A program made the translations under genes and the position numbers. This document shows, piece after piece, positions 1 through 40,781 of a DNA stretch of 40,781 nt. The DNA is from Candidatus Methanophagales archaeon (lineage in GTDB: Archaea > Halobacteriota > Syntropharchaeia > Alkanophagales > Methanospirareceae): assembly GCA_030612835.1 (NCBI GenBank), contig JAUWND010000004.1:1-40781 (forward strand), read 5' to 3'. The first letter of the stretch is position 1, and every line of letters begins with the position of its first letter. The notes under the pieces were generated by a model. That model had not been told where the DNA came from and made no database searches. It saw nothing but the letters and a program-made list of their open reading frames with translations.

Positions 1-475
1 CATGCTTAGACAGTTCCGCTATGCTTTCCTCTGCAGGCTTGCCGGTCTTCCCAAACGGTTTTGTAATTATCAGCGTTTGCGATACACCAGGTGACGTGAG
101 TTCCCGTTTTAACGATGCCGACGCGGCTGAGAACGCAGTAACGCCCGGAACAAGTTCAAAATCAATATCCATAGACGAGAGGAAAGCCATCTGTTCCAGA
201 ATAGCGGAATAGAAGCTCAAATCGCCTGTATGGAGCCGCACTACTCGTTTTCCCGCTTTCGCAAACTCCGCGTACAGTGCAAATAAATCTTCCCTGGTCT
301 TTCCATAACTGTCTATCACTATCGCATCGCTCCGCGCATATTTCAAAATATCCCTGTGGACAAGTGAACCCGCATATAATACCACGTCCGCACTTTCTAG
401 TTCTCGCTTGCCTCTCAAGGTGAGCAGTTCCGGGTCACCCGGTCCCGCACCTACAAATACTACTTTCGTTTTCAT
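1..475 (-). CDS. cbiF: Cobalt-precorrin-4 C11-methyltransferase (CbiF/CobM), C-terminus outside window
   Basis: Reverse-strand translation from ATG at 475: MKTKVVFVGAGPGDPELLTLRGKRELESADVVLYAGSLV..., the N-terminal GAGPGDPELLT motif of tetrapyrrole methylases with CbiF-like YAGSLV; frame open to the window edge. Confidence 0.85.
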   Translation of the reverse strand, partial: MKTKVVFVGAGPGDPELLTLRGKRELESADVVLYAGSLVHRDILKYARSDAIVIDSYGKTREDLFALYAEFAKAGKRVVRLHTGDLSFYSAILEQMAFLSSMDIDFELVPGVTAFSAASASLKRELTSPGVSQTLIITKPFGKTGKPAEESIAELSKH

Positions 476-485
476 AACCATAATT

Positions 486-931
486 AACCACAGATTACAC
501 AGATTTTCACAGGATTCTTCTTTTCACCTCCAAACTCTTTGTACCAAAGTTTAGTAATAAACCAACACGCATTTTGGTTGCCTTTAGATAATTTAATAAC
601 TGTGCTTCTTCAATTTCTGTTAAGCCCGATGTAGCTTTTATTTCTACTATTACTTTACTATCGACTATTAAATCAGGCTTATATTTTCTTGGGATTAATA
701 AGTCTTTGTAATAAATATCTAGCTCTTTTTGTCTCTCAAAATGGACCTTTTTCAAATTCAGCTCGTAACTTAACGCTTCTTCATAAACATATTCTAGGAA
801 ACCCGAGCCTAACTTGCGGTGAACTTCCATCGCTGCACCGATAATCTCTTGAGTTAGGTCCTTATAAAGCCACTTCCCCTTAGTATCACGCAGTTCCCCC
901 TTCTGTGTTAATCTCGTGTAATCTTGTGGTT
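486..931 (-). mobile_element. GxxExxY cassette with imperfect terminal inverted repeats, inserted between cbiL and cbiF
   Basis: Left end AACCACAGATTACACAGATTTTCACAGGATT (486-516); right end TGTGTTAATCTCGTGTAATCTTGTGGTT (904-931), whose reverse complement AACCACAAGATTACACGAGATTAACACA matches the left end. The same ends occur at other loci in the window. Confidence 0.65.
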
Positions 932-1616
932 CCGTATCTATCGCCTTTTTTACGATAAGTGTGGAAAGATAGTGACGTGGTTCTTCTATCTCACTAACTT
1001 TTCCTGATATTAATTTTTGGTCCTCAAACCCGACCTTAACACATAGGATAGCCTTTTCACTGCCCAGTATATCCTCGATTTTATCCAGATCCTTTGGTTT
1101 GAGGAATATCAAAGAATCTGAGCTCTCTATTACTTGCATTGCGTTTTTTGCTTTTACGTCCGGAATAATAGAAACAATCTCCGTTCCTTCCACTAAGGGA
1201 ACCTGCGCAGTAGATGTGCAAGCTGAGAATGATGTCACGCCGGGAATTACTTCTACTTCCTCTACCAGGTCGTTGAAAACCTCTAAGAATCGGTAGAATG
1301 TGGAATACATGCTCGGGTCGCCCAGGGTGATGAATGCGGCAGTTTCACAGCTATTTCCTTTTGCCAATACCTCTTCTCGCGCCTTTTTCCAATACTGTTT
1401 TAGCTTAGCTCGGTCTTTCGTCATTGGGAATACAGGTTCAACCACAATACAATCCCGCTCTTTTATTACTTCTTCAACCGTGTGGAGCGCTCGACTCCGT
1501 TTAGCCTCGCTCGACCTCGGCGCTATTATCATATCCACGCCCTTGAGTATCTTATATGCTTTCAATGTGAGCAGTTCCGGGTCGCCTGGACCCACACCTA
1601 TTCCATATAGTTTCAT
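507..1616 (-). CDS. cbiL: Precorrin-2 C20-methyltransferase (CbiL) fused at its C-terminus to a GxxExxY / PD-(D/E)XK-type domain
   Basis: N-term MKLYGIGVGPGDPELLTLKAYKILK..HYLSTLIVKKA is CbiL-like; C-term LTQEIIGAAMEVHRKLGSGFLEYVYEEAL...KPDLIVDSKVIVEIKAT...LLNYLKAT..VGLLLNFG matches the GxxExxY family. Confidence 0.85.
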   Translation of the reverse strand: MKLYGIGVGPGDPELLTLKAYKILKGVDMIIAPRSSEAKRSRALHTVEEVIKERDCIVVEPVFPMTKDRAKLKQYWKKAREEVLAKGNSCETAAFITLGDPSMYSTFYRFLEVFNDLVEEVEVIPGVTSFSACTSTAQVPLVEGTEIVSIIPDVKAKNAMQVIESSDSLIFLKPKDLDKIEDILGSEKAILCVKVGFEDQKLISGKVSEIEEPRHYLSTLIVKKAIDTEPQDYTRLTQKGELRDTKGKWLYKDLTQEIIGAAMEVHRKLGSGFLEYVYEEALSYELNLKKVHFERQKELDIYYKDLLIPRKYKPDLIVDSKVIVEIKATSGLTEIEEAQLLNYLKATKMRVGLLLNFGTKSLEVKRRIL

Positions 1617-2227
1617 CTTTTCGCTCCATAGATTAGGAATACCGGATACGAGGGCGCGAGGGCGGTTTTACCGCCCAGGTCCTTGCCCTTGTTCAAGCAG
1701 ATATTCAGAACATTCGGATTGATACCCCTGCTTTTCAGTACATTCATGGATTCTACTACTGTCTCAAGCCGGACAGCGGCGATGATAATTCTGCCTCCGA
1801 GTTTCAAGTGCTTGAATACATTATCAAGCGATTTGTCAAGGTTATCCGTACCACCAAAGAAGATAACCTCAAAATTATGCGATAATTTGACATCTTCCAT
1901 TTCGCCTGATATGAGTTTGATTTGGTTATTTAAGCCGAAATCCGCTATGTTTCTTCTCGCTGTCTCAAAATTATCGTTATCCTTTTCCACTGCTGTGACG
2001 TCGCAACCTAACAGAGCGAATTCTATGGAAACGCTTCCTGAGCCGGTACCAACATCTAAAATCCGCTCGCCACCTTTTATCTGCGCCTTAGAAACGATAA
2101 TCGCTCTGATTTCTTCTCTCGTTAAGCCTGCTTTTGACCGTGAGAATAAACTATCTGGTATCCCGGGTGATTTGTATGGCCACTTCATTTCCTTTTGTTC
2201 CATGTTCCGCCCATTTAATCCACGCAT
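1613..2227 (-). CDS. cbiT: Cobalt-precorrin-6B C15-methyltransferase (decarboxylating), CbiT
   Basis: GIPDSLF...GLTREEIRAIIVSKAQIKGGERILDVGTGSGSVSIEFALLGCDVTAVEKD: CbiT-type SAM methyltransferase; 4-bp overlap with cbiL. Start may be the internal Met at 2203. Confidence 0.85.
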   Translation of the reverse strand: MRGLNGRNMEQKEMKWPYKSPGIPDSLFSRSKAGLTREEIRAIIVSKAQIKGGERILDVGTGSGSVSIEFALLGCDVTAVEKDNDNFETARRNIADFGLNNQIKLISGEMEDVKLSHNFEVIFFGGTDNLDKSLDNVFKHLKLGGRIIIAAVRLETVVESMNVLKSRGINPNVLNICLNKGKDLGGKTALAPSYPVFLIYGAKR

Positions 2228-2312
2228 TCCTTACTAACTAGCCTCTATTTTCTCAATTCTCTCTATTCACATTTAATACCTGCGTCTTACCAAATATTTT
2301 ACTTTCTTATAT

Positions 2313-2366
2313 GTTTTTTCTTTTAGCACAGGCTAAATTTTCTTTTTTGTAAAAAGAAAAAGTGTT
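2313..2366. repeat. 54-bp dispersed repeat with hairpin TTTAGC-ACAG-GCTAAA plus T-rich tract; second copy at 37621-37674
   Basis: TGTTTTTTCTTTTAGCACAGGCTAAATTTTC... is nearly identical at both places (differences only in homopolymer lengths). Confidence 0.75.
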
Positions 2367-2483
2367 ATGACGCCAGATAACGCGGATAATCGCCGCTAAA
2401 ACACTCGTCCATTCGCACCACCTTCACTACCTTTTCCTCTGTCTAAACCCTAATCCACTGGTAGTTCTTTGCAGTTATAGCCA

Positions 2484-2807
2484 TTACTGCTCTTTATCCC
2501 CTCGCTCGTATTTCTTCTTCTGCTTCCAGCCCATATATGCCATTGCAACGCCTGCAATGCCTATTAAATACCCAAATCCTGCTATAATCCTCGAATATAA
2601 CGGCATTTCCGCGCTCGTTCCACCGGCTTCTGCAACGTCCTGACTTAAGTTTATCGTTGTTTCGCCTCTATGACCCGGCATGTGTGTTGCATTAACGACA
2701 ACTATCTTATGAACTACGTGCATACGGTGTGCGCTCACTACGCTTATGCAGAAACACGATAGAACTATGAGTACTACAAAAATACAAATCACCTGTTTCC
2801 CGTTCAT
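2484..2807 (-). CDS. NikL-like / metal-transport accessory membrane protein (short)
   Basis: Signal peptide ending ..SAHRMHV (NikL-type AHxLHV start of mature protein), C-terminal TM ARIxxGxGYLIGIAGVA-like; overlaps downstream end of the mini-NikM ORF by 4 bp. Confidence 0.5.
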   Translation of the reverse strand: MNGKQVICIFVVLIVLSCFCISVVSAHRMHVVHKIVVVNATHMPGHRGETTINLSQDVAEAGGTSAEMPLYSRIIAGFGYLIGIAGVAMAYMGWKQKKKYERGDKEQ

Positions 2808-2998
2808 TTCCCATCACCACCAAAACTTCCTATCAACTCTGGTTTAACCTTTACCAGAAAGGCAACGATAGAACCCGTAACTACTACTTCTATTCCTTTC
2901 TTTTTGCTCCACCAAATCGCTATCGCTATAAATACCACGGTTATTGCCCATCCTGCAGCCAATACCGGCGCAGATAGAACACCATCTGATATATGCAT
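2804..2998 (-). CDS. Miniature CbiM/NikM-like protein (64 aa; only the N-terminal module)
   Basis: MHISDGVLSAPVLAAGWAI matches the MHIPDGFLSxPVWxxxWAI N-terminus of CbiM/NikM substrate-binding components; ORF ends at 64 aa. Confidence 0.55.
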   Translation of the reverse strand: MHISDGVLSAPVLAAGWAITVVFIAIAIWWSKKKGIEVVVTGSIVAFLVKVKPELIGSFGGDGK

Positions 2999-3058
2999 TC
3001 CTTTTAATCACCCGAAGGAAGAGATGGTGTATCGGTATTTAAGCTTTTCTATTTTGTG

Positions 3059-3087
3059 TTTTCGGATTACAAGTGTTATTGGTTTGG
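3059..3087. promoter_or_regulatory. Possible third copy of the metal-operon operator, upstream of the mini-NikM promoter
   Basis: TTTTCGGATTACAAGTGTTATTGGTTTGG resembles ATTTGGATTATAGCTATTA at 19098-19122 (TT.GGATTA.A..T.TTA); TATA-like GGTATTTAAG at about 3034-3043 lies between it and the gene. Confidence 0.25.
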
Positions 3088-3181
3088 CTAAGTATGGTGG
3101 CATAATGGCCAATATGCGATGGACTTGAGACAAAGGATACGCAGTTGGATTGATCGAATTCCACACAACTGCTACTCACTT

Positions 3182-3330
3182 CTATAAAACCGGTATTTTA
3201 CCGTTATCTTTGTACTGTTTGTACAATTGCTGAACTCTTCGCGGGCTTACCTCCTGCACGGCTGCAATTGAACTGCTGGGAGTTCCATGAGCCATTTCCC
3301 GTATGATCCACCGGATCTTTCTTTGATTGT
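3182..3330 (-). pseudogene. Transposase/integrase HTH remnant
   Basis: Reverse-strand frame RKIRWIIREMAHGTPSSSIAAVQEVSPRRVQQLYKQYKDNGKIPVL* resembles the N-terminal HTH of transposases; no downstream catalytic domain. Confidence 0.45.
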
Positions 3331-3438
3331 GTCAGTCGTCTCATGTAACTCAATCTGCTTATCTATGCACACCAAAAGCACGGGTAAAATAGATTTTTTG
3401 TTTATGGGCTTTATCAAAGTAGAATTCAATCTTATACT

Positions 3439-4659
3439 GTGAAGCCACGAATTATGCTTTCCGGCAATGGTGCTTTTGCACATTCCACCATGCAAATCCT
3501 TCGTGATAACGGAGCAGAAGTAAGCTGTTATCTTACCCGAGCTAATGGCAATTTTGGAGCATCTTCGGTTGGAAAAACTTGGATGCAAAGAGATCATCCT
3601 TCTCCTATTCCCATTATTCGAAAATGGAAACCCGATGTAATAATTCCCATGTCCATTGATTGGCATAATGAACCGTGGGTGACAGAGCTAAAAACACCTA
3701 TTTTTTCTCCCGTTGGAGAAGCAATAAAAATTGAACGTGATCGTGATTTCGCCCGTGCGTTATGCGAAGAATTTAACATTGCTTATCCTCAGACATATTT
3801 AGCAAAAAATAAATCGGCAGCTTTAGAAATTCTTAAAAATGATCCGCAACCATATGTAATCAAAAATCCCATTTGTTCTCCTAAAAGTCCGATTCATGCC
3901 ATTGTTTGTAAATCCGTAGAAGATACTTATGAGTGGTTGAATAGAGTTGATTTTTCGGAAGGCGTATTTTTACAGGAATATCTTGGTGCAGAAGAGATTG
4001 CCCATTTCGCTTTTGTTAGCAATGGGAATATTCAAAGCATTATGACGCATTGGGAATATAAACGCGCATTTACAGGAGATATGGGACCTATTGCTGGCGC
4101 ACCACTGGGCAGTCTGGTGGAACAAGATCTAAATGATAAATATGGCTTGATGCGCGAATTTATATTGCCGCTTCAGCCGTGGCTGGAAAAAACACACTTT
4201 TGCGGAATACTATCTGTAAGCGCGGTTAAAAAAAACAAAAGATGGTATGTAATTGAATACAATGTGCGAATCGGTGTAACGATCAATGCATTTATTTTAC
4301 AAATGCTTAAAAATCCGGCAGAGGTTATCATTGCTGTTGCAAGTGGCAGAAAAATTAAGCCGTCTTGGGATTACCCCCAAAAATGGGGCTGTTCACTTAC
4401 ACTTGCAGGTTACGGGTATCCATATCCATTGTCAGTAAAACCACCCAAATTACCTGTTTCACTTACTGCCACTTTGGATTGTGATTTGTGGTGGAATGAG
4501 GTAGATAAAACAGACAATGGATTATATACCTGCGGTCCTCGAATTGCGGAAGTGGCATCTCTTGCTAAAAATAAGCAAGACGCTGTAAGTATAGTATATA
4601 AAAACATTGAAAAAGTTCAATGTCTGGGGAGTTATTATCGCTTAGATATTGGGGGATAG
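3439..4659 (+). CDS. ATP-grasp protein, PurD (GARS)-like
   Basis: N-term MKPRIMLSGNGAFAHSTMQIL (PurD-like GNGxxxHA), ATP-grasp features FLQEYLGAEEIAHFAFVSNG, MGPIAGAP and YVIEYNVRIG. Confidence 0.7.
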   Translation: MKPRIMLSGNGAFAHSTMQILRDNGAEVSCYLTRANGNFGASSVGKTWMQRDHPSPIPIIRKWKPDVIIPMSIDWHNEPWVTELKTPIFSPVGEAIKIERDRDFARALCEEFNIAYPQTYLAKNKSAALEILKNDPQPYVIKNPICSPKSPIHAIVCKSVEDTYEWLNRVDFSEGVFLQEYLGAEEIAHFAFVSNGNIQSIMTHWEYKRAFTGDMGPIAGAPLGSLVEQDLNDKYGLMREFILPLQPWLEKTHFCGILSVSAVKKNKRWYVIEYNVRIGVTINAFILQMLKNPAEVIIAVASGRKIKPSWDYPQKWGCSLTLAGYGYPYPLSVKPPKLPVSLTATLDCDLWWNEVDKTDNGLYTCGPRIAEVASLAKNKQDAVSIVYKNIEKVQCLGSYYRLDIGG

Positions 4660-4705
4660 GATAATAACCGTTCATGCGTGTTCGGATAAGAGGTTGACAT
4701 TCCAA

Positions 4706-5017
4706 CTATTGATACTTTTTATATAGCATGAAAGCGATTATTTTACCTGATGAGCCAATATATGATACCAGATAATGAAAATAGTAAGGATATATCCAGA
4801 AAGGACTTCGGAGGCTAAAATACTCCGATTGGGGCCCTGGCTCAGGGACTGTATCCTGCTCATCGACCGTGGGTAGTTCAAATACCGGTCCTTCAACAGA
4901 ATTGCAGGTTATGGTGGCTTTTTCGTTAGCAGGTCGAAAGGAAACGCTAATCCGTTGATTGTTTTGGCCAATCGAAAATGGCGAGGGAACGCGATAGATG
5001 TCGTGGGGCAGAAATAT
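4706..5017 (-). pseudogene. Start-less open frame, probably remnant of an unidentified CDS
   Basis: 104 codons without a stop on the minus strand: IFLPHDIYRVPSPFSIGQNNQRISVSFRPANEKATITCNSVEGPVFELPTVDEQDTVPEPGPQSEYFSLRSPFWIYPYYFHYLVSYIG...; no ATG near the 5' end. Confidence 0.35.
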
Positions 5018-5083
5018 TCAAGGAATTTAAGAGCCACTATCGTATGGATCAGATACCAAGTGCAAAACAAAAAAAAGTATATA

Positions 5084-5295
5084 GACACAGATTAACACTA
5101 ATTAACGCAGATTATGGAAAGAATATAAACAGCGTGAGATAACCGAAAAGATAATTGGTGCTACCTACAAAGTACATAACACATTTGGTTCTGGGTTTTT
5201 GTTTTTTGAATCTCAAAGCAACCGGCAGGTCGGTAAGTTTAAAACGCGGTATAATAGATAAAAATAAATCCGTGCAATCTGTGTAAATCCGTGTC
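5084..5295 (+). mobile_element. Decayed GxxExxY element (internal deletion) with both terminal repeats
   Basis: Left GACACAGATTAACACTAATTAACGCAGATTA, right AAATCCGTGCAATCTGTGTAAATCCGTGTC; interior encodes GxxExxY fragments. Confidence 0.6.
5136..5268 (+). pseudogene. GxxExxY protein remnant
   Basis: EITEKIIGATYKVHNTFGSGFLFFE (frame 5136) then, frameshifted, LKATGRSVSLKRGII (from 5212), matching the N- and C-terminal parts of the intact copy at 507-931; middle missing. Confidence 0.65.
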
Positions 5296-5351
5296 GGAAA
5301 TGTGTTGTTATAGGTCATTATTTATGTTGTGTCGTACTTAACCGAACACCT

Positions 5352-5495
5352 ATGAGAATCCTCCAGCGGGTTCGTAATGCCAATCCCGAAAACGCGAATC
5401 GAAACACGCATTTACGATCCAATTTTGGGCGCAATGGTCCATGTCCCTGTGGGTCGGGCAAAAAATATAAGAACTGTTGCGGCAGGCAGGCTTAA
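5352..5495 (+). CDS. SEC-C motif microprotein (47 aa) or remnant
   Basis: [47 protein letters not shown]: canonical SEC-C zinc-binding motif. Confidence 0.55.
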
Positions 5496-5635
5496 TAACT
5501 TTGCATATCTTCCATCCGGTTAACCTCCGACAACCAGGTATTTGGAATAAAACTGTTATAAGATAGTAATAATGTTAGGCAATTATCACTAACTGCATCT
5601 GGGGAAAAAAAAACGATGTTAGTTGTGTTTTTTAG

Positions 5636-5665
5636 GGAGTGGAGTGGAGTGGAGTGGAGTGGAGT
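5636..5665. repeat. (GGAGT)6 pentanucleotide tandem repeat
   Basis: ggagtggagtggagtggagtggagtggagt read directly. Confidence 0.95.
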
Positions 5666-6128
5666 AGATTAGATGTATCCTGAAGAGGAGTTCAGAAATA
5701 GAGAGGGAATAACCTGTGTAGTGAACTTTTATCTATTGCTCTAGGCTAGGGACTTCATAGAAGCTCCTGGTACATTAGGGTTAATTTTGTAGCAGCTAGG
5801 CTAATTCATCACATTATATTAACACCTGTGGAAAAGGCAAATAGACGAAAAGAGGTTACAAGTCGTTATTTTTGAAAAATGGGCTTATAATACTGAGATA
5901 TATATGGCGCTATGGTAATGAAGGAGTTCAAGGTATAGTAGACTTTGTAAGACCAAGAATCATTTGGTCCAGCGTGCGATATGAAAGAGGTTTTTAGGTT
6001 AAAAGAAGGGCTAATCTCAATCAATGTAACCGGGCAACGTCTAAGGAGAGTGGTATATGGGAAAGCCGTACGTGCTCATTGAACAAGGGTGGTCGAAAGA
6101 TCTCTTCCAATTATACTGGTTTTGTAGG

Positions 6129-6336
6129 CTAATAGCTCACCACTTCGATCTCATCTATCCTTTCAAAGTGCTTAATATTCCTCGTAACGATCCTATTCTC
6201 GCCAAAAGAAAGAGCTATGGAGGCAATAAGGATATCCCTATCTTCGATCATTTTCGATGAACTCCTTTAGTTTTGCAATTGCACCAATATCTCTGCGATT
6301 TAGGTCGGCTATGAAAGACGTGTCGAGACAAACCAA
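6129..6336 (-). pseudogene. VapC-like PIN toxin remnant (internal deletion with frameshift)
   Basis: VCLDTSFIADLNRRDIGAIAKLKEFIENDR then, in another frame, IEDRDILIASIALSFGENRIVTRNIKHFERIDEIEVVSY*: PIN start and end, middle missing. Confidence 0.65.
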
Positions 6337-6341
6337 AAAAA

Positions 6342-6482
6342 TCACCTCAATTTTAGCTTTTTACGCGTGTTTTCCTCAGCCGCATCAAGTAATGAGGCAT
6401 ATTCTTCGTCAGGCGTGCATTCCTCAATCCATTCGAGTAAAAGAGTGGCGTTTCCACTTTTTAATAATTGCTCAACTTTCAT
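6342..6482 (-). CDS. VapB-like antitoxin (46 aa), upstream of the VapC remnant
   Basis: MKVEQLLKSGNATLLLEWIEECTPDEEYASLLDAAEENTRKKLKLR*, immediately 5' of the PIN remnant. Confidence 0.45.
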   Translation of the reverse strand: MKVEQLLKSGNATLLLEWIEECTPDEEYASLLDAAEENTRKKLKLR

Positions 6483-6675
6483 TTTGTTTCACTCAACTAA
6501 TATATAGTCATTCCAGGTATATTAATGCATGTCTATTTGATACGGGAAGTAATCGATTTTATTACAGTTGCTGAAAAGACAAGTAGAAGAAAAAAGGTTA
6601 CGAGTCGTTGCTTTTATATCTTTCTTTTTTTTTAAAAAAAAAGAATAAACAAAACTGGCAACAAAGTGTGAAGGC

Positions 6676-6840
6676 TTAAGATCCTTGATGAAGTTGATAA
6701 TCACCGATAAACCACGATCCTAACTCACCTTTTATTGCTTCCAATCTTTCCTCTATTTCGCTTGTGCAATCTTCTTCAGTCATATCCATATGCTGAAGTA
6801 TCAAAAACAACGCCTTTATCCTTCTTGTTATCTCATTCAT
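6676..6840 (-). CDS. Small ORF (54 aa) directly downstream of the CobN-like gene
   Basis: MNEITRRIKALFLILQHMDMTEEDCTSEIEERLEAIKGELGSWFIGDYQLHQGS*; GGTGAG-like RBS; 11 nt after the preceding stop. Confidence 0.4.
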   Translation of the reverse strand: MNEITRRIKALFLILQHMDMTEEDCTSEIEERLEAIKGELGSWFIGDYQLHQGS

Positions 6841-6851
6841 TCACACTCACC

Positions 6852-9800
6852 TTATTTTTTTCTGCGTTTAAGACCTAATCCTATACCGATCAACACCAAA
6901 ACCACAATCACTGCTATAATACCCATCAGCGGGGCACCAGATATTGGGAATGCTGGTGATGCTTCTTCTGCTGGCTTCTCCTCTTTCATTACTTTACCTC
7001 TTTTCTCCGATGCTGCATCTGCCGGTTTCTTCAATTCTTCCCCTGTTTTGCTCACACCCGTTGTTTCAGTCGCATTAATGACACCTTCATCCGGTTCTGT
7101 TTCTGTTTCTGTTTCTGTTTCTGCTTCTGTACTCCTACGAGACCAGCTCCCCCCGCCGCCACCAGAGTAATATGTACTCTGTTCCGTAGATTGCTCTAGA
7201 GCCGAAGCAGAAACTATGCCCTGCATATAATCTTGCAACAGCACGTTCCCACAGGTATGATGACAGCATGTAACACCGTATTCTTCGACTGATTTTTGGT
7301 ATGTCTCTGCAAGAGTGGTCTTTACGTCTTCTGGCGGATCCCAATAGCCTTTTCTTATCGTTTCGAGCATTCTCGCGGTGATTGATTGTTGTGCATAAGG
7401 GTTGTTGCTGTCGAAGAACTCATTTAAACCGAGATCGTATTTGTCCTGGACATAGACGTCATAGACTCGATTCCACATATCTTCTGTAACGAGGTCAGGC
7501 ACTTCAACGTCCCATCTCCAAAATCGCTCCATAAATTCTTCCATATTTTTTGCGCCGGTATAATCATGTTCCATCATTCCTTCAATCCATTTCGGGTTAA
7601 AGTACCTGGTCATAAGTTCTCTGTTAAAGAAATGGCTCAAAGTCTCGACGGTTGGATTATTCTGATCACGCAAATTTGTTATATACAAATCAGGTGTTTC
7701 TCCTGAGACGCTCCTGACCGCCAGTGCAAGCCCCCCAAGATAACTATCAACTCCTTGATCCAAGACACCCACAACCTCAGAACTGCAGCTAAATATTCCT
7801 ATTTCTATCCCATCAAGATTATGTTCAAAGATATCTCTCAATTGTACTCCCCATACATCTGCACCATACATATAACTTGTTGCACTGAGGTACACATCAG
7901 CGACCTCATCTTCATTCTCCCACATGCTACTTGCTGGAATGGCTTCGTGGAGTCCTGGGCCAAATTTACCTATATCGTGGGTAAAAATCCGCACAGTCGA
8001 TAGTTTTCGTGCTTCTGTGTCATTATATCCATTATCTTTTAGCCATTGATAAAGAGAATCGCTATTTTCTTTAACATAGTTTGGATATTCGGTATCGCTT
8101 GCATTGGCTGCTAATCTTACCGCCTTTTCTAATAACTCGAATTTGTATCCGTATATATCCCGGTAAGAACCGGAAGTTGTCATTACCACATCTATTCTCG
8201 GTCTACCCAGTTCGTCTGATGAAATAAGTTCGACATCCTTCCATCTATCATGTTTCTCCCAAACAGGTTTAACACCCAAGAAATAAAGTATCTCAGATTC
8301 TACCACTCCATGATGTCTGTGTAACTCTGATGACCATAATACTACTCCTATCTTATGTGGATAGCTGTTATTATGTTTGGTTGTATGGAGTTGTAATTGC
8401 TGTTTAGCCATCTCTACTCCGATATTCCACGCCTCTTTTGTGGGCATCAAACGTCCATCAAAACTATACAGATTTTTGCCGGTTGGTAAGAGATCTGGGT
8501 GATCAACCAGATCCCCATGCAGTCCTGGATGGATATACCGCCCCTCCAGTGCACCTAATGTTCTTGCTACTTCCATTATACTTTCATTTACCAGATTTTT
8601 ATACTGAATTGCAAGAATTAAATCGCTTGTGATATTGTCAGACACTTGACCCAAAACCTTATTTTGTGCATCTTCTGGACCCATGTCGTTTAGCACAACC
8701 TCTGTTAGTAACTTCGTTGTGACACCTTCGGATGAGTTTATCACAGATACATCGTCTTTGAAAGATTCTCCAAACATTGATTCAACCATTGCTACCAAAC
8801 TCTCATTGGTCGGTGGTTCACTCAGTATGTGTAGCCCGTAGGGCATGTAAGATACTTTAATCTCGTTGAGATAATTATCTAACCTCTTGACGAAACTTTC
8901 AAACTTTGTAGTGTTGTCCAGTGCTGAAAAATTAACATCCAGAGCATGATCAAGATTCATATTCCTGGATTCATTGATTATAGTCTTTTTGTACTCTTCT
9001 TTCAAATAATCATCAAATGCCTGATTGTATAGTCTTATTTTTTGCTGCAAGTTTGATAAATCCCCATGCAAACCAGATGGGACCAGTGTAGGTGATAAAT
9101 AGCTTACCAGAACCATCCCACCTCTCCTTTTGCAGGTTTCACAGATATAATGCAATGGCCATGAGCATAGATTCGGCATATCTTGGAGTAATAACCCATT
9201 CCAATCGTATCTGCCCAAACCAAACTGTTTTCCTGCTAATGCAGGAAATGGCGATTCTCCCAGATGAACAACCGCATCTGCACCAAATTCATTCTTCATC
9301 GCCAGGTACCAGGCTATGTACTGGTGATATGGAGGTAATTCCCCCCCCTGATAAGACGGGAATTTATTATCTGGTTGATATAATTGCCATGCAACATCCT
9401 CCCTCATCGGATGAGGCGCAATAAGCACATTTCCAAACTGGAATTTGGGAATTACAATATATTTTCCAGTATCATTTTGCCATACCATTATATCTCCCGG
9501 TGGTTCGCCCCAATAATTTATTACCTCCTCTTGCCGATCTTCCGGAAGTTTTCTGAACCACTCCAGATATCTACTTTCCGGTATTAATATGGGATCTCCA
9601 GTTTCCACAAGAGTATCTAATGCTTCGGGAGCCCATTTACCGACATTTCTTCCTTTTTCGACCATCAATTTGGTTATATTATTGACATTTGGCAGAGGTG
9701 CACTTCCCACATTATACCCCCGTTCCTGCATCTGATGTAGGACTTTCTCTATACTTGCTGGCACATCCAAATACATTTCCATACTTGTCCCAAGAGTTGC

Positions 9801-11477
9801 TTTTCCAACTTCATCGTGTTTATGAGTGATAACAACTTTTTTATCCGAGTTATTCATGTAGCGCAGTTTTGCCCATGAAATAGCTCTATCTGTTATGTAA
9901 TCGGTTTGATAGTCTATCGGTTCGTAATGTTTTGTACCTGTTGTTTCATTATCTATTATTCGCGCATAAAAAACGGTTGGCTCAATTAGACCATCGATTT
10001 CTGACAAAGCAGCGTACTGTATCAGACGAGGTGTTATTCCTTCTCTAGTATCTTCCCATTCCGTTGGTGTCCTATAAGGGGCCCCGGTTCCATACAATAC
10101 AGGCACATTCAAAGATTTAAAATTTTCCCTCTCATTAACAAAATTGGGAAGAACATCGGTTGAGATTATAACATCGACTATGGGCTTGCTATCTTTGATA
10201 AAAAATTCATCTACGTTATATTGTCTACTCGATCCATATATCGCAATAACATTGCATGCCCTTCCCTCAATCGTTCTTATCAGGTGGTCCTGAGGCTTTG
10301 TATCTTCTCCTTTTTTCGCATATCTACCAAATATAATCCCAATTGTGATGTTTTCTGGATCATATACGTGATGTGTACCATCATCAGTTCCATACCATTC
10401 GAGATATTCGGTTAAATTCTCAAAAATTATTGGCGAATCTGGATGATATATCGCCCTATCTGGATCTGGAAAGGATAGTGGTGGTTCAACTACTGCATTC
10501 AAACCACAGAAGTTCACTCCAAGGTATATTATTAGCCTTTTAGCATTCTCTTTAACTCCATAATCCCAATACTTATGGATATCAGGATGGGCACTTAGAT
10601 TAACGTTGCCTGGAGATATAGCAAATGGATCCATCACGATTACATTAGTGTGTTCCTTCGCGGCGTCGAGCCTCGATGGGAAGTCAGGCATACCGTGAAT
10701 ATCGTAGACCCAACCACAAACAACTACCACATCATAAGTGCTGAGGTTGATATCATCTGGCAGTATGGGTTCCATTGGTGAATATGGAAGATAACATCTA
10801 TATACGCTAACATTTATCGTATCCTCTACTTCTTTTGATGCTTCGTTGAGAGTAGGTAGGGGTATACCATGCCCAGTAACCAAAAATATGATTTTAGGCG
10901 TTTTTGATGCGTTTGGAGGATCCACCTCGGTCTTATTCCCATAGAACTTATTATCCATGTAGATAATCAAATTTCTTACATTCTCATCTCCGCCATAGAC
11001 CCAATATTTCGTTATGTTTATATCTTCCACAGTCCCAATGCCGATGTTTGTCGTCAAATTATATACAATAACATACGCACTTTCGTTTATAGTCTCATTT
11101 ATGCTCGCAACGGTTTCGTTATCGAGAGAGGCAAAGAAAACAAAGCTTTCGTTATTGAAATTTAGCGATTTCGCTTCTGTTGCATTGTATATTTTAACAT
11201 CCATCGTTGCATTCACCGTATTCGAGGCATTCCAAAGCGATACCAAGTTATCATCCGTTCCAAGCACAAACGTTATGCTATTTCTCTTAACCACCCTATC
11301 AGTGGTATTTATTATGGTATTCCCGGATACATTTACAGGCAATGTCAAATTTCCCGCCATTGCCGCCGTATCATTATCTTCCGACTGTGCCTGTGCAACC
11401 ACAAATGGCGTAAATATCTGCGCCATGAACAACACTAATACAAACAATACGGTTAACTGTATGCTATTATTCTTCAT
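6852..11477 (-). CDS. CobN/magnesium-chelatase H-like protein, secreted and membrane-anchored (paralog 2)
   Basis: Signal peptide MKNNSIQLTVLFVLVLFMAQIFTPFVVAQAQ; CobN features such as HGDLVDHPDLLPTGKNLYSFDGRLMPTKEAWNIGVEMAKQQL, LGRPRIDVVMTTSGSYRD, ITNLRDQN, WIEGMMEHDYTGA, NPYAQQSITARMLE; C-terminal TM GIIAVIVVLVLIGIGLGLKRRKK. Confidence 0.85.
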   Translation of the reverse strand: MKNNSIQLTVLFVLVLFMAQIFTPFVVAQAQSEDNDTAAMAGNLTLPVNVSGNTIINTTDRVVKRNSITFVLGTDDNLVSLWNASNTVNATMDVKIYNATEAKSLNFNNESFVFFASLDNETVASINETINESAYVIVYNLTTNIGIGTVEDINITKYWVYGGDENVRNLIIYMDNKFYGNKTEVDPPNASKTPKIIFLVTGHGIPLPTLNEASKEVEDTINVSVYRCYLPYSPMEPILPDDINLSTYDVVVVCGWVYDIHGMPDFPSRLDAAKEHTNVIVMDPFAISPGNVNLSAHPDIHKYWDYGVKENAKRLIIYLGVNFCGLNAVVEPPLSFPDPDRAIYHPDSPIIFENLTEYLEWYGTDDGTHHVYDPENITIGIIFGRYAKKGEDTKPQDHLIRTIEGRACNVIAIYGSSRQYNVDEFFIKDSKPIVDVIISTDVLPNFVNERENFKSLNVPVLYGTGAPYRTPTEWEDTREGITPRLIQYAALSEIDGLIEPTVFYARIIDNETTGTKHYEPIDYQTDYITDRAISWAKLRYMNNSDKKVVITHKHDEVGKATLGTSMEMYLDVPASIEKVLHQMQERGYNVGSAPLPNVNNITKLMVEKGRNVGKWAPEALDTLVETGDPILIPESRYLEWFRKLPEDRQEEVINYWGEPPGDIMVWQNDTGKYIVIPKFQFGNVLIAPHPMREDVAWQLYQPDNKFPSYQGGELPPYHQYIAWYLAMKNEFGADAVVHLGESPFPALAGKQFGLGRYDWNGLLLQDMPNLCSWPLHYICETCKRRGGMVLVSYLSPTLVPSGLHGDLSNLQQKIRLYNQAFDDYLKEEYKKTIINESRNMNLDHALDVNFSALDNTTKFESFVKRLDNYLNEIKVSYMPYGLHILSEPPTNESLVAMVESMFGESFKDDVSVINSSEGVTTKLLTEVVLNDMGPEDAQNKVLGQVSDNITSDLILAIQYKNLVNESIMEVARTLGALEGRYIHPGLHGDLVDHPDLLPTGKNLYSFDGRLMPTKEAWNIGVEMAKQQLQLHTTKHNNSYPHKIGVVLWSSELHRHHGVVESEILYFLGVKPVWEKHDRWKDVELISSDELGRPRIDVVMTTSGSYRDIYGYKFELLEKAVRLAANASDTEYPNYVKENSDSLYQWLKDNGYNDTEARKLSTVRIFTHDIGKFGPGLHEAIPASSMWENEDEVADVYLSATSYMYGADVWGVQLRDIFEHNLDGIEIGIFSCSSEVVGVLDQGVDSYLGGLALAVRSVSGETPDLYITNLRDQNNPTVETLSHFFNRELMTRYFNPKWIEGMMEHDYTGAKNMEEFMERFWRWDVEVPDLVTEDMWNRVYDVYVQDKYDLGLNEFFDSNNPYAQQSITARMLETIRKGYWDPPEDVKTTLAETYQKSVEEYGVTCCHHTCGNVLLQDYMQGIVSASALEQSTEQSTYYSGGGGGSWSRRSTEAETETETETEPDEGVINATETTGVSKTGEELKKPADAASEKRGKVMKEEKPAEEASPAFPISGAPLMGIIAVIVVLVLIGIGLGLKRRKK

Positions 11478-14400
11478 TCATCTTCTCCTCCGTTTATATC
11501 CTAATCCACTACCAATCAGCACCAAAACCACAATCACTGCTATAATACCCATCAGCGGGGCACCAGATACAGCGAATGCCGATGATTCCACAAGCTTATC
11601 CTCTTTCATTACTTTCCCTCTCTTCTCCGATGCTACCTCAGGCAGTTTCTTCAGCTCTTCGCCTGTTTTACTCACGCCCGTTGTTTCGGTCGCATTAATG
11701 ACCCCTTTATCCGATTCTGTTTCTGTTTCTTCTCCTGTTTCTGTTTCTGTACTCCTACGAGACCCGCCTCCACCACCAGAGTAATATGTACTCTGTTCAG
11801 TAGATTGTTCAGTAGCCGAAGCAGAAACTATACCCTGCTGGTAATCCTGAAACAGCGGATTGCCACAGGTATGATGACAGCATGTAACACCGTATTCTTC
11901 GACCGATTTCTGATATATCTCTGCAAGGTTGGTCTTTACATCTTCTGATGGATCCCAATAGCCTTTCCTTATCGCTTCGAGCATCCTCGCAGTGATGGAT
12001 TGCTGAGCCCATGGATTGTTCTCATCGAACCAATCCTGTAGCCCCAGGTCATATTTGTCCTGTACATAGATAGAATACATCTCGTTCCACATCTCTTCCG
12101 TTATGACATCCGGGCATGTGACATCCCAGCCCCAGAGGTTTGCCATGATCTCTGTTATCGCTCTGGCACCGGCATAATCATGTCCCATCATGCCCTCGAT
12201 CCAATATGGATTAAAGTACATCGAACGCAAGTCCCTCAAAATGACATGACTCAACGGCTCTAACTTTGCGCCATTTTGATCCTTGAGGTTGCTTATGTAC
12301 ATATCAGGCGCTTTACCAGTAATCTCGCGAACCGCCATGCTCAACCCACCAAAGAACTCAAAAGTGTGATCTATACCAAGCACGCTGTGGGAATGCGATG
12401 CCCACCCGAATAGTGCTACCTCGGTTCCGTTGAGATTCTGCTTGAATAGGTCTACGTGTTGCTCACCCCAGATCGTATCGCCATACACATTGCCCATATT
12501 CCTGATATAGAGGTCTGCAAGCGTGCTTTCGTTCTCCCACGTACCGCTGCCTTCAATGGCTGCAATAAACCCGCCAACGCCCCATACACCATCCGGTGGC
12601 CCGAAAATACGTGTCAATGAGAGCTCTCGCGCCTGCGATTTGGTATAGTTGTGCTCAATCAGCCATTGATATGTTGATTGAGTACTTTCATTCACATAGT
12701 TCCTGTGGTAGGGCGAATCATCCGATTCAGATGCTAGGCGTACCGCTTTATTGATTAACTCGATCTGATGCGGCCAATTCTCGCGATATATACCGCTCAT
12801 GGTGACAACGGCATCTATTCTTGGTCTACCCAAGTCCTCTATCGGTATGAGACGAACGTCAATGACGTTCTTGTTTCTATCCCATACAGGCTCCACACCC
12901 AGCAGATAGAAGAGTTCAGATTCAAGCACGCCCAAATCCTTCATTGTATTAAATGAGAACATAACAAAGCCGATCTTCCGTGGATAACTTGCATCGGTCC
13001 CGTTATAATATTTAGAGAGCAATTGATCTATCAGTTCCTTACCCACCTCCCATGCAGGTTCCGTCGGCACAATATTCGGATCAAAGCCATAGAAATTCCG
13101 CCCGGTCGGCAACACATTAGGATTTCTGATTGGATCGTTACTCGGTCCCGGAGGGATGTATTGCCCTTCAAGTGCGTCTAACGTTCTTGGTATTTCGATC
13201 ATGCATTCACGAAGATTCTCGGCGTACACTACCGCGAGCTTCAAGAAGTTTGTAAGTGGCGTCGCCTCTGCTATCGCATCATCTGATGCATCCTGTCTGC
13301 TTATAATGACCGTTGCGTTAGTCATTGGCGTTACACCATAACGGCCCTGCGCGAGTACTACACCAGAGATCGAGGAAGTACCGGCTATGCTATCCGGATC
13401 ATCTGTCATATTCAATATATCGTTTGCAGTTGTCTCATCGCCGAATGTCAGCCAGACCTCGATTTCGTTTAGGTGCTCACCATCGTCCACACTGGTATTT
13501 ATAGCGCCTATGAACCAGCAGCTCATTCCCGATATATACGTTAGCACTGTTATCGTGTAATTCCCGGCAGCGAGGTTGGAGAACGTGTAATTACCATTCT
13601 CATCTGTAGTTGTTCTTGTCAATGTGGTCCTGTTCTCTGATACGGACTCGGTAACATTTTCTGATCTGCCCAACACCTTCTCCTGTGCCTCTTTCGGTGA
13701 TGTTCCATTGATTATCACTGCCTCAAGAAGCATTCTCGTCTGGTTCACGGAGATGTTCATACTTTCGATATAATCCCTGAATTCATATCCGAGCAGTGAT
13801 TTGGTCATATCAACAATGCTATCGTTAGAGAGCGGTTTTCCCATAATATGCAACCCGTAGGGCATGTACTCTCTCTTTATCTCCAGTAGATAATCATGCA
13901 TCTCATCGAGGAACTCATCAAAGGCAGTCTCATTGCCCGCAGCAATCTCGTCCTGATCAACGCCCAGATCGTGATCGAGATTCAGATCACGGCACATCTC
14001 TAATATCTGCTCTTTATACTTGTTCCTGAGCGTGCCATTTTCCTCCCGTTCGTACAGCGGTATCGTCTGTTCGAGATTTGATAGATTACCGTATAGTCCT
14101 GCTGCAACGATCACAGGGGTTAGATGATCGATCATGACCGCATTGCCCCGTCTCTTCGCAATAACGCCTTCACCGATCCCTTCCACTTCGTAGTGGTACA
14201 CTACCGGCAGGTCATGGATCAAAATCGCAGGCCAGCACTCTTCTACAGATAACCCCACACCCTTTCCCGGCAGCCATTCCTGAGTTCCGTGCCTGCCGAC
14301 AGACACGATTGCATCTGCACCGTAGTCATGGCTCAGCCAGTAATAGAATGCGATATATTGATGCGTGGGAGGCACGGATTTATCGTGATACAGAGCAGTC

Positions 14401-17177
14401 ATATTCTGCGTTCCTGCACGCGATGGCTGTGGCGCGATCAGAATGTTACCGAGCGAAATCTTTGGTATCATGATGTACTTACCCGATTCATTTTCATAGA
14501 CCATGATCTCACCTGGTGGCGGACCCCAGCGCTCGATTACCTCCATCCTTTTCTGCTCCGGTAGTTCATTGAACAAGGCTAAATATTCATCTTCCGGTAC
14601 AAGCGCTACGTCACAGTTCTCTGCCACGTATTTTATCTGATCCGGCACCCAGATCCCGATATTTCTACCCTGTGTCAGCACCAAATCCAGCAGTTCCTTG
14701 TCTGTCGGGATTTCATCGCCGAGTGCATAGCCACGGTCATCCATAGCATGAAGAATATTCACGATGCTTGGCGCAACGTCGAGGTTTGCCGCAACCAGAC
14801 AGCTATCATTGCCCACCGAATGGTGATAATATATAATTGCAACTTTTCTCTCGCTGTTATTCGTATATTGTAAATTGCTCCATGATAGTGCCCGATCCAC
14901 AGCCCAGTCTACCTGGCTATCAATAGGTTGTAATAGCGATACCTCGTATGTCTCATTGTACACTCTGCCACCGACAACAATAAACTCTATCTCGCCTGCA
15001 ATTTCCATTACCGGAATCTGCATATTGAAATAAGGACCTTTGCCGGTGGTGCCAGTCTCCCACGCCTCTATGGTTGAATACAATTCAACGCATTTCATTA
15101 CCGGGACGTCTAAGAGTTCGAGATATTCACGCTGTTTTACCATCACTGTTAGCGGGCCCATACCCAACCCAAGGTCTATCATGACGTCAACTACCGATTC
15201 ACCGTCATCCATAAAGATCTTAGAGATATTTCCTTCAAATAACAGATATGGCGGATACGCAGCGATTACATTCGCGCCTCGCGCCTCTGTTTCTCTGATG
15301 AACTTATCTACTACGCCTATCTCACCGGTACCATATCGTTCCTTCCAGAATACGAGCCCTAGCGTCTGATTATTGGGATTGTAAACGTGATGATGACCTG
15401 TATCGTTTTTATACCAATCAAGATACTCGCTCAAACCCTCAAAGATTCGATCTGTATCAGGATGGTAGATTCCCTCGCCAGGGATGGTGCTCGGTTCTTC
15501 AATTGCACCATCTAAGCCACAGAACTCGATACCAAGATAAATCAAGAGTCGTTCCATATTCCTGATGTCGCGGCTGCCCCAGTATTGTCCGATGTATGGA
15601 TGCTCTGTAAGGTTGATATTACCAAATTCCGCATCGGTGCATATTACAGATACATTGTGCTCTTTTGCTGCTTCGAGTATTGGCACAACTACGTTCTGTA
15701 TCGGTTCTGTGTACAACCGGGATGCAAATATCACGTCATACGTTGTTAGATTCAGGTCCAAAGGGACATTATAATTACTATACACACTTACATTCAGACC
15801 GATATTCTCCGCTGCACGTTTGATCAAAAAGATGTCGCCATCCGCTATCGAGAAAAACGCCATCTTTGGCTCTTTATTTACGCTTTTGTTTACTCTTGAG
15901 AGTGCGCCCTCACCATCATAGGAGTATAGAGATACCGTCACCCCCTCTGATGGAGATGCAACACCACCCATGCCAACCGATAGAATAGTCCCATTAACGA
16001 TACCACTGCCTACCAAGCCATTGTATTCATAAAGCACTTTGCGCTGTGATAGTGCCGCTATCAATTCGGCATCTTCTGTGGTACTGAGGAGACGCTCACC
16101 CGCGGAATAATGCGCACCTTCTCGGACTCCAACTGTAAAGGTGACTGTCTTGTTGATACCTTGCATGCCTGGAGCCATAGAAGGGATGTACTTGTGCGCG
16201 ATGAAGCTGTAATTCCCAGCCGGAAGATTAGTGAACTCAAAGAACCCGTTCTCGTCAGTTATGACTTTTGATGATTCTATACACTCAAGCGAGACACCCA
16301 CAACATCTTCAAGCGAGCCATTGCCCGCGTAGGCGGTAATAGCAACCGAGGTATTGGCAATCCCTAAGTATGGTCCACCCATGTGAATAAGCGCAGTTCC
16401 CGTTATCATTCCCTTGCCCCCTAAGCCGTTATTTGGGTAGCTTGCATTCTGTGCTCTGGCTGCATCTACACCCGCTTCATCGCTGGGTTCCAGTCTCACC
16501 ACAACATCATCGTTTTTATTGCCCTCAAAAAGCTCTAAAGTAACGTTACCGACCGCATAACTCATTACACCCATAGGATTCTCTCCTGCTGCATACCCGG
16601 AGAGTGTATAATTACCGGGGGGAAGGCTCTTGAACCTGAAGTAGCCGCCCTCGCAGGTTGTTGTCGTAGGGGCTGATTCCTGATAGGCATAATTTTCCAA
16701 ACTGTCCTCATAACCGGTGATAAGAACGGTTATACCAGGAATGCCCACATAATTTGGACCCATTAAGATTCTAGCGTTCCCTCTGATAGACCCGGTCCCG
16801 GAGAGAGCAGAAGAGTTGTAAGAACCAGTAACGTTCTTGGCAGCGTTTAATGTTGCCTCAGTGGCCTGATCCACGCTTGCATTGATTGTCACACACTCGA
16901 TATGCTCGCCCTCGCCAAGTGTAACTGTAACAGTGCCAAGGGCATTGCCCCTTCCACTTTCTATATACGCAGTGAGTGTATAGGTGCCAGCAGAGAGATT
17001 GACGAAACAAAACGCTCCATCAGCACCTGTCTGCGTGCTGGTGGAAAGGGACGTAACTAAGTCCACTTCCGACTGTGCCTGTGCAACCGCTAAAGGCACA
17101 AATATTTGTGCCACGAACAACACCAGTATAAACAATACGACTAACCGCCTGCTATTCTTCTCCATCATTTTTGCCAC
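11478..17177 (-). CDS. CobN/magnesium-chelatase H-like protein with carboxypeptidase-regulatory-like domains, secreted and membrane-anchored (paralog 1)
   Basis: Signal peptide RRLVVLFILVLFVAQIFVPLAVAQAQ; repeated ...DENGFFEFTNLPAGNYSF... beta-sandwich domains; CobN core (LPTGRNFYGFDPNIVPTEPAWEVGKEL, LGRPRIDAVVTMSGIYRENWP, WIEGMMGHDYAGA, NPWAQQSITARMLEAIRKGYW); C-terminal TM. Confidence 0.85.
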   Translation of the reverse strand: MAKMMEKNSRRLVVLFILVLFVAQIFVPLAVAQAQSEVDLVTSLSTSTQTGADGAFCFVNLSAGTYTLTAYIESGRGNALGTVTVTLGEGEHIECVTINASVDQATEATLNAAKNVTGSYNSSALSGTGSIRGNARILMGPNYVGIPGITVLITGYEDSLENYAYQESAPTTTTCEGGYFRFKSLPPGNYTLSGYAAGENPMGVMSYAVGNVTLELFEGNKNDDVVVRLEPSDEAGVDAARAQNASYPNNGLGGKGMITGTALIHMGGPYLGIANTSVAITAYAGNGSLEDVVGVSLECIESSKVITDENGFFEFTNLPAGNYSFIAHKYIPSMAPGMQGINKTVTFTVGVREGAHYSAGERLLSTTEDAELIAALSQRKVLYEYNGLVGSGIVNGTILSVGMGGVASPSEGVTVSLYSYDGEGALSRVNKSVNKEPKMAFFSIADGDIFLIKRAAENIGLNVSVYSNYNVPLDLNLTTYDVIFASRLYTEPIQNVVVPILEAAKEHNVSVICTDAEFGNINLTEHPYIGQYWGSRDIRNMERLLIYLGIEFCGLDGAIEEPSTIPGEGIYHPDTDRIFEGLSEYLDWYKNDTGHHHVYNPNNQTLGLVFWKERYGTGEIGVVDKFIRETEARGANVIAAYPPYLLFEGNISKIFMDDGESVVDVMIDLGLGMGPLTVMVKQREYLELLDVPVMKCVELYSTIEAWETGTTGKGPYFNMQIPVMEIAGEIEFIVVGGRVYNETYEVSLLQPIDSQVDWAVDRALSWSNLQYTNNSERKVAIIYYHHSVGNDSCLVAANLDVAPSIVNILHAMDDRGYALGDEIPTDKELLDLVLTQGRNIGIWVPDQIKYVAENCDVALVPEDEYLALFNELPEQKRMEVIERWGPPPGEIMVYENESGKYIMIPKISLGNILIAPQPSRAGTQNMTALYHDKSVPPTHQYIAFYYWLSHDYGADAIVSVGRHGTQEWLPGKGVGLSVEECWPAILIHDLPVVYHYEVEGIGEGVIAKRRGNAVMIDHLTPVIVAAGLYGNLSNLEQTIPLYEREENGTLRNKYKEQILEMCRDLNLDHDLGVDQDEIAAGNETAFDEFLDEMHDYLLEIKREYMPYGLHIMGKPLSNDSIVDMTKSLLGYEFRDYIESMNISVNQTRMLLEAVIINGTSPKEAQEKVLGRSENVTESVSENRTTLTRTTTDENGNYTFSNLAAGNYTITVLTYISGMSCWFIGAINTSVDDGEHLNEIEVWLTFGDETTANDILNMTDDPDSIAGTSSISGVVLAQGRYGVTPMTNATVIISRQDASDDAIAEATPLTNFLKLAVVYAENLRECMIEIPRTLDALEGQYIPPGPSNDPIRNPNVLPTGRNFYGFDPNIVPTEPAWEVGKELIDQLLSKYYNGTDASYPRKIGFVMFSFNTMKDLGVLESELFYLLGVEPVWDRNKNVIDVRLIPIEDLGRPRIDAVVTMSGIYRENWPHQIELINKAVRLASESDDSPYHRNYVNESTQSTYQWLIEHNYTKSQARELSLTRIFGPPDGVWGVGGFIAAIEGSGTWENESTLADLYIRNMGNVYGDTIWGEQHVDLFKQNLNGTEVALFGWASHSHSVLGIDHTFEFFGGLSMAVREITGKAPDMYISNLKDQNGAKLEPLSHVILRDLRSMYFNPYWIEGMMGHDYAGARAITEIMANLWGWDVTCPDVITEEMWNEMYSIYVQDKYDLGLQDWFDENNPWAQQSITARMLEAIRKGYWDPSEDVKTNLAEIYQKSVEEYGVTCCHHTCGNPLFQDYQQGIVSASATEQSTEQSTYYSGGGGGSRRSTETETGEETETESDKGVINATETTGVSKTGEELKKLPEVASEKRGKVMKEDKLVESSAFAVSGAPLMGIIAVIVVLVLIGSGLGYKRRRR

Positions 17178-17224
17178 AGAGAAGGTAGTATCAGAAACGG
17201 TATATAAAACTTTCTATTTCTCAT

Positions 17225-17250
17225 TTTGGGATAAGAGTTATAACTCAAAT
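17225..17250. promoter_or_regulatory. Palindromic operator candidate upstream of cobN-like paralog 1
   Basis: TTTGGGATAAGAGTTATAACTCAAAT contains the perfect palindrome GAGTTATAACTC; TATA-like tatataaaac (17201-17210) between it and the start codon; similar site at 19098-19122. Confidence 0.45.
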
Positions 17251-17321
17251 GGATAAGAAAGCTGAGAAGACTTCTCTAGTCTCATAATACTATGGAGGGA
17301 GATGAAAAAGAAAAAGTGTTT

Positions 17322-17657
17322 TTACGTCCCATTTTCTGGCACATATATCACCTCTCCCGTTTCTAACCGGTACGCAATCCCCAATTTATGACCTTGACCA
17401 CCAGCCAATTCTTCTGTCATGTTCATCACCTTTATCTCCAGCCCTTTTTTGATAATCACCTGCATGTTCTCTTTTCCAGGATTCTTCACGATTGTTATGT
17501 CCGCAGTGGGGTTCAAGAGTTCAGGCACACTCGCCGAAAATACCAGTGCAATAAGTAGTGCAACTGCAAAGACCATTGCAGCGTCAAACAGGTTCGCCAC
17601 CCCACCCAGCGGGTCCTCCTCTTCATCCAGAATTAACCGCCTTCTCCGCCTTCTCAT
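17322..17657 (-). CDS. DUF2149 family protein; ExbD/MotB-like topology
   Basis: MRRRRRRLILDEEEDPLGGVANLFDAAMVFAVALLIALVFS...; one N-terminal TM, adjacent to the ExbB homolog. Confidence 0.8.
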   Translation of the reverse strand: MRRRRRRLILDEEEDPLGGVANLFDAAMVFAVALLIALVFSASVPELLNPTADITIVKNPGKENMQVIIKKGLEIKVMNMTEELAGGQGHKLGIAYRLETGEVIYVPENGT

Positions 17658-17658
17658 T

Positions 17659-18276
17659 TTATCTTAATACCTCCACTACGTATTCCATATCACTCAAATC
17701 CTGTGTGTACCACCGCTTCTTGACTACTACGATTGCGTACGCGATACCACCTGTGAGGAGCCCGAGGACAGTTGTGCTGAACGCAACAACCATATTAGTT
17801 GCAAGCTGCTGGATATCTCCTGTGGTGAGCCCCATTAGTGCAGGCCCTAAGGGTATCAATGTACCCATTAATCCAAACATAGGCCCCAACTTTGCAACTA
17901 ATCTCGCCTTTTCCAGCTCTTTTGTTATCCTTAGCTCATAGTCCTGAAGCAACTTCTCCGCTTCGACCGAAAATTTAGTCTCCCGTAGTGACTCCACAAG
18001 ATCGGCAATGAAATCTTTTAGAAGGTCATTGGAGCCACTGGCATTCAGAACATCAGCCGCTTTATTATACTCCTGCTTCTGTATATGTTCATGTGCATTT
18101 CTGCATCCTGCCTTTAGCTTGGCCATATCCCTGCTCCTCGATGCGTATTCTGATAAAAATTGGCCTACTGAAATAAGTGCCCATGCCACCAGACCAAGCA
18201 GTATAATAATTACGGGGTAGAGCAGCGAATTCGAGATCATAAACATAGCCCCGATTATGCCACTAGATGCGTCCAT
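17659..18276 (-). CDS. MotA/TolQ/ExbB proton channel family protein
   Basis: LGPMFGLMGTLIPLGPALMGLTTGDIQQLATNMVVAFSTTVLGLLTGGIAYAI is the ExbB/TolQ signature region. Confidence 0.85.
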   Translation of the reverse strand: MDASSGIIGAMFMISNSLLYPVIIILLGLVAWALISVGQFLSEYASRSRDMAKLKAGCRNAHEHIQKQEYNKAADVLNASGSNDLLKDFIADLVESLRETKFSVEAEKLLQDYELRITKELEKARLVAKLGPMFGLMGTLIPLGPALMGLTTGDIQQLATNMVVAFSTTVLGLLTGGIAYAIVVVKKRWYTQDLSDMEYVVEVLR

Positions 18277-19013
18277 TTTTTGCCTCCTTTATTTCTCTTC
18301 ACTCTTTTGTGCCTATCTATCAAAAAACCAACCCCTATAAGAGATGCCATCAATATGAATGAACGAAATATCATAGGATAATCTACGGAAAACTCCGGGT
18401 AGGGTATGCTTTTAGCCTGAATGTACGCAGGGATTATTAAAGGTGATAATAGGTAAAATAGACCGAATAAGATCATAACCGAGCCAAGTGTGGATGGATT
18501 TTTGATTCTTAAAACACCTGCGACCGAAGAAACCGTAAATGCGAATACGCATACACCGAAGAAGAAAATTGCACCTACAATGACTCCTATCCCTAAGTTG
18601 TTGATACTGGTGAGTTGAGAGAGCATCAAACAAGCAAGAAATGTTGCTGTTAAACATACAGGGCATGGAATAGAGAGCCATAGGAACGTCTTCCGCGAAA
18701 GGTCATTCGCACGAGAAAGCCATTCTCGCTTCGTTTTTATACCGAAATAGACGAGCCCTATTGCGATAATAAGGTGCATTATAACACCGGTTGCAAGGAT
18801 ATTCTGCGTTATATCAGGCGCGATAATACCTACCAAATAGCTAAGGATGATAGAAGCGCAAAAATAAATAAACGCTATGTAAACCACTTCCTTCCGCTTT
18901 AGGTTGGCGAAACCGCATCCTAAGCCGGTTTTTAATGCTAAGATTGCTACACCCGTGAGCACACCTAATGCAATGATAATATTTTGCTCGGTCATATAAT
19001 AATTACTTTTCAC
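18255..19013 (-). CDS. DUF2162 family putative transporter
   Basis: Multi-TM protein starting ALGVLTGVAILALKTGLGCGFANLKRKEV, PCPVCLTATFLA motif; overlaps the exbB-like gene by 22 nt. Confidence 0.75.
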   Translation of the reverse strand: MKSNYYMTEQNIIIALGVLTGVAILALKTGLGCGFANLKRKEVVYIAFIYFCASIILSYLVGIIAPDITQNILATGVIMHLIIAIGLVYFGIKTKREWLSRANDLSRKTFLWLSIPCPVCLTATFLACLMLSQLTSINNLGIGVIVGAIFFFGVCVFAFTVSSVAGVLRIKNPSTLGSVMILFGLFYLLSPLIIPAYIQAKSIPYPEFSVDYPMIFRSFILMASLIGVGFLIDRHKRVKRNKGGKKWTHLVA

Positions 19014-19097
19014 TCATCCATCCTATACCCAGAACTTTCATCTTTTTCTTTACGCCCCTTTCTAATGAAGAAAAATACACCCTTAAATATCCCTCTG

Positions 19098-19122
19098 TTT
19101 GGGTAATAGCTATAATCCAAAT
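19098..19122. promoter_or_regulatory. Palindromic operator candidate upstream of the DUF2162 operon
   Basis: TTTGGGTAATAGCTATAATCCAAAT; TATA-like TTAAATAT (minus strand) at about 19082-19090. Confidence 0.45.
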
Positions 19123-19146
19123 AGGTATAATTTCGTATATGTGTGG

Positions 19147-19267
19147 CTTGACATTGTCACATTTCATTTAAAATCGGTTCGGGTTGTGATGGAGATAAAA
19201 TGACATATCTCCACTCTATATCCTCTGCGCTCTCTGTGAACTCTGCGGTTAATCTGACAATGTCAAG
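19147..19267. repeat. 121-bp element bounded by 13-bp perfect inverted repeats
   Basis: CTTGACATTGTCA (19147-19159) and TGACAATGTCAAG (19255-19267). Confidence 0.6.
19222..19255 (-). repeat. 34-bp dispersed repeat, inverted copy of 21963-21996
   Basis: Reverse complement AGATTAACCGCAGAGTTCACAGAGAGCGCAGAGG vs AGATTAACCGCAGAGTTCACAGAGAACGCAGAGG: one mismatch. Confidence 0.9.
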
Positions 19268-19286
19268 GTATAACTGATCTAAAAAA

Positions 19287-19400
19287 GTACAAGATTTTAC
19301 AAGACACTTTTTCTTTTTGCAAAAGAAAAATATACGTTCTTTTGGTAAAGCTTTTCTTTTTAAGAAAAGGTTTGTGGAAATCCGTGTAATCGTGTGGTTT
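19287..19400. repeat. Non-coding GxxExxY-type inverted-repeat element (MITE-like)
   Basis: Ends ...TACAAGATTTTACAAGACAC and GGAAATCCGTGTAATCGTGTGGTTT; ends 12 nt from the lrp stop. Confidence 0.45.
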
Positions 19401-19412
19401 TAAAAGTTCTCG

Positions 19413-19898
19413 TCAACCCTCTTCGCATAAACACTCCAAAAGCGGGTCTTCCGGTTTATCCTTCATCGTTTGATACACTATGAACGTTTCCGTCCTCTCA
19501 ACAGCGCCAAATGATTGCATCAGCCTTAAGAATTCCGTCATCTCTTCCTTGTCCCGAAAAAGGAGTTCCAGAAAGAAATCAAACCTACCGAAGAGGAGCT
19601 GAATCTTTCTTACATTTCTACTGGCACTCAAGAACTCCACGAGTTCCGTCCTCAAATTCTCTTCCGGCTTCGCAATGAGGAGAACATAAGCCCTGAATGA
19701 GTATCCAAGCTTATCAGCATCTAAACACGCTGAAAATCGCTTTACTATACCCGCTTCTGATAGCTTCTTCAATCGCTCAAAAGCCACTTGTCTGCTTATC
19801 CCACATGCTCTGCCCAGCCCGGAATAAGAGTGTCTCCCGTTTTCAAGCAACGCCTTCAAAATACATTTGTCCTTCTTTTTCAACTTCGTTTCCATCAA
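19413..19898 (-). CDS. Lrp/AsnC family transcriptional regulator
   Basis: KKDKCILKALLENGRHSYSGLGRACGISRQVAFERLKKLSEAGIVKRFSACLDADKLGYSFRAYVLL: Lrp HTH plus start of RAM domain. Confidence 0.85.
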   Translation of the reverse strand: MMETKLKKKDKCILKALLENGRHSYSGLGRACGISRQVAFERLKKLSEAGIVKRFSACLDADKLGYSFRAYVLLIAKPEENLRTELVEFLSASRNVRKIQLLFGRFDFFLELLFRDKEEMTEFLRLMQSFGAVERTETFIVYQTMKDKPEDPLLECLCEEG

Positions 19899-19962
19899 TT
19901 GTAAAAATAAAATAAAGATATATTTATATATTGATCTTTTTTATTTCTTTTGGTTTGAGAAG

Positions 19963-21885
19963 ATGAAAACGAAAGAGGAAAAGCGAAGTAGAGGGGTAGA
20001 AGATAAAAGAACAATGGAGATGTTAAAAGCGAGGTTGGGAGAGGAAAATTACCAGAAACTTATCAAGATATATAATCCTGAACTCCATCAATTTGTTGCT
20101 AAGTATATAGAGCTTTGCAATCCTGACAAGATTTTTGTATGCTCTGATTTACCGGAAGATCTCCAGTACATCCGACGAGAGACGATAAGAGCCGGTGAGG
20201 AGGAGGAACTTGCTATGGATGGGCATACAGTCCATTTTGACGGCTATTACGACCAGGCAAGGGATAAGGCGAATTCTAAGTTCCTTTTACCGCTGGATGT
20301 TGAGTTAGGACCTAATATGAATGCAATGGACCGAGAGGAGGGGCTCAAAGAGATTCACCCGATTATGAAAGACATAATGCAGGGGCACCAGTTGTACGTG
20401 CGATTCTTTTGTTTAGGACCACACAATTCACAATTCGCCATACCCGCAGTTCAACTTACCGATTCCGGTTATGTTGCGCATTCGGAGGATCTGTTATATA
20501 GACAAGGATACGATGAGTTCGTAAGATTGGGACGATCAGCACGGTTTTTGAAGTTTGTGCATTCCGCAGGAGAGCTGGACGAGAGGAAGACCTCAAAGAA
20601 CATAGATAAACGCAGGGTTTATATTGATCTTGAAGACGAGACGGTATATAGCTTGAATACGCAGTACGGTGGCAATACAATAGGACTTAAAAAGTTAGCG
20701 ATGCGTCCTGCGATAACCCGAGCGTCAAAAGAAGGATGGCTGACCGAGCACATGTTCATTATGGGCGTGCATGGCCCTTCCGGACGGGTGACCTATTTTA
20801 CCGGTGCGTTTCCTTCGCTCTGCGGTAAGACCTCTACCGCCATGCTACCTGGAGAGACTATTGTTGGTGATGACATAGCCTACCTCAGGAACATAGATGG
20901 CGTAATACACGCGGTCAACCCGGAGAATGGCATATTTGGGATAATACAGGGTGTAAACTCTGTGGACGATCCCCAGATTTGGAATGCGCTCCACAGCCCG
21001 GGCGAGGTTATATTCTCTAATGTGCTGATCACAGAAGATAAAGGCGTTCACTGGATAGGTAAAGACGAAGAAGAGCCGGAAAGGGGGTTCCATCATTCGG
21101 GTGAATGGACGCCCGGAAAGAGAGATGAAGATGATAATTTGATTTCGCTTTCGCATCCAAATGCCCGATTCACGCTCGACATGCGACTATTAGAGAATGT
21201 TGACCCAGAACTCAATAATCCGGCAGGTGTTTTGGTAGGCGGGATAATATATGGCGGACGAGATTCTGACACAAAAGTGCCGGTTGAGGAATCCTTCGAT
21301 TGGGTGCATGGTGTTATCTCCATGGGTGCCGCACTGGAATCAGAAACTACCGCCGCCACTCTAGGAAAAGAAGGCGTTAGAAAAATCAATCCCATGTCTA
21401 ACCTGGATTTCCTTTCTATACCTATTGGTAGATATATAGAATGTCATCTGAATTTTGGCGCTAAATTGAATAATCCACCACCTATATTCTCGGTTAATTA
21501 TTTCCTGAGTGATGCGGAAGGGAATTTCACGAATGATAAAACCGATAAGGCAGTGTGGCTTAAATGGATGGAACTGCGTTCACATCACGAAGTAGAGGCG
21601 ATAAAAACGCCCACCGGATTTATACCAAGATACGAAGATCTTAAAAGGCTGTTCCAGGAAGTGCTTAAAAAGGACTATTCTGAAGAGGATTACAATAAGC
21701 AATTCTCTGTGCGCGTAGCGGAAAATTTGGCTAAGATCGAGCGAGTGAAGGAGTTCTACAAGACAAAAGTGTATGATACACCGCAGATAGTATTTGAGGT
21801 GCTGGAAGAGCAAAGGCAAAGATTAATCCAGGCGGGTGAGAAATATGGCGATCCTATATCGCCATTAAAACTAAAACTTTCTTAG
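19963..21885 (+). CDS. pckG: Phosphoenolpyruvate carboxykinase (GTP)
   Basis: GAFPSLCGKTSTAMLPGETIVGDD kinase loop, PRNDxx-like context, FDWVHGVISMGAALESETTAA; true start likely the Met at 19963 (track ORF starts inside the divergent lrp gene). Confidence 0.9.
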   Translation: MKTKEEKRSRGVEDKRTMEMLKARLGEENYQKLIKIYNPELHQFVAKYIELCNPDKIFVCSDLPEDLQYIRRETIRAGEEEELAMDGHTVHFDGYYDQARDKANSKFLLPLDVELGPNMNAMDREEGLKEIHPIMKDIMQGHQLYVRFFCLGPHNSQFAIPAVQLTDSGYVAHSEDLLYRQGYDEFVRLGRSARFLKFVHSAGELDERKTSKNIDKRRVYIDLEDETVYSLNTQYGGNTIGLKKLAMRPAITRASKEGWLTEHMFIMGVHGPSGRVTYFTGAFPSLCGKTSTAMLPGETIVGDDIAYLRNIDGVIHAVNPENGIFGIIQGVNSVDDPQIWNALHSPGEVIFSNVLITEDKGVHWIGKDEEEPERGFHHSGEWTPGKRDEDDNLISLSHPNARFTLDMRLLENVDPELNNPAGVLVGGIIYGGRDSDTKVPVEESFDWVHGVISMGAALESETTAATLGKEGVRKINPMSNLDFLSIPIGRYIECHLNFGAKLNNPPPIFSVNYFLSDAEGNFTNDKTDKAVWLKWMELRSHHEVEAIKTPTGFIPRYEDLKRLFQEVLKKDYSEEDYNKQFSVRVAENLAKIERVKEFYKTKVYDTPQIVFEVLEEQRQRLIQAGEKYGDPISPLKLKLS

Positions 21886-21962
21886 GGGAAGTATTGCCAT
21901 AAGGGAACCCACAGTAAATAATCTACCCCTAGGTATGCGTATTTATGTAAGTTGATAGTATT

Positions 21963-21996
21963 AGATTAACCGCAGAGTTCACAGAGAACGCAGAGG
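21963..21996 (+). repeat. 34-bp dispersed repeat, inverted copy of 19222-19255
   Basis: AGATTAACCGCAGAGTTCACAGAGAACGCAGAGG. Confidence 0.9.
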
Positions 21997-22133
21997 AGGT
22001 AAGAACAACATATTTTATTCTATAGCTACTCTTATAGATCAAATAGGAATTCCCGTATAAAAGGTGGCTGTAGGACAAAAAAAGACTTACATAGAGGGGA
22101 ATCGTATAGTGAGTAAGCAGGAGTATATCAAGA

Positions 22134-24839
22134 ATGAAACGGATTGAAAAAGCATCTTTGATCTGTGGCCTTACGTTGGTCTTGTTATTCTGCTTGTCGC
22201 TCTATATCCGGGTCGCTATCCCGTACAACATCGTCTTTAATGACACATTCGTGCGATTTGGCGGCTATGACCCCTGGTATAACATAAGGCTTGTTGAAAA
22301 TACACTGCATCACTTCCCTCACCGCATCTACTTTGATCCGTTCACCGCTTATCCTCAGGGTACGTATAACCCTTTTGGAACTCCGTTATTTGATCTGTCG
22401 CTTGCGTTCATCGTATGGGCAGTAGGACTTGGAAATCCATTCGCTATTTTAACCCGGAGTATGATAGAAGAGATATGGGCGTGGTATCCGGCTGTTTTAG
22501 CTGCCCTTACTATCTTCCCGGTTTATTTCATTGGGAAAGGATTATATAACAGGGGTGCAGGACTTCTTGCCGCAGCTCTTATAGCCATCCTCCCCGGACA
22601 GTTCTTGATTCGTTCTCTATTAGGATTTACAGACCATCACGCTATGGAGACCCTTTTCAGCACGATTGCCATGCTTTTTCTTATCCTTGCGCTGAAGAGT
22701 GCGCGTGAGAAAGGAATAACTTTTCAGTCATTCTTAGGAGGAGATAGGGGTTCGTTAAAAAAGCCAATTGTATATTCCATCATATCTGGTGTTTTTCTAG
22801 GGTCTTATTTCCTCGCATGGTTCGGTGCTCCGCTTTTCATATTAATCTTGTGTACATATGCAGTGGTTCAACATGTCGCTGATCATCTTAGAGAGAAAGA
22901 CACCGATTATCTTTGCATTGTCTGCGTACCTGTTTTTATCATTCCCTTAGCTATGATAGCACCTGCACTTTCTTTTGGGTTCCTTTCCGAAATCCACAAG
23001 TGGTCTCTTCTTCTTGCCATATTCGTTCCGCCCGTTTTAACTGCGCTTTCTTTATTGATAAGAAAAGCAAAAATAAAACCTTATTGGTACCCTATAGTAG
23101 TAATTTTAGCAATAGCAGCAATAATTTCCCTTTTGTGGTTTTTCTATCCTTCTTTATACTCAGCGATAGTAGAACAGCTCCGATACGTATTCTTCCCTTC
23201 CGAGTCTTCTAAAACCATAATTGAGGCTCGACCCATGGAATGGGCCAATATATGGGCTTGGTTCACTACCACTTTCTTCCTCGCTTTTGTCGCCCTCGCA
23301 TGGATAGGTTATAATATCTGGAGGAAATGGCGTGCAGAGGAGATTCTTCTTTTCGTGTGGTGCGCAATAATGCTTTTTGCTTGCTTCGGTCAGGGCAGAT
23401 TTAGTACGTACTATGCAATAAATGTCGCCATCCTCTGTGGTTTCCTATCCTGGGAGATTATCGAGCTTGTGGCATTTAGAGGTGCAGAAAAAGGCGTCAG
23501 AGATATGAAAGAATCGAAAGGGCCGTTGGAAGAGAAAAGAGAGGATGCTATAAAGGGTAAGCGGAGAAGAAAAACGATAAAAACGCAAAAGAGTAATGAA
23601 ATAAAAAATAAAAAATTCTTACGCGTGGATGTTGTATTAACCTTCATCGTCATCTTAAGTGTTGTTTTTTTCTTCCCCTTAAATGAGTCATTGACAACGG
23701 CAAAGCTTGGCTGTGGAGGCCCGCGAGAGGACTGGTATGAATCGCTTTCCTGGATGAGGGGGAACACACCCGATACGGGTGTTGATTTTTATGCTTTATA
23801 TCCTCGCGATTATGCTTATCCTGACTCTGCATATTCCGTGATGAGCTGGTGGGACTATGGTAATTGGATCACTTATATCGCACATAGGATTCCGGTGGCT
23901 AATAACTTTCAGCAGGGTATAGGAGGGCCAAATAGTCCTGGCGCCGCCATTTTTTTCATTGCGAAAAAGGAATCAGTAGCAAATGCGGTCGCAGATGCAT
24001 TTGACGTGAGGTATGTTGTGAGTGCTTTCCCGATGGTAGATACAATGGCATCATATCAGGATCTATACGGGTCAATGACCTTCTGGGCTAATGACACAAC
24101 AGGACGCTATACGTTGGACCAAACAGAAGGGAGATCCATATTTGAGCTGAGAGAAGAATACTACAAGACGATGGTGACAAAGTTGCATATGTTCGACGGA
24201 AGTGAGACGCAATTCAAAGGCGGATACCTTGGGAAGTCATCCATATTGGTAATTAGACCATTTCAGACGAAACCATTGCAACATTACCGGTTGGTGCACG
24301 AGTCATCCACCTACATGCTACCACATGCTATTCTAAATGTCAAAACCGATGACTTGCAGGCATGGGAATGCTATGTTGGATCTAATTATACTATGGCGGA
24401 ACGATTAGCGTATGAACTTCGTCATGGCTTTACCGATCCGGAATATCCCGATTTGGCTAGATGGACCCCGCCTTTCGTTTCGCCGATGAGCTTTGTAAAG
24501 GTGTTTGAATATGTGAAAGGGGCGAAGATAGAAGGTAGAGCACCTAGTGGCGCTATTGTTGAGATAGCGACAAATATAACCACAAACCAGGGTAGAGAAT
24601 TTATGTACTCTCAAATAGCAATGCCTAACGGCACCTACGAATTTGTTGTGCCATATTCAACAGAAGGACCGATAGAAAGAGTCGGATACACAAATTTTGA
24701 TGTTCTCGCAGCCCCCTATGTCTTAAGGATAGGTCATATAGAAAACGAAACGATAGTATGGGATACAAGGCAGGTTGTGGTAGAGATCACAGAAGGAGAA
24801 GTGATGGAAGGGAAAACAGTAAGGGTCGATTTAGTGTAA
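22134..24839 (+). CDS. aglB: STT3/AglB family oligosaccharyltransferase
   Basis: Multi-TM N-terminus with FGGYDPWYNIRLVENTLHHFP and FTDHHAMETLF; WWDYGNWI motif; soluble C-terminal domain. Confidence 0.92.
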   Translation: MKRIEKASLICGLTLVLLFCLSLYIRVAIPYNIVFNDTFVRFGGYDPWYNIRLVENTLHHFPHRIYFDPFTAYPQGTYNPFGTPLFDLSLAFIVWAVGLGNPFAILTRSMIEEIWAWYPAVLAALTIFPVYFIGKGLYNRGAGLLAAALIAILPGQFLIRSLLGFTDHHAMETLFSTIAMLFLILALKSAREKGITFQSFLGGDRGSLKKPIVYSIISGVFLGSYFLAWFGAPLFILILCTYAVVQHVADHLREKDTDYLCIVCVPVFIIPLAMIAPALSFGFLSEIHKWSLLLAIFVPPVLTALSLLIRKAKIKPYWYPIVVILAIAAIISLLWFFYPSLYSAIVEQLRYVFFPSESSKTIIEARPMEWANIWAWFTTTFFLAFVALAWIGYNIWRKWRAEEILLFVWCAIMLFACFGQGRFSTYYAINVAILCGFLSWEIIELVAFRGAEKGVRDMKESKGPLEEKREDAIKGKRRRKTIKTQKSNEIKNKKFLRVDVVLTFIVILSVVFFFPLNESLTTAKLGCGGPREDWYESLSWMRGNTPDTGVDFYALYPRDYAYPDSAYSVMSWWDYGNWITYIAHRIPVANNFQQGIGGPNSPGAAIFFIAKKESVANAVADAFDVRYVVSAFPMVDTMASYQDLYGSMTFWANDTTGRYTLDQTEGRSIFELREEYYKTMVTKLHMFDGSETQFKGGYLGKSSILVIRPFQTKPLQHYRLVHESSTYMLPHAILNVKTDDLQAWECYVGSNYTMAERLAYELRHGFTDPEYPDLARWTPPFVSPMSFVKVFEYVKGAKIEGRAPSGAIVEIATNITTNQGREFMYSQIAMPNGTYEFVVPYSTEGPIERVGYTNFDVLAAPYVLRIGHIENETIVWDTRQVVVEITEGEVMEGKTVRVDLV

Positions 24840-24881
24840 AAAGAACTACAAGAAAAATTGTCAACGGAGGGAGAGTAGAAT

Positions 24882-25331
24882 TCAAATCTTCTTCTCATAC
24901 ACTATTGCATCATCGCCATCCGCATAATAGCCTTTAATGAGATATGCCCGTTTATAACCCTGTTTTTTATAAAATCTTATCGCACCCCAGTTACTTTTTC
25001 TGACCTCCAGCGTGACTTTATCGAAACCGGACGCGCGAAATTCGTGATCCACTATCTTTAATAACCTTTTTCCTATTCCTTTCATTCCATATCCCTTATC
25101 CACTGCAAGTCCGGATATATGTCCATGCCCTCTTCTTATCGCGCCACCGACAAAACCAATAACCCTATCTGCCTTAGTAACGACAAAGAAATATCGCTCG
25201 AAGGAATGGTACAAATCCGCTATATCAGACGATGTATTTATTGTTCTTATATTCCCCTTCCATAGACGTACAATATCTCGCAGATCCGCTTCTGTTGCTT
25301 TCCTTATCTGCACTTCATATTCTATTTCCAT
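24882..25331 (-). CDS. GNAT family N-acetyltransferase (RimI-like)
   Basis: VQIRKATEADLRDIVRLW...ISGLAVDKGYGMKGIGKRLLKIVDHEFRASGFDKVTLEVRKSNWGAIRFYKKQGYKR; start taken at 25331. Confidence 0.85.
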   Translation of the reverse strand: MEIEYEVQIRKATEADLRDIVRLWKGNIRTINTSSDIADLYHSFERYFFVVTKADRVIGFVGGAIRRGHGHISGLAVDKGYGMKGIGKRLLKIVDHEFRASGFDKVTLEVRKSNWGAIRFYKKQGYKRAYLIKGYYADGDDAIVYEKKI

Positions 25332-25398
25332 TTTTATTAATTTAAAGTCTAGATCTAATTTTAAGTATGCAAATAACAAAAATCGAGTGGAAGGGAAA

Positions 25399-26505
25399 AT
25401 GGATACAAAACGTATGAAAATATTTGTTCCCTTTTTTATATTCTGTCTGTTCACAAGTATTGCATCCGGAGAGGCAGGGTATGTAACGGATAATGACGGA
25501 CCTGAAATAGATATTACGAATATATCAGATGCGATAGAAGAAGCCAATTATAGCTCATTTAATGAGATAAACAATTTCACTACCTTTCCATTAGACATTG
25601 GTAATTACCTCTTTTCCTTTGCTGTTGCAACGGATATTCATTGGTCGAGTTCCAATAGTATTAGTGATTTTGGCCGTATGTATAAGTATAGTGACCGGCT
25701 CTTAGCAGACGTTGTCTCAGCAATCAATGCAGAAAGCGTTAACTTCACCATTTTATTAGGCGACTTAACCGATACTGGACTGGCATATGAGTTCGATAAT
25801 GTTACCGAACGGTTAAATAATCTAGATAGGCCCTTTTATCCGGTTATCGGTAATCATGACAAATCAGAAGGCGCATGGATAACACAATGGGCGGAATTAG
25901 GGCAGGAAAACACCACATATAGCTTTAATTTCGCCGGATGGCACTTTATCGTATTAGATAGTGTAAATGATACAGATACCGAGCAGGGCATCGTTACCGA
26001 TGATATTATGAAATGGTTACAGGATGATTTAAAAGCACATAAAACAATGCCAACCATAATATGCTTGCATTTTTTGGTTAATGATGTACCAGGACTCGCT
26101 GAGCTTTGTGCCATTTCGGGTCTTAACCCATACATAGAGAATAATAAGGAATTTAAGGTCATGCTAAATAACTATCCTAATGTTGCCGCCGTTCTTTCCG
26201 GGCATGGACATCTCAATAGCATCACATATAATAACAATGTTACCTTTATTGAAACCGCGAGCGTGATACAGTATCCTATTACCTACGATATTTATCGTGT
26301 TTATGAATATGGATTCATAAAAACTCAGCACAAGATATACCAGGACTTAAATATTAGTGAACTGAGCAGGGAAACGGCCATCAACTATCTGAATGATATA
26401 TTACCACGCCTCGGCGACTATTATGTAAGCTTTATTTTTGGTTCCTTGTCTGACAGGTCAATAAATGTCTCTTTCGCCCCCCAGAATCTTAGAGACGGTA
26501 ATTAA
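25399..26505 (+). CDS. Secreted calcineurin-like metallophosphoesterase
   Basis: Signal peptide; ATDIHW, LLGDLTDTG, VIGNHD, SGHGHLN motifs. Confidence 0.88.
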   Translation: MDTKRMKIFVPFFIFCLFTSIASGEAGYVTDNDGPEIDITNISDAIEEANYSSFNEINNFTTFPLDIGNYLFSFAVATDIHWSSSNSISDFGRMYKYSDRLLADVVSAINAESVNFTILLGDLTDTGLAYEFDNVTERLNNLDRPFYPVIGNHDKSEGAWITQWAELGQENTTYSFNFAGWHFIVLDSVNDTDTEQGIVTDDIMKWLQDDLKAHKTMPTIICLHFLVNDVPGLAELCAISGLNPYIENNKEFKVMLNNYPNVAAVLSGHGHLNSITYNNNVTFIETASVIQYPITYDIYRVYEYGFIKTQHKIYQDLNISELSRETAINYLNDILPRLGDYYVSFIFGSLSDRSINVSFAPQNLRDGN

Positions 26506-26582
26506 AGCTTAACCCGCAACTGTTCAATATTCGGGTGACTGAAATCCGTAAATAGCACATTTAAACAGGGTAGCGATTTTTT

Positions 26583-27446
26583 TTATTCTTTGACGACCCT
26601 GCCACGGAATAGCGAATAAGTAAGAAAGGCATAGTAATCCGGACGATTCAAAATAAAATCCGGTGACTCTGGTTGACAGATCCGCTCAAATTCCGCCCAA
26701 TCTTCCCGTGTCACCTCAGATTGCGCTTCCGCCCAGAACATCTGGATTGTTGCCGTCAATGCGCGGCGGATGTCATCACTTAGCGGTGCCTGAACGTCCG
26801 TTACAAAGGTGTAGCCAGCCAGGTCTTCCAGACATGCGTCTCGTAGCCAGCCCCGCGTACATAAGAAGTGGAACTCCGGCTTCATACCATTGGTGAAAGG
26901 GGCGATCGCCGGAGAGGTCGTATTGAGCCGAGCCTCCAATAGCGGATATCCCGGGAGTAGCTTTTGTGAAGACCAGAAAAGGATAGCCACGCTGCCGCCC
27001 GGCTTCACTACCCGCGCTAATTCCTTCACCAATGGCAAAGGGTCTTCAGCCGGACAGCCTATCGCCTTGGGTCCGATCCATATGGTATCTGCACTCCATA
27101 TCCAATCGAAAGTGTCATCGTCGAACGGAAGTTTGTTCACGTCCCCTTCCTGAAAGGAAATTTGTTTCGACAATCGTGACTTCTTTACTTGTTCCTTCGC
27201 GTGAGCCAGAAGCTCAGGAGACAAATCAAGGCCTGTTACATGTCCCGCTGGTGCCACTGCCTCGGCTAACCACAAAGTATGGTGGCCGATCCCGCATCCT
27301 ACGTCCAGGCCTCGACTTCCCGAAGGTAGCTTCAGCGCTTGGATCGCCGACCGAATGGCGGGCTCTCGCAAAAGATCGGCACAAGACAGCATGCGCGCGT
27401 AAGCATCCATGTCCTGCACTTTACTTACCTTCTTTTCGGTTTCCAT
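26583..27446 (-). CDS. Class I SAM-dependent methyltransferase
   Basis: LDVGCGIGHHTLWLAEAVAPAGHVTGLDLSPELLAHAKEQ...FDDDTFDWIWSADTIWIG. Confidence 0.85.
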   Translation of the reverse strand: METEKKVSKVQDMDAYARMLSCADLLREPAIRSAIQALKLPSGSRGLDVGCGIGHHTLWLAEAVAPAGHVTGLDLSPELLAHAKEQVKKSRLSKQISFQEGDVNKLPFDDDTFDWIWSADTIWIGPKAIGCPAEDPLPLVKELARVVKPGGSVAILFWSSQKLLPGYPLLEARLNTTSPAIAPFTNGMKPEFHFLCTRGWLRDACLEDLAGYTFVTDVQAPLSDDIRRALTATIQMFWAEAQSEVTREDWAEFERICQPESPDFILNRPDYYAFLTYSLFRGRVVKE

Positions 27447-27525
27447 GTCCCTAATACATATTTCTTTGTTGTGTAAAACTGTTAAAACTTTTTGAAAGAA
27501 AGGGTTTTTTAAAAAGAAAAGGGTT

Positions 27526-28395
27526 ATGAAGCGAAAACTAAAAGCTGTCTGGGAACTAACGAGGGCGGAGCATGGATTGATGTACGGTTTTGGAGTGCTA
27601 ATAGGGATAGTTATAGCAGGCGGGAGCGCCTATGCAGTAGCGATTTTAGGTTTTCTTATCGCACTATTCATTCAAGCAGGCACATTCGCGTTAAACGATT
27701 ATTGTGACCTGGACTCGGACATAGCAAACCGGAGGATGGATAGACCACTGGTGAGAGGCGAGCTAAGAAAAGAGGAAGCATTGCTAATCGCCTGCTTCGC
27801 CACTGCACTCGGCATTATATTTGCGATAGTCCTTGCGATAATCCTAAATAGCTTTATTCTCCTGCTCCTGGCACTTATATTAGCTGCATTGGGCATACTC
27901 TACGACATAAAGATGAAGGCATTCCTTGCGATAAGTAATATTTATATAGCAGTCACGATGGCAGTGCCTTTTATCTTTGGCGGATTAATAGCAGGAAGCG
28001 TAGATATGTCGCTGCTTGTCCTCTCTTCTATTGCGTTCCTTGCAGGTTTCGGAAGAGAAGTGATGAAGGATATAGCAGATGTAAAAGGCGATGCACTGAG
28101 GGATATAAAGAGTGTTGCTCGGATATACGGCGTGGAGAAGGCAAAGACGATCACTGTTCTTTCTTATTCTCTCGCGGTCATACTGAGTGTGATACCTTTT
28201 TTCCTGGTCAATACGACCTACTTCTTTAATCTTGCGTATATACTTGTGATTCTAGCTGCCGATGCTCTGTTTCTGCATGTGTGTATCAAACTGCGAAAAG
28301 AGGATGTAAACTACAACTATCTGAGGAAAGAGACGTTAATAGCAATTGCTATTGGGTTAATTGCGTTTGTATCTGGTGCTCTGGTCCCCTTATGA
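27526..28395 (+). CDS. UbiA family prenyltransferase, probably digeranylgeranylglyceryl phosphate synthase
   Basis: ELTRAEHGLMYGFGVLIG...NDYCDLDSDIANRRMDRPLVRGEL...YDIKMK: UbiA motifs and archaeal DGGGP synthase-like pattern. Confidence 0.8.
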   Translation: MKRKLKAVWELTRAEHGLMYGFGVLIGIVIAGGSAYAVAILGFLIALFIQAGTFALNDYCDLDSDIANRRMDRPLVRGELRKEEALLIACFATALGIIFAIVLAIILNSFILLLLALILAALGILYDIKMKAFLAISNIYIAVTMAVPFIFGGLIAGSVDMSLLVLSSIAFLAGFGREVMKDIADVKGDALRDIKSVARIYGVEKAKTITVLSYSLAVILSVIPFFLVNTTYFFNLAYILVILAADALFLHVCIKLRKEDVNYNYLRKETLIAIAIGLIAFVSGALVPL

Positions 28396-28492
28396 TCTTA
28401 AATACGCAATGTAGGTAGCTAAGAGCTTTTAATTATTTTATAAAAGTACGCTAAAATAAAAAATCATTTGTATTTGTATAGCGAATCTAAAA

Positions 28493-28556
28493 AACCACGA
28501 GATTCCACAAGATTAACACAAGAAATCTCGTGAAAATCTGTGTAATCTTGTGGTTT
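28493..28556. repeat. 64-bp palindromic GxxExxY-type terminal-repeat pair without ORF
   Basis: AACCACGAGATTCCACAAGATTAACACAAG ... CTCGTGAAAATCTGTGTAATCTTGTGGTT. Confidence 0.8.
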
Positions 28557-28616
28557 GCTAAACAAATACATTTATTCTTATAAAAAAATGTATATATATC
28601 CTTGGTTGTGAGAGAG

Positions 28617-29078
28617 ATGAGAATAGCAATAGGCGGCACTTTTGACCCGCTGCATGACGGGCATAAGAAGTTATTGAAGAAGGCGTATGAACTCTGTGAA
28701 GGTGGGGAAATTGACATAGGCGTGACATCAGATAAAATGGCACGTGCAAATAAGGACAGACTGGTTCTTCCTTACAATAGTAGGGCAGAGAAGATCAGAC
28801 AATATATGTATAAAGAATACGGGGTGAAGGTGAGAACGATGGAATTAAACGACCGATATGGCATCACCCTAGATGCGGATATTGATTCTATAGTTATATC
28901 GCCAGAAACGTATGTCATTGCGTTGACGATAAACGAACTGAGGAAAAAGCGTGGCAAGAATCCGATAAAGATAGTAAAAGTGGCACATGCAAAAGCAGCA
29001 GATGGGCAGGTAATCTCTTCTACGCGGATAAAAGCAGGCGAGATAGATGAACATGGGGCTTTACTTGCGCACTTATGA
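28617..29078 (+). CDS. coaD: Phosphopantetheine adenylyltransferase (archaeal type)
   Basis: MRIAIGGTFDPLHDGHKKLLKKAYEL...DIGVTSDKMAR...SSTRIKAGEI nucleotidyltransferase motifs. Confidence 0.85.
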   Translation: MRIAIGGTFDPLHDGHKKLLKKAYELCEGGEIDIGVTSDKMARANKDRLVLPYNSRAEKIRQYMYKEYGVKVRTMELNDRYGITLDADIDSIVISPETYVIALTINELRKKRGKNPIKIVKVAHAKAADGQVISSTRIKAGEIDEHGALLAHL

Positions 29079-29115
29079 TGAGAAAGATACAGGATACAAG
29101 ATGCAAGTTGTCATA

Positions 29116-30222
29116 TCATATAACAAATTTGTTCTCTCCGTTCCTCAGGTTCTCACAGCCGGTCTTCAGCACCAGCACCATGTCCTCCAGTCGGACGCCA
29201 CCTACTTCCGGGTCATACAATCCCGGCTCTATTGTAATTACATTCCCTGCTCGTAGTTCGTAATCATTATCGCCAACGCTGGGTTTCTCATGTATATCCA
29301 ACCCCACACCATGACCCGTGGAATGAATAAAACCCCTCTTACTTCTTTTTCTTATCGTCCCGTATCCAATTTCCTCAAATATATCGCAGACACGATTATG
29401 CACCTCTTTGCATGTTACACCCGCTTTTAAGAGCGCTAATGCCGTTTCTTGCGCATGCTTAACAGCCACGTACATCTCTTTTAGCGCCTTTTCCGGCTCG
29501 CCTTTGGACACGGTTCTTGTCATATCTGCAAAATATCGCTCCAACCTCAATCTCGGGAAGATGTCTATGATAATGGCTTGATTTGCGTAAATGGGACCAG
29601 AACCAGCAAAATGGGGATCCGCAGCTCTTTTCCCGCATGCTACTATTGGCTCTCCGCCGTCACAGGTACATCCCGTGTCGAACAAAGCGTGTTCTATGTA
29701 TGTCTTTATTCGCTCAGACGTTAGGACCTTCCCGTTATCCATAAGACAGTTGTCCTTCACCGAAGATTTCTTTATAACCGTTATGGCGATCTCCATTGCG
29801 TGCTCGCATGCTCTTTGCGCCTTCCTCACATATTTTATTTCTTGCCCACCCTTTATCTCACGCTCTTTCGTCATTATGAGTTCCTCTACGGGCACTACAT
29901 CTATGCCCGTCTTTCTTAGTTCTTCGGCAGTGAATAAAGAGAAATACCTGGGCACTTCTATTGAGGTTATACCTTCTTCCAGAAGGACTTTTAGAATAAG
30001 CTCCTCTGTTTTTAGATCATGGCCGTAATCGAGCGAAGATCGAACTTCATTTACGATTGACTCCTTTTTCGCACGTTCATATTCCATCTGCGATACAATG
30101 AGGATGTCTTCGTGAGGCAAGCGAAGATAAACAAAAGGGTCTGCGGAGAGAAAACGAGTTGCGTAATACATATCTGCATTATGCATGCTCCCGCTGACCA
30201 TTAGAAGAGGTTTTGCACTCAT
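29116..30222 (-). CDS. M24 family metallopeptidase (Xaa-Pro aminopeptidase-like)
   Basis: IIDIFPRLRLERYFADMTRTVSKGEP, HSTGHGVGLDIHEKPSVG, GNVITIEPGLYDPEVGGVRLEDMVLV. Confidence 0.9.
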   Translation of the reverse strand: MSAKPLLMVSGSMHNADMYYATRFLSADPFVYLRLPHEDILIVSQMEYERAKKESIVNEVRSSLDYGHDLKTEELILKVLLEEGITSIEVPRYFSLFTAEELRKTGIDVVPVEELIMTKEREIKGGQEIKYVRKAQRACEHAMEIAITVIKKSSVKDNCLMDNGKVLTSERIKTYIEHALFDTGCTCDGGEPIVACGKRAADPHFAGSGPIYANQAIIIDIFPRLRLERYFADMTRTVSKGEPEKALKEMYVAVKHAQETALALLKAGVTCKEVHNRVCDIFEEIGYGTIRKRSKRGFIHSTGHGVGLDIHEKPSVGDNDYELRAGNVITIEPGLYDPEVGGVRLEDMVLVLKTGCENLRNGENKFVI

Positions 30223-30304
30223 GTCTTCTATTTTATCTCGCAGACATAAAATCTATATTTGTATAGCCACCACAATAAAAATCCTAAATCCCTATCTCTA
30301 AACT

Positions 30305-30940
30305 CTAAACCATTTCAAATCCAAGCATGCAAAAATCCTTCACCGGGCATTCCTCGCATCTCTTACGCCTGCAATATTTTATACCGAGTTTAACAAGTGC
30401 TGTCTCAACACGTGAAAGTTGTTCACCCTCAAATTCATGCAGATTAATGTCCAGACTCTCTGCTACGCTTTTAGCTTTGCTCGATACCTCCAGGCTTATC
30501 TGCCATACACCGCGCAATTCACGCAGGAATATCTGTGCCGTCACAGCGCCAATACCTTTAAATTCCTGTAACCTTCTAACCAAATCTTCTGTATCTGAAG
30601 ATTGACTGTAAAGGTTCTCCAGAGCACCATATTTATCTTTTAGCGTTTGCGATATATCGAGCAGCTTTGTCGCTGTGGAAAAGTCGTATCGCACATATCC
30701 ACCTTCATCCAGAACTTTTACCAGTTCGTCCCAGCCAGCGGCAATGATCTTTTCCATGCTGTCAAGTCCATACCGTTCAAATGTTTTGTACGTGTTAGCT
30801 GCAATCTTCTCGCTTATCCTCGCACCGAACAGGATGGAAGCTAAAAACCACTTGAACCTGCCTGCTGGCTCCGTCAGGTCTATCCCAAGGTCTTCAGTAT
30901 ACAAAGAGAAGTTAGCAAGAAGCAGTTCGATTTTTTTCAT
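30305..30940 (-). CDS. HhH-GPD/endonuclease III-like protein with C-terminal Cys cluster
   Basis: FKGIGAVTAQIFLRELRGVWQ (HhH); CRRKRCEECPVKDFC 4Fe-4S-type cluster. Confidence 0.75.
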   Translation of the reverse strand: MKKIELLLANFSLYTEDLGIDLTEPAGRFKWFLASILFGARISEKIAANTYKTFERYGLDSMEKIIAAGWDELVKVLDEGGYVRYDFSTATKLLDISQTLKDKYGALENLYSQSSDTEDLVRRLQEFKGIGAVTAQIFLRELRGVWQISLEVSSKAKSVAESLDINLHEFEGEQLSRVETALVKLGIKYCRRKRCEECPVKDFCMLGFEMV

Positions 30941-31089
30941 GTTAACTCCGTTTCACTTCTGTTTGTTGATTGTGTTCCATCCTTAGACGCATTCCAAATA
31001 TTTTTAGTAGTGGTGAATTTACCTTACTCAATACGTAAAAATACAATGCATTTCACATATAAAAAGTCAGATGAAAGAAAGGGGCTATT

Positions 31090-31800
31090 ATGACAGGTTT
31101 AAATGGCATTTTTGAGGATCGATTTGGAGATGTTCTTACAGCAGCGAAAGAAAGCGAGCTTCGGTGTTTACAAGGTAAGCGGTGGGATGGGAATGCTGTA
31201 CTGATTGTTGTAGATGCCGCATTGGATTCGGTTGGATTGCACTACTTCAATATAGTTGTGCCACGAGTTAAGCGCTTTTACAACGATTACGTGAAGACGG
31301 ACGAGCTAAGCACTTTTAATGCCTTTTCAACGCTTTCTACAGAAGATGCGCGGTTGAGAGAGATAATGAATAACAAGCGTGTTTGGCAGGTAGCAATACG
31401 TATATGTCGCGTTTTAAGTAGCATTAAAATACGTAAGGGTTTGGATACTGATTTTGATGCGGTGCGGTACTGGGCGGAGCATGCAATGGTTAAGGATTGG
31501 CGAAATGATGAAATAGGGAAGATTAACGGTGTCGGACTGATAACATTTCAGTATCTGCGAATGCAAGCCGGTATAGATACAAGCGTGCCGGACAAAATAA
31601 TAAAGCGGGTGCTGGAACGAGAGTTAGGAGTACATGCGAATAATGATTTACTGTTCATCGACGAGATGGCACAGTTATCAAAAGCGATAGGCTATTCGCA
31701 AATAATGATCTGCTGGGCTATTTGGTTCCGGGAATTAAATATAAAAAAAAACACCGAAAAAAATTCTTGTGCTAATCTTGTGGAATCTCGTGGTTTTTAA
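31090..31800 (+). CDS. Uncharacterised HhH glycosylase-like protein; C-terminus derived from dispersed repeat
   Basis: GKINGVGLITFQYLRMQAGIDTSVPDKIIKRVLERELG resembles the HhH-GPD region of DNA glycosylase-like proteins. Confidence 0.6.
   Translation: MTGLNGIFEDRFGDVLTAAKESELRCLQGKRWDGNAVLIVVDAALDSVGLHYFNIVVPRVKRFYNDYVKTDELSTFNAFSTLSTEDARLREIMNNKRVWQVAIRICRVLSSIKIRKGLDTDFDAVRYWAEHAMVKDWRNDEIGKINGVGLITFQYLRMQAGIDTSVPDKIIKRVLERELGVHANNDLLFIDEMAQLSKAIGYSQIMICWAIWFRELNIKKNTEKNSCANLVESRGF
31766..31798. repeat. Half-copy of the GxxExxY-type terminal repeat
   Basis: CTTGTGCTAATCTTGTGGAATCTCGTGGTTTTT. Confidence 0.7.
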
Positions 31801-31863
31801 AATCCGCTATACAAATACTTCTTTTTAATATATATTATATTTAATATCTATCTGTATTGAGCC

Positions 31864-33084
31864 ATGAAAGAATATGAAGTCGAATGCATAAGATGCGGTG
31901 CGCACTACACGAAGGAAGACGTAGTATACACGTGCAGGAAATGCGATGGACTGCTGAATATAAAATACGACTATTCGGAGATAGACCCGAAACAAGTGGT
32001 GAACGCGAAAGGAGAAGGCGTATGGAAATATCGTACGTTATTGCCTTTTAGTAACGAGACAGAACAGGTAACAATAAACGAAGGGAACACGCCTTTGTAT
32101 AGATGCGACCGACTCGCTAAATCGATTGGCATCAGCGATTTATGGGTGAAACATGAAGGTCTGAACCCATCAGGGTCGTTCAAAGACCGTGGGATGACCG
32201 TAGGCGTAACGAAAGCGGTAGAATTGGGTGTGGGCGGTGTAGCATGTGCATCCACCGGTAATACCTCTGCATCACTTGCCATCTTTGCAGCAAAGGCAGA
32301 TCTCCCTTGCTTTGTCCTGCTACCAAAAGGTAAAGTAGCCTTAGGGAAAGTAGCACAGGCGATGATGCACGGTGCAAAAGTGTTCTCGTTAAGAGGTAAC
32401 TTTGATGATGCTCTACGTATTGTCCGTGTTTTATGCGAGGAAGAGAACCTTTATTTATTGAATTCCGTGAATCCGTATCGGTTGGAAGGGCAGAAGACGA
32501 TAGCGTTTGAAGTATCGGAAAAGCTTGAATGGAACGTTCCAGACCGTCTTATTCTGCCAGTTGGGAATGCCGGTAACATAAGTGCGATATTCAAAGGCTT
32601 TTCTGAGTTGAACATTTTGGGCATAACAGACGAGATTCCGAAGATGACGGGCATTCAAGCAGCGGGTGCGAAACCAGTAGTGGATGCCTTTAAAGCGGCT
32701 AAAGCTGAGATAACTCCAGAAGCTAACCCGGAAACCATTGCATCTGCAATACGAATAGGCGACCCCGTGAATGCGGCAAAGGCTTTGCACGCCATTAGAG
32801 ATTCCGGTGGTGTCGCGGAATCAGTGACGGACGATGAGATAACAGAAGCGCAGTTGGAATTAGCACGGGTAGAGGGCATTGGCGTAGAGCCTGCAAGTGC
32901 AGCTTCAATCGCAGGCCTGAAGAAATTAGTCGAACTGGGAGAGATAGCGAAAGATGAGCGAGTTGTTTGTATTACCACCGGTCATCTATTGAAGGACCCG
33001 GAACGTGTGATAAGCATATGTGAAGCACCGATAGAGGTGGATGCGGATATAAATGTGCTGCGTAAGATGTTGAGGGCGGTATAA
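31864..33084 (+). CDS. thrC: Threonine synthase
   Basis: N-terminal zinc-ribbon CIRCGAHY..CRKCDG; GLNPSGSFKDRGMTVGV PLP lysine motif; ACASTGNTSASLA. Confidence 0.92.
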   Translation: MKEYEVECIRCGAHYTKEDVVYTCRKCDGLLNIKYDYSEIDPKQVVNAKGEGVWKYRTLLPFSNETEQVTINEGNTPLYRCDRLAKSIGISDLWVKHEGLNPSGSFKDRGMTVGVTKAVELGVGGVACASTGNTSASLAIFAAKADLPCFVLLPKGKVALGKVAQAMMHGAKVFSLRGNFDDALRIVRVLCEEENLYLLNSVNPYRLEGQKTIAFEVSEKLEWNVPDRLILPVGNAGNISAIFKGFSELNILGITDEIPKMTGIQAAGAKPVVDAFKAAKAEITPEANPETIASAIRIGDPVNAAKALHAIRDSGGVAESVTDDEITEAQLELARVEGIGVEPASAASIAGLKKLVELGEIAKDERVVCITTGHLLKDPERVISICEAPIEVDADINVLRKMLRAV

Positions 33085-33150
33085 GGAGGATATGCGTCAG
33101 CGGTCGGTTAAAGAACAAGAAAGCATAATATCCAACTAAAATCAATTATT

Positions 33151-33259
33151 GACACAGATTAACACTAAAACTTTTTAGAAAAAAGTTTTACCAAAAGCCA
33201 ATTTCTTTGGTAAAGTTTTTAAAACTTTTTTAAAGAAAGGTTTGTGTAAATCTGCGTCC
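33151..33259. repeat. MITE-like element with GxxExxY-type ends and nested A/T palindromes
   Basis: Ends GACACAGATTAACACTAAAAC and GTTTGTGTAAATCTGCGTCC; interior AAAACTTTTTAGAAAAAAGTTTTACCAAAAGCC. Confidence 0.6.
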
Positions 33260-33320
33260 TAAATTAAATTTATTTATGGGTAGAAGTTATACTTCATAAA
33301 ATAAACACTGAAAACGGAAA

Positions 33321-34310
33321 ATGAGCGTCACAATAACTTCACCAAGCAGACTCCATTTCGCACTTATAGACTTGAACGGTGAGCTTGGACGAGTAGATGG
33401 AGGAATAGGGGTAGCATTGAATGAACCCTCTTTGGAAGTAGCGGTATCTGCAGTAGATAACGATCAGATGGAAGCGGAAGAAGTTGTTTCTATATTAGAA
33501 CAGATAAGAAGTAGAATAGAGCTAAGAGCGAATTACCACGTAAAGATATTGAAGAAGTTACCATCACATGTGGGCTTGGGCTCCAGGACACAATTATCAC
33601 TAAGCGTGGCAAAAGCGATAAACGTGCTGGAAGGCCGAAGCGATAACGCGGTAGAATTAGCAAAACTGGTGGGTAGGGGTGGCACTTCCGGGATAGGCGT
33701 GGCGGCATTCGATAAAGGCGGGTTCATCTTAGATGGCGGTCATGTGTTTCGGAATGATAAGAGCCTGAAGAACGTGAAGGGGCTAAAAACGGGCTTCCTC
33801 CCTTCTTCGGCATCTAACGTGCCGCCACCACCGGTCCTCTTTCAGCATCCGCTACCCGAAGACTGGTTCTTTGTCATTGCAATACCACAAGTGAAAAGGG
33901 GCGCACATGGACCTGAAGAGCTAGAGATTTTCAAGCGGTGCTGCCCCATAGAGCGCGAAGAGGTGGAAAAAGTATGCCGGATTCTGCTTATGCAGACGTT
34001 ACCTTCCGTGCTTGAGAATGATATAGCAACATTTGCAGAGAGTCTAACAATGTTACAGCAGGTAGGGTTCAAGAGAATAGAGCTAAAGCTACAGCATGAA
34101 ATAATAAATGAGCTTTTCCACTTCTTCGATGCTCATGCCCTGGGGTATGGTATCTCCTCTTTTGGCCCTGTAACGTATGCAATAGTGAAAAGCGAGAAGA
34201 GAGCAAAAGAGCTCGCTGCGGCGACAAAAGCATTCCTGGATCAAAAGGCGATGCCCGCTTTAGTCTCTTATTCAAATACAAATAATACTGGCTATGGGGT
34301 GAGATACTAA
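33321..34310 (+). CDS. mptG: Beta-ribofuranosylaminobenzene 5'-phosphate synthase (methanopterin biosynthesis)
   Basis: SPSRLHFALIDLNGELGRVDGGIGVALNEP, LPSHVGLGSRTQLSLSVA: GHMP-type beta-RFAP synthase. Confidence 0.85.
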   Translation: MSVTITSPSRLHFALIDLNGELGRVDGGIGVALNEPSLEVAVSAVDNDQMEAEEVVSILEQIRSRIELRANYHVKILKKLPSHVGLGSRTQLSLSVAKAINVLEGRSDNAVELAKLVGRGGTSGIGVAAFDKGGFILDGGHVFRNDKSLKNVKGLKTGFLPSSASNVPPPPVLFQHPLPEDWFFVIAIPQVKRGAHGPEELEIFKRCCPIEREEVEKVCRILLMQTLPSVLENDIATFAESLTMLQQVGFKRIELKLQHEIINELFHFFDAHALGYGISSFGPVTYAIVKSEKRAKELAAATKAFLDQKAMPALVSYSNTNNTGYGVRY

Positions 34311-34328
34311 CGAGTTCCCCTTTTTAGT

Positions 34329-34437
34329 AACCACAAGATTACACGGATTTTCACGAGAAATGTTGAAGATGCAAGATCCAAGTCAAACAGGTATCATGTA
34401 TCCAGTGTCATTTTCTTGTCTTAATCTCGTGGCTTTT
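34329..34437. repeat. MITE-like element with GxxExxY-type ends, 18 nt after the mptG stop
   Basis: AACCACAAGATTACACGGATTTTCACGAG ... CTTGTCTTAATCTCGTGGCTTTT. Confidence 0.7.
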
Positions 34438-34443
34438 AACCAA

Positions 34444-34481
34444 TTTTGCACTTTGCACTTTGCATTTTGCATTTTGCATTT
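34444..34481. repeat. Heptameric tandem repeat (YTTTGCA)x5
   Basis: TTTTGCACTTTGCACTTTGCATTTTGCATTTTGCATTT. Confidence 0.85.
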
Positions 34482-34514
34482 AATTACTCAAAATCCTACG
34501 GATTTTGAGTAATT
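34482..34514. terminator. 15-bp perfect hairpin overlapping the argB stop codon
   Basis: AATTACTCAAAATCC-TAC-GGATTTTGAGTAATT between convergent mptG and argB. Confidence 0.55.
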
Positions 34515-35385
34515 ACGTTATCCCTTCGATCATCGTCCCAATACCACGATCAGTGAATAATTCGAGCAAAATGGAATGTGGTTCCCGACCATTAATAATA
34601 TGCGTAGTAACGCCGCCGGAAGCCGCTTTCAAACCCGCTTCTACTTTTGGTATCATCCCCTCGCCGATAATTTTAGTTGCTATAAGCTCTTCTATTTCCG
34701 CGGCTGTTACTTGCGAGATCAAAGTAGAAAAGTCCGCGGGATCACGCATCAAACCAGGAACATCAGTGAGTAATACCAGCTTCTTTGCCTTTATTGCACA
34801 CGCCATCTCGCCGGCTACCAAATCAGCATTCACGTTAAGGCTGTTTCCCGCCCCATCCACCGCTATTGGCGATATAACGGGAATATAATCCTTGTCCGCA
34901 GTTATATTTAGTATTTCTGCGTTTATCTTCTCTATCTCACCCACCCAGCCGAGGTCAACTTCTAGTTCCACGCCTTCGACTTTATGCTTCTGCTTCTTCT
35001 TCGCTACGATCAACTTGCCATCGTTACCTGATAAACCAATACCCTTACCACCATGTTTCCCGATAAGAGATACTATACGCTCATTGATGCTGCCTACAAG
35101 CACCATACTAGCTATTTCCATTGTTTCGTCATCGGTAATGCGAAGCCCCCCGATAAATTTGGGCTTCTTGCCCAGTCGCTCCATTATCCGCGTTATTTCC
35201 GGACCACCGCCATGCACCACGATGGGCGATATTCCAACGAATCTAAGCAGTACCAGGTCTTGCGTGATGCTATCCATAATGCTTTCGTTTACTAACGCAT
35301 GTCCGCCTATCTTTATCACTACTTTCGAGCCGTAGAACTCACGGATATATGGTAGCGCCTCTATCAGGATTTCCTCTTTCTTCAT
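34513..35385 (-). CDS. argB: Acetylglutamate kinase
   Basis: VVIKIGGHALVNE, VVHGGGPEI, LTDVPGLMRDPADFSTLISQVTAAEIEELI. Confidence 0.92.
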   Translation of the reverse strand: MKKEEILIEALPYIREFYGSKVVIKIGGHALVNESIMDSITQDLVLLRFVGISPIVVHGGGPEITRIMERLGKKPKFIGGLRITDDETMEIASMVLVGSINERIVSLIGKHGGKGIGLSGNDGKLIVAKKKQKHKVEGVELEVDLGWVGEIEKINAEILNITADKDYIPVISPIAVDGAGNSLNVNADLVAGEMACAIKAKKLVLLTDVPGLMRDPADFSTLISQVTAAEIEELIATKIIGEGMIPKVEAGLKAASGGVTTHIINGREPHSILLELFTDRGIGTMIEGIT

Positions 35386-36341
35386 GTCTTTAATACCTTT
35401 GCAGCTTCTTTCGCGAAATAAGTGATAATCAAATCAGCACCTGCTCGCTTTATCGCTGTTAAGCCTTCCATCATTACGTCATTGTGATTTAAATATCCCT
35501 TCTCGGATGCAGCTTTTAGCATTGCATACTCGCCACTGACGCTATAAGCCGCCAGCGGAACATCAAACCTTGCACGAACCTTAGAGATAATGTCGAGATA
35601 TAAAAGAGCGGGTTTCACCATTACGATGTCCGCACCCTCTTGTATGTCCAGTTCCACTTCCCGGAGCGCTTCCCGTGCATTAGCAAACGCCATCTGGTAA
35701 CTGCTCCGGTCACCGAATTGGAAGCCCGAATCGGCCGCCTCGCGGAAAGGGCCGTATAAAGCTGAATTGTATTTCGCTGCATATGACATGATAGCAGTAT
35801 CAGAGAAGCCCTCGTCGTCTAGTTTCGCTCTTATCGCCTTTACCATACCGTCCATCATGCCAGAAGGGGCGACAATGTCCGCACCCGATTGCGCTTGACT
35901 TACCGCTATCTTGCCCAGCACTTCCAGTGTGGGGTCATTGAGCACTTGCCCATCCTCTATAAGCCCGCAATGCCCTTGTGTTGTGTACTCACAAAGACAT
36001 AGATCGGTAATAATAACAATATCATCAATATCCTGCTTTATTCGTCTAACAGCGCGTTGTACCACACCTTCGTTATTGAATGCTTCACTTCCTGTTTCAT
36101 TCTTACTCGCAGGTATTCCAAACAGCAGCACCGATTTTATACCCAGCGAACGTGCTTCTGAGACCTCATTTACTACTCCTTCTATTGGGTGTCTATACTG
36201 CCCGGGCATGGACTCAATCGGTTTTTTGGCTGCTATTGTCTCGTCAATGAACAACGGGAGAATCAAGTCGTCTACGGAAACCCTGCTTTCTGTTAATAGC
36301 TTCAAACCTCTCAAACGCCTCAGCCTAACTTTTGGGTACAT
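35382..36341 (-). CDS. hemB: Porphobilinogen synthase (delta-aminolevulinic acid dehydratase)
   Basis: VSVDDLILPLFI, DLCLCEYTTQGHCGLI, MSYAAKYNSALYGPFREA, MVKPALLYLDII, SGEYAMLKAA. Confidence 0.95.
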   Translation of the reverse strand: MYPKVRLRRLRGLKLLTESRVSVDDLILPLFIDETIAAKKPIESMPGQYRHPIEGVVNEVSEARSLGIKSVLLFGIPASKNETGSEAFNNEGVVQRAVRRIKQDIDDIVIITDLCLCEYTTQGHCGLIEDGQVLNDPTLEVLGKIAVSQAQSGADIVAPSGMMDGMVKAIRAKLDDEGFSDTAIMSYAAKYNSALYGPFREAADSGFQFGDRSSYQMAFANAREALREVELDIQEGADIVMVKPALLYLDIISKVRARFDVPLAAYSVSGEYAMLKAASEKGYLNHNDVMMEGLTAIKRAGADLIITYFAKEAAKVLKT

Positions 36342-36415
36342 CTATTTATCCAGAACCTCCTAATAAAGTATAAAGAAAGTATGACTAAAAAAACCTTTCT
36401 TTTGAGCATAGATAA

Positions 36416-37510
36416 ATGATAATAGGTTTCCTCATCAATCCGATAGCGGGAATGGGCGGATCGGTAGGACTAAAAGGAACGGACGGACTGGTAGAGGAAG
36501 CGCTGATAAGGGGTGCTAAACCGATAGCATTAGAACGAGCGAAGAAATGCATGGATGCGCTAAATACCGACTATTTTATTCTCACTTGCTCGGGCGAGAT
36601 GGGCGAAGAAGCAGTAATAAAGCAGAGCTATGACGTGGTATACTCGTTCGATGGAATGAGCACGAGAGAAGATACAAAGAACGCATGTAAGCTATTTTTG
36701 GATAACGGGGTAGAGCTACTGCTGTTCTGTGGTGGTGACGGAACGGCAAGGAATGTATACAGCGTAATCGGAAAAGAGATCCCGATATTAGGTATCCCTG
36801 CGGGTGTGAAGATGCACTCAGCGGTATTTGCGATAACGCCAAAGAGTGCCGCGAAATTAGTCGAGCATTTTGTAAATATCAAATCAGAATTGCGTGATGC
36901 CGAGGTAATGGATACTGATGAGGATGCATACAGGCGAAACGAGCTGCAGATGAAGGTATTTGGGTATGCACGCACACCCTATGAGCCGGTTCTAGTACAG
37001 CAGGGTAAAAGCCTGTTCCAGAGTGTGGGTGAAGAGAGAGCGAAGGATGAGATTGCAAGATTCGCATCTGAGTTCATGATTCACGATGAGCTTTACATCT
37101 TAGGTGCCGGAACGACAATCCATAAAATCGCGGAGTTGCTTGGCTTGGGCGAGGAGAAGACGTTACTTGGTGTGGACGCAGTGAAAGAAGGAGAATTAGT
37201 CGGGAAAGATATGAACGAGCGTGAATTGATGCTGTTATTGGAGCAGGAGAAGAAAGCGAAGATAATGGTTAGTCCTATTGGCGCGCAGGGGTTCGTATTT
37301 GGACGTGGTAGTCAGCAGATAAGTGCAAAAGTGATAGAAACGGTCGGTGCGGAGAATGTAATTGTGCTTGCGACGCCGCACAAACTGAGTGAAACGCCGG
37401 TTCTTATGGTTGATACGGGCAGTGAGGAGCTGGACGAAAAGTTGAGTGGGTATATGAGTGTTGTTTGTGGCTATCGAATGGCGCAGAGGAAGGAAGTGAG
37501 AAAGGGGTGA
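36416..37510 (+). CDS. ATP-NAD kinase family protein
   Basis: MIIGFLINPIAGMGGSVGLKGTDG...LLLFCGGDGTARNVYSVIGKEIPILGIPAGVKMHSAVFA: GGDGT motif. Confidence 0.85.
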   Translation: MIIGFLINPIAGMGGSVGLKGTDGLVEEALIRGAKPIALERAKKCMDALNTDYFILTCSGEMGEEAVIKQSYDVVYSFDGMSTREDTKNACKLFLDNGVELLLFCGGDGTARNVYSVIGKEIPILGIPAGVKMHSAVFAITPKSAAKLVEHFVNIKSELRDAEVMDTDEDAYRRNELQMKVFGYARTPYEPVLVQQGKSLFQSVGEERAKDEIARFASEFMIHDELYILGAGTTIHKIAELLGLGEEKTLLGVDAVKEGELVGKDMNERELMLLLEQEKKAKIMVSPIGAQGFVFGRGSQQISAKVIETVGAENVIVLATPHKLSETPVLMVDTGSEELDEKLSGYMSVVCGYRMAQRKEVRKG

Positions 37511-37552
37511 AAGGAAGAAGTGATTTCTATTCGCAAGATAGTTAATCTTAAA

Positions 37553-37691
37553 AACCACGAGATTACACAAGATTAACACAAACCTTTTTGCAAGCAAAAA
37601 GCTTTACCAAAAAACCTATTTGTTTTTCTTTTAGCACAGGCTAAATTTTCTTTTTGTAAAAAAGAAAAAGTGTTGTGTAATCTTGTGGTTT
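37553..37691. repeat. MITE-like element with GxxExxY-type ends containing the 54-bp hairpin repeat
   Basis: AACCACGAGATTACACAAGATTAACACAAAC ... TGTGTAATCTTGTGGTTT; internal CTTTTTGCAAGCAAAAAG palindrome and the 2313-2366 repeat. Confidence 0.8.
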
Positions 37692-37742
37692 GCTAAACAT
37701 CCATGAAAAATATTTAAATGCGATTGCCGGAAACATTGACTT

Positions 37743-38540
37743 ATGCCCTACGAGAAATTCAGGAAAGAGGTAGAGAGGATACTGGAAGAGAAAGCGGAAC
37801 CTGTTACATGGAACGAGATAAAGGCGAGTTCGACAAAGCTAAAACAGAAAGCGCCGTATCATGTATATGTGCAGAAGCTACAAGGTGACATCGGTCTGGT
37901 GCGATTCAAACGAGGCCAGAGAACAACTTGGGCATTACGGAAATGGTTTGAGGTAGGTAAGTTCCGGGAGCTCTTGCCCAAGAAGGTTCGGCTTACAATT
38001 CTCTATTCCAAAAAGGAGCATGCCATTGCAGCAAATGAATACTGGGAACTGAAGCGGATATATCCATTGAAAAACTGGCTGAACCGATGGGATGTGATAG
38101 AAGCGGACGTGGATGACTTCTTCCCTGAAGAGGACAAAAGACCAGAGAGCATAAGGCTAAAAGTAGAAGGGATGGAGTATCTACGAAGGATAGAAGATGT
38201 CGAAGAGCGGGTAAGAATTGTGGAAAAGATAGCAGAGAGTGGCGAATTCATGCATACCGATGCCTGGAAAGGGAAGACGCTGGGAATGACAAAGCCGAGA
38301 TTCCGGTGCTTTTACTTCTACAACGGCAAATGCCAGTTCTTTTGTGATCAGAGCGTTTGCGTGGGTCATGATATGGACGTGGAAGATGGCGGTCTAGAAA
38401 TAGAGGGCGATAAGACGTATTTCATCTTGGAAGCGGTAGAACGAGAAGGGGGCGAGTATATATGGAAGAAGAGGTATGTGGATTGGTGCATGAAGTCGGT
38501 GATTTCTATCACTGATCCGAGACAGCGGAGGTTGTTTTAA
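37743..38540 (+). CDS. Uncharacterised protein, possible winged-helix N-terminus and Cys-rich C-terminus
   Basis: Full 265-aa ORF; FRCFYFYNGKCQFFCDQSVCVGHD cluster; no family recognised. Confidence 0.7.
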   Translation: MPYEKFRKEVERILEEKAEPVTWNEIKASSTKLKQKAPYHVYVQKLQGDIGLVRFKRGQRTTWALRKWFEVGKFRELLPKKVRLTILYSKKEHAIAANEYWELKRIYPLKNWLNRWDVIEADVDDFFPEEDKRPESIRLKVEGMEYLRRIEDVEERVRIVEKIAESGEFMHTDAWKGKTLGMTKPRFRCFYFYNGKCQFFCDQSVCVGHDMDVEDGGLEIEGDKTYFILEAVEREGGEYIWKKRYVDWCMKSVISITDPRQRRLF

Positions 38541-38640
38541 GGCGAGTAGCTTAATATTTTTTTTATAATATTAATGATAATAAATTTGTCATATACACAA
38601 AAAAAGAAAACTATGATAAATCCTTTAAATATTAGGTAAT

Positions 38641-40137
38641 ATGAGTTGTGGAAGTAAAAAGCGGATAGGCATAAGCGTCTGTGTTGCACTTACCATCCTG
38701 GTATTGCTACTTTCAGGAACAGCATCTGCGGAGCGAATAGACATTCCCGCGGATTATGCTACAATACAAAGCGGGCTAGATCATGCGCGTCCGGGCGATA
38801 CAATTTATGTGCATGCCGGGACATATCATGAACGGCCCCTAAAAATATTTACTCCCAACATAACTCTCATAGGTGCGGATGCTATAATAGAAGGAGATGG
38901 GCATGATGTGTGCCTGTACATAAATGCAAGAGGCGTAAAAATAAGCGGATTTGTGGTTCAGAATGGCGAGCGCGGTATCTGGCTCGAAGACTCTACCGCC
39001 TGTGTAATCACCAATAACACGGTCTTCAACAATAGAGGAAAAGGAGGTCCCAATACTGTTATACATGAAGGACATGGTATTGGGCTCACATCGTCTTCAA
39101 ATTGCATAATCGCAAATAACAAGGTACTTTCTAATTCCGCATATGGTATTGCGCTTTTTCAATCCACTAATAACGTAATAAGGGGGAACAGATGTGACCG
39201 AAATAGGGACTATCAAATTATCCTCGGCACAGATTCCTGTAACAATACAATAACTGAAAATACATTATCCGGTAGTGTCTACGGGCCCGGTATCTATATA
39301 TTTACTCGATCAAACAATAATGTCGTCACAAAGAATGTAATATTCAACAATTCAAATTCCGGTATTAATCTCCTTTCCACGCATCACAATCTCATATCTG
39401 ATAATATCCTGAAGTTTAATAGCTTTAACGGGCTGTGGATCGGTTCTACTTCGTCTACTTCAAATGGTAATATCATAGCTAACAATACCGTTACATCAAA
39501 TCAGAGGTGTGGGATTGAGGTATCAGGAGACGAGAATGAGATAATAAATAATACCGTGGTCGGGAACAAAGAGGGTATTTATATAAGAGAAGGAACTGGG
39601 AATAGGATTTATCATAACCACTTTAATAACAGAAAGAACGCCTACGATGGCGAGTCGAACATATGGGATAACGGCTATCCCGCTGGCGGTAATTACTGGA
39701 GCGATTATCCGGGCTCAGACATCTATATGGGGGTTGGACAAGACGAGCCTGGGAATGATAGTATCGGGGATATACCCTATATCATTGACGAAAATAGCAG
39801 CGATAACTTCCCCATTATCGGGATATACATACCGCCAATTAGTATCTCAAATGTCACCGTAAGCCCGGCAAAAGCATCGATAGTCACACAAATAACTGTC
39901 TGTGCTGATGTGTTCGCTATCTCAGGAGTGAAGGACGGCGGTGTAATTGCCGAAATTACGCGCGATGGGTCTGTGCTCAAGCAAATCCGGCTGCATGATC
40001 ATAATAAAGACGGAAGATACTGCAATTATCGTTACTTTATCGAGCCTGGGGTATATCACGTGGATGTGATTGCAAAAGACCGCGCTGGACATGATATGGC
40101 GTTAGAAGATGCAACAACAATTGTGATACTTGATTGA
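38641..40137 (+). CDS. Secreted NosD-like right-handed parallel beta-helix protein
   Basis: Signal peptide; IDIPADYATIQSGLDHARPGDTIYVHAGTY; many NxIxxNxxxxN repeats; NIWDNGYPAGGNYWSDY. Confidence 0.88.
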   Translation: MSCGSKKRIGISVCVALTILVLLLSGTASAERIDIPADYATIQSGLDHARPGDTIYVHAGTYHERPLKIFTPNITLIGADAIIEGDGHDVCLYINARGVKISGFVVQNGERGIWLEDSTACVITNNTVFNNRGKGGPNTVIHEGHGIGLTSSSNCIIANNKVLSNSAYGIALFQSTNNVIRGNRCDRNRDYQIILGTDSCNNTITENTLSGSVYGPGIYIFTRSNNNVVTKNVIFNNSNSGINLLSTHHNLISDNILKFNSFNGLWIGSTSSTSNGNIIANNTVTSNQRCGIEVSGDENEIINNTVVGNKEGIYIREGTGNRIYHNHFNNRKNAYDGESNIWDNGYPAGGNYWSDYPGSDIYMGVGQDEPGNDSIGDIPYIIDENSSDNFPIIGIYIPPISISNVTVSPAKASIVTQITVCADVFAISGVKDGGVIAEITRDGSVLKQIRLHDHNKDGRYCNYRYFIEPGVYHVDVIAKDRAGHDMALEDATTIVILD

Positions 40138-40275
40138 GCGTACGCTTTCTTCTCTGGCAGGACAGGGTAGGGCAGGCTAGGCTAAAGAATCCACGCGATA
40201 AAAAAAAATAAAAAAATAAAAAATGTTTTTTTTCCTTTGCCTTTTTGGTGTTTATAGCCTAGTTAGTTTAGCTGC

Positions 40276-40781
40276 TTAGGGGCAGCCTAACCAGTCACCT
40301 ATTTGAGCAGTTGAGCAATTAAGTTTGATTTCAATTGTCTTCTCTATACTGAACTGTCCAATAGTCTCCTCTCTACCGTAAGCAATTGTGTGATGATGCT
40401 CATTCGGATCTTTAGCTGAGAAGCCTATGTGCGATATACCGAGTACATCTGCCGATACTGTCTGTACTAGTGATGGAGTTCCTGGCCAAAGTACCTGACG
40501 CACTCTTGGAGGAATAGGTATGGGCCACACCTGATCTATCCCCGGCCCCCAAACACCGTTACCATACGTCACAACAGATTCTTTCTTCTGCAATTTCTCA
40601 CATTGCATGAAGTTGGCGTCTGTAACTGCACCAAGATCGTAGTTCTTCACGCACTTCTTCTCCATCCATTTCTGGTCATAACTGTGGTTCTGGTATGTAA
40701 TCGGGAAATACTCAACGTCAAATTCCTTCTCCTCTATTAAACCCTCTAGGCAGCGCTGATTCGCGGGTGCCCCGGGGTACG
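40276..40781 (-). CDS. Uncharacterised protein, C-terminal part (5' end outside window)
   Basis: Frame open from the window edge: ...CLEGLIEEKEFDVEYFPITYQNHSYDQKWMEKKCVKNYDLGAVTDANFMQCEKLQ...HHHTIAYGREETIGQFSIEKTIEIKLNCSTAQIGDWLGCP*. Confidence 0.55.
   Translation of the reverse strand, partial: YPGAPANQRCLEGLIEEKEFDVEYFPITYQNHSYDQKWMEKKCVKNYDLGAVTDANFMQCEKLQKKESVVTYGNGVWGPGIDQVWPIPIPPRVRQVLWPGTPSLVQTVSADVLGISHIGFSAKDPNEHHHTIAYGREETIGQFSIEKTIEIKLNCSTAQIGDWLGCP

Follow-up and report, generated by a model that had tools for sequence, protein, structure and literature searches.

A transposon-like GxxExxY element at the cbiL-cbiF junction of Methanophagales, probably expressed as a C-terminal extension of CbiL

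Results

A GxxExxY domain in frame with CbiL

The window, i.e. the whole 40,781-nucleotide stretch analysed here, corresponds to contig C143 of a Methanophagales (ANME-1) MAG whose genome is 86% complete, and in it the cbiL frame runs on for 145 codons past the usual CbiL terminus (LIVKK) into a complete GxxExxY domain. We read this, with a probability of roughly 0.7, as a mobile GxxExxY element lodged at the cbiL-cbiF overlap, whose nuclease would be translated as the C-terminal domain of CbiL and which has been kept vertically in the window's genome (G000) and in G004, while decaying in sister lineages.

The genes concerned lie on the minus strand in the order cbiT, cbiL, cbiF. The cbiT gene (1613–2227) shares a 4-nt ATGA overlap with the start of cbiL, and from there a single ORF of 369 amino acids, 1616–507, continues without internal stops. 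Its CbiL part (precorrin-2 / cobalt-factor II C20-methyltransferase; 945–1616, minus strand; PDB relatives 2qbu and 8xj3) passes the TIGR01467 CobI/CbiL model with 205.5 bits (cut-off 163.25), residues 1–224 covering model positions 1–230 of 230, and ends at LIVKK, the usual place, as the original prediction had it. The GxxExxY (PDDEXK_3) half (residues 253–367; 516–860, minus strand) passes TIGR04256 with 148.9 bits (cut-off 35), covering model positions 1–115 of 116, and matches PF13366 PDDEXK_3 over residues 252–366 with 140 bits (cut-off 22). In the fusion frame the joining stretch between the two includes LIVKKAIDTEPQDYTR. The original proposal of a CbiL-GxxExxY fusion by insertion between cbiL and cbiF is thus borne out by an open single frame with both domains complete. 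Of the span it gave, 486–1616, the element proper covers 486–931 alone.

Terminal inverted repeats of the element

The inserted element (446 bp, minus strand) is bounded by imperfect inverted repeats of 27–29 nt with the pattern AACCAC-AGATTACAC-AGATT..CACAG. End-to-end alignment places the cbiL-side repeat, AACCACAAGATTACACGAGATTAACACAG, at 903–931 (minus strand) and the cbiF-side repeat, AACCACAGATTACACAGATTTTCACAGG, at 486–513 (plus strand), with an inverted-repeat alignment score of 19, which was also attained in 2 out of 2000 randomly chosen pairs of windows. The linker of the fusion (..EPQDYTRLTQKGEL..) is the translated terminal repeat, as had been anticipated: the cbiL-side repeat is read ..PQDYTRLTQ.. 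in frame. The TGA stop of the fusion (507–509, minus strand) falls within the cbiF-side repeat, again as foreseen. Past it, cbiF (precorrin-4 C11-methyltransferase, TIGR01465; 2–481, minus strand, running past the window edge) probably starts at base 475 (ATGAAA, conserved among relatives), with an in-frame ATG upstream at 481; the predicted distance of 11 nt from the element to cbiF is correct for the conserved start.

Between the terminal repeats we find the GxxExxY frame alone and no recognised transposase of the element's own, and we class the element as transposon-like, outside known IS families. No target-site duplication is visible at cbiL-cbiF or at a second site described below (site P), the flanks having diverged there, and the repeat string CACAGATTACACAGATT was not found in the open-access literature searched. 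Elsewhere in the window, these terminal repeats form a 63-bp palindromic copy without a gene at 28493–28555, enclosed by an outer inverted repeat GTATTTGTATAGC...CTAAACAAATAC (28470–28569), a nesting that recurs many times genome-wide. The stretch 37553–37690 is a MITE that lacks a gene, shares these ends and contains an internal repeat, CTTTTAGCACAGGCTAAATTTTCTTTTT, which is also found solitary at 2320–2347, upstream of cbiT.

Bare, occupied and decayed junctions in relatives

We compared the cbiL-cbiF junction base by base in about twenty related genomes, in which the window and G004 are labelled g1, G019 and G028 g5, and G011, G022 and G030 g8. The junction is bare in G010, G017 and G025, where CbiL ends KKEE.. 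and overlaps cbiF by 4 nt (ATGA), confirming the expected empty sites; the CbiL end of G007 is similarly short. The intact fusion is present in four genomes, namely the window's, G004 (locus L001), G019 (L002) and G028 (L003). In none of these four does a missed stop separate the two parts, and their linkers of 23–27 residues are in frame throughout, with lengths that vary by whole codons. Other relatives carry remnants. The CbiL tail of G002 consists of the final 12 codons of the domain, KKGTKSLEVKRRIL and a stop, and G023 is alike. In the three g8 genomes only the cbiL-side repeat is left, read ..EPRDYTRL or ..EPQDYTRL up to a stop, and the ATGA overlap with cbiF is re-formed. The cbiL-site copy of G024 has an internal deletion, and L008, G016, G032 and G070 have gene-less or nested copies at the junction; in G032, the CbiL frame crosses an entire gene-less copy and reaches the cbiF ATGA.

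This mixture of bare, occupied and decayed junctions identifies the feature as an insertion, neither an old part of CbiL nor an assembly error. An assembly artefact was rejected on the same fusion in three other MAGs, and an ancient CbiL domain on the bare junctions and remnants of close relatives. Among 298 archaeal genomes, 35 contain 72 strong GxxExxY matches, and since frames longer than 240 residues are limited to the four cbiL fusions, the fusion is rare.

Predicted fold and active site

The GxxExxY domain gives a structure model with a pLDDT of 96.4. Its top Foldseek matches in the PDB are Cas4 SSO0001, RecE, LHK-Exo, lambda exonuclease and MGME1, the first six having probabilities of 0.96–1.00, yet E-values of 1e-3 to 5e-2. 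By this model, the domain is a predicted nuclease with a PD-(D/E)XK fold of the Cas4/RecE/lambda-exonuclease kind. The model of the full fusion was left unused (pLDDT 66 overall, with the CbiL half and linker poor and a shallow alignment), and weak HhaI methylase matches, the sole hits of the GxxExxY part in the PDB sequence search, at E 0.14 or more, were taken as chance.

The PD-(D/E)XK-like motif, proposed earlier to be intact, indeed has all its residues, with activity predicted from them: the D of KPDLIV, the E and K of EIKAT, the Q of AQLLNYL, and the E and Y of GxxExxY. In 27 relatives, whose loci were partly found via the NYLKATKM motif, these residues are invariant, save the E of EIK (over 90%), and the window's motifs GSGFLEYVY, KPD..EIK and Q..NYLKATKM fall in invariant or >90% columns of these 27 sequences. 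The fold result agrees with a published case in which a domain annotated as GxxExxY by one pipeline was called as cas4 by a different tool (PMC8934634). The likeness to these nucleases lies in the predicted fold and the E-D-ExK-Q..Y residues, but the GxxExxY domain is much shorter, and the Foldseek E-values are those given above.

Loss of the native start and selection on the fused domain

In the eight listed stand-alone copies that have a complete N-terminus, an ATG stands at position -6 (8/8). This native ATG is gone in three of the four fusions: G000 and G004 have CTG, and G028 has no start there. In the window the CTG (Leu242; 891–893, minus strand) aligns with the ATG of the stand-alone copies, so that the earlier suggestion of a leucine at the site of a native methionine stands.

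We compared substitutions in the GxxExxY gene (gx) with those in host genes. Between G000 and G004 the synonymous divergence of gx is 0.14 and that of host genes 0.17 (p 0.61); this equality implies that the domain was already in place in their common ancestor. Its changes since then comprise 11 synonymous and 2 non-synonymous substitutions (p 1.6e-6), and on these counts the G000/G004 copy is vertically inherited and under strong purifying selection. For the G019-G028 fusion pair, purifying selection is marginal (p 0.01–0.06). That the frame is open by chance in a passenger decaying like its sisters would suit the decay in most lineages at this junction, but seems very improbable, given such a substitution pattern in a domain with an ordinary start in neither G000 nor G004.

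Because the G000/G004 copy is under selection without the element's ATG, the simplest candidate for what is selected is the CbiL fusion. Alternatively, GxxExxY could be translated alone from the CTG at 891–893, the joined frame being little used or incidental. The CTG is preceded by GGGGGAA and is a conceivable weak independent start: a purine-rich, Shine-Dalgarno-like run (GGGGG) stands immediately before it (AGAAGGGGGAACTG), and G019 retains an ATG at this position. Yet CTG starts are rare and weak, G028 is without any start there, and four genomes have no stop between the frames and linkers that vary by whole codons, which together make a separate product distinctly unlikely. The proposal that the domain is translated by hitch-hiking on cbiL is supported by the loss of the native ATG in three of the four fusions, the frame-keeping linkers and the purifying selection without an ATG, and the probable product is CbiL with the domain as its tail.

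A further question is whether the domain is kept for the sake of CbiL, as a functional part contributing binding, stability or regulation. Such domestication is favoured by the vertical descent of the copy at the junction in G000 and G004, by the strong purifying selection on it there, and by a fusion that probably arose twice. However, G002, G011, G022 and G030, of the same or the next genus, dropped the domain and kept a short tail; all nuclease residues are retained as in the stand-alone copies; and dN/dS is similarly low in the stand-alone copies. We regard domestication as unlikely, and prefer a nuclease that would be made with CbiL and need not serve it.

Mobility of the element family

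At least 109 repeat ends occur in the window's genome, where a reversed-pattern control gave 0; across the family, 42 of the 51 genomes contain repeat ends and none the reversed pattern. Genomes with an intact type-A gene tend to have more repeat ends (medians 31.5 and 4; Mann-Whitney p 6e-4, relatedness uncorrected). We dropped a tight tie between the two, since G067 and G069, with about 100 ends and gene fragments only, contradict it. The window's genome has one other type-A copy, on contig C199 (L045, L111), with a poly-T frameshift near the start and two tandem left ends. This copy being frameshifted, a single intact type-A copy was found in the 86% complete genome, namely the one fused to CbiL.

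Divergence of the gene is at odds with that of its hosts. Between g5 and g12/g13, gx has a synonymous divergence of 0.26–0.32, host cbiL/cbiF of about 0.67–0.70 (p 1e-8 to 1e-10); the window and G002 show the reverse pattern (gx 0.60, host 0.21). This mismatch implies that copies moved between lineages, and, judged by synonymous divergence, gx copies in other genera are younger than the split of their hosts. An internal deletion with the junction YVYE/LLNFG is shared by G016 (at two sites), G070, site P of G010 and the cbiL site of G024, and a clear microhomology was not found at its ends; in a second GxxExxY type a deletion of its own, IEL/NFGTKPEVKR, recurs at about ten loci. Such deletion derivatives with shared breakpoints at unrelated sites indicate mobility.

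Each GxxExxY type in these genomes is flanked by its own kind of short inverted repeats. Further ANME-1 types (L043, L079, L080, L083–L085, L088 and L138; L094 and L141–L144) have different terminal repeats, TTTACCGC.GAG.. and GGACGCAGAT..AACGCAGAT.., and in many of their copies the start codon lies within or right behind the repeat.

A comparable junction is site P, the ATGA junction between two MinD-like iron-sulphur ATPase genes (loci L150–L179, including L166 and L170). It is empty in G068, G022, G030, G066, G006 and others, holds the gene in G023 and G070, and holds remnants or gene-less copies in G000, G004, G010, G001, G003, G005 and G018. Site P shows the same occupied/empty/remnant pattern as cbiL-cbiF, the element family occupying it in several genera and others having a bare ATGA overlap. 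At a further site, site B, G024 has a single-repeat footprint.

The history of the cbiL-cbiF junction itself allows a variant compatible with our main reading, in which one ancestral Methanophagales insertion was inherited by both fusion groups. The spacer between KK and the repeat is similar (GATAC / GGTAC) in g1, g5, g8 and g13, and although cbiL copies are ungrouped in gx trees, the AU test does not reject one fusion clade (one-clade constraint p 0.10 for the four fusions, and 0.35). Against it, gx synonymous divergence between g1 and g5 (0.52) is below that of the host (0.76; p 1.6e-4), which favours separate arrivals or a later gene replacement at an occupied site; moreover, g5 copies are nearest to other-site copies in g12 and g13, and the junction is bare in several genera. 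We therefore think a single insertion possible but somewhat doubtful; these comparisons make two or more arrivals at the junction the probable history.

Placement behind co-directional genes

For type-A copies the upstream gene is co-directional in 14 of 14 cases (7 distinct sites) and usually ends within about 45 nt; for all GxxExxY types it is co-directional in 23 of 27 (relatedness uncorrected). Such placement suits elements that rely on upstream transcription. The CbiL fusions would borrow translation as well.

Discussion

Our comparisons suggest the following course of events. A mobile element consisting of inverted repeats of about 27 nt and one GxxExxY gene would have inserted, in Methanophagales, where cbiL and cbiF overlap by ATGA, its family members sitting right behind co-directional genes and presumably depending on upstream transcription. 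The insertion would have taken away the cbiL stop, the open frame of the repeat linking CbiL to GxxExxY, while cbiF would retain its own start just past the other repeat. As the frame, the loss of the start and the selection suggest, the nuclease would be translated as the C-terminal domain of CbiL. In the G000/G004 lineage it would then have been inherited vertically under purifying selection, and in sister lineages, after decay, a few codons of the element would persist as a short extension of CbiL; in g8 the ATGA overlap would have formed anew. Most likely, the nuclease serves the spread of the element, gene-less derivatives included.

Parts of this picture have precedents. The domain belongs to the GxxExxY family (TIGR04256; PF13366), lying far over the cut-off at full length with every family residue in place; here it forms the C-terminal half of a cobalamin-synthesis enzyme. 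Rickettsia palindromic elements, reviewed together with other in-frame MITEs in PMC10969869, resemble it in habit, being palindrome-bounded, in frame in host genes and translated along; they measure about 150 bp and contribute a short peptide, whereas the present insertion brings a whole nuclease-like domain to the 3' end of a gene and sits at an operon junction. With MITEs and other non-autonomous derivatives of TIR transposons the family shares many gene-less copies with the same terminal repeats and common-breakpoint deletions, but its full-length element carries the GxxExxY gene and no known transposase. Curated databases name the GxxExxY family, though no study of its function was found in the open-access literature searched. 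The in-frame habit of Rickettsia palindromic elements and the GxxExxY gene family are known; what is new is their joint occurrence, the location at an operon junction and the evidence that comparison of relatives gives for mobility.

More broadly, and tentatively, GxxExxY proteins could be the mobilising nucleases (Cas4/lambda-exonuclease-like) of widespread, undescribed one-gene inverted-repeat elements, which would insert by preference where operon genes are translationally coupled and would mobilise their deletion derivatives in trans. In ANME-1 they would sometimes be expressed by translational fusion to an upstream host gene, and the hundred or so gene-less copies of the window's genome would then have a single intact type-A source, the copy fused to CbiL.

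The GxxExxY family thereby gains a concrete archaeal context, with inverted-repeat ends, shared-breakpoint derivatives, movement across genera and a place behind co-directional genes. A mobile gene apparently secures its expression by extending the reading frame of a cofactor-pathway enzyme at the 3' end, probably the place of least damage to the enzyme. Element-derived tails stay on the enzyme after decay, a route to new protein tails that, along with the role of the nuclease, is now testable.
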